From: Devosia sp. A16
Lineage (GTDB): Bacteria; Pseudomonadota; Alphaproteobacteria; Rhizobiales; Devosiaceae
Assembly: GCF_001402915.1 (NCBI RefSeq)
Contig: NZ_CP012945.1
Span: forward strand, 2,147,501 to 2,211,500
Reading direction: 5' to 3'
Length of the DNA stretch: 64,000 nucleotides
Positions 1 through 64,000 of this stretch are shown piece after piece. Within the stretch, counting starts at the first letter, position 1. Each line of letters starts with the position of its first letter. The notes under the pieces were generated by a model. That model worked only from the letters and a program-made list of their open reading frames with translations. It ran no database searches and was not told the origin of the DNA. Position numbers and translations under genes: made by a program.

Positions 1-1
1 C

Positions 2-517
2 GGCGAGGCCGTCATCGCCCATATGCGCGGGCTGCCCGAGATCGACGATGCGCGCCTGGGCCTGCTAGGCTGGAGCCAGGGCGGCACCATCGCCATGTTG
101 GCCGCTGCCCGCGAAGGCGACGTCAAGAGCGTCGTGACCTGGGCCGGCGCGCTCGACATGCGCAACGCCTTCAGCGAACTCTATCCGGAGGCCGAGAAGA
201 ACGGCTTTGCCGTCATGACCTTCGACTGGCGCCCTTCGCTCAACCTCTCGCTCGAATGGTTCAACGAGGCGCGCAGCACCGACGTCGCCGCCGAGCTCGC
301 CAATTACAAGGGCGCCGTGCTGGCGATTGCCGGCGACAAGGATACCGTGGTGCCGCCCGAGACGACCGATGCGATCGTCGCCGCAGCGGGCGGCGCCGAC
401 AAGCTCAAAAGCATCATCAGGGGTGCCGACCACACCTTCAATATCTTCTCGGGCGACATGGCCGCCTTCGACCAGCTGATCGCCGAGACGGTCGAGCGGT
501 TCAAGGCAACCCTCTGA
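2..517 (+). CDS. alpha/beta hydrolase, 5'-truncated by window edge
   Basis: The reading frame is open from base 2, so the N-terminal part lies outside the window. About 171 residues are visible. They carry the second half of an alpha/beta-hydrolase fold: the nucleophile elbow GWSQGG, a later acidic loop AGDKDTVVPPE that would supply the catalytic Asp, and GADHTF that would supply the His. This resembles the dienelactone-hydrolase/prolyl-oligopeptidase-like group that acts on esters or peptides. The substrate cannot be told. It ends 133 bases before yggT and is probably a separate transcript. Confidence 0.8.
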   Translation, partial: GEAVIAHMRGLPEIDDARLGLLGWSQGGTIAMLAAAREGDVKSVVTWAGALDMRNAFSELYPEAEKNGFAVMTFDWRPSLNLSLEWFNEARSTDVAAELANYKGAVLAIAGDKDTVVPPETTDAIVAAAGGADKLKSIIRGADHTFNIFSGDMAAFDQLIAETVERFKATL

Positions 518-650
518 TCGAGTCAGTACGCAGGCGGGTAACTGGCCACCCGCCTGCGCCAACTAACGATCCTTGCAATACAAAATGCCGCGGCCGCTTG
601 CCGCTTCGTACGCCGCCCCCTAAATAGGGCGCGAACCCGAGGGCCCGACG

Positions 651-944
651 ATGACCTTTGCCATTCTGCAGACGCTCAGCTTCATCCTGAACATCGTCTG
701 GTGGATCTTCCTGATCATGATCATCATGAGCTGGCTGATCAGCTTCAACGTGATCAACACCCGCAACCAGTTCGTCGCCTCGGTATGGCGCGTGCTGAAC
801 CAGATCACCGAACCGATCCTGAAGCCGATCCGCCGCGTCATCCCGCCGATGGGCGGCCTCGACCTGTCACCGCTGATCGTCTTCGTGATCATCTTCTTCC
901 TGCAGAACCTGCTCGCCTCCTGGGCCGTCGGCCGCGTCATCTGA
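651..944 (+). CDS. YggT family membrane protein
   Basis: A 97-residue protein with two hydrophobic helices (roughly residues 7-30 and 68-92) separated by a basic loop containing ITEPILKPIRRVIPPMGGLDLSPL, split here as ITEPILKPIRRV and PPMGGLDLSP, the YggT signature. YggT proteins are small inner-membrane proteins; a role in osmotic or K+ homeostasis has been proposed but is not settled. It starts a three-gene set with a GNAT protein 5 bases downstream and a DUF167 (YggU) protein. The yggT-yggU pairing is common in proteobacteria, which supports both calls. Confidence 0.9.
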   Translation: MTFAILQTLSFILNIVWWIFLIMIIMSWLISFNVINTRNQFVASVWRVLNQITEPILKPIRRVIPPMGGLDLSPLIVFVIIFFLQNLLASWAVGRVI

Positions 945-949
945 TCGAG

Positions 950-1390
950 ATGGCGCTGCCCGCGGGCTACGAGGTTTCGACCGATCCGGCGCGCATCGAC
1001 CTGGACTATGTCCACCGCTACCTGAGCCAGGAGAGCTACTGGGCCGGCGCCATCCCGCGTGAGGTCGTCGCCCGCTCGGTGGCCAACGCCCTGAGCTTCG
1101 GGCTCTATGCGCCCGATGGCGCGCAGGTCGGCTTTGCGCGCGTCATCACCGACAAGGCGACCTTCGCCTGGCTCGCCGATGTCTTCATCGATCCCGACCG
1201 CCAGGGCCTCGGGCTCGGCAAGGGCCTGATGGATACGGTCGTCGCCCACCCGGACCTGCAGGGCCTGCGCCGCTTCATGCTGGCGACCGCCGACGCGCAC
1301 GGCCTCTATGAGCGCTACGGCTTCAGGACCATCGACAACCCCGAGCGGCTGATGGCCAAAATCCACCCCGATCTCTATCCGCGCTCGTGA
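950..1390 (+). CDS. GNAT family N-acetyltransferase
   Basis: 146 residues with ATG at 950, five bases after the yggT stop. The GNAT acetyl-CoA-binding motif A is visible as VFIDPDRQGLGLGKGLMD (residues about 80-97), followed by LYERYGF, the usual C-terminal signature of this fold. The acceptor substrate is unknown. An upstream in-frame extension into yggT is possible on paper, but it would overlap a conserved gene and lacks GNAT features, so the 950 start is preferred. The stop overlaps the next gene's GTG start. Confidence 0.85.
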   Translation: MALPAGYEVSTDPARIDLDYVHRYLSQESYWAGAIPREVVARSVANALSFGLYAPDGAQVGFARVITDKATFAWLADVFIDPDRQGLGLGKGLMDTVVAHPDLQGLRRFMLATADAHGLYERYGFRTIDNPERLMAKIHPDLYPRS

Positions 1391-1695
1391 AGTCCGCCTT
1401 CACCCTGCTGCCCGACGGCGTCCGGCTCCACCTCCGCGTCACCCCCAATGCCGGGCTCGACCGCATCGACGGCTTCGAAACACGTGACGACGGCGCCACG
1501 GTCCTCCGTGTCCGCGTCAGCGCCGTGCCGGACAAGGGCAAGGCCAATGCCGCGGTGATCGCCGTCCTCGCCAAAGCGCTGGGTGTGCCGAAATCGACGA
1601 TCACCCTGGTCACCGGCGACACCGCCCGGCTCAAGACCCTGCATGTTTCCGGCGACCCGGATGACCTGGCAGCCGCCCTCGCCAAGCTTGGCTAG
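1387..1695 (+). CDS. DUF167 / YggU family protein
   Basis: 102 residues starting with GTG at 1387, which overlaps the TGA of the preceding acetyltransferase (GTGA), so translation is probably coupled. The hallmark KGKANAAVIAVLAK and the preceding VRVSAVPDKG are typical of the YggU/DUF167 fold. The family has structures but no agreed biochemical function. Length matches the family (about 95-105 residues). It is the last gene of the yggT set. Confidence 0.9.
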   Translation: MKSAFTLLPDGVRLHLRVTPNAGLDRIDGFETRDDGATVLRVRVSAVPDKGKANAAVIAVLAKALGVPKSTITLVTGDTARLKTLHVSGDPDDLAAALAKLG

Positions 1696-1734
1696 AGCAC
1701 TTACATTACGGTCAGCATCAAACCGGAGCGTGCG

Positions 1735-2316
1735 ATGAAGGTTTCCCGCGAGCAGGCGACGAAGAACCGTGCCCACGTGGTCGAGACCGCCGGCGCCGAG
1801 TTCCGGAAGCACGGCTTCGACGGCATCGGCGTTGCCGACCTGATGCGTGCCGCCGGTCTGACCCATGGCGGCTTCTACAACAGCTTTGCTTCGAAGGACG
1901 CGCTGGCTGCGGAGGCGGTGGGCCGCGTGTTTGCGGAGACCACCGAGCGTTTGCGCCGTCACGCGCTGGCCGCCGCCGATCCCTACGCCGCCATGGTCCG
2001 CTTCTATCTGTCGCCCCAGCATCGGGACGCGGTCGAATCCGGCTGCGCCATTGCAGCCCTGTCGCAGGAGGCGGCGCGCGGCAGCTCGGAGCTCCGCACC
2101 GCCTTCGAGGCCGGCATCGCCGCCTACCTCGAGCTGATCGTCGAGCTGGGCGGCGTCTCGCGATCCGAGGCGATGGGAATCTACGCCACCATGGTCGGCG
2201 CTCTTTCGCTCGCCCGGACCGTCCTCGACCCGGCATTGAGCACCGCCATCCTTGTCGCCGCAGCAGACAATCTCCTTGCCCGCAAAAATCCTCAGGCCGC
2301 TCCCTTGCGCAGTTAA
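1735..2316 (+). CDS. TetR/AcrR family transcriptional regulator
   Basis: 193 residues. The N-terminal helix-turn-helix is clear: a Gly-rich first helix with FRKHGFDGIGVADLMRAAGLT and the recognition helix HGGFYNSFASKDAL. The ligand domain shows no recognisable specificity. It sits directly upstream of a short-chain dehydrogenase on the same strand with a 48-base gap, the usual regulator-enzyme arrangement. A half-site TTACAT upstream (1701-1706) recurs inverted as ATGTAA (2329-2334) in front of the dehydrogenase, so it may control both genes. That last point is inference. Confidence 0.9.
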   Translation: MKVSREQATKNRAHVVETAGAEFRKHGFDGIGVADLMRAAGLTHGGFYNSFASKDALAAEAVGRVFAETTERLRRHALAAADPYAAMVRFYLSPQHRDAVESGCAIAALSQEAARGSSELRTAFEAGIAAYLELIVELGGVSRSEAMGIYATMVGALSLARTVLDPALSTAILVAAADNLLARKNPQAAPLRS

Positions 2317-2335
2317 ATTATGATCATCATGTAAC
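2317..2335. promoter_or_regulatory. possible TetR operator before the SDR gene
   Basis: An AT-rich imperfect inverted repeat (TTATGAT and ATCATGTAA around a central ATGATCAT) fills the start of the gap between the TetR gene and the dehydrogenase. It stands out from the GC-rich surroundings. Assignment to this TetR protein rests only on position and on the shared TTACAT half-site near 1701. Confidence 0.35.
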
Positions 2336-2364
2336 GGGCGTCACGCCATTGCAGGAGATCGATC

Positions 2365-3141
2365 ATGGCCGCACAAACCGCCCTCATCACCGGCGCCTCC
2401 TCGGGCATCGGCGAGATCTACGCCGACCGCCTCGCCCGTCGCGGCTACGACCTGGTGCTGGTCGGCCGCAACGCCGGCAAGCTGCAGGAGCTGGCCAGCA
2501 GCCTCGCCGCGACCCACGGCATCAAGGTCGAGCGCATCGTCGCCGATCTCGGCGAGGCGGCGGGGCTCGCGCGGGTCGAGCGCCGCCTCGAGGCCGAGCC
2601 GGCCATCACCCTCCTGATCAATTCGGCGGGACTGATCGGCGGCGGTCCGCTCAGCGCCGGCAATCTCGAGGCGCTCAGCAGCATGCTGAACATCAACGTC
2701 GTCGCCCTCACCCGCCTCGCTGCGGTCGCCGCCAAGGTCTTCGCCGCCCGCGGCACGGGCGCCATCGTCAACCTTGCCTCGGCCATGGCCTTCATCGACA
2801 CGCCGGCCGCGGCGGCCTATGCCGCCTCCAAGGCCTATGTGCTGAACCTCACCCTGTCGCTCGATCTCGACGTGAAGCCCAAAGGCGTGCAGGTACAGGC
2901 CGTACTCCCCGGCTATACCCGCACCCCGATGATATCAGACGGCGCGGGCCTCCCGGCCGAGATCGTCATGGACGCCGAGGCCATGGTCGACGCGGCGCTC
3001 GCCGGCTTCGATGCCGGCGAACTGGTCACCATCCCCTCGCTCGAATCCGCCGCCGCTTATGACGACTGGGCGGCGCGGCGTGTGGCGCTCCGGCCGCATC
3101 TGTCGCTGTCGAAACCGGCGTCGCGCTACCTGGCGGCCTGA
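2365..3141 (+). CDS. short-chain dehydrogenase/reductase (SDR)
   Basis: 258 residues, a classical-size SDR. The NAD(P)-binding motif TGASSGIG is at residues 9-16, NSAG at about 86-89, the catalytic Ser at about 139 (NLASAMAF) and Tyr152/Lys156 (YAASK). The fold and catalytic tetrad are intact, but the substrate cannot be inferred. An AGGAG-like site (CAGGAGATCG) precedes the ATG. It is probably under control of the TetR gene immediately upstream. Confidence 0.9.
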   Translation: MAAQTALITGASSGIGEIYADRLARRGYDLVLVGRNAGKLQELASSLAATHGIKVERIVADLGEAAGLARVERRLEAEPAITLLINSAGLIGGGPLSAGNLEALSSMLNINVVALTRLAAVAAKVFAARGTGAIVNLASAMAFIDTPAAAAYAASKAYVLNLTLSLDLDVKPKGVQVQAVLPGYTRTPMISDGAGLPAEIVMDAEAMVDAALAGFDAGELVTIPSLESAAAYDDWAARRVALRPHLSLSKPASRYLAA

Positions 3142-3152
3142 CGGCCTTTCTT

Positions 3153-3199
3153 CCCTCTCCCCTTGAGGGAGAGGGTGCCCGAAGGGCGGGTGAGGGGCA
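3153..3199. repeat. intergenic palindromic element, copy 1 (single arm)
   Basis: Contains CCCTCTCCCC...GGGAGAGGG followed by GGGTGAGGGG, the core shared by the dispersed element family of this window. It lies between the SDR stop and hppA and could form a stem-loop in RNA. No T-run follows, so it is not a canonical terminator. Confidence 0.7.
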
Positions 3200-3250
3200 G
3201 TTTGCGATAGCCGTCCCCACCGCCTAACCCCATTGCGCCCCCTGCGGCGA

Positions 3251-3269
3251 TTTGGCACAAGTTTGGCAC
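3251..3269. promoter_or_regulatory. tandem TTTGGCAC direct repeat upstream of hppA
   Basis: Two copies of TTTGGCAC at 3251-3258 and 3262-3269, 11 bp apart (one helical turn), about 90 bases before the hppA start. This looks like a tandem protein-binding site. A sigma-54 promoter was considered, but the required TTGC at -12 is absent. Confidence 0.35.
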
Positions 3270-3319
3270 GCGATCGTCGGGGGGCGAGGAGGAGCGGTTC
3301 GCCGCTGCAACTACGGAGC

Positions 3320-3348
3320 GTTCCCCGGTGACGTCACACCGAGGGAAC
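3320..3348 (+). promoter_or_regulatory. hairpin masking the hppA ribosome binding site
   Basis: GTTCCC (3320-3325) pairs with GGGAAC (3343-3348), and CGGTG (3326-3330) with CACCG (3337-3341), giving an 11-bp stem with a single bulged A and the loop ACGTCA. The Shine-Dalgarno-like GAGGGA (3341-3346) lies in the 3' arm, 9 bases before the ATG at 3356. As DNA the same sequence is a palindrome around GTGACGTCAC and could instead be an operator. Confidence 0.45.
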
Positions 3349-3355
3349 ATTCGTT

Positions 3356-5512
3356 ATGACTCTATTGCTATGGGCGATCGTCGTCTGCGGTCTGCTCTCC
3401 ATCGTTTACGGCGTCGTCACGACGCAGGGCCTGCTCAGGGCCGATGCGGGTTCGGCCCGCATGCAGGAGATTTCCGCCGCCGTGCGTGAGGGCGCCTCCG
3501 CCTATCTCCGCCGCCAGTACACCACCATCGGCATCGTCGGCGTGGTCATCTTCATCCTCGCCTTCATCCTGCTCGGCGCCTATGCCGCCGTGGGCTTCGC
3601 CATCGGCGCCATCCTGTCGGGCGCCGCGGGCTTCATCGGCATGAACGTCTCGGTCCGCGCCAACGTGCGCGTCGCCCAGGCGGCGACCAAGTCGCTGGCC
3701 GGCGGCCTCGACCTCGCCTTCAAATCCGGCGCGGTCACCGGCCTCCTAGTCGCGGGCCTCGGCCTCCTCGGCGTCACGCTCTATTTCATCATCCTTACCC
3801 AGATGCTCGGCCTCGCGCCGACCAGCCGCACCGTCATCGACTCGCTGGTGGCGCTCGGCTTCGGTGCTTCGCTGATCTCGATCTTCGCCCGTCTGGGCGG
3901 CGGCATCTTCACCAAGGGCGCCGACGTCGGCGGCGACATGGTGGGCAAAGTGGAAGCCGGCATCCCCGAGGATGATCCGCGCAACCCGGCCACCATCGCC
4001 GACAACGTCGGCGACAATGTCGGCGATTGCGCCGGCATGGCCGCCGACCTGTTCGAGACCTATGTGGTGACCGCGGTCGCCACCATGGTGCTGGCGGCGA
4101 TCGTCCTGCCCGATGCGTTCAAACTGGCCGGCATGGTGCTGCCGCTGGCCATCGGCGGCGCCTGCGTCGTCACCTCGATCATCGGCACCTATTTCGTCAA
4201 GCTGGGTGGCGACAACAACATCATGAATGCCCTCTACAAGGGCCTCATCGCCACGGGCGTTCTGTCGCTGATCGTGCTGCTGCCGACCCTGATGTGGGTG
4301 TTCGGCGGGCTCGATGCGCAGCTCGGCGTCGAAGGCGGCAAGCAGTTCACGCCTTGGAGCCTGTTCTGGTGCGGCGTCGCCGGCCTCGTCATCACCGGCC
4401 TGATCATCGTCATCACCGAGTATTACACCGGCACCAACAAGCGCCCGGTCAACTCGATCGCCGAGGCATCGGTGACCGGCCACGGCACCAACGTCATCCA
4501 GGGCCTCGCGGTCTCCCTGGAATCCACCGCCCTGCCGGCCATCGTCATCATCGTCGGCATCATCGTCACCTATAACCTCGCGGGCCTGTTCGGCATCGCC
4601 TTCGCCGTCACCACCATGCTGGCGCTGGCCGGCATGATCGTCGCGCTCGACGCGTTTGGTCCGGTGACGGATAACGCGGGCGGCATTGCCGAGATGGCCG
4701 GCCTCGACAAGGAAGTGCGCCACAACACCGACGCGCTCGATGCCGTCGGCAACACCACCAAGGCCGTCACCAAGGGCTATGCCATCGGTTCGGCCGGCCT
4801 CGGCGCCCTGGTGCTGTTCGCCGCCTATACCCAGGACCTGCAATACTTCTCCGCCAACGCGCCGGCCGGCTCGTTCTTCGCCGGTCTCGGGCCGCTCACC
4901 TTCTCGCTCGCCGACCCCTATGTGGTGGTGGGCCTCTTGTTCGGTGGCCTGTTGCCGTTCCTGTTCGGCGGCATGTCGATGACTGCTGTGGGCCGCGCCG
5001 CCCAGTCGGTGGTGGTGGAAGTCCGCCGCCAGTTCAAGGAAAAGCCGGGCATCATGGCCGGCACCGAGAAGCCCGACTACGGCAAGGCGGTGGATATGCT
5101 GACCCGCGCCGCAATCAAGGAAATGATCGTCCCCTCGCTGCTGCCGGTGCTGTCACCGATCATCGTGTTCGTCGCCATCTACTGGATCGGCGGCACCGCC
5201 GCGGCCTTCTCGGCCCTTGGCGCCATGCTGATGGGTGTGATCGTCACGGGCCTCTTCGTCGCCATCTCGATGACGGCGGGCGGCGGCGCCTGGGACAACG
5301 CCAAGAAGAGCTTTGAAGACGGCTTCACCGACAGCCACGGCGTCAAGCACTACAAGGGTTCTGACGCCCACAAGGCCTCGGTCACCGGCGACACCGTCGG
5401 CGACCCCTACAAGGACACCGCCGGCCCGGCGGTCAACCCGATGATCAAGATCACCAACATCGTGGCCCTGCTGCTGTTGGCGGTGTTGGCGCACATGACC
5501 GGCGGGGCGTAA
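3356..5512 (+). CDS. hppA: K+-insensitive pyrophosphate-energized proton pump
   Basis: 718 residues, normal length for a membrane H+-PPase with about 16 hydrophobic segments. It couples hydrolysis of PPi to H+ export across the inner membrane. The substrate site is intact: [20 protein letters not shown], split here as [15 protein letters not shown] and [16 protein letters not shown], then [11 protein letters not shown], and the C-terminal [19 protein letters not shown]. The segment [10 protein letters not shown] has Lys where K+-dependent enzymes have Ala, which by family knowledge marks the K+-independent type. It is a single-gene unit closed by a strong terminator. Its ribosome site can be folded into a hairpin. 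Confidence 0.97.
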
Positions 5513-5537
5513 GCGGCGCTGGCTACCGCTAAGAACT

Positions 5538-5573
5538 AAGAGGCCCGGGAGCGATCCCGGGCCTCTTTCTTGT
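5538..5573 (+). terminator. rho-independent terminator of hppA (bidirectional)
   Basis: A perfect 13-bp stem (AAGAGGCCCGGGA at 5538-5550 with its complement at 5555-5567) closed by a GCGA tetraloop and followed by TCTTGTTCT. The A-rich 5' side gives a weaker T-run on the other strand, so it can also stop the convergent YCII gene. Confidence 0.92.
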
Positions 5574-5596
5574 TCTGCTATCGGTAGGCGCGGTGC

Positions 5597-5983
5597 CTAC
5601 ACCACCCCCGGCCGCCCTCGCCCCGTCACGCTATCCACCTGTTCCAGCGCCGGCCGCACTTCGATGCTCGCCACCCGCATGATCGGGCTGGTTTTCGTCA
5701 CTGCGATCGCTTCGTTGATATCCTCGGCCTCGATCAGGAAGAACCCACCCAGGTGCTCCTTGGCTTCGGCGAACGGTCCATCGGTACTGGAGAATTTTCC
5801 CGCCCGCTGCCGCACCGTCACCGCCGCCTGCGGGTCTTGCAGCGGTTGGGCCAGGATCAGCTTGCCGCTGTCGCGGAGCCCCCAGTCGAAGGCGATCGAA
5901 TCGTCGACCAGCTGTCGACCTTCGGCCTCGCTGAGCGAGCCGATGGCAGCGCTGTCGATATAGACCAGACACACGAACTTCAT
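5597..5983 (-). CDS. YCII-related (DGPF domain) protein
   Basis: 128 residues. It begins MKFVCLVYID and carries the TDGPFAEAKEHLGGF block that names the DGPF/YCII family (a ferredoxin-like dimeric fold with a conserved His). Such proteins are often coded beside ECF sigma factors or ArsR/SRPBCC genes, but none is adjacent here. The function is unknown. The start is supported by AGGAGG nine bases upstream on the minus strand. It converges on hppA and shares its terminator. Confidence 0.88.
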   Translation of the reverse strand: MKFVCLVYIDSAAIGSLSEAEGRQLVDDSIAFDWGLRDSGKLILAQPLQDPQAAVTVRQRAGKFSSTDGPFAEAKEHLGGFFLIEAEDINEAIAVTKTSPIMRVASIEVRPALEQVDSVTGRGRPGVV

Positions 5984-6061
5984 GGCGAGGGACCTCCTGT
6001 TGCGAGGCTAGTCGAATTGTCGCTGGGGGATTCGACATCACTGAGAAACGGCGGCTCTAGC

Positions 6062-6180
6062 GTCCCCTCTCCCTCCGGGGGAAAGGGTTAGGGTGAGGGG
6101 GCCTTGCCGCAAACTCCGAACGTGGAGAAGGCCCCCTCACCCGGCCCTCCGGGCCGACCTCTCCCCCAAGGGAGAGGTGT
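6062..6180. repeat. intergenic palindromic element, copy 2 (paired arms)
   Basis: Two inverted copies of the family core face each other: CCCCTCTCCCTCC...GGGTGAGGGGGCC and GGCCCCCTCACCC...CCTCTCCCCC. The right arm is nearly the same as the left arm of the element found inside the sugar permease gene at 47205-47335. It lies between two minus-strand genes. Confidence 0.8.
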
Positions 6181-6217
6181 CGAGAACAGCACCATCGTGC
6201 AGGCCGAGGGAGAGGTG

Positions 6218-7042
6218 CTAGCGCCGCATCTGCTCGCGGAAGCAGCGCATCCCCACCAGCTCCAACCCGAGCTCGGCATATATCGGCTCCACCGCACCCG
6301 AGCGGAACAGCTCGTACTCGGCGAGCCGCAGCGGTGCATCGTCGGAGATCATCGCGATGTCGCCCGGCCTCGTGAAATGGAAGGCGCCCCAGGTGAGCCC
6401 CGGCTTCGACCAGTCGAGGATGCCGCGATAGTCCTCCGCCGTCGGGCTGAGATTGCCGAACGGCGTCGAGATCACGCCTGAAAATACCGGGTTGCCCCGA
6501 CTTTCGGCCCGTGCCCGTGCCCGTTCCAGCGCCGCCGACGGCTCGACCCAGCTGTCGGCGCGCCCCGGCAGGAAGATCGGCAGCGCGTAGTCGGCCCCGA
6601 GCCGCTCGTAGATCTCGACGAATTCGGGCAGCCACACCGTCCCCATATGCGCGTCGAGATGTGTCACGTCGATGCCGGCGGCGAGCGCCGCATCGATCTG
6701 CGCCCTGAGTTCGGCCTCCACCGCCTCGACATCGGCGCCCCGTGTATCCGCCACCCGGCGGGGCATGAAGCCCTCGGCGTCGCACATGCCGTTGTCGGTC
6801 GTGCCGGTGATCGGGCGCCAGCGGAAGCGGTCGAACTCCGCGGTCAGCGTCAGATGGACGCCGATGTCGAGCTCGGGGTTGTCGCGGGCCAGTTGCGCCA
6901 TATGCGGAAACCACGGACACGGCACCATGACCGAACCGCAGGTCACCACGCCCTGCTCGCAGAGCTCGAGGAACGCCATATTGGCGCTCCAGCTCGCCCC
7001 CAGATCGTCGTGGTGCACCACCACCTGTCGCGCCGCCTGCAT
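6218..7042 (-). CDS. ChbG/HpnK (YdjC-like) family deacetylase
   Basis: 274 residues. The N-terminal VVHHDDLGASWSAN and the later IGVHLTLTAEF and VTHLDAHMGT supply the Asp and His residues that bind the metal in YdjC-like carbohydrate deacetylases (ChbG acts on chitooligosaccharides, HpnK on hopanoid sugars). The specific substrate is not deducible. GGGAG lies about nine bases before the ATG. Downstream of it on the same strand is only a repeat element, and a dehydrogenase gene lies 63 bases upstream, possibly co-transcribed. Confidence 0.85.
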   Translation of the reverse strand: MQAARQVVVHHDDLGASWSANMAFLELCEQGVVTCGSVMVPCPWFPHMAQLARDNPELDIGVHLTLTAEFDRFRWRPITGTTDNGMCDAEGFMPRRVADTRGADVEAVEAELRAQIDAALAAGIDVTHLDAHMGTVWLPEFVEIYERLGADYALPIFLPGRADSWVEPSAALERARARAESRGNPVFSGVISTPFGNLSPTAEDYRGILDWSKPGLTWGAFHFTRPGDIAMISDDAPLRLAEYELFRSGAVEPIYAELGLELVGMRCFREQMRR

Positions 7043-7105
7043 CGAATCGTCTCCCTCAATCTCCGCGCGCTATGTAGCAGCCCGCGGCAGGAGCCAGTGA
7101 GTCCC

Positions 7106-7909
7106 TCAGGCGTCCGCCTGCATCGGCTCGCCCTGCCGGTAGAGGTTCTGGATCTTGTTGCCGGCGCTCTGCCCGCCATCGATCGGCAACACCGCGCCGG
7201 TGACGAAGCTCGCGCCGTCCGAGCAGAGCCAGCTCACCACGCTCGCCACCTCCTCGGCCCGCCCGATCCGCCGCATCGGCGTCGAGAGCCCGGCCTGCCG
7301 TTGCGCTTCGGGTCCGGCCGCTTCGAGATGATGGGTGAGGATCGGGCCCGGCGCCACCACGTTCACCCGGATGCCGCGATCGGCATAATCGAGCGCCGCA
7401 ACCTTGCTCAGCCCGATGATCCCGGCCTTGCCCGACACGTAGGCGCCGAGCCCCGAGACGCCGATCACCCCGGCCAGCGACGCCATGTTGACGATCGCCC
7501 CGCCGCCGCTCGCCAGCATCGCCGGGATTTCGTGCCGCATGCCGATAAACGTGCCGCGCACATTGGTGCGGATGCCGCGATCGAAACCGTCGAGATCGAG
7601 CTCGGCCAACGGCGCCGGCCGCGGCCCGTCGGTGGCATTGTTGAAGGCGATGTCGAGCCGCCCGAACGCCTTGAGCCCCACGGCCACCGCCTGCTGCATC
7701 GCCGCGTCGTCGGCCACGTCCGCTTGAACCGCCAGCGCCCGGCCACCCCTTTGCCGGATGGCCTCGGCCAGCGCCTCGGTCGGTTCCACTGACCGGGCCA
7801 CCAGCACCACCGCCGCCCCCTCGCCCGCCAGCAGTTCCGCTGTAGCCGCACCGATCCCCTTGCTGGCCCCGGCGATCAGCGCCACCTTGCCGTCATGTCG
7901 TCCGCTCAT
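7106..7909 (-). CDS. SDR family oxidoreductase
   Basis: 267 residues from the ATG at 7909; a GTG two codons upstream is possible, but GGAG at 7917-7920 is well spaced for 7909. The motifs are AGASKGIG near the N-terminus, NNAT in place of NNAG, Ser in VNMASLAG, and YVSGK for the catalytic Tyr-Lys. The C-terminal GAVLPIDGGQSAGN is typical of classical FabG-like SDRs. The substrate is unknown. It is transcribed divergently from a MarR regulator with an 85-bp shared control region, so that regulator probably controls it. Confidence 0.9.
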   Translation of the reverse strand: MSGRHDGKVALIAGASKGIGAATAELLAGEGAAVVLVARSVEPTEALAEAIRQRGGRALAVQADVADDAAMQQAVAVGLKAFGRLDIAFNNATDGPRPAPLAELDLDGFDRGIRTNVRGTFIGMRHEIPAMLASGGGAIVNMASLAGVIGVSGLGAYVSGKAGIIGLSKVAALDYADRGIRVNVVAPGPILTHHLEAAGPEAQRQAGLSTPMRRIGRAEEVASVVSWLCSDGASFVTGAVLPIDGGQSAGNKIQNLYRQGEPMQADA

Positions 7910-7994
7910 CGTCACGCTCCGTTACTTGTTGAGCGACAAATGTGGTACTAATCTAAATATATGCAAGGGACCAGCGCGTGCTAGGCTGCACTCC
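7910..7994. promoter_or_regulatory. divergent SDR / MarR control region
   Basis: This short gap is much more AT-rich than its flanks and holds TTGT-N6-ACAA (in TTGTTGAGCGACAA, about 7926-7939) and an AT stretch CTAAATATATGC that could be a -10 region for the MarR gene. A MarR operator here is expected from the gene arrangement but is not proven by the sequence. Confidence 0.4.
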
Positions 7995-8426
7995 ATGAAA
8001 CCGCCCACCGATGAGCTGGCCGCCGAGACCTGGCGGCTGATGTTCGATTTCTTCATCAGCTCCAACCCGCAGCGCTCCGAGAGCCTGCAGCGGCGCGGGC
8101 TGACGCCCAACGACTCCCGCATCCTCAACAGCCTCGACACCGCGGGCCGCCCGATCGGCGAGCTGGCGCGGCAGTTCAACAGCGACCCCTCCAACACCAC
8201 CTGGGTGGTCGACCGACTGGAAAAGGCCGGCCTGGTCGAGCGCCGCCCCTCGCCCACCGACCGGCGGGTGAAGCTCGTGGCGCTCACCCCGCTCGGCCTC
8301 GAGACGCAGACGGCGCTGATGACCGAATTCCGCGTCCCGCCACCGGGCCTCGCCGCCCTCAGCCCCGACGAACTCGAAACCCTGCACCGCATCTTCTCAA
8401 AGCTCAGCCCAGCACCCGACAGGTGA
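7995..8426 (+). CDS. MarR family transcriptional regulator
   Basis: 143 residues with ATG at 7995; the frame stays open upstream, but those codons lie in the divergent promoter region. The winged helix is recognisable: LTPNDSRILNSLDTAG, then ELARQFNSDPSNTTWVVDRLEKAGLVERRPSPTDRRVKLVALTP, shown here only as the key DNA-binding part DRLEKAGLVERRPS and the wing DRRVKLVALT. It probably regulates the divergent SDR gene and the following NAD-binding gene four bases downstream. Confidence 0.88.
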   Translation: MKPPTDELAAETWRLMFDFFISSNPQRSESLQRRGLTPNDSRILNSLDTAGRPIGELARQFNSDPSNTTWVVDRLEKAGLVERRPSPTDRRVKLVALTPLGLETQTALMTEFRVPPPGLAALSPDELETLHRIFSKLSPAPDR

Positions 8427-8430
8427 CCTC

Positions 8431-9081
8431 ATGCGCATCATCGTCATCGGCGGCAGCGGCCGCACCGGCATCCTGATCGTCGAGCAACTGGTGGCCGCCG
8501 GCCATTCCGTCGTCGCCACCATCCGCAACCCCCGGCACATGGCCGAGACGGTGAAGCGCGGCGCCGAGACCATCGTGCTCGATCTGGAGAAATCGCCGCT
8601 GGCCGAGTTCACTGCCACCATGCAGGGCGCCGATGCCGTGGTGTTTGCCGCCGGCTCGGCCGCCGGCGAGGGCAGCGCGCTCGACCGCATCGGCACCCGC
8701 CGCACCGTGCATGCCGCCGAGAATGCCGGGGTCAGGCGCTATGTCGCGATCTCAGCCCTCGGTGCCAGCACCGGGCTTTCCACCCGCTCGCTGGACGACG
8801 AGATGAAGGATTACTACCGGCAGAAGCGCGCCGCGGCGAAGTTCATCCACGCCTCGAGCCTCGGCTGGACCATTCTGGAGCCGGGCGAACTCACCGATGG
8901 CGGCGGCACCGGCAAGGTGCTGCTGAGCCTTGCGGCGATCAACGAAGAATCGGTGCCGCGCGCCGACGTTGCGGCCGTCGTCGTGGCGCTGCTCGAGGAG
9001 CCGCGCTCCATCGGCAAGGCGTTGCAGCTCACCCGCGGCACGCACAGCATCGCCGCGGCCCTCAAGGCGGCGCTCGGCTGA
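8431..9081 (+). CDS. NAD(P)H-binding (atypical SDR / NmrA-like) protein
   Basis: 216 residues. It starts with a Rossmann motif IIVIGGSGRTG (a GxxGxxG form) and contains ADAVVFAAGSAAGEGS and YVAISALGAS, characteristic of the atypical SDR_a5 group (NAD-dependent epimerase-like proteins without a full catalytic Tyr-Lys pair). These often act as NAD(P)-sensing or isomerase-type proteins. It follows the MarR gene by four bases, and its stop overlaps the next start (ATGA), so these three genes form one transcript. Confidence 0.85.
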   Translation: MRIIVIGGSGRTGILIVEQLVAAGHSVVATIRNPRHMAETVKRGAETIVLDLEKSPLAEFTATMQGADAVVFAAGSAAGEGSALDRIGTRRTVHAAENAGVRRYVAISALGASTGLSTRSLDDEMKDYYRQKRAAAKFIHASSLGWTILEPGELTDGGGTGKVLLSLAAINEESVPRADVAAVVVALLEEPRSIGKALQLTRGTHSIAAALKAALG

Positions 9082-9824
9082 TGGCGCCCCAGATCGGCCC
9101 GCTGCTCGGCTCAGGCAAGATGGCCGAAGCCTTCACCTATGGCGAGCATGTCCTGAAGCTCTATCGCGACCCCACCAGCCGCTCGGTTGCCTTCGGCGAA
9201 GCCGCCATTCTTGGCATTGTCGGCGAGCACGGGCTGCCGACCCCGGCCGTGCATGAGGCCGGCAACTATGCCGGCCGCTGGGGTCTGGTCATGAACCGGG
9301 CTCCTGGCGAGCCGCTGGCCGCCCTGGCCAGCGCCGACCCGGCGATGCTCCCGACGGCGCTCGCGGTGATGGTCGAACTCCACCGCGCCATCCATGCCCG
9401 CACCGAAGTCCGGCTGTCGCCGCTGAAACCGCGCCTTGCCGAGCGGCTCAATCGCGCGCCGGTGCTCGCGGCGGAGCTGCGGGAAACCCTGCTTGCCCGC
9501 CTCGCTGCATTGCCGGAGGGCACGCGCCTTTGCCATGGCGATTTCCACCCTTTCAACATCATCGGCCCGCCCGGCGCGGCGATGATCGTCGATTGGCCCG
9601 ACGCCACCTCCGGCCCTCCCGCCGCCGACATCGCCCGCTCCTACCTGTTGATGCGCCACGGCGCCGGCGACGCTCTGGCTGACGCCTATCTCCAGCGCTA
9701 CCTCGCGGCCAGCGAGCTGACCGACGCTGACGTCCGGGCCTGGCTGCCGGTTATCGCCGCAGCGCGGCTGGCGGAGAACGTGCCGGAGGAGAATGACCGA
9801 CTACTGGAGTTGGCGCGGGGATAG
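9081..9824 (+). CDS. APH-fold phosphotransferase family protein
   Basis: 247 residues. The kinase catalytic loop LCHGDFHPFNI is at about residues 150-160 and the metal-binding DWPDA at about 176, as in aminoglycoside/choline kinases. An N-terminal GSGKMAEAFTYGEHVLKLYR is the expected nucleotide-binding strand with its Lys. The family also phosphorylates choline, homoserine, macrolides and other small alcohols, so a resistance role should not be assumed. It overlaps the preceding gene by four bases. Confidence 0.82.
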   Translation: MAPQIGPLLGSGKMAEAFTYGEHVLKLYRDPTSRSVAFGEAAILGIVGEHGLPTPAVHEAGNYAGRWGLVMNRAPGEPLAALASADPAMLPTALAVMVELHRAIHARTEVRLSPLKPRLAERLNRAPVLAAELRETLLARLAALPEGTRLCHGDFHPFNIIGPPGAAMIVDWPDATSGPPAADIARSYLLMRHGAGDALADAYLQRYLAASELTDADVRAWLPVIAAARLAENVPEENDRLLELARG

Positions 9825-9848
9825 TTCCTGGCGCACGACGCCGCCACG

Positions 9849-9920
9849 CCCCCTCTCCCCTGAGGGAAGAGGGCAAGTGCAGCTGGGACCGAAGGTCCGT
9901 GGCGGAACTGGGGTGAGGGG
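9849..9920. repeat. intergenic palindromic element, copy 3
   Basis: CCCCCTCTCCCCTGAGGGAAGAGGG, here given only as its arms CCCTCTCCC and GGGAAGAGGG, followed by a GGGACC/GGTCC inner stem and GGGGTGAGGGG. The same inner GGACC...GGTCC feature recurs in copy 7 at 43.4 kb. It lies between the kinase gene and dinB. Confidence 0.75.
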
Positions 9921-10007
9921 TTCAGCCTTTCAACGAGCGCGTATGGCGCCCTCCCGCCTCGCCGACACTTTCGGCTGCCGACGCGCCGCTTGACAAGCTC
10001 TCACACC

Positions 10008-10022
10008 GTTCTCTTTATGTTC
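10008..10022 (+). promoter_or_regulatory. LexA (SOS) box of dinB
   Basis: GTTC-TCTTTAT-GTTC, an exact match to the alphaproteobacterial LexA direct repeat GTTC-N7-GTTC, 25 bases upstream of the dinB start chosen here. The box overlaps an ATG at 10017, which argues that the true start is the later ATG at 10047. Confidence 0.9.
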
Positions 10023-10046
10023 TCCTGTCTGCCAGGGAGACTCCGG

Positions 10047-11294
10047 ATGGAGCCCGCCGCCACCATCCTCCACGCCGACCTCGACGCCTTCTACGCCTCG
10101 GTCGAACAACTGCTGAACCCGGAGCTCCGGGGCAAGCCGATTGCAGTGGGCGGCGGCGTGGTGCTGGCTGCCTCCTACGAAGCCAAGGCCTTCGGCGTGC
10201 ATGGCGGCATGTCCGGCTGGGCCGCCAAGGAGCTCTGCCCCGAGCTGATCTTTACCGGCGGCCATTTCGAGGAGTATCAGCGGCTGGGCGACGCGGCGAT
10301 CGGCATCCTCGACGACTACACCCCGCTGGTCGAGCGCATCTCGATCGATGAAGCCTTCGCCGATGTCGCCGGCTGCGAGCATCTGTTCGGCAGTGCGGAG
10401 GCCATCGCCCGAACTATTCGGGCGCGCGTCCGCGCCGAACTGGGGCTGCCGATCTCGATCGGCGTGGCGCGCACCAAGCACCTCGCCAAGATCGCCTCGC
10501 AGGTGGCAAAACCCGACGGCCTAGTGGTCGTCGACCCGGCGCGTGAGCTCGAATTCCTGCATCCGCTGCCGGTGGGATTGATGTGGGGCGTCGGCCCGGT
10601 CACCGAGAGCAAGCTCGAGGACGAGGGCATCCTCACCATCGGCCAGCTGGCCGAACGGCGCACCGAATGGGTGCAGCGCCTCCTCGGCCACGCCGCGGGC
10701 GAGAAACTCAGCGCCCTCAGCTGGAACCGCGATCCGCGCGGCATCGTCACCAACCAGCGCGCCCGCTCTGCCGGGGCGCAGTCGGCGCTCGGCAGAAAGC
10801 CGTTCATCGAACGCATCTACCGCCCGACCCTGCACCATCTCGCCGATCGCATCGCCTCGCGGCTCAGGGTGAAATCCTGGCACGGCCACACCATTACGGC
10901 GCGCGTCCGCTTTCGCGACATGCGCGCCGTCACCCGTTCGATCACCATCGACCAGCCGATCTCCGCCACCGTGACCCTGGCCCAGATCGCCGAGGATCTG
11001 GTGCGTGTGGTGCAGGCCGATCACCCCGACGAGCGCACCATCACGCTGCTCGCCATCTCGGTGGCGCAACTCGAGCGCGATCCACTGCTGCAGCTCGAGC
11101 TGCCGCTCGGCCTCGCCGACGAACCCCGCCGCCCGGGCAGCCGCCGCGGCGCGTCGCGGCTGGTTGCCGATCGCGCCATGGATGCGGTCCGCAGCCGCTT
11201 CGGCCGCGAAGCCATCGGCTATGCCTCGGCGACGCTGGAGCTCGACCGCTCCGTTCCCGACGCCTTCCGCGGGTTGGCGGAAAAGCCGCTGTAG
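10047..11294 (+). CDS. dinB: DNA polymerase IV (Y-family translesion polymerase)
   Basis: 415 residues. Catalytic acidic residues are all present: Asp11 in LHADLDAFYASVE, and Asp101-Glu102 in RISIDEAF. The steric and DNA-binding blocks SYEAKAFGVHGGM, PISIGVARTKHLAKIAS and WGVGPVTESKL follow, with a little-finger domain in the C-terminal third. It copies past damaged bases during the SOS response. The start at 10047 follows GGGA and lies downstream of the LexA box. No C-terminal beta-clamp motif is obvious in the last residues. It is a single-gene unit. Confidence 0.95.
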   Translation: MEPAATILHADLDAFYASVEQLLNPELRGKPIAVGGGVVLAASYEAKAFGVHGGMSGWAAKELCPELIFTGGHFEEYQRLGDAAIGILDDYTPLVERISIDEAFADVAGCEHLFGSAEAIARTIRARVRAELGLPISIGVARTKHLAKIASQVAKPDGLVVVDPARELEFLHPLPVGLMWGVGPVTESKLEDEGILTIGQLAERRTEWVQRLLGHAAGEKLSALSWNRDPRGIVTNQRARSAGAQSALGRKPFIERIYRPTLHHLADRIASRLRVKSWHGHTITARVRFRDMRAVTRSITIDQPISATVTLAQIAEDLVRVVQADHPDERTITLLAISVAQLERDPLLQLELPLGLADEPRRPGSRRGASRLVADRAMDAVRSRFGREAIGYASATLELDRSVPDAFRGLAEKPL

Positions 11295-11360
11295 CGAGGC
11301 TGCGGAGCGCTGACCTCCCCGTCCGCCGTGTCACCCCGTGAAAGTCCTTCCGTATTCGGT

Positions 11361-11443
11361 GTCATCCCCGCGAAAGCGGGCACCTCCGTTTGCGATCGTG
11401 CGAGGGCCAAGAGAACAGAGGTTCCCGCTTTCGCGGGAATGAC
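11361..11443. repeat. intergenic inverted repeat, second family (CCCGCGAAAGCGGG)
   Basis: CCCGCGAAAGCGGG at 11367-11380 and CCCGCTTTCGCGGG at 11424-11437 are exact reverse complements, bounded by GTCAT and ATGAC. The whole 83-bp unit is an inverted repeat of a type common between genes in alphaproteobacteria. It is distinct in sequence from the CCCTCTCCCC family. A diverged GTCAT-type unit appears at 12272. Confidence 0.8.
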
Positions 11444-11501
11444 CCGGTGGGTGGGGCACGATCCGGCGGTTGGGCAAGTTCGGGTGTGCCGGGGTGATCT
11501 A

Positions 11502-12068
11502 CTAAACCCGGCGATAGATCAGCTTCATCACCCCGCTGTTGAACCGTTCGCTGTCCACCAGCTCGATATCGAAGCGCCGCTCGAGGTTGTCGAGGAGCCG
11601 CCGGCCCTTGCCCAGGACGATCGGGTGGATCAGCCAGTGGTACTCGTCGACGAGGCCGAGATTGGTGAGCTGCTGCACGATCGTGGCGCTGCCATAGGTG
11701 AGAATGTCGCCGCCGGCCCGCGCCTTGAAGGCGTTGACCTTGTCGGCATCGAGCTCGCGCCAGAGCTCCGAACTCGGCCAGTTCGCCGCCTGCAGGTTGT
11801 GCGAGATCACCACCTTGTGGAGCTGGTTGATCCGCGCGGCATAGGTCTTCTCCCACGCCGCCGCATTGGGGTTGGCGGGGATGGTCGGCCAGTACTGCGC
11901 GAAATCCTGATACGTGCCCTTGCCCAGCAACAGGCTGCTGGCGCCGTTGACCAGCCCGATTTCGTAGTTGGCCAGCTGGTCGTCCTCACGGATCCAATCC
12001 ATCTCGCCCATCGGTCCGGCGATGAAGCCGTCGAGGCTGATCCAGTGGGTGCTGATGAGCTTGTTCAT
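11502..12068 (-). CDS. dihydrofolate reductase family (RibD C-terminal fold) protein
   Basis: 188 residues from the ATG at 12068, which has AGGAG eight bases upstream; a longer start at 12092 would run into the operator array. It begins MNKLISTHWISLDGFIAGP and has GKGTYQDF and the C-terminal IHPIVLGKGRRLL, the signatures of the RibD_C/COG0262 group of NADPH-binding reductases. These are not the folate enzyme FolA, and their substrates are mostly unknown. The gene stands alone, with an elaborate AT-rich operator in front. Confidence 0.88.
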   Translation of the reverse strand: MNKLISTHWISLDGFIAGPMGEMDWIREDDQLANYEIGLVNGASSLLLGKGTYQDFAQYWPTIPANPNAAAWEKTYAARINQLHKVVISHNLQAANWPSSELWRELDADKVNAFKARAGGDILTYGSATIVQQLTNLGLVDEYHWLIHPIVLGKGRRLLDNLERRFDIELVDSERFNSGVMKLIYRRV

Positions 12069-12082
12069 GCGTTGTCTCCTCT

Positions 12083-12120
12083 TAATCAACAATATTGTTA
12101 ATTAACATATCTGTTGATTA
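12083..12120. promoter_or_regulatory. twin AT-rich operator array upstream of the RibD-C gene
   Basis: Two abutting 16-bp inverted repeats of form 6-4-6: TCAACA-ATAT-TGTTAA (12086-12101) and TTAACA-TATC-TGTTGA (12102-12117), enclosed by TAATCAACA/TGTTGATTA (12083-12091 and 12112-12120). The junction TGTTAATTAACA is itself a perfect palindrome. This is dense, AT-rich operator architecture in a GC-rich genome. The ribosome site of the reductase gene lies a few bases away, so binding would block its promoter. No regulator gene is adjacent. Confidence 0.7.
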
Positions 12121-12271
12121 CGGGAAGAGAGCGATGCTGTCAAGCGGCATCGCGTGGTGGCTTTCCCGCCGTGGGGGAAGCTGTTTGGAACAGGATCGCG
12201 GTAGTGGCGCTGCGGATCGCCGCATGCACGCGGCCGTACCTTGCGGTTCTGCACTAAGACGAACCCTACGG

Positions 12272-12320
12272 TGTCATCTTGGCGAAGGCCGGGGCCCATC
12301 CTGAGATGCTGCCGTGGGTC
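12272..12320. repeat. diverged GTCAT-type intergenic repeat
   Basis: GTCATCTTGGCGAAGGCCGG followed by GGCCCATCC and a GTGGGTCAC end resembles one arm of the GTCATcCCCGCGAAaGCGGG repeat at 11361. It directly follows the stop of the GIY-YIG remnant. No second arm is preserved. Confidence 0.45.
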
Positions 12321-12342
12321 ACTGGTCGCCAGTCGCCTCTGG

Positions 12343-12435
12343 CTATGGATCGCGCCAATCCGGATTCCGTGCCTCGATGAGCCGGATCTTCCATGCGCGA
12401 TGCCACGCCTTCAGCTGCTTCTCGCGCCGAATGGC
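12343..12435 (-). pseudogene. remnant of a GIY-YIG nuclease-like gene (C-terminal part)
   Basis: The minus strand reads 30 codons ending in a stop: REKQLKAWHRAWKIRLIE followed by ARNPDWRDP. This is the conserved C-terminal block of small GIY-YIG endonuclease-like proteins (normally about 90-100 residues). The upstream two thirds, including GIY and YIG, are not found in any frame, so this is a decayed gene. It is too short to be seen as a normal ORF. Its association with a GTCAT-type repeat is discussed under findings. Confidence 0.75.
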
Positions 12436-12848
12436 CGCCACACCAGGGCCACCAGCTCGGCATCGCTCAGGCCAACCAGTTCGCGTCGGGGTTTCAGGAC
12501 GGTCGGCATTGCCATCGATCGTTCGACGGTTTCGGCGGATAGGTTCCCGAGCCTAGCACAAACGACAAAGGACCGGAGCGCGGCTCCAGCCCTTGGAAAT
12601 TGTCCGGCCCGCGCGCATGTAGCGCAACGCCTCAGTTTCTACATATGGGTTTGAAGGGGCTTGCTTCAAGCCCCCAACCCTGAGTTAACACCGCCGGCAC
12701 GCGCTCACGACCTGGTCCCTCGTCGCGCCCCGACATTGACTTTTACCTCATCAACGCTTAATCCGCCGCTTAACTATTTTTGCGGCGAACGCTGTCGATT
12801 TCGCCACCGGTCGCTCGTCGTATCGGTGACAGCTCAGGAGATTTCTCG
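12436..12848. other. non-coding gap between GIY-YIG remnant and leader ORF
   Basis: No convincing gene was seen. A short minus-strand frame (about 12440-12535) encoding PTVLKPRRELVGLSDAEL could be a second gene fragment, but it has no recognisable family. A perfect 8-bp hairpin GGGGCTTG-CTT-CAAGCCCC lies at 12656-12674, without a following T-run. The last 120 bases before 12849 are less GC-rich and probably hold the promoter of the leader ORF and efflux gene. Confidence 0.5.
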
Positions 12849-12980
12849 ATGACCCCGCCGGTAACTGCCGCCCCGTTGCAGGGGCGCTATGCGCCCCGCG
12901 GGCTGGCCACCGCGACCCCGTCCGTGCCATTGACGCACCCCGTTTTTGAACCCCTCCAGCGTAAGGCAGGCCACAAATGA
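12849..12980 (+). CDS. 43-residue leader ORF coupled to the efflux gene
   Basis: ATG at 12849 is preceded by AGGAG at 12836-12840 (8-base spacing), a better ribosome site than that of the efflux gene itself. The ORF encodes 43 residues, rich in Pro, Ala and Thr at the start and ending PLQRKAGHK. Its TGA (12978-12980) overlaps the ATG of the transporter (12977-12979). No homologous family is recognised, and there is no transmembrane helix. The arrangement suggests a translationally coupled leader peptide or attenuator, but a chance ORF cannot be excluded. Confidence 0.5.
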   Translation: MTPPVTAAPLQGRYAPRGLATATPSVPLTHPVFEPLQRKAGHK

Positions 12981-14464
12981 CCTCCGAAACGATGACCGAC
13001 ATGCCGTCGACGGCCGCCACCGCGCCGCCCGACACCTCCAATTCCGCCCGCAACCGGCTGGTGATCGCGCTGCTGCTCGTCTCCACCTTCGTGGTGTTTC
13101 TCAACGAAACCATCATGAGCGTGGCGATCCAGCCGCTGATGACCGATCTGGGCGTCACCGCCAGTGCGGCGCAGTGGCTGACCACGGCGTTCCTCCTCAC
13201 CATGGCGGTGGTGATTCCGATCACCGGCTTCCTCTTGCAGCGCATCAACACCCGGCCGATCTACATGCTGGCCATGGCGATCTTCTCGGTCGGCACGCTG
13301 ATCTGCGCCGTCTCGCCGGGCCTCGAGCTGCTGGTGTTCGGCCGCGTCATCCAGGCGGTGGGCACGGCCATCATGATGCCGCTGCTGATGACCACGGTGA
13401 TGACGCTGGTGCCGCCCGAATCGCGCGGCAAGACCATGGGCAACATCTCGATCGTCATGTCGGTGGCCCCCGCCATCGGCCCGACCATCGGCGGCTTCAT
13501 CCTCACCCATTTCGAGTGGCGCTTCATGTTCATCCTGGTGCTGCCGATCGCTTTGGCCGCACTGGCGCTGGGCGCCTGGCGGATGAAGAATGTCTCGACC
13601 CCGCGCTCGACCCCGCTCGACCTGATCTCGGTCGTCCTGTCGGTGCTCGCCTTCGGCGGCATCGTCTATGGGCTCTCGAGCTTCGGCGAAGCGGCGTCCG
13701 CCGTCGGCGAGCACGGCATGTCGCCGTGGATTCCGCTCGGCGTCGGCCTCGTCACAATGGTGCTGTTCGTGTGGCGCCAGCTGACGCTGCAGGACAAGGC
13801 GCTGCTCGATCTGCGCACCTTCGCCATCCGCAACTACACCTTGTCGGTGGTGATGATGGCGATCGCCATGATGGCGCTGTTCGGCGTCATCATCCTGTTG
13901 CCGCTGTTCCTGCAGAATGTCCTGAAGCTCGATCCGCTGCAGATCGGCATGATGCTGCTGCCCGGCAGCCTGATGATGGGCCTGCTCGGCCCGGTGGTCG
14001 GCCGGCTCTACGACAAGTGGGGCACCACCCGCCTGCTGGTGCCGGGCTCGATCGTCGTCAGCGCCGTGCTCTGGGGCCTGACCCTGGTCGATCAGTCGAC
14101 CTCGGTCTGGGTGATTCTCGCCGGCCATATCGCGCTCTGCATCGGCCTCGCCATCATGTTCACCCCGCTGTTCACCGCCTCGCTGAGCTCGCTCCCCATG
14201 CAGCTCTATTCGCATGGTTCGGCCATTCTCGGCTCGGTGCAGCAGGTGGCGGGCGCCGCCGGCGTGGCGCTGTTCATCGCGCTGATGACCATCCAGTCAG
14301 CCGCCCTGACGGCGGCCGGTACCGAGCCGGTGGCCGCGCTCGCCGCCGGCATCCGCACCGGCTTCATGACCGGGGCGATCATCTCGCTGTTCGCCATCGT
14401 CGCCGCCTTCTTCGTCAAGAAGCCGCCGGCGAACCCGGAAATGGCCGGTATGGGCGGCCACTGA
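12977..14464 (+). CDS. DHA2 family multidrug efflux MFS transporter
   Basis: 495 residues with about 14 predicted hydrophobic helices, as in EmrB/QacA drug:H+ antiporters. The DHA2 features seen are VSTFVVFLNETIMSVAIQP in helix 1, ASAAQWLTTAFLLTMAVVIP in helix 2, and PESRGKTMG plus VGPTIGG-like APAIGPTIGGF at helix 5 (the antiporter motif). It would export hydrophobic compounds across the inner membrane. No MFP (EmrA) gene is adjacent. Its start overlaps the stop of a 43-codon ORF, and a strong terminator follows, so the two form a complete unit. Confidence 0.92.
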   Translation: MTSETMTDMPSTAATAPPDTSNSARNRLVIALLLVSTFVVFLNETIMSVAIQPLMTDLGVTASAAQWLTTAFLLTMAVVIPITGFLLQRINTRPIYMLAMAIFSVGTLICAVSPGLELLVFGRVIQAVGTAIMMPLLMTTVMTLVPPESRGKTMGNISIVMSVAPAIGPTIGGFILTHFEWRFMFILVLPIALAALALGAWRMKNVSTPRSTPLDLISVVLSVLAFGGIVYGLSSFGEAASAVGEHGMSPWIPLGVGLVTMVLFVWRQLTLQDKALLDLRTFAIRNYTLSVVMMAIAMMALFGVIILLPLFLQNVLKLDPLQIGMMLLPGSLMMGLLGPVVGRLYDKWGTTRLLVPGSIVVSAVLWGLTLVDQSTSVWVILAGHIALCIGLAIMFTPLFTASLSSLPMQLYSHGSAILGSVQQVAGAAGVALFIALMTIQSAALTAAGTEPVAALAAGIRTGFMTGAIISLFAIVAAFFVKKPPANPEMAGMGGH

Positions 14465-14472
14465 ACATTTAG

Positions 14473-14488
14473 TGCTTCACGTGAATCA
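14473..14488. promoter_or_regulatory. parS-like site (14/16)
   Basis: TGCTTCACGTGAATCA matches the consensus parS TGTTTCACGTGAAACA at 14 of 16 positions and lies in the gap after the efflux gene, 46 kb from parAB. It could be an outlying ParB loading site. See the finding on the parS cluster. Confidence 0.5.
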
Positions 14489-14498
14489 CTGACTGCCT

Positions 14499-14534
14499 CG
14501 GGCGCCGGATTCTCTCCGGCGCCCGATTTGTTTT
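14499..14534 (+). terminator. rho-independent terminator of the efflux gene
   Basis: An 11-bp perfect stem CGGGCGCCGGA (14499-14509) with TCCGGCGCCCG (14515-14525), a 5-base loop, then ATTTGTTTT. Its position 35 bases after the stop codon fits the end of the leader-efflux transcript. Confidence 0.9.
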
Positions 14535-14597
14535 CACCGCCTGTCGAAATGGCCGCAGCTCGCCCGACATTGTCTTGAGAGCAATGAGGGATTGACG

Positions 14598-15431
14598 ATG
14601 ACCAAGATCACCCAGCTGATGGACGGAATCCTGCTCGGGGAATGCCCGCGCTGGCATGATAACAAGCTCTGGTTCGCCGACTGGGTCGGCCAGAAACTCT
14701 ATACGATCGACGCCGAGGGACGCCCGGCCGTCGAGGCGGAAGTGGCGTCGCTCCCCTTCTCGTTCGACTGGCTGCCCGATGGCCGCATGCTGCTGGTCCA
14801 CGCCGCCGACCGCGAGCTGAAACTGCGCCAGCCCGATGGCAGCTTTACCCGTTTCGCCGATCTCTCCAGCCTGTCGGAGCGCGGCTGCAACGAGATCACC
14901 GTGCACCCGAGCGGCCACATCTACGTCAACAATGTCGATTTCGACTTTCCCGGCGGCGAGTTCCGTCCCGGCTTCATCGCCCTGGTTTCGCCCGACGGCA
15001 GCAGCCGCAAGGTCGCCGAAGGCCTCGCCTTCCCGAACGGCATGGCGATCCTCGCCGATGGCAAAACCCTGGTCTGCGCTGAATCGTTCAACGGCAACCT
15101 CACCGCCTTCGACATTGCCGCGGACGGCAGCCTTTCCAACCGGCGGCTCTGGGCCAATGTCGGGCAATACGGCAATGACGGCATCTGCACCGATGCCGAA
15201 GGCGCCATCTGGACCTCGACCGGCGCCACCGTGTTGCGTGTCCGCGACGGTGGTGAGATCGTCGAGAAGTTCGAGCTCGACCGCATGGGCTTTGCCGTGA
15301 TGCTAGGCGGCCCTGACGGCCGGACGCTCTACATGGTCGCCAATGAGTGGACCGGCACGGTCGACGTCAGCCAGCCGACCGGTCGGGTGTTCAGCACCCG
15401 CGTTGCGGTGCGGCATGCCGGGTATCCGTAG
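14598..15431 (+). CDS. SMP-30/gluconolactonase-like protein
   Basis: 277 residues with ATG at 14598 (GAGGGA six bases upstream; a TTG two codons earlier is an alternative). The six-bladed propeller signatures are LGECPRWHDNKLWFADW (N-terminal metal-ligand Glu), FSFDWLPDGRMLL, and AFPNGMAILADGKTLVCAESF, given here as AFPNGMAILADG. NDGICTDAEGAIW carries the conserved Asp that binds the divalent ion. Family members hydrolyse sugar or other lactones. Context gives no substrate. Confidence 0.88.
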   Translation: MTKITQLMDGILLGECPRWHDNKLWFADWVGQKLYTIDAEGRPAVEAEVASLPFSFDWLPDGRMLLVHAADRELKLRQPDGSFTRFADLSSLSERGCNEITVHPSGHIYVNNVDFDFPGGEFRPGFIALVSPDGSSRKVAEGLAFPNGMAILADGKTLVCAESFNGNLTAFDIAADGSLSNRRLWANVGQYGNDGICTDAEGAIWTSTGATVLRVRDGGEIVEKFELDRMGFAVMLGGPDGRTLYMVANEWTGTVDVSQPTGRVFSTRVAVRHAGYP

Positions 15432-15446
15432 GCGTTGGTGGCTGTG

Positions 15447-15553
15447 GACCCCCACCCTTGATCCCTCCCCGCAAGGGGGAGGGAGACGCAAACTGAGATG
15501 TCGGTGTGAGGGTCTCCCTCCCCCTTGCGGGGAGGAGACAGGGGTGGGGGTCA
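15447..15553. repeat. intergenic palindromic element, copy 4 (GACCCCCACCC subtype)
   Basis: GGACCCCCACCC at the left and GGGGTGGGGGTC at the right enclose CCCTCCCCGCAAGGGGGAGGG and CCCTCCCCCTTGCGGGGAGG, cited here by their ends. The right end includes the stop codon of the following minus-strand kinase (15551-15553), so the element has been absorbed into the gene's end. Confidence 0.8.
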
Positions 15554-16177
15554 GCTCGCTCCGGCGTTAGTTTGGGGCAACGCCAGCCGCTCGAACGCAG
15601 TTGGTCGCACCGGCGCAACCAGCGCCGTGGCAATGGCCACCGCGCACTGCTCCGGCGCCATCATCGCGCTGTCCACCTCGAGATCGTAGATCCCCGGCTG
15701 ATGCACCGCCTCCTGCCAGCGCCCCACCGGTGCCGGGACAGCGTCGCCGCCCAGATAGAACCCGCCTCGTGGATCGGCGTTGCGGCGCGCCATGATCGTC
15801 CCGATCGGGCAGCGCACCCCGACGAACAGCACCGGGAGGCCACTGAGCCGGCGCGCCGAGGAGGCGAGTATGCCGAGCGGCCGTGAATAACCGTCATGGT
15901 GCCCGACATCGACCACCACATCCTCGCCCGCCTCGGCGCGGGCCGCGATTTCGTCGTAGAGTTCGGCGTAGAGCCGCACCACCACAGGCTCGAGATCGGG
16001 CCGCTCGCCACCTGGGCGGAGCCCGATGCCCGGCAGCAGCTCTTTCGGCAGCGCCGCGTTCATCCGGTCGACGCCGAGATTGATCCACTGCCCGGGCAGA
16101 TCGGCCATCACTGCCCTCGCGATCGAACTTTTGCCGGCTCGCGGTGCCCCATTGAGAATGACGATCCGTCCGCTCAT
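15551..16177 (-). CDS. chloramphenicol-phosphotransferase-like P-loop kinase
   Basis: 208 residues. It begins MSGRIVILNGAPRAGKSSIA, with a Walker A motif (GAPRAGKSS, residues about 10-18), followed by GVDRMN and VVVDVGHHDGYS, then LFVGVRCPIGTIMARRNAD, which matches the lid and substrate region of the CPT-like family. Founding members phosphorylate chloramphenicol in producers, but most relatives have unknown small-molecule substrates, so resistance is not claimed. Its stop codon lies in a repeat element. A candidate small RNA gene lies just upstream on the same strand. Confidence 0.82.
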   Translation of the reverse strand: MSGRIVILNGAPRAGKSSIARAVMADLPGQWINLGVDRMNAALPKELLPGIGLRPGGERPDLEPVVVRLYAELYDEIAARAEAGEDVVVDVGHHDGYSRPLGILASSARRLSGLPVLFVGVRCPIGTIMARRNADPRGGFYLGGDAVPAPVGRWQEAVHQPGIYDLEVDSAMMAPEQCAVAIATALVAPVRPTAFERLALPQTNAGAS

Positions 16178-16196
16178 GGCTTGTCCCTGTGCCCCG

Positions 16197-16286
16197 AAAA
16201 CAGAAAGGCGCTCAACCCGTTAGGGGAGCGCCTTTCATTGGCTGGGACCAGGTCGCCGGGAGGGACAGCGCCCCGATCCAACCGTT
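16197..16286 (-). ncRNA. candidate ~90-nt small RNA with own promoter and terminator
   Basis: On the minus strand a -35-like TTGAAA (16321-16316) and -10-like CATATA (16298-16293) are separated by exactly 17 bases, predicting a start near 16286. The transcript would contain an anti-Shine-Dalgarno-like GTCCCTCCC (complement of 16258-16266) and end in a 10-bp hairpin (GAAAGGCGCT/AGCGCCTTTC, 16236-16203) followed by TGTTTTC. That is a complete small-RNA layout in an intergenic gap. The family is not recognised. Alternatively the hairpin is just the terminator of the serine hydrolase gene upstream. Confidence 0.5.
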
Positions 16287-16292
16287 GACCGA

Positions 16293-16321
16293 TATATGTG
16301 AACCCGGTTTCAGGGTTTCAA
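16293..16321 (-). promoter_or_regulatory. predicted promoter of the candidate small RNA
   Basis: TTGAAA, a 17-base spacer and CATATA on the minus strand, in a gap downstream of the serine hydrolase stop codon and about 140 bases before the kinase start. It fits the housekeeping sigma consensus moderately well. Confidence 0.45.
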
Positions 16322-16336
16322 GGGGTCGACTTTCGC

Positions 16337-17716
16337 TTATCCGTCGATCCGCTTTGCCGGCTGGCTTAAGCCATTCTGGTGCAGCGTCAGGCTCGTCGTC
16401 CGGCCGTCCGGGCCCAGCTCGAAGCTCAGTTGCGCGTCGACCGCCTTGTAGAAGAACGTCGTCTCGGTCTCGGCAAACACCGGCAGCTTCTGCTGCCCCG
16501 TCGCCTGCACGAACAGCGCGTCGCCTTCGCGCGTCACCTCGAGGACGAAGGCGGGCGTCAGCGCATACCTGCCGACATAACGGTCGAGCAGCGCCGGATC
16601 GAGCGCCACCGGCTGGCGCAGCTTCGGCATCGCGGCGAGCGGCAGGTTATCGGCGAGGATGTGAAAGCCGATATCCTCGATCCCCACCGTACTCGCCATG
16701 TTGGAGAGCACCACCACGCCCTTGCGGCTCTGCCGATCGTAGCCGACGAAGGCGTTGTAGCCGCCGGTCATGCCGTTGTGCCAGGCGATCTCGCCCTTGG
16801 GATGGGCGAGCGTGAACCAGCCCAGCCCGACCTTGCCGCCGTTCGCATCGGACGGCCGGGTGCGCTCCAGCATGAGCGCAAAGGCCGGATCGAGCGGGGT
16901 GGAAACCGCTCCGCTGGCCGCGGCAATGAATTTGCTGACATCGGCAACGGTCGAGCGCAACGCGCCGGCGCCGGCAAACACCTCGAGATCCCAGTTGCTC
17001 ACCGGGTTGCGCGCCGCATCGTGGCCGCTCGCCAGCCGCTGCCTGAGTTCGGGCGTCGTGGTCAACGCCGTTTCGGTCATCTTCAGCGGTGTGAAGATCC
17101 GCTCTTCGAGCAGGCTGGCGTAGTCCTTGCCGGTGACCTGCTCGACCGCCTCTGCCACCAACGCGAGGCCGATATTGGAGTATTCGAACTCTGTGCCGAT
17201 ATCGCGCGGCACCTGGTAGCTCTCGAGGAAGGCCCGGAGCGGCTCGGCGCCATAGCCGGCATACGGGTTGGCGGGGTTGCCGACCCCCAGATCGGGCGGC
17301 ACCGGCGGCAGGCCGGACGAATGCGTCACGAGGTCGAAGGCGGTGATCTGCCGGCCGCCGCGCTCCGGCAGCGCCGTGCCCCGGGGCAAGTAGTTCACGA
17401 TCGGCGCATCGAGGTCGATCGTGCCGGCCAGCACCTCCTGGGCGAGCAGCACATTGGTGAACAGTTTGGTCACCGAGCCGATCTCGAACACGGTGTGTTC
17501 GTCGATCCCGCCAGTGGCGCCCAGTTGCGGCTGGCCATGGAAGACAAAGCGCGGCGCGCCGTTCTCGATCACCGCGACGGCAATGCCGACATTCTGTTCG
17601 GCGGCATCGATCCGCTCGACCAGGATCTCAGCGATCGCCGCGTTGCTCGGGCTTTGCGCCAGCGCAGCGCTGGTCGGGAGCAAGGTGGCGGCGAGTGCGG
17701 TCAGTACGGCTTTCAT
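16337..17716 (-). CDS. serine hydrolase, class C beta-lactamase / DD-peptidase fold
   Basis: 459 residues from the ATG at 17716 (GGAGG just upstream on the minus strand; an earlier frame start at 17728 lacks this). Residues 1-21 form a signal peptide ending ALAQ, so the product is periplasmic. The active-site motifs are Ser81-x-x-Lys84 (GSVTK), Tyr179-x-Asn181 (YSN) and His313-Asn-Gly315 (HNG) in place of KTG. The last ~100 residues form an extra lipocalin-like domain typical of esterase EstB/Pab87-like proteins. Peptidase or esterase action is more likely than beta-lactam resistance. Confidence 0.88.
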   Translation of the reverse strand: MKAVLTALAATLLPTSAALAQSPSNAAIAEILVERIDAAEQNVGIAVAVIENGAPRFVFHGQPQLGATGGIDEHTVFEIGSVTKLFTNVLLAQEVLAGTIDLDAPIVNYLPRGTALPERGGRQITAFDLVTHSSGLPPVPPDLGVGNPANPYAGYGAEPLRAFLESYQVPRDIGTEFEYSNIGLALVAEAVEQVTGKDYASLLEERIFTPLKMTETALTTTPELRQRLASGHDAARNPVSNWDLEVFAGAGALRSTVADVSKFIAAASGAVSTPLDPAFALMLERTRPSDANGGKVGLGWFTLAHPKGEIAWHNGMTGGYNAFVGYDRQSRKGVVVLSNMASTVGIEDIGFHILADNLPLAAMPKLRQPVALDPALLDRYVGRYALTPAFVLEVTREGDALFVQATGQQKLPVFAETETTFFYKAVDAQLSFELGPDGRTTSLTLHQNGLSQPAKRIDG

Positions 17717-17806
17717 CCGGTCCTCCAAGGTGAGCCCCCGATATGGGACTCACAATTGGAGCGACAAGCATTGCGCCAGGATGACCTGGGCAAGTTGCCG
17801 GCGCGG

Positions 17807-18340
17807 CTACTTCGCGGCCTTGGCCCGCTCGATCGATTCGAGGATCACCTGGCGGGCATCGTCGACGCCGCCGAGCTTTTCGATCTTGGCCCATTTGCCC
17901 GGCTCGAGATCCTTGTAGTGGGTGAAGAAGTGCTTCACCCGCTCGAGCTGGATCGGCTGCATGTCGGTGATGTCGTTGATCCCGTCATACATCTTGGTGA
18001 GCTTCGACACCGGCACCGCGAGGATCTTCTCGTCCTTGCCGCCGTCGTCTTCCATGAACAGCACGCCGAACGGCCGGCAGCGCACCACCGCGCCCGGCAC
18101 CAGCGGTCGCGAGTTCATCACGATCACGTCGAGCGGATCGCCGTCGCCGCACAGGGTATGCGGCACGAAGCCGTAATTGCCCGGATAGCGCATCGGCGTA
18201 TAGAGGAAGCGGTCGACGAACAGCGCCCCCGAGGCCTTGTCGATCTCGTATTTGATCGGCTCGCCGCCCAGTGGCACCTCGATGATCACGTTGAGGTCGT
18301 CGGGGGGATTCTTCCCGATCGGGATCGCGTCGATATTCAT
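17807..18340 (-). CDS. ppa: soluble inorganic pyrophosphatase (family I)
   Basis: 177 residues. The metal- and phosphate-binding blocks are intact: [16 protein letters not shown], the [22 protein letters not shown] region (cited as YGFVPHT and DGDPLDVIV), and [14 protein letters not shown]. The enzyme hydrolyses PPi to two phosphates in the cytoplasm. The window therefore codes for both soluble and membrane (hppA) pyrophosphatases, about 12 kb apart. It is a single gene with a short leader. Length is normal for the family. Confidence 0.97.
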
Positions 18341-18445
18341 TGGGTCTGCCTTAGCGTGTAACTGGGCGGGTTGTGGCCCATCCGAGGCCATGATTGCAAG
18401 GCATACGAATGCGCGGGGGGCATGCAGCCTTAAGGAGGATTTGCC

Positions 18446-19018
18446 GTGATCGACCGGGTTTTCGCCAGTGCGCTTTATGTCGCCGTCGGGCTTTGGCTCG
18501 CCGCACCGGCCATGGCCCAGCAGATCGAATCGAGCGAGACCGGGCTCGATCTCAACCTCGACTGCACGGTGATGCAGTCGGACGATTTCGGCTCCACCTG
18601 GGCCTGTCCCGGCCTCAAGGGCATGCCGGTGATGGTGTCCGAGAGCGACCTCAGGATGGCCGTCTCCTATGGCCTCGACTCGACCGCGGAGAAGGCCGCC
18701 AAGCAGCGGCTGCCGCCGCCCAACCGGCTGGGCGACAAGATCGAATGGCGCGTCTCCAATGCCGACGGCTACTGGAAGCCCTTCGCCTCGATCCTGCGTT
18801 TCTTCACCAAGGGCGAGGACGGCAAGCCCGAGGGCGAGGTGCTGGTGGTGACCCGGATCAGCCCCGGCGCCACCTGCCACATCGCCTATGTCGATGCGCT
18901 CGCCAACTCGGATGCCGAGGCTCTGGCGCGAAAAGCTGCCGATGACAAAGCCAAGGATTTCGACTGCGAGACGGGTGAGCCGGAATTTGTGGGGAAGTTC
19001 GAGGCGTGGAAGCGTTAG
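18446..19018 (+). CDS. secreted hypothetical protein
   Basis: 190 residues starting with GTG at 18446, supported by an excellent ribosome site (AAGGAGG, ending 7 bases before the start). The first 24 residues form a signal peptide ending PAMAQ. The mature part has three or four Cys ([25 protein letters not shown]), a spacing that suggests two periplasmic disulfides. No family is recognised. It is transcribed divergently from ppa, with a gap of about 100 bases. Nothing in the context indicates a role. Confidence 0.8.
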
Positions 19019-19049
19019 CGCTACCTTGATTTTCGACCATCCGGGCTTT

Positions 19050-19131
19050 CCCCTCATCCGGCGCTACGCGCCACCTTCTCCCCGTCGGGGAGAGGGTGGA
19101 TCGGCCGCAAGGCCGAGACGGGTGAGGGGGT
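19050..19131. repeat. intergenic palindromic element, copy 5
   Basis: CCCCTCATCCGGCGC, an inner CTTCTCCCC...GGGGAGAGGG stem, a GGCCGCAAGGCC hairpin and a closing GGGTGAGGGGG. It lies in the convergent gap between the secreted protein and ybjQ-like genes. Confidence 0.75.
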
Positions 19132-19154
19132 TGGCGGCCGCCGAGCTATCCGCC

Positions 19155-19472
19155 CTACAGCCGCACCGCAGTACCCGACACCGAGACCATCAGCATCGAG
19201 CCGGCCTGGCCGACCACTTCGTAGTCGATGTCGACCGCCACCACCGCATCGGCGCCCAGCCGCTTTGCCTCGGCGCGCAGCTCGTCGAATGCCGCATTGC
19301 GCGCGTCCCGGAGCGCGCCTTCATAGGCGCCGGCCCGGCCGCCGACGATGTCGCGGATGCCGGCGAACAGGTCCTTGAAGATATTGGCGCCGACGATCAC
19401 TTCGCCGGTGACGATCCCCAGGTAATCGCGAATCGGCCGCCCCTCGAGCGTCGGCGTGGTCGAGATGATCAT
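19155..19472 (-). CDS. YbjQ family (UPF0145) protein
   Basis: 105 residues, full family length. The signature [22 protein letters not shown], cited as [17 protein letters not shown], and the C-terminal [17 protein letters not shown] identify the YbjQ heavy-metal-binding-domain fold. It forms pentamers in known structures, and its function is not established. It follows a TerB-like gene by three bases, so the two are translated from one mRNA. Confidence 0.93.
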
Positions 19473-19475
19473 CGG

Positions 19476-19907
19476 TCAGGCCCGCGCCATCTGGTTGCGC
19501 AGCACGGTGCGGTCGCGCGACGACACGCCGATCAGCTCGGCAATGCGCCACACCATGTTGTCCTCGAGCTCGTGGTTGCGCTTGTCGGCGAACACCACCT
19601 GCCACATCATCCGGATGATCTCGAGCTTTTCGCCGTCGTCGAGCGAGCTGAGCGCCGAGGTGAAGCGATAGAAATCCACCGATTCCTGGTCGCGCTTGGT
19701 CGCTTCGAGGATGAGCTTTTTGACCTCGTCCTCGCCAAGCTCGTAGTAATCCATCAGCGTGCCCTCGACCGCCTGCCGTTCGGCCTCACTGATCTGCCCG
19801 TCGATCGCCGCCAGATGCACCAGCAATGCCGCTACCGCCAGTTTCGGCTCCATGGAGAGCACGGTGGCATCGGGTCTCTGGAAGATGGAGCGCAGCGCTT
19901 CGAACAT
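19476..19907 (-). CDS. TerB-like tellurite-resistance family protein
   Basis: 143 residues from the ATG at 19907; an in-frame GTG or ATG further upstream would add an uncharacteristic tail. The all-helical TerB fold is indicated by KLAVAALLVHLAAIDGQISEAER and FYRFTSALSSLDDGEKLEIIRMMWQVVFADK, each cited only for its acidic metal-binding helix motifs (DGQISEAE, DDGEKLE). The name reflects homology, not proven tellurite resistance. It forms a two-gene operon with the YbjQ gene. Confidence 0.85.
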   Translation of the reverse strand: MFEALRSIFQRPDATVLSMEPKLAVAALLVHLAAIDGQISEAERQAVEGTLMDYYELGEDEVKKLILEATKRDQESVDFYRFTSALSSLDDGEKLEIIRMMWQVVFADKRNHELEDNMVWRIAELIGVSSRDRTVLRNQMARA

Positions 19908-20042
19908 GGCAGGAATCCTTGGGAGCACGGAACAAAACATAAGCAGTCCTGACCCATCGCGAAAGGGCCGCCATGCCGCAGCGCGAGGATGTGAGCAGAG
20001 CGTGTCCGATTCATCCGGCTTGACTCTCCCTCGGACTCTGGT

Positions 20043-20057
20043 GTTCCCTATTTGTTC
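20043..20057 (+). promoter_or_regulatory. LexA (SOS) box of the imuA-imuB-dnaE2 cassette
   Basis: GTTC-CCTATTT-GTTC, an exact GTTC-N7-GTTC LexA direct repeat, 26 bases before the imuA start. Damage induction of this cassette by LexA is well established in Caulobacter and rhizobia. Confidence 0.92.
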
Positions 20058-20083
20058 TTATTACTGACAACAGGGAGGCTCAG

Positions 20084-20941
20084 ATGCCGGGCCTCGCACG
20101 CCACGATCTCGATGCCCTACGACTGAAAATCGCCGCTCTGGAAAAGCGTCCGCTGCTGGCCGAAGGCGCGGCGATGCTGGCCGAGCGGCTTGGAAAGGCT
20201 GCCAATGATCGCGGCAGCCTTGTCGATCCGCTCGAGCTGCTGGTTGCTCCCCCTGGACTGCTGCACGAGGTGTTTGCCGACGAGCAGCGCCAGAGCGGCG
20301 CGGCGCTCGGCTTCACCTTCGGGCTGGCCCGGCAATTGCTGACCGCCGAGCGACAGGCCGTGCTCTACCTGCAGCTCGCGGGTGAGGGCCAGGAGCTCGG
20401 ACTGCCCTATGGCGCCGGACTCCAGCAGTTCGGCATCGATCCGGCCAACTTGGTGATCGGCCGGGTCGAAACGGTGACCGAACTGCTCTGGGCGATGGAG
20501 GAAGCCATTGCCTGCCGGGCGGTGGCCGGAGTGATCGCCGATCTCGCCAGCCACCCCAAGGCGCTCGATTTCACAGTGTCGCGCCGGCTGAGCCTTCGCG
20601 CCGCGGCGGCCGGAACGTCGGCGTTCCTCCTCCGCTATGGCCGGGGCCGCGAGGCGAGTGCGGCCAAGCTCCGCTGGCGCATCTCGCCGGCCCTGAGCGG
20701 TGAGCTGCCGTTCGACCCGCGTGCCCCCGGCCCCCCACGCTTTCAGATCGAGATCGAGAAAGGCCGCCTCGGCGACAAGACGCAGCGCGCCGAAGGCAAG
20801 ACCATGCTTGTGGACTGGACAGAAAATGGTTTCGTTTCAGTCGAACCCAGACACCGCCCCGCAGCTGCTGTTCACCGAACGGCGCCGCCATCTCGCCCTG
20901 TCGCTGCCCCGCTGGGCCACCGACTGTCTCAAACGGGCTGA
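20084..20941 (+). CDS. imuA: mutagenesis protein ImuA
   Basis: 285 residues. It resembles RecA-like ImuA proteins: a hydrophobic beta-strand core (AVLYLQLAGEGQELGLPYG, LVIGRVETVTELLWAMEEAI and VAGVIADLASHP) without an intact Walker A. In the cassette it works with ImuB and DnaE2 in error-prone lesion bypass. The start has GGGAGG eight bases upstream and follows the LexA box. The 3' end overlaps imuB by about 116 bases, which is unusually long. Confidence 0.9.
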   Translation: MPGLARHDLDALRLKIAALEKRPLLAEGAAMLAERLGKAANDRGSLVDPLELLVAPPGLLHEVFADEQRQSGAALGFTFGLARQLLTAERQAVLYLQLAGEGQELGLPYGAGLQQFGIDPANLVIGRVETVTELLWAMEEAIACRAVAGVIADLASHPKALDFTVSRRLSLRAAAAGTSAFLLRYGRGREASAAKLRWRISPALSGELPFDPRAPGPPRFQIEIEKGRLGDKTQRAEGKTMLVDWTENGFVSVEPRHRPAAAVHRTAPPSRPVAAPLGHRLSQTG

Positions 20942-22544
20942 TCCGGCGCTGGCTGCGTCATCCCGCCCGCTGGCTTTGTGGGAAAAGCAGAAGGGCGCCA
21001 TGCGGCTCGCCGCGGTGGATGCCGCAGCGGCCGCCGCCAACCTGATTTCCGGCCAGAACCTCACCGACGCACGGGCCCTGGTGCCGGAACTCGAGGTGCG
21101 CGAGATCGACCGGGCCTATCTCGAACAGGTCTTTGCCGATTTTGCCGACTGGCATTCCAATGCCAGCCCGATCGTCGCGGTCCATGCCGCCACCGCACCC
21201 TATGGCGATCTGATCCTCGATATCACCGGTGTGGCCCACCTGTTCGGCGGCGAAGCAAAGATGCTCGAGCTGCTGGTCGACCGGTTGCGCCGCCTGGGCT
21301 TCACCGTCTCCGGCGCCATCGCCGATACGATCGGGGCGGCCTGGGCGCTGGCGCATTTTGCGCCCGGCGGCATCGTTCCCAAAGGCGAGACGGAAGCGGC
21401 GCTCGCCAATCTGCCGATCGTCGGCCTGCGGCTCGAGGAGACGCAGGTGGCAGGCCTCAACCAGATGGGGTTGAAGACCATCGGCCAGCTCTATGGCCGG
21501 GATCGGCGGGCGCTGCAGGCCCGTTTCGGCGCTTCGCTGATCGAGCGGCTCGACCAGGCCCTGGGCCGCATCGAAGAGCGGCTCACCCCGCGCCTGCCGG
21601 TGGCCGAATACTATGCCGAGCGCCGTTTCGCCGAGCCCATCGGCTATATGGACGACGTGCTGATGACCGCCCGCGATCTCGCCATCCAGCTCGGCCTCAG
21701 GCTCGAAGCCGAAGGTATCGGGGCCCAGACCTTTCATCTGCTGCTCTACCGGGTCGACCACAAGGTGATGAACCTCACCATCAATGCCGGCCGCGCCACC
21801 CGCGACCCCAACCATATCGCCCAGCTGTTCGTGCACCGCTCGGAGCGGCTCGAGGGCGAATACGACGCCGGCTTCGGCATCGACATGATCCGGCTCGCCG
21901 CCAGCTCGCTGTCCGAGGTGCAAAGCACGCAGCTCGGCGCCTTCGAGGTGCGCGACGGCGCAGCAGATCTCGACCGGCTCTATGATCGGATGACCAGCCG
22001 GCTCGGGCCGCTGGCGCTCACCCGCTCGAAATTCGTCAACACCCATATCCCCGAACGGGCCGCCAAACTCGAGCCGGTGATCGCGGCAACCCCTGATGAT
22101 CCGGAGGCGCTGCCCGATCCGGAACTGCGACGGCCGTTGCGGCTCCTGCCGCATCCGGAGCCGATCAACGTGATGGCGGAGGTGCCGCATGGCCCGCCGA
22201 TGCGGATCATCTGGCGGCGCATCGCCTACCGCATCCTGAGGGCCTCGGGGCCGGAGCGGATCGAAGCCGAATGGTGGCGCTCGGGCAAAAACCTCGAAGT
22301 GCTGGAGCCGCCCGAACGCGGCAACAAGCATCGCGATCCGCGCGACGACCCCAAAACCACCGACAAGCCCAAGCCCCAAGAGCCCGAGCATGTCTCCGCC
22401 CTCGCAGCCTTCGACCCGCTGACCACGGTGCGCGATTATTACGTCATCGAGGACGATGGCGGCCGGCGGTTCTGGATCTTCCGCATCGGGCTCTATGGCG
22501 CCGCCGAGGCGCCGCGCTGGTTCCTGCACGGGTTCTTCGCATGA
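20826..22544 (+). CDS. imuB: ImuB, inactive Y-family polymerase-like adaptor
   Basis: 572 residues if the ATG at 20826 is used; it is the first plausible ATG ahead of the conserved RRRHLALSLPRW. The Y-family fold is present (MRLAAVDAAAAAANL, VAVHAATAPYGDLILDITGVAHLFGG, GLKTIGQLYGRDRRAL), but the catalytic acidic residues of DinB are missing, as known for ImuB. It bridges DnaE2 and ImuA to the beta clamp. The C-terminal part carries HVSALAAFDPLTTVRDYYVIEDDGGRRFW (cited as RDYYVIEDDGGRRFW). The stop overlaps the dnaE2 start. Confidence 0.92.
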   Translation: MVSFQSNPDTAPQLLFTERRRHLALSLPRWATDCLKRADPALAASSRPLALWEKQKGAMRLAAVDAAAAAANLISGQNLTDARALVPELEVREIDRAYLEQVFADFADWHSNASPIVAVHAATAPYGDLILDITGVAHLFGGEAKMLELLVDRLRRLGFTVSGAIADTIGAAWALAHFAPGGIVPKGETEAALANLPIVGLRLEETQVAGLNQMGLKTIGQLYGRDRRALQARFGASLIERLDQALGRIEERLTPRLPVAEYYAERRFAEPIGYMDDVLMTARDLAIQLGLRLEAEGIGAQTFHLLLYRVDHKVMNLTINAGRATRDPNHIAQLFVHRSERLEGEYDAGFGIDMIRLAASSLSEVQSTQLGAFEVRDGAADLDRLYDRMTSRLGPLALTRSKFVNTHIPERAAKLEPVIAATPDDPEALPDPELRRPLRLLPHPEPINVMAEVPHGPPMRIIWRRIAYRILRASGPERIEAEWWRSGKNLEVLEPPERGNKHRDPRDDPKTTDKPKPQEPEHVSALAAFDPLTTVRDYYVIEDDGGRRFWIFRIGLYGAAEAPRWFLHGFFA

Positions 22545-25500
22545 GCCGCCCCGCCTATGCCGAACTGCTGGTGACCTCCAACTTCTCGTTTTTGCGGAGC
22601 GGCTCGCACCCCGAGGAGCTGGTCTCGGCGGCGATCGCCCTGGGGCTGAGCGGCGTCGGCATCTGCGACCGCAACAGCTTTGCCGGCGTGGTGCGCGGCT
22701 ACGTCGCGCATCGCGACCTCAAGGATACGGCGCCGGACTTCCGCTATGTCGTCGGGGTGCGGCTCTGCTTTGCCGACGGCACCCCCGACATCGTCGCCTA
22801 TCCCTCCGACCGCGAGTCCTATGGCCGGCTCTGCCGCATGCTGAGCCGCGGCAACCTGCGCGAGGAAAGCGAGAAGGGCAAATGCGTGCTCCATTTCGCC
22901 GACCTCGAGGAGTTCATCGCCGGCCAGCTGCTGATCCTCCATGCCGACGAAACCCGCTGGGAACACTCGGCTGCGACGCTCGAACGGCTGAGTAAGCTAA
23001 GCCCCGGCAATGTCTGGCTCGCTGCCGCCGTGACCTTCAAGGGCACCGACCGGGCGCGGCTCAACCGGCTGGCCGACATGGCCGCCGGGGCCGGCGTGCC
23101 GCTGCTGGCGGTCAACGACGTGCTCTACCACGAGCCCAACCGCAAGATCGTCCAGGACGTGGTGACCTGCATCCACGAGCACCTGACGCTCGAAACCGCC
23201 GGCCGCCGGCTGCAGCAGAACGCCGAGCGGCACCTGAAGCCGGCGAGCGAGATGGCCCGGCTGTTTGCCGAACATCCCGATGCGATCGCTGAGACGCTGG
23301 TGCTGCTGGGTCGCATAGGCTTCAGCCTCGACCAGCTGAAATACAACTATCCGACCGAAACCATCGGCAATGGCGAGACGGCGCAGGAAACGCTGGAGCG
23401 GCTGACCTGGGAAGGCGCGCACGGACGCTATCCCGACGGCATCCCCGACAGCATCAAGCAGAGCCTGTGGAGCGAGCTCTGCCTTATCGCCTACAAGGGT
23501 TATGCCTCCTACTTCCTCACCGTCGAGGACGTGGTGCGCCATGCCCGGCATACGCTCAAGATCCTCTGCCAGGGGCGCGGCTCGGCCGCCAATTCGGCGG
23601 TCTGCTATTGCCTCGGCATTACCGAGGTCGACCCCACCAAGGTCACCCTGGTGTTCGGCCGGTTCCTCTCGACCGAACGCGACGAGCCGCCCGATATCGA
23701 CGTCGATTTCGAGCACGAGCGGCGCGAAGAGGTGATGCAGTATGTCTACAATAAGTACGGTGGCGAGCGGACCGGCCTCACCGCCACCGTCATCTCCTAT
23801 CGCTCCAAGAGCGCCATTCGCGAAACCGCCAAGGTATTCGGCATTTCCGACGACATCATCGGCGCGCTCAACCAGCTGCACTGGGGCTGGGGCAATGCCG
23901 CCGATCTGAAGGGCATCAGAATGCTGGGGCTCGATCCCGACGATCCGACCCTGACGCAGATGTTCAATGTGGTGCCGGTGCTGAAATCCTTCCCGCGCCA
24001 CCTCAGCCAGCATGTCGGCGGCTTCGTCATCACCCGCGATTCGCTCGAAAGCCTGGTGCCGATCTCGAAAACCGCGATGGAAAGCCGCACCATCGTCGAG
24101 TGGGACAAGGACGATATCGATGCGCTGGGCATCCTCAAGGTCGATATCCTGGCGCTCGGCATGCTCACCTGCCTCCGCCGTTCGTTCGAGCTGCTGCGCC
24201 AGCATTACGATCGCGAGGTCACGCTGCCGCAGCTGATGGCCGAAGAGGCGGAGCCTGAGGTGAAGGCGCCGGTGTACCGGATGACGCATCGCGCCGACAC
24301 TATCGGGGTGTTCCAGATCGAAAGCCGGGCGCAGATGTCGATGTTGCCACGGCTCAAGCCCAAAGAATTCTACGACCTCGTCATCGAAGTCGCGATCGTC
24401 CGCCCTGGCCCGATCCAGGGCGGCATGGTGCATCCCTACCTGAAGCGCCGGCAGGGGCTCGAGCCGGTGGAGGAGATGCCCTCGGCCCTCTACGAGGTGA
24501 TGGCACGTACCCATGGCGTGCCGCTGTTCCAGGAACAGGCGATGCAGATCGCCATCGTCGCTGCGGGCTTCACCCCGGGCGAGGCCGACAAGCTGCGCCG
24601 CGCCATGGCGACCTTCCGGCGCAACGGCACCATCCATACGCTGAAGGACCGGTTCCTCACTGGCATGAAGGCCAATGGCTACGCCGAGGATTTCGCCAGG
24701 CGCTGCTTTGCCCAGATCGAGGGCTTTGGCGATTACGGATTTCCCGAAAGCCATGCCGCCTCGTTCGCCCTGCTCGTCTATGCCTCGTGCTGGATGAAGT
24801 GCCACTACCCCGACGTGTTCGCCTGCGCCCTGCTCAACAGCCAGCCGATGGGGTTTTACGCTCCGGCGCAGATCGTCCGCGATGCCGTCGAGCACGGGGT
24901 CGAGCTGCGGGTGGCCGACGTCAACCGCTCCGACTGGCTGCACGTACTGGAAGACGGCACCCCGGCGCGCCAGCGGATCATGAAGCAGCATGCCGAAATG
25001 CGCGACGATATCCTGTCGACCAAGGCAATCCGCCTCGGCCTCAGGCAGGTGATCGGCCTCAAGCAGGACCATGCCAACCTGATCGTCGCCCGCCGCGGCG
25101 ACGGCTATGCCTCGATCCGCGATCTCTGGGTGCGCACCGGCATTCCAGTGGCGACGCTGGAAAAGCTGGCCGAGGCCGATGCCTTCGGCTCGATGGGGCT
25201 AAGCCGGCGCGAGGCGTTGTGGGTGGTGCGCGGCCTCAACGGCGTGGCGGGCGCCGAACAGTTGCCGCTGTTCTCGATCTCGAAGCGAATCTCGAAACCC
25301 GATGATGCCAACACTGACCTCCCGGTCATGGCTCCCGGAGAGTCGGTGGTGCACGACTACCGCACGCTGTCGCTGTCGCTGAAAGGGCACCCGGTGGGGT
25401 TCCTGCGGCCCGAACTCGACCGGCGCGGCACGCTTCGCTGCGCCGACCTGATCGACAGGCCCAACGGCGCCATCGTGGAGACCGCCGGCCTGGTGCTGGT

Positions 25501-25879
25501 GCGCCAGCAGCCGGGCACCGCGAGCGGCGTGATCTTCATGACGCTGGAGGACGAGACGGGGATCGCCAACATCATCGTGTGGAACAAGACCTTCGACGCC
25601 AACCGCCGCGTCGTCCTGAGCTCGCGCCTCCTCGCGGTGCGCGGGCAGTTGCAGCGCGAGGGGCTGGTGACCCACCTCGTCTCCCGCAGCTTCACCGATT
25701 TCACCCCCAACCTGCTCGAGCTGGCGCAGGGGCTCGATATCGGCAATGCCGTTCTGGCGCATGGCGATGAAGGCCGGACGGGACCGCAGCCCGGTCGCGA
25801 CGAAGGCGAACGCCGCCGCCGCGAACAACTCGACCGCGAGGCCTATGCCGCCCTGCCGTCGGGGCGGAATTTTCACTAG
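22541..25879 (+). CDS. dnaE2: error-prone DNA polymerase DnaE2
   Basis: 1112 residues, the normal DnaE2 length, from the ATG at 22541 that overlaps the imuB stop (ATGA). The N-terminal PHP domain starts YAELLVTSNFSFLRSGSHPEEL (cited as SNFSFLRSGSHPEE). The C-family active site has PPDIDVDFEHERREEVMQY, with the GRGSAANSAVCYCLGIT block before it. A tandem HhH region and a C-terminal OB fold (TASGVIFMTLEDETGIANII) complete it. It lacks an exonuclease and carries out mutagenic translesion synthesis in the SOS response. Confidence 0.96.
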   Translation: MSRPAYAELLVTSNFSFLRSGSHPEELVSAAIALGLSGVGICDRNSFAGVVRGYVAHRDLKDTAPDFRYVVGVRLCFADGTPDIVAYPSDRESYGRLCRMLSRGNLREESEKGKCVLHFADLEEFIAGQLLILHADETRWEHSAATLERLSKLSPGNVWLAAAVTFKGTDRARLNRLADMAAGAGVPLLAVNDVLYHEPNRKIVQDVVTCIHEHLTLETAGRRLQQNAERHLKPASEMARLFAEHPDAIAETLVLLGRIGFSLDQLKYNYPTETIGNGETAQETLERLTWEGAHGRYPDGIPDSIKQSLWSELCLIAYKGYASYFLTVEDVVRHARHTLKILCQGRGSAANSAVCYCLGITEVDPTKVTLVFGRFLSTERDEPPDIDVDFEHERREEVMQYVYNKYGGERTGLTATVISYRSKSAIRETAKVFGISDDIIGALNQLHWGWGNAADLKGIRMLGLDPDDPTLTQMFNVVPVLKSFPRHLSQHVGGFVITRDSLESLVPISKTAMESRTIVEWDKDDIDALGILKVDILALGMLTCLRRSFELLRQHYDREVTLPQLMAEEAEPEVKAPVYRMTHRADTIGVFQIESRAQMSMLPRLKPKEFYDLVIEVAIVRPGPIQGGMVHPYLKRRQGLEPVEEMPSALYEVMARTHGVPLFQEQAMQIAIVAAGFTPGEADKLRRAMATFRRNGTIHTLKDRFLTGMKANGYAEDFARRCFAQIEGFGDYGFPESHAASFALLVYASCWMKCHYPDVFACALLNSQPMGFYAPAQIVRDAVEHGVELRVADVNRSDWLHVLEDGTPARQRIMKQHAEMRDDILSTKAIRLGLRQVIGLKQDHANLIVARRGDGYASIRDLWVRTGIPVATLEKLAEADAFGSMGLSRREALWVVRGLNGVAGAEQLPLFSISKRISKPDDANTDLPVMAPGESVVHDYRTLSLSLKGHPVGFLRPELDRRGTLRCADLIDRPNGAIVETAGLVLVRQQPGTASGVIFMTLEDETGIANIIVWNKTFDANRRVVLSSRLLAVRGQLQREGLVTHLVSRSFTDFTPNLLELAQGLDIGNAVLAHGDEGRTGPQPGRDEGERRRREQLDREAYAALPSGRNFH

Positions 25880-25908
25880 CGACCGAGAAAATGCTCAAGC
25901 GCTGGTGC

Positions 25909-26031
25909 GGGCTGACCCCCACCCCTGCCCCCTCCCCCTCAAACAGGGGGAGGGAGACGATAGCCTCGATTTCAGTGTGAGGGTCTCCCTCCCCATTCTT
26001 AGGGGGAGGGGACAGGGGTGGGGGTCAGCCC
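25909..26031. repeat. intergenic palindromic element, copy 6 (19-bp terminal inverted repeats)
   Basis: GGGCTGACCCCCACCCCTG (25909-25927) and its exact reverse complement (26013-26031) bound the unit. Inside are CCCCTCCCCCTC...GGGGGAGGGAGAC and GTCTCCCTCCCC...GGGGGAGGGG. This is the best-preserved copy of the GACCCCCACCC subtype. Confidence 0.88.
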
Positions 26032-26050
26032 GCGCCAGACCAGATGACTC

Positions 26051-26084
26051 AAAAAAGAAAAGGGCCGCCCGCGCGGGCGGCCCT
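26051..26084 (-). terminator. rho-independent terminator of the che operon
   Basis: AGGGCCGCCC-GCGC-GGGCGGCCCT (26061-26084), a perfect 10-bp stem. On the minus strand it is followed by TTTCTTTTTT (complement of 26051-26060). It lies 22 bases after the cheW stop and shows that cheW is the last gene of the operon. Confidence 0.93.
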
Positions 26085-26106
26085 GCAGCTCGGCGATGGC
26101 TCCGCC

Positions 26107-26595
26107 TCAGCTGTCCATCTTGGCGCCGGAGACCACCGCATGCAGGTCGATCAGTCCGACCATGCGGTTCTCGTGCGTCACGATGCCGTTCAGCAGCTCC
26201 GTGTCGATCGAGTTGCCCTCGGGCACATTGTGGATGTCGGTCTTGGCCACGGTCAGGATGTCGGACACCGCGTCGACCAGGATGCCCACCCACTTCTCGC
26301 CGACGCTCATCACCACCACCACGTGGTTCTTGGTGGGCGAGGTCTGGCCTTCGCCGAAGCGGGCGCGCAGGTCGAAGATCGGCACGATCGTGCCGCGCAG
26401 GTTGATCACCCCGCGCACGAATTCCCGGGTGTTGGGGAGCGGCGTTGCGCCGTTCCACGCGCGGATCTCGCGCACCGTGGTGATCTCCACCCCATAGGTC
26501 TGTTCGCCGATCGAGAAGGCGATCAGCTGCATCGAGTTGGCGCCGGCGACGCTGGCGCCCGAGGCCATGTCGTCCTTGAATGCGAGAGCTTCCAT
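26107..26595 (-). CDS. cheW: chemotaxis coupling protein CheW
   Basis: 162 residues. A CheW domain occupies about residues 20-155 after a short polar N-terminus. The signatures are IGEQTYGVEITTVREI, LPNTREFVRGVINLRGTIVPIFDLRARF (cited as GVINLRGTIVPIFDLR) and GILVDAVSDILTV. It links chemoreceptors to CheA in the cytoplasmic signalling array. It follows cheA by 53 bases and precedes a strong terminator. No receptor gene is in the window, so its receptors are coded elsewhere. Confidence 0.95.
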   Translation of the reverse strand: MEALAFKDDMASGASVAGANSMQLIAFSIGEQTYGVEITTVREIRAWNGATPLPNTREFVRGVINLRGTIVPIFDLRARFGEGQTSPTKNHVVVVMSVGEKWVGILVDAVSDILTVAKTDIHNVPEGNSIDTELLNGIVTHENRMVGLIDLHAVVSGAKMDS

Positions 26596-26648
26596 CTGGT
26601 CTTCTGCCTTTCCTGCCGGCCTCCTGGCCTGGCATCAATTTCGTCCGA

Positions 26649-28907
26649 TCAGGCCGCGCTCTTATGCGCCGCCGTCGGTGATTTCAAACCCTGCACGTCG
26701 ACGATCAGCGCCACGTTGCCGTCGCCGAGGATGGTGCCGCCGGCGATGCCTTCGATCGACTGGAAGTTCTCCTCCAGCGATTTGATCACCACCTGCTGCT
26801 GGCCGATGATGTCGTCGACGATCACCGCGACTTTCACCCCGCCCTCGGCTTCGCACAGCACCACGAAGCGGTTGTCGCGCGCCACCTCGGTGGTCATGGC
26901 GAAGCGGGAGGCGAGGTCGACCACCTGCACGTATTCGCCGCGCACCTGCAGTACCTGGCCGCCGGTGGGCATGCGCGAGAAATTGGCCCGCGCGCACTGG
27001 ATGGTCTCGACGATCGAGGAGAGCGGAATGACGTAGGGCGAACCGGCGACCTTCACCAGCATCACGTCGAGTACCGCGAGCGTCAGCGGCAGGCGCAGCG
27101 TCATCCGCGTGCCCTTGCCGGTCCAGCTCTTCACGTGCACCGAGCCGCCGATCTTCTTGATGTTGCTGAGCACCACGTCCATGCCGACGCCACGGCCGGA
27201 AATGTCGGAGACTTCCGAAGCGGTCGAAAAGCCCGGCGCAAAGATCAGCTGGTCGATCTGCTCGTCGCTCAGCGTCTGCTCCGGTCCCACCACGCCGCGG
27301 TCGCGCGCCACCTGCAGCACGCGCTCGCGGTTGATGCCGCCGCCATCGTCTTCCACCGCGATGAGAATATTGCCGCCCGCCTGTTCGGCCGAGAGCCGGA
27401 TCACCCCGCCTTCGGCTTTGCCCGCCGCCAGCCGCCTTTCCGGGCTCTCGATGCCGTGGTCGGCCGAGTTTCGGATCATGTGGGTCAGCGGGTCGCTCAG
27501 CTGCTCGATGATCGTCTTGTCGATCTCGGTATTCTCGCCGATGGTCTCGAGCCGGATCTTCTTGCCGGTCTTGCCGGCCAGTTCTCGCACCAGCCGCGGC
27601 ATGCGCGAGAATACCGTCTTCACCGGCTGCGCCCGGATCGACATCACCGAGTCCTGCAGCCCGCGCGTCGTCTGCGCCAGCACCTCGAGGCCGCGCACCA
27701 GTTCCTGGTAGCGGGCGCGCAGCGTCTCATCCATCTGCTGGGTGAGCATCGACTGGGTGATCACCAGCTCGCCCACCATGTTGACCACGCGGTCGATCTT
27801 GTCGAGATCGACGCGGATCGACTGCACCCCGTTGCGCCGGTCCTCGACGCCGGAGCGGCGATCGTTCTCGCCTTCGAACTCTTCGGCCGGGGCCGCTTGC
27901 CTGAGCGGTGGCGGCATCAACGGCGGCGCCGCCTTCAGCGCCGGCTTCATGCTCTCGGCCAGCGCCTCGAAGCTGAGCAGCTGCCCGACGGGCGCCTCTA
28001 CCGCCTCCACCGCCCCAACATCGGCCATCAGCTCGGCAAACGACGGCATGGCCTCGATTTCGGCATCGAGCGCCGCCTCGGCCGACGGCGCCTCGCCGCG
28101 AACGATCTCGAGGTCGCAATTGCCTTCGACGAATTCGAACACCTCGGCGATCGACGCCTCGGTCGCGGTCTCGGAAGTGAGCGTGATCTCCCAGCTGCAA
28201 TAGACCCCGAACGGCTCGAAGTCGGCGAGCGCCGGAATCTCGTCGAGCACCGCCCGCACCTCGATGGCGCCGAGCGTCCCCAGTTCGCGCAGCAGCAGCA
28301 GCGGATCGTTGGCGCGCGCATAGAGCTCGGAATGCGGCGTGAAACGGATGATCCAGTGCCGCGCTTCCGGCGCCAGCGGCGGCGCCTCGAATGCATCGTC
28401 GAGCACAGCCAGGCCCAGCGGCTCTTCGAGCACCGGGTCGTCCTCGGCGCCGGCGATGCTCACCATGACGGGCACGAAGTCGATGTCGAACTCTTCCATC
28501 GGTTCGCCCAGCATGTCCGGGTCGCCCGACGTGAGGGTGTCGAACTGCAGCTTCTCCTCGGCCCCGTAGCCGCTTTCGAGTTCGGAGCCGTCCCTCGCCG
28601 CGGCGACAAAGTCGGCGACGATATCGTTGGCCCGGATGCACAGCGCCACCACCGGCTCGCTGAGTTCCACGCGCCCGTCGCGCACATGATCGAGCAGCGT
28701 CTCGTAGGCGTGCGCGAACCCCACCAGCCCCTGGAACCCGAACGCCCCGCCGCCACCCTTGATCGAGTGGATGGCGCGGAACACCGCATTCAGCCGGTTG
28801 CTCGAATGATCGCCCTCCTCGATCGCCGCGAACTGCTCTTCCAGTTCGAGCAGCAGCTCCGAGCACTCGTCGAAATAGGTGGCCTTGAAGTCGTCGAGGT
28901 CGCTCAT
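26649..28907 (-). CDS. cheA: chemotaxis histidine kinase CheA
   Basis: 752 residues. The Hpt (P1) domain carries the phosphorylated His47 (FRAIHSIKGGGGAFGF). A long acidic, Ala/Glu-rich linker of roughly residues 120-340 replaces a recognisable P2. P3 dimerisation starts around SIRVDLDKIDRVVNMVGELV. The ATPase N, G1, F and G2 boxes are seen as LTHMIRNSADHGIE, VEDDGGGINRE, IFAPGFSTA and GRGVGMDVV. A C-terminal CheW-like P5 ends the protein. It phosphorylates CheY in response to receptor state. Confidence 0.96.
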   Translation of the reverse strand: MSDLDDFKATYFDECSELLLELEEQFAAIEEGDHSSNRLNAVFRAIHSIKGGGGAFGFQGLVGFAHAYETLLDHVRDGRVELSEPVVALCIRANDIVADFVAAARDGSELESGYGAEEKLQFDTLTSGDPDMLGEPMEEFDIDFVPVMVSIAGAEDDPVLEEPLGLAVLDDAFEAPPLAPEARHWIIRFTPHSELYARANDPLLLLRELGTLGAIEVRAVLDEIPALADFEPFGVYCSWEITLTSETATEASIAEVFEFVEGNCDLEIVRGEAPSAEAALDAEIEAMPSFAELMADVGAVEAVEAPVGQLLSFEALAESMKPALKAAPPLMPPPLRQAAPAEEFEGENDRRSGVEDRRNGVQSIRVDLDKIDRVVNMVGELVITQSMLTQQMDETLRARYQELVRGLEVLAQTTRGLQDSVMSIRAQPVKTVFSRMPRLVRELAGKTGKKIRLETIGENTEIDKTIIEQLSDPLTHMIRNSADHGIESPERRLAAGKAEGGVIRLSAEQAGGNILIAVEDDGGGINRERVLQVARDRGVVGPEQTLSDEQIDQLIFAPGFSTASEVSDISGRGVGMDVVLSNIKKIGGSVHVKSWTGKGTRMTLRLPLTLAVLDVMLVKVAGSPYVIPLSSIVETIQCARANFSRMPTGGQVLQVRGEYVQVVDLASRFAMTTEVARDNRFVVLCEAEGGVKVAVIVDDIIGQQQVVIKSLEENFQSIEGIAGGTILGDGNVALIVDVQGLKSPTAAHKSAA

Positions 28908-28972
28908 GGACTAGTCACGAACCCTTCTGGGTTGCCGAAGAGGCGGGGCAGGCGCAGGTGCTCAGCGGCGGC

Positions 28973-29332
28973 TCAGTGCACCACGCGGTGGATCACCGAG
29001 ATCAGTTTCTCCGGATCGAACGGCTTGACGATCCACCCGGTGCCGCCGGCGGCGCGCCCCTGGTCGCGCTTGTCCTGGCTGGTTTCGGTAGTGAGGATGA
29101 GGATCGGCAGGGAATTGTGCATGCCCGAGGCGCGGACGTTCCGGATGAATTCGATCCCGTCCATGACCGGCATGTTGATGTCGGTGATCACCACGTCGAC
29201 GCTCTCGTTCTTGAGCACGTCAAGGCCCTTCTGGCCGTCCTCTGCCTGCAGCACCTCGAAGCCAGCATTGCTGAGCGTATGGTGCAGCATGGCGAGAATG
29301 GTGCGGGAATCGTCGACCGTCAGTACACGCAT
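28973..29332 (-). CDS. cheY: CheY-type single-domain response regulator
   Basis: 119 residues. The acidic pocket VDDSR (Asp7-Asp8), phospho-acceptor Asp51 (ITDINMPVMDG), switch Thr at about 81 and Lys103 (IVKPF) are all present. It is the phosphorylation target of CheA, binding either the flagellar motor or acting as a phosphate sink. The start lies three bases after the upstream STAS gene's stop, and cheA follows after 65 bases, so the four genes form an operon. Confidence 0.93.
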   Translation of the reverse strand: MRVLTVDDSRTILAMLHHTLSNAGFEVLQAEDGQKGLDVLKNESVDVVITDINMPVMDGIEFIRNVRASGMHNSLPILILTTETSQDKRDQGRAAGGTGWIVKPFDPEKLISVIHRVVH

Positions 29333-29335
29333 GAA

Positions 29336-29626
29336 TTACCCTTCCATGATCGCGGCGAACGGAGCCCCAAGCCCCAGCCGCGAAACCGCCAGCTGAAACG
29401 CCTCGGAGGGCGCGCTGACCGCAAATGCGAAATTGTTGCGACGGGCGGTCTCGGCGGCGCTGAGCAGCATGAACAGCGCATTGGTCGCCACCCGTTCGAT
29501 CGCCGCCCCCGAGACCGTAACCGGTCCGGATTCGATGGCGTCCACCAGTTCGTCGCGAATAGGATCGAGCGCGTCGAGATCGACGATCGCCGGCAAGGCG
29601 ATGGTTCTGCTGCGTGCCTGAGCCAT
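29336..29626 (-). CDS. STAS domain protein at the head of the che operon
   Basis: 96 residues. The pattern TIALPAIVDLDALDPIRDEL, then VTVSGAAIERVATNALFMLLSAAETAR and a final VSRLGLGAPF matches a STAS/MlaB-like fold (sulfate-transporter/anti-sigma antagonist domain). The Ser or Thr phosphorylated in SpoIIAA-like proteins would fall at Thr in VATNAL. Such small STAS proteins head some rhizobial chemotaxis operons, but their role is unclear. Confidence 0.8.
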   Translation of the reverse strand: MAQARSRTIALPAIVDLDALDPIRDELVDAIESGPVTVSGAAIERVATNALFMLLSAAETARRNNFAFAVSAPSEAFQLAVSRLGLGAPFAAIMEG

Positions 29627-29704
29627 AACTTGGCTGCCCCCGTGGACTTCTGCCCGGCGCCAGCATCCGATGGAACGGTTTAGGAAGTGCTAAGTTCGGC
29701 GGCC

Positions 29705-30721
29705 TCAGGCGAGGCCGAGCACCGCCCGGATGGCGGCGCGATCGACCCCCTCCAGTGCCTTGGGTCGCCACTGCGGCTTGTGGTCCTTGTCGACCAGCAC
29801 GGCCCGCACCCCTTCGGCGAAATCCGGCAGTCGCGACATTAGCCGCGCCAGTCGCAGGTCAGCGGCCAGCACCTCGGCGATCTCGACCATGCGGCGGGCG
29901 GCGTGGTGGCTTTCGGCAATGGCGACGAGGCTGGTCGGCGAACGCAGGGCCAGCTGCGCCAGTTGCGGCTCGCGGCCGGCCGTGCCGACGATTGCCGCCG
30001 TGTCGGTCCAGTCGAGCGACTGATGCCGGTCCGCCGCCGCGCACAGCACCGCCTCACCGACCGGCGCCATCTCGGCCTGCATCAGCGCCCCGAGCGCCGC
30101 CTCAATCCGCGTCGCGCCGGCCGCCGCTACGATCCCTCTCCGCACCGCCTCGATCCGTGCCGGATCGATCGCGCAGTCGGTCAGCCCCAGGGCCAGCGCA
30201 TCGGCGGCGCCGACCGGCACCCCCGCCATGGCGAAGGCCAGCGCCCGATGCACCGGCGCCTTGCCGAGGATGAAGTTCACCCCGACGTCGCAGGTGAAGC
30301 CGATCGCCGCTTCCGGCATGGCGAAGCGCGCCTCGCTGGTGGTGAAACGGAAGGCGCAGTGGCCGGCGATGCCGATGCCACCGCCCATCACGATGCCATG
30401 CGTCAACGCCACCAGCGGCTTGCCATAGCGTGCGATGATGCCGTTCATCCGGTACTCGGCGGCAAAGAACGCGTCCCCGGCTTCCGCTCGTCCATCGAGC
30501 ACCGCCTGGCGCACCGCCCTGACGTCACCGCCCGAGCAGAAGCCGCGCGGACCACGCCCCTCGAACAGCACCAGCCGGATCTCGTCGTCATCGGCCCACT
30601 GCTCGAGCGCCCGGGTGATGCCGTCGATCATCTCGAGGCTCAGCGCGTTGATCGCCTCGGGCCGATTGAGGGCGATGATCCCCAGGTTCCCCTCGCGAAT
30701 CACATCGAGCTGGCCGGTCAT
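29705..30721 (-). CDS. enoyl-CoA hydratase/isomerase family, 3-hydroxyisobutyryl-CoA hydrolase type
   Basis: 338 residues, longer than simple enoyl-CoA hydratases and close to the hydrolase subgroup. The crotonase oxyanion-hole regions are visible: ALNRPEAINALSLEM, GRGPRGFCSGGDVRAV and GIVMGGGIGIAGHCAFR, then FAMPEAAIGFTCDVGVNF with the conserved Glu and Asp of HIBCH. The expected reaction is 3-hydroxyisobutyryl-CoA hydrolysis in valine breakdown. It starts 44 bases from a divergent dehydrogenase gene. Confidence 0.88.
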   Translation of the reverse strand: MTGQLDVIREGNLGIIALNRPEAINALSLEMIDGITRALEQWADDDEIRLVLFEGRGPRGFCSGGDVRAVRQAVLDGRAEAGDAFFAAEYRMNGIIARYGKPLVALTHGIVMGGGIGIAGHCAFRFTTSEARFAMPEAAIGFTCDVGVNFILGKAPVHRALAFAMAGVPVGAADALALGLTDCAIDPARIEAVRRGIVAAAGATRIEAALGALMQAEMAPVGEAVLCAAADRHQSLDWTDTAAIVGTAGREPQLAQLALRSPTSLVAIAESHHAARRMVEIAEVLAADLRLARLMSRLPDFAEGVRAVLVDKDHKPQWRPKALEGVDRAAIRAVLGLA

Positions 30722-30765
30722 CTCTCAGGTTCCCATGTTGCCGCCCCGGTGGTAGAGCACCCCGC

Positions 30766-32109
30766 ATGAAGCCCATCAACCCCCCGACCCCGCTCACCAA
30801 TGTGCATCTGACCGGCATCGCCCGCGACCTCAAGGCGCGGGCCGAGTCGGGCAAGCCGATCCGCATCGGCGTCATCGGTTCGGGCGAAATGGGCACCGAC
30901 CTCGTGACCCAGGGCGGGCTGATGCGCGGCATCGAGGTGGCGGCCATCGCCACCCGCCGGCCCCACACGGCGCGCGCCGCCATGGCCATCGCCTATGGCG
31001 ACGATGCGCATGCCGTCGAAGCCGACACCGAAAGCAAGGTGACCGCCGCCATCGAGGCCGGCAAGATGGCCGTCACCTCGGCCGAAACGCTGGTCAAGAA
31101 TCCGCTGATCGACGTGGTCATCGATGCCACCGGCAAGCCTGGCGTCGCGGCGGACTATTGTCTGACCGCGATGGAGCACGGCAAGCACCTCGTGATGATG
31201 AATGTCGAGGCCGACGTCACCATCGGCCCCTACCTGAAGCGCGAGGCCGACCGCCTCGGTGTCGTCTATTCGGTCGGCGCCGGCGACGAGCCTTCGAGCT
31301 GCATGGAGCTGATCGAATTCGCCTCGGCCCTGGGCTACCGGATCGTCTCGGCCGGCAAGGGCAAGAACAACCCGCTCAATCACGACGCGGTTCCCGATGA
31401 CTATCGCGAGGAAGCGATCCGCCGGAACATGAACCCGCGCATGCTGGTGGAGTTCGTCGATGGCAGCAAGACCATGGTGGAGATGGCCTGCATCGCCAAC
31501 GCCACCGGTCTGGTGCCCGACGTGCCGGGTATGCACGGGCCGAAGGCCGACCGCGACGACATGGTCAAGGTGCTGATCCCGAAGGCGGATGGCGGCATTC
31601 TCGACAAGAAGGGCGTCGTCGATTTCACCATCGGCAAGGGCGTGGCACCCGGCGTCTTCGTCATCGTCGAGGCCGAGCATCCGCGCATCATCGAGCGCAT
31701 GGACGATCTGCATGTCGGCAAGGGGCCGTACTACGCCTTCTTCCGCCCCTACCACCTGACCTCGCTGGAAGTGCCGCTGACCGCGGCGCGCATCATGCTC
31801 TACGGCAGGCCTGACATGGTGCCGATGCCCACGCCCGTCGCCGAGGTCTGCGCCGTCGCCAAGCGCGACCTGGCGGTAGGCGAGTCCTTCGATGCCATCG
31901 GCGAAACCTGCTACCGCAGCTTCATCCTCACTGTCGAAGATGCCCGCCGCCAGCACGCCGTGCCGGTCGGCCTGCTCGAAGGCGGCAAGGTCACCGCTCC
32001 GGTGAAAAAAGGCGAGTTGCTCACCACCGCCAACGCCCGGCCCGACCAGAGCACGAGGCTCTACGCCCTGCGCCAGCGCCAAGACCAGATGTTCGGGCTG
32101 GTGGCTTAG
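30766..32109 (+). CDS. COG4091-type NAD(P)-dependent dehydrogenase with SAF domain
   Basis: 447 residues. An N-terminal Rossmann fold (IRIGVIGSGEMGTDLV, residues about 33-48) is followed by DVVIDATGKPGVAADYC and a homoserine-dehydrogenase-like catalytic part (VVYSVGAGDEPSSCMELIEFA). The C-terminal ~100 residues form a SAF domain (ICAVAKRDLAVGESFD-like region, EVCAVAKRDLAVGE). The family is annotated as predicted homoserine dehydrogenase, but members belong to carbohydrate or branched-sugar catabolism loci, and the true substrate is unknown. Confidence 0.85.
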   Translation: MKPINPPTPLTNVHLTGIARDLKARAESGKPIRIGVIGSGEMGTDLVTQGGLMRGIEVAAIATRRPHTARAAMAIAYGDDAHAVEADTESKVTAAIEAGKMAVTSAETLVKNPLIDVVIDATGKPGVAADYCLTAMEHGKHLVMMNVEADVTIGPYLKREADRLGVVYSVGAGDEPSSCMELIEFASALGYRIVSAGKGKNNPLNHDAVPDDYREEAIRRNMNPRMLVEFVDGSKTMVEMACIANATGLVPDVPGMHGPKADRDDMVKVLIPKADGGILDKKGVVDFTIGKGVAPGVFVIVEAEHPRIIERMDDLHVGKGPYYAFFRPYHLTSLEVPLTAARIMLYGRPDMVPMPTPVAEVCAVAKRDLAVGESFDAIGETCYRSFILTVEDARRQHAVPVGLLEGGKVTAPVKKGELLTTANARPDQSTRLYALRQRQDQMFGLVA

Positions 32110-32146
32110 CGCGGCATCGCCGGTGCGAAACTGCCGCCTCTGGGCG

Positions 32147-33124
32147 TCAGCTCCCCCTGAGCGCGATCTTGCCTTGGCGGCCTTTCTCGTTGCTGGCTTC
32201 GGCCGCTTCGGCCGCCTGATCGAGCGGAAACACCTCGGCAATCGGCAGCTTCAGCTCGCCGCGCGCTGCCTTGCCGACAAACTCGACGATCGCCCCCTTG
32301 ATCTGCTCGGGCGTGTGGAAGCTCGACGGCTTGGCGGCCCAGAAGCCCTTCACCACCGCCCGCTTGAACAACAGGTTATCGGCGCTGATCTGCATCGGCC
32401 GGCCGCTCAAGGCGCCAAACGAGATCAGCCACCCTTCTTCGGCGACAAGGTCCAACAGCTCGTCCGAGGCGCGACCGGCCACTGAATCCAGCGCCCGCCG
32501 GATCGGCGCACCGCCGGTGATGGCACGCGCTCGCTCCTGCCAGTCCTCGTGTTCGCTGGAGACGGCATCGCCGATGCCTTCCGCCGCGAGCTCGGCCACC
32601 GCCGCCTCGCGCCGCACGATGTTCAGCACCCTCACCCCGCGCTCCGCCGCCAGCTTGGCGATGATCTTGCCCACCGCTCCGTTCGCCGCGTTCTGCACGA
32701 TCCAGTCGCCGGCCTCGACCTGCAGCTCGCCGATCAGTCGCCAGGCGCTCAGCGGCATCGACACCAGCTGGCACGCCGTCGCATCGTCGATCCCCTCCGG
32801 CAGCGGCACCAGCGATTGCGCATTGGCGAGGTAGTATTCCGCCCAGGCAGCACTGGCCCCGCCGGTCACCCGCTGACCGAGCTTGAGGTTGGTCACCCCT
32901 TCGCCCAGCTTGTCGACAATGCCCAGCGCCTCGGTGCCCGGCACATGCGGCAGGCTCGGCTTGTAGCCGTAATGGCCGGTGACGATCATCAGGTCGTGGT
33001 TGTGGATCGGCGACAGCACCAGCTTCACCCGCACCTGCCCGGGTCCGGGCTCCGGCAGCGGTCGTTCCTCGAGTTTCAGAACCTTGCGGGGGCTGCCGAA
33101 TTCCTCGAACACCACGGCTTTCAT
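32147..33124 (-). CDS. MDR family zinc-independent alcohol/enoyl reductase
   Basis: 325 residues. It is an MDR fold lacking the zinc-ligand Cys cluster. The N-terminal GQVRVKLVLSPIHNHDLMIVTGHYG and LPHVPGTEALGIVDKLGEGV (cited as PGTEALGIVDKLGEGV) and the nucleotide site QNAANGAVGKIIAKLAAERG are typical of the 2-enoyl-CoA/quinone reductase branch. It probably reduces an alpha,beta-unsaturated thioester or quinone with NADPH. Convergent with the COG4091 gene, with only 37 bases between stops. Confidence 0.88.
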   Translation of the reverse strand: MKAVVFEEFGSPRKVLKLEERPLPEPGPGQVRVKLVLSPIHNHDLMIVTGHYGYKPSLPHVPGTEALGIVDKLGEGVTNLKLGQRVTGGASAAWAEYYLANAQSLVPLPEGIDDATACQLVSMPLSAWRLIGELQVEAGDWIVQNAANGAVGKIIAKLAAERGVRVLNIVRREAAVAELAAEGIGDAVSSEHEDWQERARAITGGAPIRRALDSVAGRASDELLDLVAEEGWLISFGALSGRPMQISADNLLFKRAVVKGFWAAKPSSFHTPEQIKGAIVEFVGKAARGELKLPIAEVFPLDQAAEAAEASNEKGRQGKIALRGS

Positions 33125-33175
33125 CTCATCACTCCGTTTGTCTGCCCGTCAGATAGGCGACAGCAGACGATGCGG

Positions 33176-34309
33176 CTAGTCCAGCGTCTGTCGATACCTG
33201 AGCATGGCAATCGCTGAGATCACCAGCAGAATCGCCAGCAGCGCCCAGAGTTCGCCGGTCACGTCCGCCACCGCGCCGCCCTTCAGCATCACCTTGCGCA
33301 CCACCCGCAGGAAGTGCGTCGCCGGCACCGCCTGGCCGATGAACTGCGCCCAGCCGGGCATGCCGGCGAAGGGAAACATGAAGCCGGAGAGCAGGATCGA
33401 GGGCAGGATGGTGAAAAAGCTGAGCTGCATCGCCTGCATCTGGCTTTTGGCCGCCGTGGAGATCAGGAATCCCAGCGCCAGGTTCACCACGATGAACAGG
33501 TTGAACCCGAGGAAGAACGCCCAGACGCTGCCCTCGAACGGCACGCCGAAGACAAGGCTCGCCGCCGCGAGGAACACTGCCGTCTGTACATAACCGACGA
33601 ACACATAGGGCAGGATCTTGCCCAACATCACCTCGAGCGGCTTCACCGGTGTGGCGATCAGCATCTCCATGGTGCCGCGCTCGGTCTCCTTGACGATCGC
33701 TACCGCGGTGATCATCACCATCGTCATCGACAGGATGATCGCCAGCAGCCCCGGCACGATATTGGTCGAGGTTCTGCCCTCCGGGTTGTACTCCCGGTGC
33801 ACCACCATCGCGAACGGCGCCGACCCCGCCTGTTGCGCCAGCGGCCCGGTCAGGGTCTCCGCGATCGCCACGCTGACGATCCCCGAGAGCGCCGCCACGG
33901 CGCCGCCGGTCGCCGACGGATCGGAGGCGTCGGCCGCTACCAGGATCTCCGGCTTGTCGCCGCGCACCACGTCGCGCTCGAAATCCTCGGGGATCACCAC
34001 CACGAAATTGGCCGTGCCGCGCCGCAGCGCCTCTTCGCCTTCGCCCACCCCCATCACCGTGCCCTTGAAAGCGAAGTAGGACGAATTCTGCATCCCCGAT
34101 ATCACCGCCCGGCTGAGCGGTCCGTTATCGCCCAGCTCCACCAGCGTCGGCAGGTTGCGCGGGTCGGCATTGATGGCAAAGCCGAACAGGAACAACTGGA
34201 TGATCGGCAGGCCGATCATCATGCCGAAGGTGATGCGGTCGCGCCGCATCTGGATGAACTCCTTGTAGAGCACGGCGCCGAAGCGCTTGAGCGAGAACCC
34301 CAGCGTCAT
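33176..34309 (-). CDS. ABC-2 type exporter permease
   Basis: 377 residues with one N-terminal hydrophobic helix, a large periplasmic loop (about 50-175), and five C-terminal helices, the ABC-2 membrane topology of YhhJ/YbhR proteins. The ERGTMEMLIATPVKPLEVMLGKILPY block (cited as ERGTMEMLIATPVKPLE) is the conserved cytoplasmic loop that contacts the ATPase. The start overlaps the ATPase gene by four bases. Together with HlyD it would extrude a drug-like compound. Confidence 0.9.
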   Translation of the reverse strand: MTLGFSLKRFGAVLYKEFIQMRRDRITFGMMIGLPIIQLFLFGFAINADPRNLPTLVELGDNGPLSRAVISGMQNSSYFAFKGTVMGVGEGEEALRRGTANFVVVIPEDFERDVVRGDKPEILVAADASDPSATGGAVAALSGIVSVAIAETLTGPLAQQAGSAPFAMVVHREYNPEGRTSTNIVPGLLAIILSMTMVMITAVAIVKETERGTMEMLIATPVKPLEVMLGKILPYVFVGYVQTAVFLAAASLVFGVPFEGSVWAFFLGFNLFIVVNLALGFLISTAAKSQMQAMQLSFFTILPSILLSGFMFPFAGMPGWAQFIGQAVPATHFLRVVRKVMLKGGAVADVTGELWALLAILLVISAIAMLRYRQTLD

Positions 34310-35256
34310 GCCGCGGCCTTTCCGCCGTCACCGGCGAAATTGTCGCGTGCCCCACTCATCAGGTAGATGAAGGCTTCTTCGAGCCCGGCCACCTCGAGGC
34401 TCCAGCGATGCGTGCCCTCGGCCCTGAGCCGCTCGACCGTAGCTTCCAGCGTCGCCTTGTCGGTACCCGAGACGTGCAGCACGGTGCCGAAGCGCGCCAC
34501 CTGCACCACGCCGGGCTCCTTCAGCAACCGGTCCTCCAGCTTCGCCAGGTCAGGCCCTTCGACGCGCCAGGTCTCGAGCCCCACCATTTCGGGGATCCTG
34601 GCGGACGGGCCGTCGATCAGCTTCTTGCCGTAGGCGATGTAGGTGATGAAATCGCACTGCACCGCCTCATCCATGTAGTGAGTGGAGACCAGGACGGTGA
34701 CGCCCATCGCCGAGAGCCGCCGGATCTCGTCCCAGAAATCGCGCCGCGCCTTGGGGTCTACGCCGGCCGTGGGCTCATCGAGCAGCAGCAGTCTCGGCTC
34801 ATGCAGCAGGCATGCCGCCAGCGCCAGCCGCTGCTTCCACCCACCCGACAGCGAGCCTGCCAGCTGCTTCTGCCGGTTGGCGAGGCCCAGATCGGCCAGC
34901 GCCTGGTCGACCCGCTGTTTGCGCCGGTCGAGCCGGTACATCCGCGCCACGAAATCGAGGTTCTCGCGGATCGAGAGGTCCTCGTAATACGAGAACTTCT
35001 GCGTCATGTAGCCGACCTGTTCCTTGATCCGCTCAGCCTCCTTCCGCACATCGAAACCGAGGCAGGTGCCTTCGCCCTCGTCCGGCGTCAGCAGCCCGCA
35101 CAGCATCCGGATGGTGGTGGTCTTGCCCGAGCCGTTGGGGCCGAGAAAGCCGTAAATCGCCCCCTTCGGCACCTGGATATCGAAGTGATCGACCACGCGC
35201 TTGGGTCCGAAATTCTTGGTGAGGCCATGCACGTCGATGACCAGCGGCTCGCCCAT
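34306..35256 (-). CDS. ABC transporter ATP-binding protein (drug exporter)
   Basis: 316 residues. Walker A GPNGSGKTT at 39-47, Q-loop MTQKFSYYEDL, signature LSGGWKQRL at about 136-144 and Walker B LLLLDEPTAGVD at 156-167 are intact. A C-terminal DUF4162-like extension of about 80 residues follows. It energises the downstream permease. Its ATG begins on the base after the stop codon of the HlyD gene (TAG-ATG), and its own end overlaps the permease start. Confidence 0.95.
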   Translation of the reverse strand: MGEPLVIDVHGLTKNFGPKRVVDHFDIQVPKGAIYGFLGPNGSGKTTTIRMLCGLLTPDEGEGTCLGFDVRKEAERIKEQVGYMTQKFSYYEDLSIRENLDFVARMYRLDRRKQRVDQALADLGLANRQKQLAGSLSGGWKQRLALAACLLHEPRLLLLDEPTAGVDPKARRDFWDEIRRLSAMGVTVLVSTHYMDEAVQCDFITYIAYGKKLIDGPSARIPEMVGLETWRVEGPDLAKLEDRLLKEPGVVQVARFGTVLHVSGTDKATLEATVERLRAEGTHRWSLEVAGLEEAFIYLMSGARDNFAGDGGKAAA

Positions 35257-36201
35257 CTACCTGCGCTCCACCGTCACCGGCTGTCCCGGATGGAGGCTTG
35301 CGGCATCGAGCGTCGCTTCCACCAGGTAGCTCAGCCGCTGCCGCTCATCGCGCGAGTAGATCACCGGCGGAGTGAACTGCGGGTCCGACGCAAAGAAGCT
35401 GACCCTGGCGGTGAGGCCATCCGGACAGCCGTCGCAGCTCACCGCCACCTGGTCCCCCAGCGCGAAGCCGGTCCGCGCCGCCTCCGGCACATAGAACTTC
35501 ACCTTGAGCGCCCCCGCCGGCAGGATCGAGACGACCGGCGTTCCCGCCGCGACGATCTCGCCGGGATCGAAGAACACCCGCTCGATCCGCCCTGCCGCCG
35601 GCGCGGTGATGGTGCGGTCGCCCAGATCGGCATTGGCTTTTTCGGCATCGGCATGCGCGGCCGCAAGATTGGCCTCCGCCTGCAGCTGTTGTTCGCTGCG
35701 GGCGGGCAGTTCGGCCACCTTGAGCTGCGCCTCGAGCTGGCGCACCGCCGCTTCGGCGCTGGCCAGCGTCGCCCGGTCCTGGTCGAGCTTGGATTGCGGC
35801 ACCAGTCCCTGGGCGAATAGCTTCTCGCTGCGCGTGGCGCTGTCGCGGGCGAGGCCCATGTCCGCCTCGGCCTTTTCGAGGCTCGCCCGAATCACCTCGA
35901 GTTCGTCGGCCCGGCTGCCGGTGGTGAGGTTCTTCAGTCCGGCTTCCGCCGCCGCGACCCGCGCCTCGGCGCCCGAGAGCAGCGCCAGCTGCTGCTCCGA
36001 GCGCAGCCGGAACAGCAGATCGCCGGCCTGCACGGCATCGCCCTCGCGCACCGAGACTGTTTCGATCGGCCCGGCGGTGGTCGAGGATGCGTAGACATAC
36101 CGTGCTTCGACATAGCCGTTGTAGCGTGGCGCCTCGCTGGCGCCGAAGCCCGGGATCACCAATGCCACGAGGCCGACCAGCCAGGCGAGAAGACCGTCCA
36201 T
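35257..36201 (-). CDS. HlyD family periplasmic adaptor subunit
   Basis: 314 residues from the second ATG at 36201, which is better spaced from the GAGGAGG ribosome site than the adjacent ATG at 36204. An N-terminal anchor helix (LLAWLVGLVALVIPGFG) is followed by a barrel-sandwich strand (GPIETVSVREGDAVQAGDLLFRL), two coiled-coil arms (about residues 80-185) and GRIERVFFDPGEIVAAGTPV. It bridges the ABC pump to an outer-membrane channel not coded here. The ribosome site overlaps the tetR stop codon. Confidence 0.9.
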   Translation of the reverse strand: MDGLLAWLVGLVALVIPGFGASEAPRYNGYVEARYVYASSTTAGPIETVSVREGDAVQAGDLLFRLRSEQQLALLSGAEARVAAAEAGLKNLTTGSRADELEVIRASLEKAEADMGLARDSATRSEKLFAQGLVPQSKLDQDRATLASAEAAVRQLEAQLKVAELPARSEQQLQAEANLAAAHADAEKANADLGDRTITAPAAGRIERVFFDPGEIVAAGTPVVSILPAGALKVKFYVPEAARTGFALGDQVAVSCDGCPDGLTARVSFFASDPQFTPPVIYSRDERQRLSYLVEATLDAASLHPGQPVTVERR

Positions 36202-36211
36202 CATCGCCTCC

Positions 36212-36877
36212 TCAGCTGCTCGACCACTGCTTGGCGCTCGGCGGGGCACTCAGCCCGTCGAACAGGATGCTCAGGTGGTTCTCCACCAGCTTGTCCATCT
36301 GCAGCCCGCCCTCCGGAGCGATGCCGAAGATCTCCGCCATCGCCACATGCAGCATAAGCGGCCCGATGATCGAACGGATGGTGAGGCTGGGGTCGACCTG
36401 CCGCAGGTATCCCTGCTCCATGCCGCGACGGATCAGGCCCTCCACGGCTGGAATAACCCGATCCAGTACCTCGCGCCGGTACATCTCGGCGAGCCCGGGG
36501 AACCCCATCGCTTCACGGAAGATCAGCTTGGGCATCGCCATCACCTTGGGGTCGCCGATCCGCCCGGCCAGCATGGTCAGCACCATGCTCAAGACGATCC
36601 GCGGGTCTCCCTCGTAATCGTGCAGCGTGCTCAGCGCCGAGTCGGCGATCGGCAGGATCGCCCGCCGCACCAATCCCTCGAGCAGCGCCTCCTTGGACGG
36701 GAAGTAGAGATAGACCGTGCCTTTGCTCAGCCCTGCCCGCCTCGCGATGTCCTCGACCCGCGTCGCCACGAAGCCCTTCTCGATGAACAGTTCGAGGGCT
36801 GCGTCGAGCACTTCGTCCGGCCGGGCTTCGGCCCGCCGGCGGAATTTCGGCCCACGCTCACTATCGGTGTTATCCAC
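36212..36877 (-). CDS. TetR/AcrR regulator of the HlyD-ABC operon
   Basis: 221 residues with a GTG start at 36877 (AAGG nine bases upstream). The DNA-binding domain reads DAALELFIEKGFVATRVEDIARRAGLSKGTVYLYFPSKEALLEG, cited as VEDIARRAGLSKGTVYLYF. A C-terminal ligand domain of about 150 residues follows. It is the first gene of the operon tetR-hlyD-ATPase-permease, so it is autoregulated. A perfect 18-bp palindrome 39 bases upstream of its start is the obvious operator. Confidence 0.93.
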   Translation of the reverse strand: MDNTDSERGPKFRRRAEARPDEVLDAALELFIEKGFVATRVEDIARRAGLSKGTVYLYFPSKEALLEGLVRRAILPIADSALSTLHDYEGDPRIVLSMVLTMLAGRIGDPKVMAMPKLIFREAMGFPGLAEMYRREVLDRVIPAVEGLIRRGMEQGYLRQVDPSLTIRSIIGPLMLHVAMAEIFGIAPEGGLQMDKLVENHLSILFDGLSAPPSAKQWSSS

Positions 36878-36915
36878 GCTTCATCGCCTTACTGACTCAC
36901 AGGTCATGTATCTAC

Positions 36916-36933
36916 TAACTGACTGGTCAGTTA
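36916..36933. promoter_or_regulatory. TetR operator, perfect 18-bp palindrome
   Basis: TAACTGAC-TG-GTCAGTTA: 8-bp arms with a 2-bp centre, upstream of the tetR-hlyD-ABC operon. A degenerate neighbour with TTACTGAC (36889-36896) and GTCA (36903-36906) half-sites lies closer to the gene. Only this operon starts here, so autoregulation is the simple reading. Confidence 0.8.
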
Positions 36934-37357
36934 TTTGCAAGCGGCAATCCGGCATAGGGTTAGGCACGGGCGGGCAGGCTCGGGTGTCATCGCGGCGAGC
37001 AGGACGCTGCAACTTTCGGCTAACCGGCCATGCTCACGTTGACATCACGCAGGCCAAACGACCGCCATCCTATGGTGTAGTTGTCCCCGTGCGGCGGACC
37101 CCCCAAGCGCGGCCGGTCGTTGAAACCTCCTCGACGGCCGGCCGCGGCAGGTCCACCAAACCGACGGCCCTCCCCTACGCCCCCGAAACGGGGAGGGCCC
37201 TTTCGGACCTTTCCGGCGCACCAATGAGCTGAGCTCGTGCGAGCTGCCCCCTCGGCACCCCACCCCTCGCCGGTTAGCACCGGATTAACCCTAACCGCCT
37301 AGGATCAAGCTTCGATCGGCGCGCCGTCTGCCGCCGGTTCAGCGTTCCGTTTGTAGA
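36934..37357. other. non-coding gap between tetR and ftsK
   Basis: No gene is supported. It holds a G/C-rich hairpin GGCCCTCCCC (37166-37175)/GGGGAGGGCC (37190-37199) followed only by CTTTC, and an inverted repeat CGGTTAG (37271-37277)/CTAACCG (37291-37297). It also contains TTAG-N7-TTAAC at 37274-37289, close to the CtrA consensus TTAA-N7-TTAAC. The ftsK promoter presumably lies in the last 90 bases. Confidence 0.5.
37274..37289. promoter_or_regulatory. possible CtrA site upstream of ftsK
   Basis: TTAG-CACCGGA-TTAAC differs at one base from the CtrA motif TTAA-N7-TTAAC and lies 70-85 bases before the ftsK start. CtrA control of cell-division genes is common in alphaproteobacteria. Short motifs like this also arise by chance. 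Confidence 0.35.
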
Positions 37358-40033
37358 GTGTACCAGACGATGCCGGCACAGCACCTGCTCGAAGACGCCC
37401 GTCGAGAGACCGCCCCCGCCATAGCCATCCGCATTCCCGTCCGCCTGATGGGTGCGATCATCCTGGGACTGGTGGCCATCGTCCTGGTGTCCCTCGCCAC
37501 TTGGTCGGTGGATGACCCAAGTCTTTCCTACGCCTCGGGCGAACCGGCCAGGAACTGGCTCGGCTTCCCCGGCGCGGTCATTGCCGACATGGCGTTCCAG
37601 GTGTTCGGCCTCGGCATCCTGACCCTCCTGGTGCCGCCGGCGCTCTGGGGCTGGGGGCTGATTCGCCACCGCGTGCCCAGCCGCATGGCGTTGCGGCTCG
37701 CCGCTTGGATCGCCGCGAGCGTGCTGAGCTGCGGCCTGTTCGCCTTCATCGTCGCACCCGAGAGCTGGCCGCTGCCCACCGGGCTGGGCGGCCTTGTCGG
37801 GCAGAGCTTTACCAATCTGGCCGTCCTCGCGACCGGCGCCACTCCGCAGCCGGTCACCGCCGTGCTGTTCGCCATCATCATCGCCGCCCCGACCCTGGCC
37901 CTGTTCTGGATCGCCATGGGGCTGGGCAAAGTCAGCTTGCCCGAGCTGCCCAAGGGCAAGGCAAAGGGCAAGCCGGCCGCCGCCAAGGGCGCCGCTACGG
38001 CCGCCGATGACGACGAGCCTGAGAGCGATTCGATCTTCGACGTGATCCTCGGCTATGCCGTCCATCTGGGCTTTTCCGCCCGCACCGCCCTGCGTCGCGC
38101 CCGCGCCGGTATTGCCCAGCGCCGCGCCGCCGAAGCCGAGGCGGAAGCCTGGCGTGGCGACGCCGTAGAGCCGAGCCTTCACGGCCATGCGCCGTCCGCC
38201 CCGACGGTTCGCGCCGATCCGGCGCTTGCCGTCGAGCGCCGCTCGATCGTCGACGCGCATGACGAACCGCCATTCGACGACTATCCGCCCGAGCCCGATG
38301 ACGAGCCCGACATGCCGCGCTGGGAGATGCAGACCCCGCTGCGCGGCCCGATGGCTGCCTCGCGCAGCCCGGCGCCGATGCCGCACGTCCCGGCCGGTCA
38401 TCAGACGGCACCGGTGGTGTCGCCGCGCGTCGTGGCGCCCGCTCCGCGGCCGCAGCCCGGCATGCGCGCCGCCCGCGAGGCGCAAGGCTCACTCCTCGAC
38501 GAGCCGCATGGCTTCGAGCTGCCCGAGCTCAGCCTGCTGACCCCGCCCAAGCACAAGGGCGCCAGCCCCGAGCATGCGCCGGAGCGTCTCGAGGCCATGG
38601 CGCGCAAGCTCGAATCCGTGCTCGCCGATTTCGGCGTCAAGGGTGACATCATCAATGTCCGCCCCGGCCCCGTCGTCACCCTCTACGAGCTCGAACCCGC
38701 GCCCGGCATCAAGTCGAGCCGCGTCATCTCGCTGGCCGACGACATCGCCCGCTCGATGAGCGCCATCTCGGTGCGCGTCGCCGTGGTCCCCGGCCGCAAC
38801 GCCATCGGTATCGAGCTGCCCAACGAGGTGCGCGAGACCGTGTACCTGCGCGAAATGCTGGCCTCGTCCGACTTCGAGAAGATGAAGGGGAAGCTCCCGA
38901 TCTGCCTGGGCAAGACCATTGGCGGCGAGCCGATCATCGCCGACCTGGCGCGCATGCCGCATCTGCTCATCGCCGGCACCACCGGCTCGGGCAAGTCGGT
39001 GGGCATCAACACCTTCATTCTCAGCCTGCTCTACCAGATGACCCCGGAGCAGTGCAGGCTGATCATGATCGACCCCAAGATGCTGGAACTGTCGATCTAT
39101 GACGGCATCCCGCACCTCCTGACTCCGGTCGTTACGGACCCATCAAAGGCTGTCGTCGCCCTCAAGTGGGCAGTGCGCGAGATGGAAGACCGCTACCGCA
39201 AGATGTCGAAGATCGGGGTGCGCAACATCGATGGCTTCAACCAGCGGGTCAATGAGAGCAAGGCCAAGGGCGAGGTGATCACCCGCACCGTGCAGACCGG
39301 CTTCGACCGTGAGACCGGCGAGGCGATCTTCGAGAGCGAGGAGTTCAACCTCGAGCCGCTGCCCTTCATCGTCATCATCATCGACGAGATGGCCGACCTG
39401 ATGATGGTGGCCGGCAAGGAAATCGAAGGCTCGGTGCAGCGCCTCGCGCAGATGGCTCGCGCCGCCGGCATCCACGTCATCACCGCCACGCAGCGCCCGT
39501 CGGTCGACGTCATCACCGGCACCATCAAGGCCAACTTCCCCACCCGCATCTCGTTCATGGTGACGTCCAAGATCGACAGCCGCACCATCCTGGGCGAACA
39601 GGGCGCCGAACAGCTGCTCGGCAACGGCGACATGCTCTACATGGCCGGCGGCGGTCGTATCCGGCGCCTGCATGGCCCATTCGTCGCCGACAGCGAAGTC
39701 GAGGCGGTGGTCAATCACCTCAAGGCGCAGGGCGCCCCGGACTATCTCGATGCCATCGTCGCCGACGAGGACGAGATGGACGAAGGCGGCATGGCCGCCG
39801 GTGGGGGCGGCGACGACTACGGCGGTTCGGGCGACGAGCTCTACGACAAGGCCGTCAACGTCGTGCTGACCGACAAGAAGGTCTCGACCTCCTATATCCA
39901 GCGCCGCCTGGCGGTAGGCTACAACAAGGCCGCAACGCTGATCGAACGGATGGAAAAGGAAGGCGTCATCTCCGGCCCCAACCACGCCGGCAAACGCGAA
40001 ATCCTCGTCGGCAACAACGCCGACGGATACTGA
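37358..40033 (+). CDS. ftsK: DNA translocase FtsK
   Basis: 891 residues counted from GTG at 37358; an ATG four codons later (37370) is an equal candidate because neither has a good ribosome site. Four N-terminal membrane helices (about 25-200) anchor it at the division septum. A Pro/Ala/acidic linker (about 205-390) is followed by the RecA-like motor with Walker [14 protein letters not shown] at about 540 and Walker [15 protein letters not shown]. The C-terminal gamma winged helix ([24 protein letters not shown], cited as [13 protein letters not shown]) reads KOPS sites. It clears the terminus during division. Confidence 0.97.
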
Positions 40034-40090
40034 GGCAGCGAGGGCGAAGCGTCGTCCTCGCCCGCTCCCACCCAGCGGATTTGGCCAGGC

Positions 40091-40147
40091 ATCTAGACAC
40101 AATATTAGTTGCACCTTATATAAGCGTCACCTGATATAGGAGGACGC
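40091..40147 (+). promoter_or_regulatory. AT-rich promoter/operator of the SRPBCC-ArsR unit
   Basis: The stretch CACAATATTAGTTGCACC with TTATATAAG after it is markedly AT-rich. ACAATATT (40099-40106) is identical to the core of the operator array at 12089-12096. AGGAGG (40139-40144) is the ribosome site. Binding by the ArsR product of this operon is likely. Confidence 0.5.
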
Positions 40148-40152
40148 GAACC

Positions 40153-40800
40153 ATGCCTTTCGATCTCACTGCCCACGTCAACGCCATGTCCCGCTCGGTG
40201 CGCAACCTCGAACGCGACGGCAAGCCCGCCAAGGCGGTGGTTGCCAGCCACGTCTACGACACCGACCTCGCCGACCTGTGGGACGCCGTCACCAATCCCG
40301 AGCGTCTCCGCCGCTGGTTTTCGCCGGTGACCGGCGAGTTGCGGCTCGGCGGCCGCTATCAGGTCGAGAACAATGCCGGCGGCACCATCACCGAATGCGA
40401 ACCGCAGCGCCGGATTGCCGCCACCTGGGAGTTCGCCGGCGCCACCAGCTGGATCACCATCACGCTCTCCCCCGATGCCGACGGCGCGCGGCTCCAGCTC
40501 GAGCACGTCGCCTTCATCGACCCGCACTGGGACCGCTTTGGCCCGGGCGCCGTCGGGGTCGGCTGGGACCTCGCCTTCATGGGGCTGGCCCGCCACCTCG
40601 CCGAACCCGATGCCGACCTGCCGCAGGAAGCGGCCGCCGGCTGGCATGAGCTGCCGGAGGCCAAACAGTTCATCCGCACGGCCAGCGACGGCTGGGGCGT
40701 CGCTGCCATCACCGCCGGCGAAAGCCGCGACCAGGCATTGACGGCGGCCGAGGCGACGCGGCAATTCTACACCGGCGAGGCGGCGCCTCCGGAGATGTGA
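40153..40800 (+). CDS. SRPBCC (AHSA1-like) domain protein
   Basis: 215 residues. The START/Bet v1-like fold of the AHSA1 group is indicated by ASHVYDTDLADLWDAVTNPERLRRWFSPV (cited as LWDAVTNPERLRRWFSPV), LGGRYQVENNAGGTITECEP and IAATWEF. These proteins bind hydrophobic ligands, and their biological ligands are rarely known. It is longer than minimal AHSA1 proteins (about 150) because of a C-terminal helical extension. Its TGA overlaps the start of an ArsR gene; this pairing is very common. Confidence 0.88.
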   Translation: MPFDLTAHVNAMSRSVRNLERDGKPAKAVVASHVYDTDLADLWDAVTNPERLRRWFSPVTGELRLGGRYQVENNAGGTITECEPQRRIAATWEFAGATSWITITLSPDADGARLQLEHVAFIDPHWDRFGPGAVGVGWDLAFMGLARHLAEPDADLPQEAAAGWHELPEAKQFIRTASDGWGVAAITAGESRDQALTAAEATRQFYTGEAAPPEM

Positions 40801-41144
40801 TGCACGCGTTCGACGTTCTCGGCGACCCGGTCCGCCGCCGTATCCTTGAGCTGCTCGCCGAGCGCGAGCACGCGTCGGGCGAGGTGGTCGAGGTCATTGC
40901 CGCCGAGTTCGGCATCAGCCAGGCAGGCGTCAGCCAGCATCTGAAGGTCCTGCGCGACTCTGGCTTCGCCACGGTTCGGCCCGAGGGCACCCGGCGCGTC
41001 TACAGCCTCGATGCCTCGCCGCTGCGCGATATCGACGACTGGCTGGAGCGCTTCCGCGGCTTCTGGACCCACAAGCTCGCGGCGCTGGCCACCGAGATCG
41101 CCCGCGGCAAAAGGGATCGCCAAGGGGGCAACAACGAGTCGTGA
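40800..41144 (+). CDS. ArsR family transcriptional regulator
   Basis: 114 residues from ATG at 40800 (GGAG five bases upstream; a GTG directly before it is an alternative). The winged helix is clear: DVLGDPVRRRILELLAEREHASGEV, cited as LGDPVRRRILELL, then FGISQAGVSQHLKVLRDSGFATVRPEGTRRVY, cited as SQAGVSQHLKVLRDSG. No metal-binding CxC motif is seen, so it belongs to the SRPBCC-associated, non-metal ArsR group. It probably represses its own operon and perhaps other targets. Confidence 0.92.
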   Translation: MHAFDVLGDPVRRRILELLAEREHASGEVVEVIAAEFGISQAGVSQHLKVLRDSGFATVRPEGTRRVYSLDASPLRDIDDWLERFRGFWTHKLAALATEIARGKRDRQGGNNES

Positions 41145-41199
41145 TCGGCAGCTTTCCAGCTGTTGCCGCAATTCCTATCTAGAGGCATGCTCAGCCCGA

Positions 41200-41240
41200 C
41201 GCTTCCGGACAGGACTTGCAGTCCCTGCGGTCCGGAAGCG
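41200..41240 (+). promoter_or_regulatory. nested hairpin upstream of lolA
   Basis: CGCTTCCGGAC (41200-41210) pairs with GTCCGGAAGCG (41230-41240), an 11-bp perfect stem. Inside it GGACT-TGC-AGTCC (41212-41224) forms a second small hairpin. No T-run follows. It lies 80 bases before lolA and after arsR, so it may be a terminator remnant, a 5'-UTR structure or a DNA site. Confidence 0.55.
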
Positions 41241-41319
41241 CCAGATCAAAGACCTGGTGCCGCGAGGCGTTTCGACGAAACGGTGAACGGCTCCAGACCA
41301 TCAAGGGAACGTCACCAGG

Positions 41320-41949
41320 ATGATCCGCCGCACTTTTCTCGCCTTCGCTGCCGTGCTCGCCGCCTTTCCCGCCCTGGCGCAGGAAGCGCGGGCGCTGACT
41401 GATGCCGAGCGCGACCTGATCACCCGGATCAACCAGCACAACTCGCAGATCAAGACCATGGTCGGTCGCTTCCTGCAGATCGACACCCGCGGCCAGCGCA
41501 TCGAGGGCACTTTCTTCCTCGAGCGGCCGGGCAAGATCCTGTTCCGCTACAACCCGCCCTCCTATGAGCAGATCGTCTCGGTCGGCCGCGGCTTCTACGT
41601 CGTCGACCGCAAGGAAAAGACTCAATACGCCTATCCGCAGGACAAGGTGCCGCTGCGCCAGTTCCTCGATTCCAACATCGACCTGTTCAAAGCCAACATC
41701 GTCGCCGTCGCGCAGTCAGACGACTATTTCTCCGTCACCCTGCAGGACGACACCCCCAAGGGCGTGGTCCGCGTTGCGCTGGTGTTCGATACCGAGAGCC
41801 TCGAGATGAAGCAGTGGACGCTCACCGAACCCTCCGGCGCCGAGCTCACTTTCTCGCTCTATGACGTCGAGAAGGACGTGACGATCCCCAAGTCGTACTT
41901 CTACATCGACCCGACCTTCCGGGCGAAGTCGGCGCCGCCCGACGCCTGA
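41320..41949 (+). CDS. lolA: outer-membrane lipoprotein carrier protein LolA-like
   Basis: 209 residues. A signal peptide of about 23 residues (RRTFLAFAAVLAAFPALAQ) sends it to the periplasm. LITRINQHNSQIKTMVGRFLQ, cited as IKTMVGRFLQ, and GTFFLERPGKILFRYNPP match the LolA fold, which ferries lipoproteins from LolCDE to LolB. In rhizobia lolA commonly follows ftsK and precedes xthA, as here apart from the SRPBCC-ArsR pair in between. A terminator follows at once. Confidence 0.9.
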   Translation: MIRRTFLAFAAVLAAFPALAQEARALTDAERDLITRINQHNSQIKTMVGRFLQIDTRGQRIEGTFFLERPGKILFRYNPPSYEQIVSVGRGFYVVDRKEKTQYAYPQDKVPLRQFLDSNIDLFKANIVAVAQSDDYFSVTLQDDTPKGVVRVALVFDTESLEMKQWTLTEPSGAELTFSLYDVEKDVTIPKSYFYIDPTFRAKSAPPDA

Positions 41950-41996
41950 GGGCGCCGCGCTGTTTCCGGCTTTACGCTCCCTGCCCTGCTCTGCAT

Positions 41997-42030
41997 AAGA
42001 GGCGCCTCTCTCACGCGAGGCGCCTTTTCT
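41997..42030 (+). terminator. lolA terminator abutting the xthA start
   Basis: AGGCGCCTC (42000-42008) pairs with GAGGCGCCT (42017-42025), extended by an A/T-paired base, and is followed by TTTCT. The run ends two bases before the xthA ATG at 42033. GAGG (42017-42020), the only Shine-Dalgarno-like sequence for xthA, lies in the 3' arm. Confidence 0.85.
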
Positions 42031-42032
42031 CC

Positions 42033-42839
42033 ATGCCGACGAGCTTTGCCACCTGGAACATCAACTCGGTCCGCCTGCGGCTGCCGATCGTGCTGGATTT
42101 TCTCCGCCAGTACGACCCGGACATCCTGTGCCTGCAGGAGATCAAGTGCCTCAACGACCAGTTCCCGCGCAACGAGTTCGCCGAGGCCGGCTACCCGCAT
42201 CACGCCGTGCACGGCCAGAAGGGCTACCATGGCGTCGCCATCGTCTCGAAGCACCCGCTGACCGACATTTCGTCGCGCGTCTTCTGCGAGATCGAGGAAA
42301 GCCGGCATGTCTCGGCGCTGGTCGATTTCGGCAAGGGGCCGCTGACGGTCCACAATTTCTACATCCCGGCCGGCGGCGACCTCGCCGATCCCGAGCTCAA
42401 TCCCAAGTTCAAGCACAAGCTGGGCTTCCTCGCCGAGCTCAAGAGCTGGTTCGGCGAGGAGCATTTCAGGGAGCGCCAGCTGATCTGCGGCGACTTCAAC
42501 ATCGCCCCGCTGGAACACGACGTGTGGAGCCACAAGCAGCTGCTCGACGTGGTCAGCCATACGCCGATCGAAACCGAGGCGCTCAACGCGCTGCTCACCG
42601 GCGGCCATGGCTGGGTCGATATCGTGCGCAAGTACTTCCCGGCCGAGGAGAAGCTCTATTCGTGGTGGAGCTATCGCGCCAAGGACTGGCAGGCCGCCAA
42701 CAAGGGGCGACGCCTCGATCACATCTGGGCCACCGCCGACATCGCGGCCCACACCGCCGGGGCCGAGATCGTCAAGCCGGCGCGCGGCTGGAGCGACAAG
42801 CCTTCCGACCACGTCCCGGTCATCGCCCGCTTCGCTTAG
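42033..42839 (+). CDS. xthA: exodeoxyribonuclease III
   Basis: 268 residues. It starts FATWNINSVRLRLPIVLDFL, then DILCLQEIKCLNDQFP (metal-ligand Glu in LQEIK), GYHGVAIVSK, LICGDFNIAPLEHDVW (catalytic Asp-Asn), and a C-terminal RRLDHIWAT and SDHVPVIARF. It processes abasic sites in base excision repair. The N-terminus matches the family exactly, so the ATG at 42033 is right even though it lies against a terminator hairpin and has no free ribosome site. Confidence 0.96.
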   Translation: MPTSFATWNINSVRLRLPIVLDFLRQYDPDILCLQEIKCLNDQFPRNEFAEAGYPHHAVHGQKGYHGVAIVSKHPLTDISSRVFCEIEESRHVSALVDFGKGPLTVHNFYIPAGGDLADPELNPKFKHKLGFLAELKSWFGEEHFRERQLICGDFNIAPLEHDVWSHKQLLDVVSHTPIETEALNALLTGGHGWVDIVRKYFPAEEKLYSWWSYRAKDWQAANKGRRLDHIWATADIAAHTAGAEIVKPARGWSDKPSDHVPVIARFA

Positions 42840-42850
42840 GAGATCGGCAT

Positions 42851-43240
42851 TTGTCCCGCCAACTCGTCAGTTCCGGCTCCTACCTCGAACCGGTGATCGG
42901 CTTTTCCCGCGCCGTGCGGGTGGGAAAGATCGTCATGGTCGGCGGCACGGCGCCGATCCGGGCCGAGGGCGGCACCGCCGCCATCGGCGACGTCTATGGC
43001 CAGACCAGACGCTGCCTCGAGATCATCGCCAAGGCCCTTGCCGACGCCGGTTCGCGCCTCGAGCACGTCACCCGCACCCGCATCATCCTCACCGATATTG
43101 CCCGGTGGCAGGACGCAGCCCGCGCCCATGCCGAGGCTTTTGGCGACATCCGCCCGGTGACCACGCTGCTGCAGGTCACCGCCTTCGTCGATCCCGACTG
43201 GCTGGTCGAGATCGAAGTCGACGCGGTGATCCCGGACTGA
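42851..43240 (+). CDS. RidA family (Rid/YjgF) protein
   Basis: 129 residues starting with TTG at 42851; there is no ATG or GTG that keeps the conserved N-terminus. AGGAG at 42838-42842 is eight bases upstream and overlaps the xthA stop codon. SGSYLEPVIGFSRAVRVGKIVMVGGTAP (cited as FSRAVRVGKIVMVGGTAP) and VTTLLQVTAFVDPDWLVEIEVDAV, cited as DPDWLVEIEVDAV, are family signatures. Whether the catalytic Arg of true RidA is present is uncertain. It may deaminate reactive enamines. Co-transcribed with xthA. Confidence 0.88.
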   Translation: MSRQLVSSGSYLEPVIGFSRAVRVGKIVMVGGTAPIRAEGGTAAIGDVYGQTRRCLEIIAKALADAGSRLEHVTRTRIILTDIARWQDAARAHAEAFGDIRPVTTLLQVTAFVDPDWLVEIEVDAVIPD

Positions 43241-43253
43241 TTCACGTGGAACA
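43238..43253. promoter_or_regulatory. parS-like site (14/16)
   Basis: TGATTCACGTGGAACA matches TGTTTCACGTGAAACA at 14 of 16 positions. It overlaps the RidA-family stop codon and lies 18 kb from parB. Confidence 0.5.
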
Positions 43254-43278
43254 GTATTCCCGGCGCAAACCACCCGCT

Positions 43279-43445
43279 TCCCTTCTCCCCTCAGGGGAGA
43301 AGGTGGCCGAAGGCCGGTTGAGGGGTGAAGCAGCGCCACACGCTGGATGAGCCAGCATGCTGAGAAGCTGAACCCCTCACCCTAGTTCCGCTACGGACCT
43401 GAAGGTCCTAGCTGCACTACCCTCTCCCCTCAGGGGAGAGGGGTA
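43279..43445. repeat. intergenic palindromic element, copy 7 (long double unit)
   Basis: Two core hairpins, CCTTCTCCCCTCAGGGGAGAAGG (43280s) and CCCTCTCCCCTCAGGGGAGAGGG (43420s), cited by arms CTCCCC/GGGGAG, flank GGTTGAGGGG and CCCCTCACCC in inverted order. The spacer contains GGACCTGAAGGTCC. It ends just before the stop codon of the cyclic-nucleotide-binding protein. Confidence 0.82.
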
Positions 43446-43457
43446 ATGGCGGCCGCC

Positions 43458-43913
43458 CTACCCCTTGCCGAAGCGCCCGCGCGAGCCTTCGATGGCGCCG
43501 AGATAGCTGGTCAGCTCGCGCCGGATGCGGTCGGCCGCTCGCCCTGCCAAATCCGGATACTGGTTGGCCAGCTTCATGAACGCGGTGCGGGGTACGAACA
43601 GCGTTTCCACGGCGTCGATTGCCTTGATGGTCACCGGGCGCGGCTTGGGAATCACCAGCGCCATGACCCCCAGCACCGCGCCGACCTCGTGGATCAGGTA
43701 GGGGTTGTTCTCGGCGCCGTCCTGCGTGCTCGACACCGTGCCCGACACCAGCACATGCGCGCCTTCCGGCTGGTCGCCCGATGCATAGATGATGCTGCCC
43801 GGCCGGAATTTCTTCCGTTCCGAGGCGAACGCAAGCAATCGCCGCTGCTCGGCGTCGCAGATTTCGAAGAAATCCGCACGTCCTAGAATCGTCGCCGCGT
43901 CGTCGAGTTGCAT
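43458..43913 (-). CDS. cyclic nucleotide-binding (cNMP) domain protein
   Basis: 151 residues consisting of one cNMP-binding beta-barrel with no DNA-binding domain. FRPGSIIYASGDQPEGAHVLVSGTVS (cited as GDQPEGAHVLVSGTV) and the phosphate-cassette-like region EVGAVLGVMALVIPKPRPVTIKAIDAVETLFVPR (cited as GAVLGVMALVIPKPRPVT) identify the fold. The usual Arg that holds the cyclic phosphate is not obvious, so ligand binding is uncertain. It lies downstream of a response regulator on the same strand, 161 bases away. Confidence 0.87.
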   Translation of the reverse strand: MQLDDAATILGRADFFEICDAEQRRLLAFASERKKFRPGSIIYASGDQPEGAHVLVSGTVSSTQDGAENNPYLIHEVGAVLGVMALVIPKPRPVTIKAIDAVETLFVPRTAFMKLANQYPDLAGRAADRIRRELTSYLGAIEGSRGRFGKG

Positions 43914-44074
43914 CCCGCCCTATTCCCGGACCGCCGGCCACATTGCGGGCGCCTCAGCGCCCGCTTGTGCCGCGGCCCTCGATATAGAGCATTTCTTGCC
44001 GCTGTCAGGAATCCCTTTTGCCGCGTCCGCCCGCGCCGCAAAAGTTATGCACTGGCTGTCCGCCCGGTCTGTCC

Positions 44075-44758
44075 TTACGGCACCAACCGGTAGCCGCCGT
44101 CTTCGGTGACGAGGAGCCGTGCGTTGGATGGGTCCCGCTCGATCTTCTGGCGCAGCCGGTAGATGTGGGTTTCGAGCGTGTGCGTGGTCACCCTGTTGTT
44201 GTAGCCCCAAACTTCCTTGAGCAGGATCTCGCGGGTGATCGTCTTGGGGCCCTGGCGATAGAGATATTTGAGGATCGAGGTTTCCTTGTCGGTGAGCCGC
44301 ACCTTGGCCCCATCAGGCGCCTCGAGCAGCTTGGCCGCCGGCTGGAAGCTGTAGGGCCCGATGGTGAACACCACGTCCTCGCTCTGGTCATGCTGGCGCA
44401 GCGACGCACGGATGCGCGCCAGCAGTACCGAGAAGCGGAACGGTTTGGTGACATAGTCGTTAGCTCCGGACTCGAGACCAAGAATCTCGTCGGAATCGCT
44501 GTCCTGTGCAGTCAACATGATGATCGGGCTCTTGAACCCTTCGCGCCGCAGAATCTTCACCGCCTCGCGCCCGTCCATGTCTGGCAGGCCGACATCGAGC
44601 AACATCAGGTCGACATGCGCCCCGCGGACCTTGCCCAGCGCATCGGACGCCGACTCGGCCTCCACCAGATCGAACTCGCGATAATGCGTCAGCTGATCGA
44701 TCAAGGTCTTCCGCAGGTCGGCATCGTCGTCGACAATCAGGATGCGCCGTCTGTTCAT
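44075..44758 (-). CDS. OmpR/PhoB-type two-component response regulator
   Basis: 227 residues from ATG at 44758 (GGGG-rich ribosome site upstream). The receiver domain has Asp10-12, phospho-Asp55 (LMLLDVGLPDMDG), Thr83 and Lys105 (VTKPF). The C-terminal winged helix has LTDKETSILKYLYRQGPKTITREILLKEVWGYN (cited as LTDKETSILKYLYRQ) and THTLETHIYRLRQKIE. No histidine kinase gene is adjacent, so the partner is unknown. In rhizobia similar regulators lie near ftsK-lolA-xthA. Confidence 0.93.
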   Translation of the reverse strand: MNRRRILIVDDDADLRKTLIDQLTHYREFDLVEAESASDALGKVRGAHVDLMLLDVGLPDMDGREAVKILRREGFKSPIIMLTAQDSDSDEILGLESGANDYVTKPFRFSVLLARIRASLRQHDQSEDVVFTIGPYSFQPAAKLLEAPDGAKVRLTDKETSILKYLYRQGPKTITREILLKEVWGYNNRVTTHTLETHIYRLRQKIERDPSNARLLVTEDGGYRLVP

Positions 44759-45023
44759 GTTTTTACCCCAAGCCAATGGCTTCAATTCGTGAGTTATTGC
44801 CGGGCCTGGTGACCCGCCAATCAAAACGACGTGAGACCGCCGTGAGACAAGAAACGTGATTTGACACCGTTTGGTTTCATCTCTTCGCCACTCTTATCGG
44901 CGCGATCCTGACGGGAAGCTGACAATTTGCTGACAGTCGTGGCGGCAACTTGGCGATCCCACGCAGGGACCGGCTCACCATCATCGACGTTGACAGCCAT
45001 CTCACACCCGCCTATCAATGCGT

Positions 45024-45041
45024 TGGTTTAACGTAAAACCA
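45024..45041. promoter_or_regulatory. LacI-family operator 1
   Basis: TGGTTTAACGTAAAACCA, an imperfect palindrome centred on ACGT with TGGTTT/AAACCA arms, typical of LacI-family operators. It shares 16 of 18 bases with operator 2, located 76 bp downstream. Confidence 0.8.
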
Positions 45042-45099
45042 TCGCTCCCTCGCCGAACGATGGCACCCCAAGAATCGTCGCGTGGCACCATGAGCGCCC

Positions 45100-45117
45100 A
45101 GGTTTAACGCAAAACCA
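45100..45117. promoter_or_regulatory. LacI-family operator 2
   Basis: AGGTTTAACGCAAAACCA lies 15 bases upstream of the lacI start and just before its ribosome site. Occupancy would block transcription or translation start of lacI. The spacing to operator 1 (76 bp, about seven helical turns) suits looping. Confidence 0.8.
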
Positions 45118-45132
45118 AGGGAGGACTGCAGG

Positions 45133-46155
45133 TTGGCACGGGCCACGATCAAGGACATTGCGCTGGCCGCAAACGTCTCGCCGATGACGGTTTCCAACGT
45201 CATCAACGGCCGCCGCGCCAAGGCGTCGGACGAGACCGTCGAACGCATCATGGCGGCGGTGAAAGCGCTCGGTTACCGCCCCAACATGAGCGCCCGCAGC
45301 TTGGTCTCCAACGCCTCGCGCATGGTCGGGGTGATCATCCCGTTCACCGAGAACCAGAACCAGCTGCTGCTCGACAACCCGTTCTATGCCGAAATGATCT
45401 CCGGCATCGAAAGCGCGCTGCGCGCCAACGGCTACTACATGATGCTGACGGGCGTCGGAGAGGGCGGCGCCCAGCTCGACACCCTCTCACACTGGAACAT
45501 GGATGCGCTGATCGTCCTCGGCGTCTATCGCGAGGCGCTGTACGAGCGGCTGCGCGAACTCGCGCTGCCCACCCTGCTGATCGACAGCTATATCGACGAC
45601 CCCCGCTTCTACCGGCTCGGCGTCAATGACGAGGCGGCTGCATACCGCGCCACCAGGTACCTCATCGACAACGGGCATTCGGGCGTCGCGCTGGTGACCG
45701 GGGTGATCCGCACCGACGGCGTCATCGAGCGCCGGGTCGACGGCTACAAGCGGGCGCTCCGCGAAGCCGGAATCGGCTTTGATCCCGCCCGCATCCTCTC
45801 GGGCTCCGTTACCTTCGACTGGGGTGCCGAGGCCGCCGAGCGGCTGGTGGCGCTCCCGCACACCACCGCCGCCTTCTGCACCGCCGACCTGATTGCCGCC
45901 GGCCTGCTTGCCGGACTGCATCGGCTGGGACGGCGCATCCCCGAGGACTATTCGGTGATGGGCTTCGATAATCTGTCGATCTCGCGCATGGTCTATCCGG
46001 CGCTCACCACCATGGATCAGTCGATCCTCGGCAAGGGCCAGCTCGCCGGCCGGCTGATCAGCGCCATCCTCAACAAGGCCGACGCCCCGCGCGACAGTGT
46101 CGTCGACGTCGCCATCGTCGAACGTGACAGCGTCAGCCGGCGGGAAACGAGATGA
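45133..46155 (+). CDS. LacI family transcriptional regulator of the oligosaccharide locus
   Basis: 340 residues with a TTG start at 45133, backed by GGGAGG about eight bases upstream. The helix-turn-helix is ATIKDIALAANVSPMTVSNVINGR, cited as KDIALAANVSPMTVSNVING, with the hinge helix RPNMSARSLVS. The effector domain is a sugar-binding-protein fold (PALTTMDQSILGKGQLAGRL near the end). It is first in the cluster lacI-permease-permease-binding protein-GH31 and has two operators in front, so it should repress the locus until an alpha-glucoside or xyloside is present. Confidence 0.93.
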   Translation: MARATIKDIALAANVSPMTVSNVINGRRAKASDETVERIMAAVKALGYRPNMSARSLVSNASRMVGVIIPFTENQNQLLLDNPFYAEMISGIESALRANGYYMMLTGVGEGGAQLDTLSHWNMDALIVLGVYREALYERLRELALPTLLIDSYIDDPRFYRLGVNDEAAAYRATRYLIDNGHSGVALVTGVIRTDGVIERRVDGYKRALREAGIGFDPARILSGSVTFDWGAEAAERLVALPHTTAAFCTADLIAAGLLAGLHRLGRRIPEDYSVMGFDNLSISRMVYPALTTMDQSILGKGQLAGRLISAILNKADAPRDSVVDVAIVERDSVSRRETR

Positions 46156-46176
46156 GCTGCCAGATCAACTGCACTG

Positions 46177-46276
46177 CCCCCCTCCCCCTTGAGGGGAGGG
46201 GTGGGGGGTGGGGGTCCATCAGTGGACCACTGCACCACCCCCACCCTCATTCCCTCCCCTCAAGGGGGAGGGAGGC
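46177..46276. repeat. intergenic palindromic element, copy 8 (GACCCCCACCC subtype)
   Basis: CCCCCTCCCCCTTGAGGGGAGGGG (arms CCCCTC/GAGGGG), then GGTGGGGGTCC, a CATCAGTGGACCACTG spacer, CCACCCCCACCC and CCCTCCCCTCAAGGGGGAGGG. It lies between lacI and the first permease gene without ending the cluster. Confidence 0.82.
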
Positions 46277-46303
46277 GAAAGCTGATGGGCTGGGGAGCCC
46301 GTC

Positions 46304-47188
46304 ATGAGCCCCGCCGCCGATCCCTCCAAATACGTCGCTCTCGCCGTGCTGCTGCTCCCCAGCCTCGCCGGCATGGTGGTGTTCCTGATGGCGCCCGTGC
46401 TGTCTTCGCTGGTGCTCAGCTTCTCGCAGTGGGACCTGATCGGCGAAATCCACTGGGTCGGCCTCGACAACTACCTCACCGCGCTCGCCGATCCAGCCGT
46501 GCTCGGGGCACTGCGCAACACCCTCGGCTTCATCCTCGGCTACCTGCCCTCGGTGGTGCTGGTCGCGCTCGGTCTCGCTTTGCTGCTCAATCGCCGCATC
46601 CGCGGGCGCGTGGTGTTCCGCGCCATCTACTTCGTCCCGGTGGTCACCTCATGGGTCGCGGTTTCGCTGATCTGGAAATGGCTGCTCAACCCGCAATACG
46701 GGCTGATCAACTTCGCGCTCGGTGCCTTCGGCATCAAGGGCCCCGGCTGGCTGTTCGATCCGGCCTGGGCGATGACCGGCGTCATCCTCACCTCGGTATG
46801 GAAGGATATCGGCTTCGTCACGGTGATCTATCTGGCCGGCCTGCAGGACATCCCCGAGCCGCTTTACGAAGCCGCCGCCCTCGACGGCGCCACGGCATGG
46901 CAGCGCTTCTGGTCGATCACCTTCCCGATGCTGGCGCCGACCACCTTCTTCGTCACCACCATCTCGCTGATCTCGTCGTTCCAGGTGTTCGACCAGGTCT
47001 GGATCATGACCCAGGGCGGCCCCGCCGGCGCCACCTCGGTGATGGTGGAGCTGATCTACAAGAACGCCTTCAGCTACTACAAGATGGGCTACGCCTCGGC
47101 GATTTCCTGGGTGCTGTTCGCCCTGATCTTCGCGGTCACCATCGCGCAGAACCTGTTGCAGAAGAAGCTGGATCGGTCCGATGGCTGA
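46304..47188 (+). CDS. sugar ABC transporter permease (MalF/UgpA type)
   Basis: 294 residues with six hydrophobic helices. The conserved cytoplasmic EAA loop is EPLYEAAALDGATAWQRFWSITFPML, cited as EAAALDGATAWQRFWSI, which docks the ATPase. It forms the inner-membrane channel with the next permease. The ATPase (MsmK/UgpC type) is not coded in the window and is probably shared, as is common for this family. The 3' end overlaps the next gene by eight bases. Confidence 0.93.
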   Translation: MSPAADPSKYVALAVLLLPSLAGMVVFLMAPVLSSLVLSFSQWDLIGEIHWVGLDNYLTALADPAVLGALRNTLGFILGYLPSVVLVALGLALLLNRRIRGRVVFRAIYFVPVVTSWVAVSLIWKWLLNPQYGLINFALGAFGIKGPGWLFDPAWAMTGVILTSVWKDIGFVTVIYLAGLQDIPEPLYEAAALDGATAWQRFWSITFPMLAPTTFFVTTISLISSFQVFDQVWIMTQGGPAGATSVMVELIYKNAFSYYKMGYASAISWVLFALIFAVTIAQNLLQKKLDRSDG

Positions 47189-48167
47189 TCTTCACCTCAG
47201 CAGCAAGGCCCCCTCACCCGGTCCTTCGGACCGACCTCTCCCCCCAGGGAGAGGTGAGCGGGGGCACGATCTTGCCACATCGGCACCTCTCCCTGGGGGG
47301 AGAGGTCGGCGCACAGCGCCGGGTGAGGGGGCCTTCCCGGTATCGCAGCGAAAACTCCGCCTCGCCGACCTCGCCACCTATGCCATCCTCCTCGTCGGGG
47401 CGGGTATCATGCTGCTGCCCTTCGCCTGGATGCTCTCGACGTCGCTGAAGACCGCCGGCGCCACCTTCGTCACCCCGCCGAACTGGCTGCCCGACCCGGC
47501 GACGCTCGATAACTACGCCAAGGTGTTCGACAGCGCCCCGGTCGGCCGATTCCTGTTCAACTCGATTGTCGTTTCGGTCACCTCGACCGCCCTGATGGTG
47601 CTGTTCTGCGCCATGAGCGGCTACGCCTTCGCGCGCATTCCGTTCCGCGGCCGCACCGTGCTGTTCTACGCCTATCTGGCGACGCTGATGATCCCGCAGC
47701 AGGTGACCCTCACCCCGCTCTTCATCATCATGAACTGGCTGGGCTGGACCAATTCCTACCAGGCGCTGATCCTGCCCTCGAGCTTCGGCGCCTTCGGCAC
47801 CTTCCTGCTCCGGCAGTTCTTCCTCAGGCTCCCCAGGGAGATCGAGGAAGCCGCCTTCATCGATGGCGCCGGCTACGTGAGGATCTTTTTCACCATCGCC
47901 ATCCACCTGGCGCGCCCGGCGCTCGCCACCCTCGCGGTGTTCGCCTTCATGGCCAGCTGGAACAGCTTCTTGTGGCCGCTGATCATCACCACCGACGCCT
48001 CGATGATGACCCTGCCGCTGGGGCTGAGCGCCCTGCAGGGGCGCTGGACCACCGACTGGAACGTGCTGATGGCCGGCGCGGTGATCGCCACGCTGCCGAT
48101 CATCGCCGTCTACGTCTTCGCCCAACGCTTCATCATCAAGGGCCTGTCCCATACCGGGCTCAAGTAA
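47181..48167 (+). CDS. sugar ABC transporter permease (MalG type) with repeat-derived N-terminus
   Basis: 328 residues, about 45 more than usual. The extra N-terminal stretch (residues about 9-52, Pro/Gly/Arg-rich) is the translation of a palindromic repeat element. The MalG-like part begins at about residue 58 with LATYAILLVGAGIMLLPFAWML and has six helices and the EAA loop EIEEAAFIDGAGYVRIFF. No ATG, GTG or TTG lies in frame between the repeat and the first membrane helix, so the start must be 47181, before the element. The segment would be cytoplasmic. Confidence 0.92.
   Translation: MADLHLSSKAPSPGPSDRPLPPGRGERGHDLATSAPLPGGRGRRTAPGEGAFPVSQRKLRLADLATYAILLVGAGIMLLPFAWMLSTSLKTAGATFVTPPNWLPDPATLDNYAKVFDSAPVGRFLFNSIVVSVTSTALMVLFCAMSGYAFARIPFRGRTVLFYAYLATLMIPQQVTLTPLFIIMNWLGWTNSYQALILPSSFGAFGTFLLRQFFLRLPREIEEAAFIDGAGYVRIFFTIAIHLARPALATLAVFAFMASWNSFLWPLIITTDASMMTLPLGLSALQGRWTTDWNVLMAGAVIATLPIIAVYVFAQRFIIKGLSHTGLK
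47205..47335. repeat. palindromic element, copy 9, inserted in frame in a permease gene
   Basis: AAGGCCCCCTCACCCGG (47205-47221) and its exact reverse complement (47319-47335) are 17-bp terminal inverted repeats. Inside lie CCTCTCCCCCCAGGGAGAGG and its inverted partner CCTCTCCCTGGGGGGAGAGG. The unit is 131 bp and contains no stop codon in the permease frame. Its left end closely matches copy 2 (about 6128-6178). Confidence 0.93.
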
Positions 48168-48197
48168 CGACAACGGTCTCAAGGAGGAGAACAGACC

Positions 48198-49433
48198 ATG
48201 TTGCGCAGGACTTTCACCGGGCTGCTGCTTGCCACGGCCCTCGTCACCACCCCGGCGCTCGCCGAGGACGTGACCATAAAATACATGACCTTCTCGGCCG
48301 CGCCGAACTACCTGAAGGAACTGGACGCCACCATTGCCGCCTTCGAGGCTGAACATCCCGGCATCAAGGTCACCTACGAGACCGCCGCCTGGGATGCCTA
48401 CTTCACCAAGCTGCAGACCCTCGTTGCGGCGAAGCAGGCCCCCGACGCCTTCGAGCTCAACTTCGAGAATTTCGTCACCTATGCGCAAAAGGGCGCGCTG
48501 GCCGACCTCACTCCGCTGATCGCGGCCGACGCCGGCTTCTCGACCTCGGTCTACAACCCGACGGCACTCGCCGCTTTCGCCGAGGATGGCAAGCAGTACG
48601 GCCTGGTCGAGAGCTTCTCCAACGTCGTGCTGTTCTACAACAAGGACCTGTTCGATGCGGCCGGCGTCGCCTACCCGACCGCCGACTGGACCTGGAAGGA
48701 AGAGCTCGAGGCGGCCCAGAAGCTGACCGATCCGGCCAAGGGCATATGGGGCGATTTCGCCCCGATCCAGTTCTGGGAATTCTATAAGACCATCGCCCAG
48801 AACGGCGGCTCGATCCTCTCGCCCGACAAGAAGAGCGTCACCATCGACAGCCCGCAGAATATCGAGACGCTGACCTGGATGATCGACAAGGTGAACACCT
48901 ACAAGGTCACCCCGTCGGACGTCGAAATGGCCGGTCAATCCTCGGAAGACCTGTTCAAGGCGGGCAAGATCGCCATGCTTCGCACCGGCATCTGGCTGCT
49001 CGGCGATTTCGCCCAGAATGCCAAGTTCAACTGGGACATTGCGCTCGAACCGGGCAAGACCAACAAGGCGCACCACTTCTTTGCCAATGGCGTCGCCGTG
49101 TCGGCCAACAGCGCCCACCCGGCCGAAGCCTACCAGTGGATCAAGTTCCTGACCTCGTCCAAAGCCGCGGTCGACCTGCGCATCGCCGCCGGCTGGGAAC
49201 TGCCCGCCGTCGCCGACCCGGCCGCGGTGCAGGGTTATCTCGACCAGCCGGTACCCGAGAGCCGTGAAGTGGTGTTCCAGGCGCTCGACACCGCGGTGGT
49301 GCCGCCGGTGATCGGCAACTGGAACCAGTTGACCGACGCCGTCGGCAAGGAACTCGAAGCCGCCAAGCTCGGCCAGAAGACGCCCGAACAGGCGCTGAAG
49401 GACGCCAGGACGGCGATCGAGGGGCTGCTGTAA
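48198..49433 (+). CDS. sugar ABC transporter substrate-binding protein
   Basis: 411 residues with a signal peptide of about 23 residues (ALAEDV). It belongs to the family-1 solute-binding proteins (MalE/UgpB-like): DATIAAFEAEHPGIKVTYE, LVAAKQAPDAFELNFENF and FFANGVAVSANSAHPAEAYQWIKFL, cited as GVAVSANSAHPAEAYQWI, which is the usual C-lobe signature. It captures an oligosaccharide in the periplasm for the two permeases. AAGGAGG lies about nine bases before the ATG. The GH31 enzyme downstream suggests an alpha-linked sugar. Confidence 0.93.
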   Translation: MLRRTFTGLLLATALVTTPALAEDVTIKYMTFSAAPNYLKELDATIAAFEAEHPGIKVTYETAAWDAYFTKLQTLVAAKQAPDAFELNFENFVTYAQKGALADLTPLIAADAGFSTSVYNPTALAAFAEDGKQYGLVESFSNVVLFYNKDLFDAAGVAYPTADWTWKEELEAAQKLTDPAKGIWGDFAPIQFWEFYKTIAQNGGSILSPDKKSVTIDSPQNIETLTWMIDKVNTYKVTPSDVEMAGQSSEDLFKAGKIAMLRTGIWLLGDFAQNAKFNWDIALEPGKTNKAHHFFANGVAVSANSAHPAEAYQWIKFLTSSKAAVDLRIAAGWELPAVADPAAVQGYLDQPVPESREVVFQALDTAVVPPVIGNWNQLTDAVGKELEAAKLGQKTPEQALKDARTAIEGLL

Positions 49434-49450
49434 GGGCGCTGAACGCCGGC

Positions 49451-49574
49451 AGACGGCCCCCTCCCATCCTCCCCCATGAAGGGGGAGGTGCCTGCCGGCG
49501 TGTCCGGCACGATTGTGCCATAGCCTCGACTCTTCACCTCCCCCCTTGTGGGGGAGGCCGGGAGGGGGCCGTCT
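49451..49574. repeat. intergenic palindromic element, copy 10 (15-bp terminal inverted repeats)
   Basis: AGACGGCCCCCTCCC (49451-49465) and its exact complement (49560-49574), with inner CCTCCCCCATGAAGGGGGAGG and CCTCCCCCCTTGTGGGGGAGG. It lies between the binding-protein and GH31 genes and could stabilise or attenuate the upstream mRNA. Confidence 0.88.
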
Positions 49575-49665
49575 CTATCGGTCGGCACTCGTTCCCACAC
49601 CAATTGCCTCCCAAAGGGCAAGCCCGGGAGCCTCGGAACTCTCGGCCACTTTTACGGAACCTCAG

Positions 49666-52600
49666 ATGACCGCCGATACCCGCGAACCCGCTCTCGCAAC
49701 CCGCCATCCCTGGTTCCTCGAGCTCTATGCCGAGCTGCTGCGCAATCCGGCTGCAGTCGCCCCGCAGATCGTCGCTCGCCTCGGCGCAGCAGATCCCACC
49801 GAGCCGGTCGAAGCCGCGCTTGCCCTCTACCTGGCCGCGCTCACCGGCGACCGCGCTCTGCTCGGCTCGGCCAATGCGGTGGCGCTCCGCGCGGCCGTCT
49901 GCACGCGCCTCGAACGCGAGCTCACCCCCAACCAGAACCATTTTACCGACACGTGGGTCGTGGCGCTGTGGGCCGCGGCGCTGCGCGAAGCCAACCACCT
50001 GATGCGCGACGAGAGCACGACGCGTCTGGTCGGTCGGGTGAAGAACCACGTCTATGCCAACCATGTGCGGCTGGGCGCCCTGATGTCGTCGTCCGACAGG
50101 GCGACACTGGAGTTCGACGTGCTGCTCGCCGCGGTGCCGTTCGGGTTGTTCGACTGCGAGGACCTGGTGCTGGTCGATGCGGTCCGCACGCTCACCAGCG
50201 CCGAGCGCCTCGCGAGCGCCACCCCGGCCGATCGCCAGCTGCTCGCCTGGTACTACGCCGAGCAGGGCAGCTACGCCAAAAGCCGAAAACTGCTCGCCGA
50301 CACCCCGGCGCCCATCGTCGCACAACGTCTCACAACGCTGGGTCAGCTCGAAACCCGCTTCATCCGCCACGCCCCCGAGGGCAACGGCAACCGCTACGAG
50401 CCGCTGCTCGAGGAGCGCTTTCCCAAACTCGTCACCCCTAGTGACGAGGTCATCGTCCGGGCCCAGGCGTCGCCGCTCTCGGCCGACGAACCGCTGGAGC
50501 TCGTGGTCGGCGGCGCCACCGTTGCCGGCAGCTTTCGGGGTGACTGCTGGGAGTTCACCCTCCCCCGCACTCCGGCCGGATCTGAGGTCGCGTATCGCAT
50601 CCGCTTCGTGGCTCATCCCGAAGTCGTCGTGGGCCCGTTTGCCTATGAGACGCTGCGCCGCCGCCGCTTGGGATGCGACCCGGTGCAGGTCAGCGTTGCG
50701 GACGGCCGTATCGACATCGTTCCAGGCACCGGCGACGTCATGCTGCCGCTGCAACTGGGCCCCGCCACCCTCACTGACGTCTCCTGGCTCGAGGCCGGCG
50801 ACGGCACCATCCGCGAGATTTCCGCCACCCTGACCCACCCGCCCTGCGGCTGGTACGGCTTCGGCGAGCGCTATAACGCGCTCAACCAGGCCGGCAATCG
50901 CGTCGATCAGTTCGTCTACAACCAGTACAAGGAACAGGGGTTGAGGACCTATATGCCGATGCCGGTCGGCTACACCGACGCCGGCTTCGGCCTCCATCTC
51001 GCTACCGACGCCTATTCCTGGTTCGATCTCGCCGTTTCGGGGGAAACCAGGTTCGGCGTCGAAGCCGACCACCTTGCGATCGACCTGCTGACCGGAACCG
51101 TCGCCCAGCAGGTCAGCCAGTTCATGGCGCTGACCGGCGACCCCGAACCGGTGCCCGCCTGGGCGCTCGGCCCCTGGATGTCCTCGAACAACTGGGACAG
51201 CGAAGCCGAGGTGCGAAAGCAGGTCGCCTTGACCCGCGAGCACGACATTCCCGCCACCGTGCTGGTGATCGAGGCCTGGTCCGACGAAGCCACCTTCTAC
51301 ATCTTCAACGACGCGCAATATGCCGAGAAACCCGGTGCCGAGGCCTTCACCTATGGCGACTTCGGCTTCCCCGCCTGGGGCCGCTGGCCTGACCCGAAGG
51401 GCCTCGCGGCGCATCTGCACGACAACGCCCTGCGGCTGATCCTGTGGCAGATCCCGATCATCAAGCAGTCTCCGGCGCTGAAGCACCTGCAGAAGCGCAA
51501 TGACGAAAGTCACTTCTTCGCTGAAGGGTTTGGCGTGAAACACCCCGACGGCACGCCGCTGCGGCTGCCCGAGGGCTGGTTCAAGGACAGCCTGCTGCTG
51601 GATTTCAGCAATCCTGCCGCCCGCGACTGGTGGTTTTCGAAGCGCCAGTATCTGATCGACGAGCTCCGCGTCGACGGCTTCAAGACCGATGGCGGCGAGA
51701 TGGTCTGGGGCAAGGACCTGGTTTTCGCCGATGGCCGCACCGGGCTCGAGCACCGCAATGCCTATCCGCGCGACTACATCTCGGCCTATTACCGCTTCGC
51801 CCGGCAGAATGGCGGCATCTGCTTCTCGCGCGCCGGCTACACCGGCGCCCAGACCTTTCCGGCCCATTGGGCCGGCGACGAGCGCTCCACCTGGGATGCC
51901 TTCAAGCGCTCGATCCTCGCCGGCCTCTCTGCCGGCATGTCGGGGGTGATCTTCTGGGGCTGGGACCTTGGCGGCTTCTCCGGCGAAGTGCCGAGCGCCG
52001 AACTCTATGTGCGCTCGGCCGCCATGGCCTGCTTTTGCCCAATCATGCAGTACCACGCCGAGAGCAAGGCCGAGTTCAACCAGGACCGCACGCCATGGAA
52101 CATCGCCGAGCGCTCCGGCGATCAGCGCGCCCTGACCGGTTACCGCTTCTACGCAAACCTCCGCATGTCGCTCATGCCCTACCTCCGGCGCGAGGCCGCC
52201 TGGTGCGTCGCGGAAAAACAGCCGCTGATGCGCGCCATGCTGCTCGATTTCGGGACCGATAGCCGCGCTGTGCCGCTCTGGGACCAGTACATGTTCGGCC
52301 GTGACCTGCTCGTCGCTCCGATCATCCGCGAAGGCGAGGTCGCACGGCAGGTCTACCTTCCCGAGGGGCGCTGGTGGCACCTGTTCCACAACCGCTGGTA
52401 CGAGGGCGGCGAGACCCGCCGGGTCGACGCTCCCTTCGAGCAGATCCCGGTCTTCCTCCGCGCCGGTGCCGTCCTGCCGCTCGCCTTCCACCGGCAAACC
52501 CGGCTCGGCGCCGCCATGCCTTCCGACATCGATGCGGCGGAAATCTCGGTCCTCCTCGTCGCCGGCCTCGAACCCGGCACGCGGCACTACGAGGACGATC

Positions 52601-52809
52601 TCGAGATCGATATCTTCGGCGACGTCGTGCGCGTCGCCGCCAGCCGCCCGCGTTCGCTGACGCTGGTCTTCACCGATCCGCCCGCCCGCCTCGAGGTCAA
52701 CGGCATCGCCCTGCCCGCCGGAACGCTCGATCTTTCGGGCACCGAACTGACCATGTTCGAGCTGTCGGCGGGTGATCACCCAAGCTACCCCCGCACCGGA
52801 CTGCTATGA
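49666..52809 (+). CDS. glycoside hydrolase family 31 alpha-glycosidase
   Basis: 1047 residues from ATG at 49666 (an open frame upstream only covers the repeat). The GH31 catalytic barrel has nucleophile Asp675 in FKTDGGEMVWG and acid/base Asp738 in WAGDERSTW, plus GWYGFGERYNALNQAG and FFWGWDLGGFSGE-like IFWGWDLGGFSGE. C-terminal beta domains follow. The first ~220 residues are an all-helical domain not usual in GH31. The enzyme probably cleaves an imported alpha-glucoside or alpha-xyloside. No signal peptide, so it acts in the cytoplasm. Confidence 0.92.
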   Translation: MTADTREPALATRHPWFLELYAELLRNPAAVAPQIVARLGAADPTEPVEAALALYLAALTGDRALLGSANAVALRAAVCTRLERELTPNQNHFTDTWVVALWAAALREANHLMRDESTTRLVGRVKNHVYANHVRLGALMSSSDRATLEFDVLLAAVPFGLFDCEDLVLVDAVRTLTSAERLASATPADRQLLAWYYAEQGSYAKSRKLLADTPAPIVAQRLTTLGQLETRFIRHAPEGNGNRYEPLLEERFPKLVTPSDEVIVRAQASPLSADEPLELVVGGATVAGSFRGDCWEFTLPRTPAGSEVAYRIRFVAHPEVVVGPFAYETLRRRRLGCDPVQVSVADGRIDIVPGTGDVMLPLQLGPATLTDVSWLEAGDGTIREISATLTHPPCGWYGFGERYNALNQAGNRVDQFVYNQYKEQGLRTYMPMPVGYTDAGFGLHLATDAYSWFDLAVSGETRFGVEADHLAIDLLTGTVAQQVSQFMALTGDPEPVPAWALGPWMSSNNWDSEAEVRKQVALTREHDIPATVLVIEAWSDEATFYIFNDAQYAEKPGAEAFTYGDFGFPAWGRWPDPKGLAAHLHDNALRLILWQIPIIKQSPALKHLQKRNDESHFFAEGFGVKHPDGTPLRLPEGWFKDSLLLDFSNPAARDWWFSKRQYLIDELRVDGFKTDGGEMVWGKDLVFADGRTGLEHRNAYPRDYISAYYRFARQNGGICFSRAGYTGAQTFPAHWAGDERSTWDAFKRSILAGLSAGMSGVIFWGWDLGGFSGEVPSAELYVRSAAMACFCPIMQYHAESKAEFNQDRTPWNIAERSGDQRALTGYRFYANLRMSLMPYLRREAAWCVAEKQPLMRAMLLDFGTDSRAVPLWDQYMFGRDLLVAPIIREGEVARQVYLPEGRWWHLFHNRWYEGGETRRVDAPFEQIPVFLRAGAVLPLAFHRQTRLGAAMPSDIDAAEISVLLVAGLEPGTRHYEDDLEIDIFGDVVRVAASRPRSLTLVFTDPPARLEVNGIALPAGTLDLSGTELTMFELSAGDHPSYPRTGLL

Positions 52810-52817
52810 CGCCATAG
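52804..52817. repeat. left copy of the palindrome flanking the PLD gene
   Basis: CTATGACGCCATAG. It includes the GH31 stop codon (52807-52809) and extends to TGCTATG-ACGC-CATAGCA (52802-52819). It differs by one base from the copy at 54765. Confidence 0.75.
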
Positions 52818-52842
52818 CAACTCGGTCCGAGCGAAGGCGCAC

Positions 52843-54546
52843 TTACGAGAACATCTCCCGATCCTTGATCCGCCGCGCATCGGTGTAGTCCCGAACCCAC
52901 CACGCATCCTCGCCGGCAGCCGGCGGCAGTTTCAGCTTCAGCTCGGTGCCGGCAGCCTTGGCTTCCTTCTGGGCGATGCGGAAATGGTAGTGGTCGAACA
53001 TCCTGAGCGCCTCGACCATGTAGGACACGGCGATCCGCCGGTCGCGCGCCAGGATCAGGTTCTCGCCATTAGTCTGGTCGGCGGCGATCGAGAAGTTGTA
53101 GGAGCCGAGATAGACACGTGCGGTCGGCTTGTCGAAGTCGATCACCACGAACTTGTGGTGCATGCGATTGCCGCCGCCGCCGACCGGCTCCGCCTTGAAG
53201 GGCGCCGGGGTCTTGCCCTTCAGCAACGCGGTCGGAAACACTGCCGGCGGATTGCCATCCGGCTTCTGCACATCGAGCCCGCCGACCTTCTTGTCCGAAA
53301 TGCCGTAGACGAAGCGCTTGTCGTTGTCGCGGACCCGCCCGACCGCATCGCGGATCACCCCCGGCGTCTGCCACAGGAAGGCCAGCGAGAACAGCAGGCT
53401 CGATTTGGTGCTGTCGATATCGTCGGCGATCCGGCCGAGCTGGGCGTTGCCCGGCGCATGCGGCGAGAACGTCGCCTTCACGTCGACGCCGGCAATCCCA
53501 AGATCACGCCATTCGGCCGACCGGCTGTTGGCGAACCCAGCCTCCGTCCAGAAATCCTCGAAGGCCTCGCGGAACACCTGCACCGGCGCCGGGCCGGCAA
53601 AGATCATGGCGTTGTTCGACTGCACATAGAAGCCGCGCCAGCTGAAATTGGTCGACCCGCCGATCGCCTTCTTCACCTGGTTGCCATCTACGACGATCAT
53701 CTTGTTGTGCTGCAGCTTGCCCATGCTCTGCCGCTTGACGTTCGCGGCCCCCGCCGAGGCTGTGAGGATCGCGGCTGACTGGCTCTCGCCCGAGTGGGCG
53801 TCACCATGGTCGCCATCGTCGTCGATGATGATCTTGAGCCGGTCACCCAGTTGCCGGAGCTTGTCGACGAACCCCTTCTCGCTCTGGTCGTAGGCCACGA
53901 CGTACACCCTGGCGGTGGGGTCGGCGATCGCTTCGTCAAGCGTCTCATAGATGGCGTGTCGCGCCTCGAACCCCATCCAGTTGAGCGCATCCCGGGTTTT
54001 CGGATGCGTCGGCGTGAAGGTGAGGCCGTCGTCGGCGTTCTCGGGCAAGAGCGTCGAGATCGGCCCGTGTCTCTCATAGCGATCGACAAAGGCCTGCGAC
54101 GAGACGAAGCCGCGCGTGTAGGCGACGTTCAGCAGGCCTGGATAGGTGTCCCGCCTCAGCTCGATATCGGCGGTCTGCGGCGCGCCGTAGCTCAGTTGCC
54201 CGCCATCATCCATGAAGACCGGCGTCACCATGTAGGTGTAAGCGCCGGGGAGCTCCGCCGTGAACGGGAAGTGCACCCAGCGGAACTTCTGGATCGGCGA
54301 CAGCCGCGACGACAGCGTGTTGGGGTTCAACGCCCCATTCAGCCCGGGAAAGGCGATACGGTTGTGTACCGCGAGGAACCGCGTGCCACCAGGCACGCGA
54401 TACTCGATCGCGAAGCCAACGAAATCGTTGGGGGGCTGCCCGTTGCGCCAGTTCATCGCCAGCAGCGCCATACCGTCGCCGCGGTGCACCTTCAGCGTAA
54501 ATGGCGCCGCTGCGTTCTTGCCCCTGACCTGAAACTCTCCAGCCAT
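52843..54546 (-). CDS. phospholipase D-like protein with two HKD motifs
   Basis: 567 residues from ATG at 54546 (GGGGG about six bases upstream; a GTG at 54564 is an alternative). Two complete HKD motifs are seen: His280-x-Lys282-x4-Asp287 (QHNKMIVVDG, followed by GGSTNFS) and His463-x-Lys465-x4-Asp470 (HHKFVVID, followed by LGSYNFS). The first ~110 residues are beta-rich, with no PLD match. No signal peptide or membrane helix. Substrate could be phospholipid or nucleic acid. The gene stands alone between two palindromes. Confidence 0.9.
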   Translation of the reverse strand: MAGEFQVRGKNAAAPFTLKVHRGDGMALLAMNWRNGQPPNDFVGFAIEYRVPGGTRFLAVHNRIAFPGLNGALNPNTLSSRLSPIQKFRWVHFPFTAELPGAYTYMVTPVFMDDGGQLSYGAPQTADIELRRDTYPGLLNVAYTRGFVSSQAFVDRYERHGPISTLLPENADDGLTFTPTHPKTRDALNWMGFEARHAIYETLDEAIADPTARVYVVAYDQSEKGFVDKLRQLGDRLKIIIDDDGDHGDAHSGESQSAAILTASAGAANVKRQSMGKLQHNKMIVVDGNQVKKAIGGSTNFSWRGFYVQSNNAMIFAGPAPVQVFREAFEDFWTEAGFANSRSAEWRDLGIAGVDVKATFSPHAPGNAQLGRIADDIDSTKSSLLFSLAFLWQTPGVIRDAVGRVRDNDKRFVYGISDKKVGGLDVQKPDGNPPAVFPTALLKGKTPAPFKAEPVGGGGNRMHHKFVVIDFDKPTARVYLGSYNFSIAADQTNGENLILARDRRIAVSYMVEALRMFDHYHFRIAQKEAKAAGTELKLKLPPAAGEDAWWVRDYTDARRIKDREMFS

Positions 54547-54764
54547 TCGATTGCCCCCAAGCACAAGTGAGCGGCCACCACCATGGCGGACGCACCTCCC
54601 GGACGAAGGCGGTTGAAACCAAGTATTTGTAGATGTGTTCAGGCTATCACGAAGTCGTTTCGACGAGAAGGGCCGTCACGAAAGCTTCGCGCTGAAACCG
54701 CGTCAGGCAAACAGCAAAGTATTCACCGGAAAATTATTAGGTCGCTGAGGTCCGATCAAGGGTA

Positions 54765-54778
54765 CTATGACGTCATAG
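54765..54778. repeat. right copy of the palindrome flanking the PLD gene
   Basis: CTATGACGTCATAG, a perfect 14-bp palindrome. It includes the stop codon (54773-54775 on the minus strand) of the HD-domain gene. See findings for the cassette reading. Confidence 0.75.
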
Positions 54779-55321
54779 GAGGGAGGGGCCAGGCCGCTTC
54801 TGTCGCGGCAACGCAGCCAGAATGGTACCAAGAGTCGCGAGATCCAGCCCTTGCCGCGCCGCCGTGCCGGCGATGATCGCCACGAGGAACGGCCGGCTAC
54901 CGACGATATCCTCGATGGTGCCGGCTTTGAGGGCCGCGAGCGTTGCCTCGCGTCCGGCAGCCTCGTCGAGCACCGCCAGACCATCGGCGAGCCGCAGGCA
55001 CTGGGCCAACGGCGTCGTGCTCTCGACCCCGGCGCGATGGTCATGCGCCGCGATTGCCGCGAGCGCCTCGGGCGGCAGGCGGCCCTGCAGCCATTCCGCC
55101 GCCATCATGCCATGCCGGCGCCAATCGCCTGCGACGGCGAAATAGTCGAGATCGTGCAGCAGCCCGACGAGCCGCCACAGCCCCGCATCGGCGCCGAGCT
55201 CGACCGCCAGTCGTTGCAGCAGCAGCCCGACAAAGCGCGCATGGGCGGCCCTGGGGCTGTTGCCCAGCCGTGCGGCCACCAACTGCTCCGCCTCGGCAAG
55301 GCCGAGCCGGCAGGCACTCAT
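54773..55321 (-). CDS. HD domain protein (putative phosphohydrolase)
   Basis: 182 residues from ATG at 55321, overlapping the stop of the YggS-family gene (ATGA). GNSPRAAHARFVGLLLQRLA is followed by VGLLHDLDYFA with the HD pair, a His in WRRHGMMAAEWL and IAAHDHRAG with further metal ligands. This is the pattern of small HD hydrolases that act on nucleotides or other phosphates. The substrate is unknown. It is the second gene of a two-gene operon. Confidence 0.83.
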   Translation of the reverse strand: MSACRLGLAEAEQLVAARLGNSPRAAHARFVGLLLQRLAVELGADAGLWRLVGLLHDLDYFAVAGDWRRHGMMAAEWLQGRLPPEALAAIAAHDHRAGVESTTPLAQCLRLADGLAVLDEAAGREATLAALKAGTIEDIVGSRPFLVAIIAGTAARQGLDLATLGTILAALPRQKRPGPSLL

Positions 55322-55983
55322 CCCCGATGCCCGAACAGCGCGCTGCCGATCCGCACATGCGTCGCACCCATGGCGATCGCCGTCTCGAAGTCGCTGCTCA
55401 TGCCCATCGACAGCTTTTCGACCCCGGCATCGCGGGCCAGCGACGCCAGATGGGCGAAATACGGCCCGGCCGGGTCGCCCTCGGGCGGAATGCACATCAG
55501 TCCGACCACGTCGAGGCCATGGAGGTCCTTGCAGCGTCCCACGAACGCCGCCGCGTCCGAAGGCGCGACGCCGGCCTTCTGCTCCTCGAGCCCGATATTG
55601 ACCTGTACGAAGACCGGCAGGCGCTTGCCGGCGCGCTTCATCTCCTCGGCGAGGATCCCCGCCAGCTTGTCGCGGTCGACGGTCTGGATCACGTCGAACA
55701 GCGCCACCGCCTCGCGGGCCTTGTTGGTCTGCAGCGGGCCGATCAGGTGCAATTCTATGCCATCATAGGACGCCCGGAGCTCCGGCCATTTTTCCTTGGC
55801 CTCCTGCACCCGGTTCTCACCGAACATGCGTTGGCCGGCGTCAAGAAACGGCCGGATTGCTGCGGCATCGAAGGTCTTGGACACCGCGACCAGTTCTACC
55901 CGGTCCGGCGGCGGGCCGAAGCGCCGATGCGCCCGCTCGATCCGGGCGCGGATGATTTCGAGACTTTCCGGGGCGTTCTGCAT
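55318..55983 (-). CDS. YggS family pyridoxal phosphate homeostasis protein
   Basis: 221 residues. VELVAVSKTFDAAAIRPFLDAG contains the PLP-binding Lys (VSKT), followed by FGENRVQEAKEKWPEL, LHLIGPLQTNK, VNIGLEEQKAGV, GLMCIPP and LSMGMSSDFETAIAMGATHVRIGSALFG, cited as LSMGMSSDFETAIA. This is the complete YggS/PROSC signature set. It holds PLP and balances vitamin B6 and amino-acid pools. Divergent from leuS with a gap of 100 bases. Confidence 0.95.
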   Translation of the reverse strand: MQNAPESLEIIRARIERAHRRFGPPPDRVELVAVSKTFDAAAIRPFLDAGQRMFGENRVQEAKEKWPELRASYDGIELHLIGPLQTNKAREAVALFDVIQTVDRDKLAGILAEEMKRAGKRLPVFVQVNIGLEEQKAGVAPSDAAAFVGRCKDLHGLDVVGLMCIPPEGDPAGPYFAHLASLARDAGVEKLSMGMSSDFETAIAMGATHVRIGSALFGHRG

Positions 55984-56083
55984 GGCCCTCTCTGTTGACC
56001 GGTTAACGGAATTCTGATGAAGGTCCGGTAGCCAAAAACCCTAGTGAACGCAACGTAATCTGCGGCTTTAAGGACTTCCCCAA

Positions 56084-58717
56084 GTGACTGGTAGAACGAC
56101 CGAGCGCTACAATCCGCGTGTCGAAGAGCCACGCTGGCAGAAGGCCTGGGAGGACAACAAGTCCTTCGAGGTCAAGCACGACGACAGCCGCAAGCCCTAC
56201 TACGTGCTCGAGATGTTCCCCTATCCGTCGGGGCGCATCCATATGGGCCATGTGCGCAACTATACCATGGGCGACGTGCTGGCGCGCTATATGCGTGCCA
56301 TGGGCCGCAACGTGCTGCACCCGATGGGCTGGGACGCCTTCGGCCTGCCGGCCGAGAACGCCGCCATGCAGAACAAGGTTCACCCCAAGAGCTGGACCTA
56401 TGCCAACATCGCCGCGATGCGCAAGCAACTGAAGTCGATCGGGCTGGGCATCGACTGGAGTCGCGAGTTCGCCACCTGCGACGTCGAATACTATTCCAAG
56501 CAGCAGAAGCTGTTCCTCGATTTCCTGCGCGAGGGCCTCGTCACCCGCAAGAAATCCAAGGTCAACTGGGACCCGGTCGACATGACCGTGCTGGCCAACG
56601 AGCAGGTGGTCGATGGCCGCGGCTGGCGCTCCGGTGCGGTTGTGGAACAGCGTGAGCTCAACCAATGGGCCTTCAAGGTTTCCGATTTCGCCGAGGCACT
56701 GCTCGAAGCGCTCGACACCCTCGACCACTGGCCTGAGAAGGTGCGCGTCATGCAGCGCAACTGGATCGGCAAGTCCGAAGGGCTGCGCCTGCTGTTCGAA
56801 TTGACCGAGCAATGGCAGAAGTTCACCTCCATCGAGGTGTTCACCACCCGTCCGGACACCATCTTCGGCGCCTCGTTCATCGCTATCTCAGCCGATCATC
56901 CGCTGGCGGCGTCGCTCGCGGACAATCCTGAAATCGCGGCCTTCATTGCCGAGACCCGCCGCCACGGCACCGCCACCGAGACCATCGACAAGGCGGAAAA
57001 GCTGGGCATTTTCACCGGGCTGCACGTGAAACATCCGGTGAAACCCGGGGCCACGCTGCCCGTCTACATCGCCAATTTCGTGCTGATGGACTACGGCACC
57101 GGCGCCATCTTCGGCTGCCCGGCGCACGACCAGCGCGACCTCGATTTCGCCCGTCGATACGACCTGCCGGTGATCCCGGTGGTGCTGCCCGAAGGCGCCG
57201 ACCCGGCAACGTTCGAAGTCGATTCAGAGGCTTACAACGGCCCGGGCCGCATCTATCACTCCGAGTTCCTCGACGGCCTCGAGATCGATGCCGCCAAGAA
57301 GGCGATCGCCGCGCACTTCGCCGAGCGCACCGTCGACAACCTGCCGCAAGGGAAAGTCGAGGTGAACTACCGGCTGCGCGATTGGGGCGTGTCGCGCCAG
57401 CGCTACTGGGGCTGCCCGATCCCGGTGATCCATTGCGAGAACTGCGGCGCCGTGCCGGTGCCCGACAAGGACCTGCCGGTAGTGCTCCCCGAGGACGTGA
57501 GTTTCGATCGGCCGGGCAACCCGCTCGACCATCACCCGAGCTGGAAGCATGTCGACTGCCCGAAATGCGGTGGGCCGGCGACGCGCGAGACCGACACCAT
57601 GGACACGTTCGTCGACAGTTCCTGGTACTTCGCCCGCTTCACCGATCCACACGCTGCGACCCCGACGGTCCCCGGCATTGCCAACACCTGGCTGCCGGTC
57701 GACCAGTATATCGGCGGCGTCGAGCACGCGATCCTGCACCTGCTCTATTCGCGCTTCTTCACCCGCGCCATGAAGCAGACCGGCCACCTGAACCTCGAGG
57801 AGCCGTTCAAGGGTCTGTTCACCCAGGGCATGGTGGTGCACGAAACCTACCAGCTGGGCTCCGGCCAGAACGGCGAGTGGGTTTCGCCGGCCGACATCCG
57901 GATCGAGCAGGTCGATGGCGAACGCCGCGCCAGCATGCGGCAGTCCGGTGAGGCCGTCACCATCGGCTCCATCGAAAAGATGAGCAAATCCAAGAAGAAC
58001 GTCGTCGACCCGGACGAGATCGTGACCACCTACGGCGCCGATACCGCCCGTTGGTTCATGTTGTCGGACTCGCCGCCGGAACGCGACGTCCAGTGGACCG
58101 AAGCGGGCATCGAAGGCGCCAGCCGCTTCCTGCAGCGCGTCTGGAAGCTGGTGGGGGACTTCCTCGACCTCGAGGACGATATCGCCGCCCGCCTCAAGGG
58201 CGATGGCGATGCTGGCGTTGCCGAACTGCGCAAGGTGGTGCACCGCACCGTGGCCAATGTCGGCGGCGAGATCGAGGGTCTGCGCTTCAACCGCGCCGTG
58301 GCCCAGATCTACGAGCTCTCCAACGCCATCGCCAAGTTCTCGCAGGCGGTCGCGACCAGCATCTCCCCGGCGCAGCGCGCCGCCTTCCGCGAGGCGGTGG
58401 AGCACCTGGTACAGCTTGTCGCCCCGATGATGCCCCATCTCGCCGAAACCTGCTGGGCGGCGCTGGGCAAGACCGGTCTCGTGGTCGATGCGCCATGGCC
58501 GGTGGCTGACCAGTCGCTGCTGGTCGATTCGACCGTGGTGCTGCCGGTGCAGGTCAACGGCAAGCGCCGTGGCGAGATCACCGTCCCGGTCGGCGCTCCC
58601 AGGGAACTGGTGGAGAAAGAGGTCTTGTCACTCGATGCGGTTGCCCGCATGCTGGAAGGCAAGCCGCCCAAGAAGCTGGTGATCGTGCCCGACAGGATCG
58701 TCAATGTGGTCGTCTAA
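56084..58717 (+). CDS. leuS: leucyl-tRNA synthetase
   Basis: 877 residues with GTG start (AAGGA about nine bases upstream). Class I signatures: HIGH motif as His53-Met-Gly-His56 ([15 protein letters not shown]) and KMSKS at 632-636. The CP1 editing domain contains [15 protein letters not shown] and ADHPLA, and the zinc-like knuckle CENCGAVPV...CPKCGGP. The C-terminal tail has [14 protein letters not shown]. It charges tRNA-Leu. It starts the operon leuS-lptE-holA, overlapping lptE by 14 bases. Confidence 0.98.
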
Positions 58718-59216
58718 CCGATTGCTGCGCAACGCCTTTGTCGCCCTGTCGCTCGTCGGCGCGACGGCGCTTGCCGGCTGCACGGGGCTCACCCCGGTCT
58801 ATGGCGAACGCGGCATCGGCACCGAACGGCACCCGCTGAACTTTGCCAAACCCAACAGCCGGGCCGAACAGGTGATCTACCAGGAGCTGGCGCTGCGCTT
58901 CGGCAAGGCGACCGACCCGGCGAGCCCCACCGTTCGGATCACCACGTCGAACACGACACGCAAGCTCACCCGGTCGAACGTCTCGCGGCCCTCCGAGCAG
59001 CGCGAGGCGACGGTCACGGCGCGCATCGAGCTGATTGCTGCCGATGGCGCGATCATCCTGTCGACCAGCCGTTCGGCCGCGGCGCTCTACACCACCGACA
59101 GCCAAGCGCTGGCTGCGTCGGAGGCCGAGCGCGAAGCGATCGAGCGCGCCGCACGCGAACTGGCCGAGACCGTTCGGCTGACCTTGCTCGGCGCTCTCGT
59201 CCAGTCGGCCGGCTGA
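58704..59216 (+). CDS. lptE: LPS-assembly lipoprotein LptE
   Basis: 170 residues. The N-terminal signal ends in a lipobox LAGC with Cys26 as the lipidated residue. [10 protein letters not shown] just after it and the final [14 protein letters not shown] are typical of alphaproteobacterial LptE. It plugs LptD in the outer membrane for LPS insertion. It overlaps leuS by 14 bases and its stop overlaps holA, the conserved order leuS-lptE-holA. Confidence 0.92.
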
Positions 59217-60235
59217 TGGGCGCGCTTAAGGCGCACGAGGTTTCCCGCTTCGTCGACCAGCCCGACCTCGAAGCGGGCATTATCCTCGCCTATGGCCCCG
59301 ATACCGGGCTCGTCCGCGAGACCGGGCAGCGACTCGCCCGGCGCTACGCCGGCAACGACGCCGACAGCATGAACCTGGTGGTGCTCGATGGGGCCGAACT
59401 CGATGCCGATCCGTCGCGCCTCGCCGTCGAAGCCAAGACCACCTCATTGTTCGGCGATCGCCGGGTGATCCGGGTGCGCGGCGCCGGCAAGTCGCTGGTC
59501 ATGCCGCTTACCGAATTGCGCGATGATCCCGGTGCCATCATCATCCTCGAGGCCGGCAACCTGACGCCGAAGGATCCGCTGCGCGCCCTGGTCGAGGCGG
59601 CGAAGCTCGGACGTGCCCTGCCCTGCTACCCCGACAATGACGAGTCGCTCGGCCGGCTGATCTCGGAGACCTTCTCAAAGGCCGGCATCCGGGCCGACCA
59701 AGACACCGTCGCGGCGCTCCGCGATACCCTCGGCAATGATCGCGAGATCACCCGCCGCGAGCTCGAGAAGCTGGTGTTGTTCGCCGCCGACAGCAAGCTG
59801 CTGACCCGCGAAGACATCCTGACGCTCTGCGCCGACAACGCGGCCCTGGTACTCGACGAGGTGGTGGACGCTACCGCCACGGGCCACGCCGCCAATCTCG
59901 ACACCGCCCTCGAGCGCGCCATCGCCCAGAGCGTCAATGCGCAGCAGATTCTCGCCAGCGCGCTCGGTCATTTCACCACGCTGCGCCGGTGGCGGGTCGA
60001 AGTGGATGGCGGCAAATCGCCGGGCGCCGTGCTCGACAATGCCCGCCCCAAGCCGCACTTCTCGCGCCGTTCGTCGATCGAGCGCCAGCTGCGGCTATGG
60101 AGCGACGATGCGCTCAGCGCCGCGCTGGACCGGCTGCAGCTGGCTGTCGCCGACAGCCGCAAACGCTATGGATTGGCGGATACGCTGAGCCGTCGCGCGC
60201 TGTTGGCAATCTGTGCAATGGCGGCGGAACGCTAG
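59216..60235 (+). CDS. holA: DNA polymerase III subunit delta
   Basis: 339 residues. The AAA+-like domain shows ILAYGPDTGLVRETGQRLARR, cited as AYGPDTGLVRE (a degenerate Walker A), then SLFGDRRVIRVRG and ELRDDPGAIIILEAGNL. NDREITRRELEKLVLFA and the C-terminal LRRWRVEVDGG complete the family pattern. It opens the beta clamp within the clamp loader. Its ATG overlaps the lptE stop. Confidence 0.95.
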   Translation: MGALKAHEVSRFVDQPDLEAGIILAYGPDTGLVRETGQRLARRYAGNDADSMNLVVLDGAELDADPSRLAVEAKTTSLFGDRRVIRVRGAGKSLVMPLTELRDDPGAIIILEAGNLTPKDPLRALVEAAKLGRALPCYPDNDESLGRLISETFSKAGIRADQDTVAALRDTLGNDREITRRELEKLVLFAADSKLLTREDILTLCADNAALVLDEVVDATATGHAANLDTALERAIAQSVNAQQILASALGHFTTLRRWRVEVDGGKSPGAVLDNARPKPHFSRRSSIERQLRLWSDDALSAALDRLQLAVADSRKRYGLADTLSRRALLAICAMAAER

Positions 60236-60258
60236 ACCAGTCAATGGCTTAGGCCACG

Positions 60259-60274
60259 GGTTCCACGTGAAACA
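60259..60274. promoter_or_regulatory. parS-like site (14/16)
   Basis: GGTTCCACGTGAAACA keeps the whole right half CACGTGAAACA of parS and differs at two positions of the left half. It lies 24 bases after holA, beside parB. Confidence 0.7.
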
Positions 60275-60349
60275 TTTGTGAGCGGCCCCGGGGCGAGTAT
60301 CGAAACAAACCCCGGAGTGACGACATGGCACCGGCTGCGGGTCTCGCGT

Positions 60350-60479
60350 CCCCTCGCCCCTTTGGGGAGAGGGTTAGGGTGAGGGGTAGCCACGCACGCC
60401 GGTTGGAGCTGCTATCGATTGCGAAGACTCGCGCTCTTGGCGCCCCTCACCCCGACCCTCTCCCCAGAGGGGCGAGGGG
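60350..60479. repeat. intergenic palindromic element, copy 11
   Basis: CCCCTCGCCCCT (60350-60361) and AGGGGCGAGGGG (60468-60479) are exact inverse ends. Inside are GGGGAGAGGGTTAGGGTGAGGGG, cited as GAGAGGGT and GGTGAGGGG, and CCCCTCACCCCGACCCTCTCCCC in inverted order. Confidence 0.85.
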
Positions 60480-60612
60480 GCGACAGGGGCACCGACTGTG
60501 CGACATGCCACCAAAGCCCACCGGCATCCACGGAGGACGGGCGCCGAATGCGCCCCTTCGCTCTATTCCAAGTGCAGCGTGCCTCGGCGCCACGTGAAAC
60601 ACCCGCCGGCGT

Positions 60613-61485
60613 CTACACCCCGTACCCGGTGAGCTTCATGCAGATCCCGTCAAGCTGCTCGAGCGTCCGGTAGCGGATCTCGAGCCGGCCGCCCTGGTCC
60701 TTGTGGTCGATGGCCACGTGCAGCCCCAGCACATCGGAGAGGCGCTTTTCGAGCGCCGCCGTGTCGGCGTCCTTCTGCTCCGGCGCGACCGGCTTCTTCT
60801 TCGGCGCGTTGATCTCGCGCTGCGTCAGCGCTTCGGCCTCGCGGACCGACAGACCGCCTCCGACGATGCGCTTCGCCAGCGCCACCGGATCGTCGGCGGT
60901 GATCAGCGTGCGGGCGTGCCCCGCGGTCAGCTCGCCGCTCGCCAGCATGCCGCGGACATCGTCGGGCAGCTTCAAGAGGCGCAGCGTATTGGCGACGTGC
61001 GAGCGAGATTTGCCGATCACCTGCGCCAGGTCGTTCTGCGTATAGTCGAACTGCTCGATCAGCTGGCCGTAACCCATGGCTTCTTCGAGCGGATTGAGAT
61101 CGACGCGCTGCACGTTCTCGATGATGGCGAGTTCCAGCGCTTCCTTGTCGTCGACGTCGCGGATGATCACCGGCACGTCGTTGAGCCCGGCCCGTTGCGA
61201 GGCACGCCAGCGGCGCTCGCCGGCGATGATCTCGAACTGGTTCGGATCAGTGGTCGGTCGCACCAGCAGCGGCTGCATCACGCCCTTTTCACGGATCGAG
61301 CTGGTCAGCTCTTCCAGTTGATCAGGGTCGAAATCACGCCGCGGGTTAGCTCGGTTGGCGATCAGGAAGTCGACCGGCAGGCGCTTGGAGCTGCTGCCGT
61401 CAGCCAGCCGCGCTCCTTCCATCGTCGCCATGTCGCCGATCAGCGCCGCGAGACCGCGCCCGAGCCGTGATGGTTTCTCGTTCAT
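60613..61485 (-). CDS. parB: chromosome partitioning protein ParB
   Basis: 290 residues from ATG at 61485 (AAGGAAG upstream). RLGRGLAALIGD at the N-terminus binds ParA. Then come the CTP-binding ParB box motifs SSIREKGVMQPLLVRP and IIAGERRWRASQRAG, the HTH region YTQNDLAQVIGKSRSHVANTLRLLKLP (cited as LAQVIGKSRSHVANTLRLL) that reads parS, and a C-terminal dimer domain. It loads on parS and spreads to form the segregation complex. Ten bases follow parA. Confidence 0.97.
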   Translation of the reverse strand: MNEKPSRLGRGLAALIGDMATMEGARLADGSSSKRLPVDFLIANRANPRRDFDPDQLEELTSSIREKGVMQPLLVRPTTDPNQFEIIAGERRWRASQRAGLNDVPVIIRDVDDKEALELAIIENVQRVDLNPLEEAMGYGQLIEQFDYTQNDLAQVIGKSRSHVANTLRLLKLPDDVRGMLASGELTAGHARTLITADDPVALAKRIVGGGLSVREAEALTQREINAPKKKPVAPEQKDADTAALEKRLSDVLGLHVAIDHKDQGGRLEIRYRTLEQLDGICMKLTGYGV

Positions 61486-61495
61486 TGCAACTTCC

Positions 61496-62296
61496 TTATG
61501 CGGCCATGAGCTGGCGCTCACGCCGGATCACCTCGGTGGCGAGGCGCAGATAGGCCTGACTGCCGGCACATTTCAGATCATAGAGCAGCGCCGGCTTGCC
61601 ATAGGATGGCGCCTCCGACAGCCGGACATTGCGCGGTATCACTGTGTCATAGACCAGCGACCCCATTTCGGAGCGCACGTCGGCCAGCACCTGCTCGCTG
61701 AGATTGTTGCGACGGTCGAACATGGTCATCACAACACCCTGTATCGACAGCCTGGGATTCAACGTCGAGCGAATTTGCTCGATGGTTTGAAGCAGTTGGC
61801 TCAGCCCCTCCAAGGCGAAGAACTCGCACTGCAGCGGCACCAGGACAGCGTCGGCCGCCACCAGGGCATTGATCGTCAGGAGGTTCAGCGACGGCGGACA
61901 ATCGATCAGCACATAGCTGACTGACTGGCCATTGATGCTCAGCTCGCTCATCGCCCGGAACGCGTCGCGTAGCCGGAAAGCGCGATCGGCCTGCTGCGCG
62001 ATGGTGAGCTCCACGCCGAGCAGGTCGAGCGTCGAGGCGACGATCGCGACATTGGGCACGGAGGTCATCACCGCTGCGGAGGCCACCTTTGCATCGCCCA
62101 GCAACAGGTCGTAGCTCGACACCTCACGGTCGGTACGCGAGATCCCGAGACCTGTGGAGGCGTTACCCTGTGGATCGAGATCGACGATCAGCACGCGCTC
62201 GCCGATCGCGGCCAGCGCCGTAGCCAGGTTTATCGCGGTAGTGGTCTTGCCGACCCCACCCTTCTGATTGGCGAGGGTCAGGATTCGAGGAGCCAA
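61496..62296 (-). CDS. parA: chromosome partitioning ATPase ParA
   Basis: 266 residues. The deviant Walker A NQKGGVGKTTTAINLA (residues 10-25), LIVDLDPQGNASTGLG, YVLIDCPPSLNLLTINAL and LEGLSQLLQTI mark a chromosomal Soj/ParA. It moves ParB-parS complexes by ATP-dependent DNA binding. It lies between rsmG (23 bases away) and parB, the standard order. Confidence 0.97.
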   Translation of the reverse strand: MAPRILTLANQKGGVGKTTTAINLATALAAIGERVLIVDLDPQGNASTGLGISRTDREVSSYDLLLGDAKVASAAVMTSVPNVAIVASTLDLLGVELTIAQQADRAFRLRDAFRAMSELSINGQSVSYVLIDCPPSLNLLTINALVAADAVLVPLQCEFFALEGLSQLLQTIEQIRSTLNPRLSIQGVVMTMFDRRNNLSEQVLADVRSEMGSLVYDTVIPRNVRLSEAPSYGKPALLYDLKCAGSQAYLRLATEVIRRERQLMAA

Positions 62297-62319
62297 GGCA
62301 CGGCCTCCGAGCGTTTCCG

Positions 62320-62973
62320 CTAACGAGTTGATTTCCGTCGCAAATTGCTGATCTGCAGCAACACGCCAGCCTCGTCGGTGGCGCTTCCGATTATTACCAC
62401 GTCGAAGTCCCAGGCCAAACGACTTTCCTCGACCTCCACAGCATGATCCTTGCCCTTGTGCAGGATCGCGCGAGATTCCGGGCCAAAGAAGGGGTGGATA
62501 AGTTCAAGCAGCAGCGGCAAGGCGGCAAGGGCGCGCGACGTGATCACGTCAAAGCGCTGCGGCTTGCCGCTCGATGTTTCACGTGACTCAAAGCTGTCGG
62601 TTCGGCCGGCATGCACGGTCGCCGCGAGGCCGAGCTCACGGATCACCTGGCGCAGAAACGCCACCTTCTTGCCGATCGGTTCGACCAGGGTGAAGTGGGC
62701 CGCGCCCCCCTTGAGCGCGATGGCCAGCGGAATGGCCGGTAGCCCGCCACCTGAGCCGACGTCCAGAAAGCTGGCGTCCTTGGACTGCAGCAGCGGCAGC
62801 ACCTGCAGCGAATCGAGCACGTGGCGCGACCACAGCGCGCCCTCTGTTTCACGTGAAACAAGATTCTGTACGGCGTTCCACTTCCGCAGCAGCGCAGAAA
62901 ACGATTCCAGGTCCCGCCGAACCGCGGCTTCTCCGCGGACAAAGCTGCCGGCGTACGGCGTCAGATCGCCCAT
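62320..62973 (-). CDS. rsmG: 16S rRNA (guanine-N7) methyltransferase RsmG
   Basis: 217 residues from ATG at 62973, whose A is also the last base of the mnmG stop (TGATG). WNAVQNLVSRETEGALWSRHVLDSL (cited as VQNLVSRETEGALWSRHVLDS) and the SAM site DVGSGGGLPAIPLAI identify it, with PIGKKVAFLRQV and DVITSRALA after. It methylates G527 of 16S rRNA. The gene contains a perfect parS site and a 14/16 site within its coding sequence. Confidence 0.95.
   Translation of the reverse strand: MGDLTPYAGSFVRGEAAVRRDLESFSALLRKWNAVQNLVSRETEGALWSRHVLDSLQVLPLLQSKDASFLDVGSGGGLPAIPLAIALKGGAAHFTLVEPIGKKVAFLRQVIRELGLAATVHAGRTDSFESRETSSGKPQRFDVITSRALAALPLLLELIHPFFGPESRAILHKGKDHAVEVEESRLAWDFDVVIIGSATDEAGVLLQISNLRRKSTR
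62575..62590. promoter_or_regulatory. parS-like site inside rsmG (14/16)
   Basis: TGTTTCACGTGACTCA differs from the consensus only at positions 13 and 14. It lies 254 bases from the perfect site in the same gene. Confidence 0.7.
62845..62860. promoter_or_regulatory. parS centromere site, perfect consensus
   Basis: TGTTTCACGTGAAACA, identical to the bacterial parS consensus, within rsmG and 550 bases from parA. It fixes the segregation centre of the chromosome here and implies that the origin is near. Confidence 0.95.
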
Positions 62974-64000
62974 CAACTGGCCTGGCGCAGGTTACCGCGC
63001 CGGATCACCGAGAGGATCAGGGTGATCGCTGCTGGCGTCACTCCGTCAATTGCCTGTGCCTGGGCGATCGTCGCCGGGCGGCGCTGACCGAGCTTCTGCC
63101 GCATCTCCATCGACAGCCCCGGCAAGGCCGCATAGTCTAGCCAGTCGGGAATCTCCCGGCTCTCATCGCGCTTAACGGCAGCGATATCCGCCTCCTGCCG
63201 CTCCAGATAGACGGCATACCGGGCGTCCACCGTCAGTTGATCGAGGATGGCCGGCGTCAGCTCGGCGATCTCCGGCCAGAGCGGCACCAGGTCCTTCGCC
63301 TCCATGTTCGGATAGGACAGAAGCTCGAAAGCCGTACGCTCATGCCCATCGGCATTGACCGCAAGCCCCGCTTTGCGCGCTGCAGTCGGCGTGGTGCGAA
63401 GTCGATCAAGCGTCGCTCGGCCTGCCGCCAGCGCGGCCGAGCGGACTTCGAACTGCTCGCGCCGCTCGGTACCAACGAGGCCAACCGCCGCGGCGAGGCG
63501 GGTCAGACGCTGATCGGCATTGTCACTGCGCAGATGTAGACGGAACTCGGCGCGCGAGGTGAACATCCGGTACGGCTCGCTGACGCCACGCGTCACCAGA
63601 TCATCGACCATCACACCGAGATAGCTCTCGGTCCGCGACAGCTGGAAGGTCCCAGCGTTCTTGGCGGCGAGCCCTGCGTTGGCGCCGGCGAACAGCCCTT
63701 GGGCAGCCGCCTCTTCGTAGCCGGTCGTGCCGTTGATCTGCCCCGCGAGGTACAGCCCCGGCAGGCGACGCAGTTCCAGAGTGGGACGCAGCTCACGCGG
63801 ATCGACATAGTCATACTCGATCGCATATCCCGGTCGGATGATCCGCACGTTTTCGAGGCCAGGCATGGACTTGAGGAACGCCTCCTGCACCTCCGCGGGA
63901 AGCGAGGTCGAGAGGCCATTCGGATAAATCGTGTTGTCGTCGAGCCCTTCCGGCTCAAGGAAGATCTGGTGGCTGTCGCGGTCGGCGAAGCGAACGACCT
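62973..64000 (-). CDS. mnmG: tRNA uridine 5-carboxymethylaminomethyl modification enzyme MnmG, N-terminus outside window
   Basis: The frame is open to the window end, so about 341 C-terminal residues of a protein of roughly 620 are visible. [25 protein letters not shown], cited as [63 protein letters not shown] (cited as [16 protein letters not shown]) and [21 protein letters not shown] (cited as [16 protein letters not shown]) are diagnostic. With MnmE it modifies the wobble uridine of several tRNAs. Its stop overlaps rsmG. Confidence 0.97.

Follow-up and report, generated by a model that had tools for sequence, protein, structure and literature searches.

Palindromic repeats of three families lie in frame at one overlapping permease gene junction in Devosia

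In Rickettsia, knowledge of palindromic repeats that lie in frame within genes dates from 2000 (reference in PMC10969869). The Rickettsia palindromic elements (RPEs) are about 150 bp long and are described as sitting in frame in conserved genes (PMC10969869, PMC2229807), and in vivo expression is stated for proteins with an N-terminal RPE-1 (PMC3733652). REPs of the GTAG/CGTC superfamilies occur near gene 3′ ends, rarely between divergent genes and sometimes within genes; the consulted part of the survey that describes them suggests flexible linkers as sites tolerant of REPs, gives the example of two Xanthomonas species whose recB genes carry different REPs at roughly one position, and often suspects that N-terminal in-gene repeats reflect wrong start codons (PMC3733652). 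The enterobacterial MITEs ERIC and YPAL (RU-1, RU-2) are intergenic mobile repeats, some of which are fused in frame, in part N-terminally (PMC2759123, PMC2229807). Among the alphaproteobacteria, Br-REP1 and other Bradyrhizobium REPs are palindromes in 3′-UTRs or intergenic regions whose copy number differs strongly between related species; unlike the Devosia element described here, they come with no account of a coding insertion in the excerpts of that paper (PMC5082802). A Devosia genomics paper, in the part available, mentions of repeat terms only CRISPR (PMC6981132). In-frame palindromes as such, in the form of Rickettsia RPEs and intragenic REPs, are already known. A literature search over open-access papers returned no report of the Devosia permease site that we describe here.

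The site lies in a 64,000-nt stretch of the genome of the soil bacterium Devosia sp. A16 (contig NZ_CP012945.1, positions 2,147,501 to 2,211,500), hereafter the window; coordinates refer to it and to its + strand unless stated otherwise. An operon, intact in the window, runs from a LacI regulator through permease 1, permease 2 and a solute-binding protein to a GH31 hydrolase. Permease 1 (46304–47188) is the upstream sugar ABC permease of the open reading frame list (Pfam BPD_transp_1, E=1.1e-18). Permease 2 (47181–48167; BPD_transp_1, E=2.3e-16) is of MalG/SugB type; its best structural match by Foldseek is 8ja7_B of LpqY-SugABC, with MalG chains also among the matches. The ATG at 47181 opens a 328-aa frame to 48167, in which codons 9–52 are a palindromic element (47205–47335). 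An AlphaFold2 model places a first helix at residues 61–88 (47361–47444), which we take as TM1. The TGA stop of permease 1 (47186–47188) lies inside the start of permease 2, in the sequence ATGGCTGA. This overlap was absent from the sequence-only reading from which the analysis set out, and it changes the interpretation. Like RPEs, as these are described in the sources cited, the palindrome lies in frame in a conserved gene.

The element, which belongs to what we call family A, measures 131 nt and begins 24 nt into permease 2. Its perfect 17-bp terminal inverted repeats, AAGGCCCCCTCACCCGG (47205–47221) and CCGGGTGAGGGGGCCTT (47319–47335), extend into arms of 52 nt with 88% complementarity, and its frame is open throughout, as sequence and open reading frame list both bear out for the initial description. 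RNA folding of 47170–47360 gave −131.2 kcal/mol (z −8.8), a stability reached by none of 200 dinucleotide shuffles. By DNA search, family A occupies at least 40 places in the 5.03-Mb genome (40 of 92 first-look candidates scored), to which a half-element pattern adds 8. In the window, one other copy was found, an intergenic partial copy with a 52-nt match at 6128–6179. The initial statement that all other copies in the window are intergenic or touch a stop codon thus holds for family A, but it concerns this single copy. Two further families are represented in the window: family B by a copy 3′ of the solute-binding protein gene (49451–49574), and family C by a copy between convergent genes (11361–11443), both identified by sequence match. 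The operon itself has three palindrome types at three of its junctions, at 46176–46276 before permease 1, at 47205–47335 within permease 2 and at 49451–49574 between the binding-protein and GH31 genes.

Family A, at 131 nt with 17-bp terminal inverted repeats and 40 places, is short, multicopy and bounded by inverted repeats, as MITEs are. No target site duplication was evident by eye at 47205/47335 or at the ends of other copies. Matches of the three families are about 90–160 nt long, with boundaries that are match edges and may differ from the true element ends; they are larger than REPs. Copies of A mostly end in AAGGCC, with no GTAG/CGTC tag of REPs seen, those of B in GACGG/CCGTC and some of C in CGTCAT (ends only). 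A search for the RAYT-type transposase domain Y1_Tnp (PF01797) gave no match in the window's genome and was positive in 5 of 14 control genomes; we rejected a RAYT-driven REP since the genome lacks this domain. We also rejected an Rfam identity: 45 matches up to E 1 in 44000–52000 all fell under their gathering scores and were mostly to microRNA families, with Whalefall-1 matching the element itself at 22.5 of 37 bits; they were taken as chance matches to a hairpin. By sequence and placement, the element is best read as a non-autonomous palindromic repeat of a family found mostly directly 3′ of stop codons.

We examined where copies fall at 108 places in the window's own genome, comprising 48 of family A (40 from the DNA search and 8 from the pattern, some partial) and 30 of the 40 scored places each of B and C. 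These are a subset of 92, 151 and 121 first-look candidates for A, B and C. A stop codon lay within 30 nt at 38 of 48 A places (median 15 nt) and 28 of 30 B places (median 11 nt). Family C sits further from stops, with 4 of 30 within 30 nt and a median of 51 nt. Divergent genes flanked only 2 of the 108 places but 7 of the 26 intergenic gaps of at least 100 nt in the window (Fisher p=1.4e-4), a control set in which some gaps contain elements themselves. A and B thus share both features of REP/RAYT placement, location 3′ of genes and rarity between divergent genes, and C shares the second. As described for REPs in the survey cited, Devosia elements also lie within genes at times. Six A or B copies overlap the last codons of a gene (gaps −2 to −59). 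Genes were called by a codon-usage script that mis-starts permease 2 at 47409; owing to the risk that similar cases are hidden, open frames with upstream starts were re-checked at the examined places. Of the 108, the permease copy alone combines a well-supported gene, a frame that stays open across the element from a start upstream, and no usable ordinary start downstream of the element. The family A place at 2906460 is spanned by a weakly scored open reading frame (27) and was not counted as coding. Frequent in-frame location within genes, as in RPEs, was therefore not seen here: 1 of 108 places counted as coding, and A and B lie mostly 3′ of stops.

Landing after stops might be expected to bring elements into neighbouring genes more often than this. 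Of 61 gene 3′ ends in the window, 17 have a called neighbour at the stop+16 position, so that blind placement after stops would put about 23 of 78 A and B copies in a neighbour's start; by hand we counted 1, permease 2. As a rough control, based on the 64-kb window and our own gene calls, this suggests that most insertions into neighbour starts are removed, or are avoided through the target choice of the element, and that the permease junction tolerates them.

To see how the junction fares in relatives, permease 2 orthologues were sought in 19 genomes of the genus, among them that of the window, and 11 have one (E up to 1e-85). A palindrome is present at the junction in 6 of these 11: family A in the window and genome G001, family B in G011, G014 and G015, and family C in G012 (Devosia sp. 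Root413D1). Each of the six keeps the permease 2 frame open. By the boundaries that we set, the element starts 16 nt past the permease 1 stop in the window and 18 nt past it in G001 (both A), at 20 nt for B and at about 36 nt for C. In the remaining 5 of 11, no element is present and 13–30 residues precede the common core. The segment was likewise not seen in the N-terminus of any of five more distant orthologues (L068, from Devosia subaequoris, and L071–L074; 5 of 80 loci).

Three families at one junction imply at least three acquisitions. A tree of permease 1 and the permease 2 core reads ((((window, G011)95, G012)65, G014)100, (G001, G015)100)86, with G007 and G013, both without the element, next outward. 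Parsimony read by hand onto this gene tree would give four steps, B in the ancestor and then A, A and C, but the number remains uncertain because two nodes are weak (65, 86). The three B permease copies look like one inherited insertion: among 45 genomic copies checked in six genomes, the two nearest to each are the other two, at 86–90%. The ancestor of the six species would then probably have carried a family B element that was later replaced by A and by C. The window A copy is 90.2% like that of G001 and 90.8% like a genomic paralogue. Shared descent of the two A copies, with exchange at the locus, is possible and would leave three acquisitions; it is favoured because none of the 9 copies checked in the G001 genome exceeds 86% likeness to the G001 permease copy. 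The 16 nt between the permease 1 stop and the A element (window 47189–47204) contain a 10-mer, TCTTCACCTC, in common with family B. A match this good was equalled by 0.4–0.65% of 2000 random window stretches, and two other flanks tested gave nothing; the 10-mer is perhaps, and weakly, a remnant of an earlier B element. Family loads vary across the genus as well. Protein-frame matches on both strands number at least 149 (window's genome), at least 140 (G003), 1 (G001) and 0 (G007) for family B, and at least 46 (window's genome), at least 24 (G001) and 0 (G014) for family A, so sister species seem to carry sharply different A and B loads.

We consider it quite probable that a 3′-of-stop element became coding through gene overlap and is read through as a tolerated N-terminal spacer of permease 2. 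The usual landing place, about 16 nt past a stop, would here be within the N-terminus of permease 2, a short cytoplasmic stretch; this place is coding because the permease 1 stop lies within the permease 2 start. After finishing permease 1, ribosomes would initiate permease 2 at the ATG in the overlap and translate across the hairpin, yielding a permease 2 with about 44 extra disordered residues. Only frame-keeping insertions would survive at this position, the segment being otherwise near neutral. Against stop proximity as the cause stands family C, whose copies usually lie further from stops.

The palindrome might instead matter as RNA. REPs between mal genes are said to act as RNA hairpins, and a hairpin between the two permease genes could change mRNA stability or the permease ratio, with translation incidental, a possibility that we hold as tentative and somewhat unlikely. 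Its fold is very stable, it sits, as its relatives do, at the 3′ end of a gene, and the amino acids are not consistently conserved, yet hairpins of three families occur at the site. However, six in-frame inserts go unexplained unless the hairpin is also translated, and its absence from 5 of 11 orthologues argues that it is dispensable. This role is compatible with a translated spacer; a stable hairpin 24 nt into the gene could also hamper translation or otherwise affect expression. Further along the same line, the junction may be a standing docking site at which a lost palindrome is replaced by one of another family, always in frame, because a translated hairpin is selectably beneficial. We regard this as unlikely. 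If true, the benefit might be setting the permease ratio or protecting permease 1 mRNA, and the amino acids would be free, with only frame and fold kept.

Whether the hairpin is part of the protein depends on where permease 2 starts. It could be started at an unusual codon inside or after the element, or by a re-initiating ribosome, leaving the element an untranslated spacer, in keeping with the suspicion in the REP survey that most N-terminal copies are extragenic (PMC3733652, in the part consulted). Two genomes would allow this: after the element, G011 has an ATG at codon 55 and G012 has GTG at codons 48 and 56. The other four leave little room for it. The initial observation that the window has no ATG, GTG or TTG between element and first helix held when seven codon types were scanned, for none of ATG, GTG, TTG, CTG, ATT, ATC and ATA occurs in frame between codon 1 and TM1, and the first start-like codon is an ATC at codon 69, inside TM1. 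G001 also lacks ATG, GTG and TTG after the element and has only CTG59 before TM1. G014 has no start of the seven kinds after it, with GTG23 inside the element, and G015 has only ATC53 and CTG61 after it, with ATG19 and GTG23 inside. Under ordinary start rules, four of the six would thus be forced to translate all or most of the element, which is not so for G011 and G012.

The reading frame points the same way, phase being kept in 6 of 6. Among genomic copies, stop-free frames numbered 91 of 186 for 31 A copies, 94 of 180 for 30 B copies and 107 of 180 for 30 C copies, and match lengths spread over all three classes modulo 3, from which we estimate that a random insert would be open and in phase about one time in six. 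Six of six fits selection that keeps the permease intact, and chance appears unlikely. Against this, a second frame over the segment is also stop-free in the window and in G014. Taken together, the hairpin is probably read as part of the permease 2 protein, and an untranslated spacer is very unlikely.

As to what the segment is, dN/dS was compared among the three B carriers (three pairs), in which the B segment is equal in length; counts are small. The permease core gave 0.08–0.14 and by this measure is under strong constraint, and the B segment gave 0.30, 1.09 and 1.57 by pair. Because a shifted frame lay below the true frame in 2 of 3 pairs, the amino acids give no evidence of translation. 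In the AlphaFold2 model, blocks of residues over 1–50 have mean pLDDT values below 50, and residues 1–60, for the most part of low confidence, have no secondary structure before the confident helix 61–88. On this model, we read the added segment as a tolerated disordered translated spacer, not a new functional domain.

The sequence-only reading had proposed a start codon recruited once the element was in place. The comparison with relatives contradicts this. The permease 2 start ATGGCT overlaps the permease 1 stop in 11 of 11 congeneric orthologues, as ATGGCTGA in 9 and ATGGCTAG in 2, and five of these orthologues carry no element, so on the alignments the element entered a coding start, the existing N-terminus of permease 2, that was already there. 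We found no support for a start that arose or was recruited later, which we consider highly improbable. Still less credible is the view of permease 2 in the window as a pseudogene or the product of an assembly error, as nothing beyond the odd N-terminus speaks for it, the same arrangement recurs in six genomes from separate records, the core dN/dS is low among the three B carriers and the operon is intact.

A search for other in-frame copies, also proposed at the outset, was made among relatives, at 50 of 58 loci (8 of odd length were skipped) and then at 36 (6 of them repeats), picked on match score or on a long open frame. It yielded one clear further in-frame case, in genome G018. At this locus (L270; G018:C14:44434-44562), the minus-strand gene for a pyruvate-dehydrogenase E1-beta-type protein contains a family A copy in frame, in the linker between the Biotin_lipoyl (4–74) and Transket_pyr (159–334) domains; this copy matches the window copy at 93 of 132 aligned positions. 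Since both flanks belong to one gene, a misassigned start codon is no explanation here. By protein alignment, ten other orthologues of this protein were found without the segment, the comparison covering the 11 of 19 genomes that passed E 1e-50.

Several other loci resemble the permease arrangement in part. At L289, downstream of a LemA gene, a DUF2207 membrane-protein gene includes a family B copy in frame at its N-terminal end, and the real start may be a GTG within this element. At L332 (G003:C69), a family B frame is open into the downstream gene from a start 40 nt before the element. Two places in the window's own genome were not counted. L158 (G000:C1:2233182-2233313) is an A copy directly before a hisA-type gene (Pfam His_biosynth) whose frame continues without a stop from an upstream start across the element; a start follows the element and carries what we take to be the usual hisA opening residues. 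L014 (2058747) is open from an upstream start, with ordinary starts inside and after it. The suggestion that this family can create protein segments thus stands for the permease copy and for L270, as a rare outcome at 1 of 108 own-genome places, but it is not special to family A, as families B and C did likewise at the same site.

What sets the permease junction apart is its repeated use. One gene junction, that of an overlapping gene pair, is used by three families, which differs from RPEs, set against these elements by description only, and REPs are further distinguished by the RAYT-type gene that we did not find in this Devosia genome. ERIC and YPAL belong to other hosts and are likened here by description only; the parts of those sources consulted showed no site captured by more than one family. 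In-frame occupation of one gene junction by three families, with an overlapping stop as its cause, was not found in the literature compared. The cause proposed is simple and testable: families that land 3′ of stops would become coding where genes overlap. The site comes with natural controls, in five species without the element and six with elements of three families, and with an ancestral start fixed by the overlap. The junction would serve as a natural experiment, and a repeatable one, on the gain of disordered segments by bacterial proteins.
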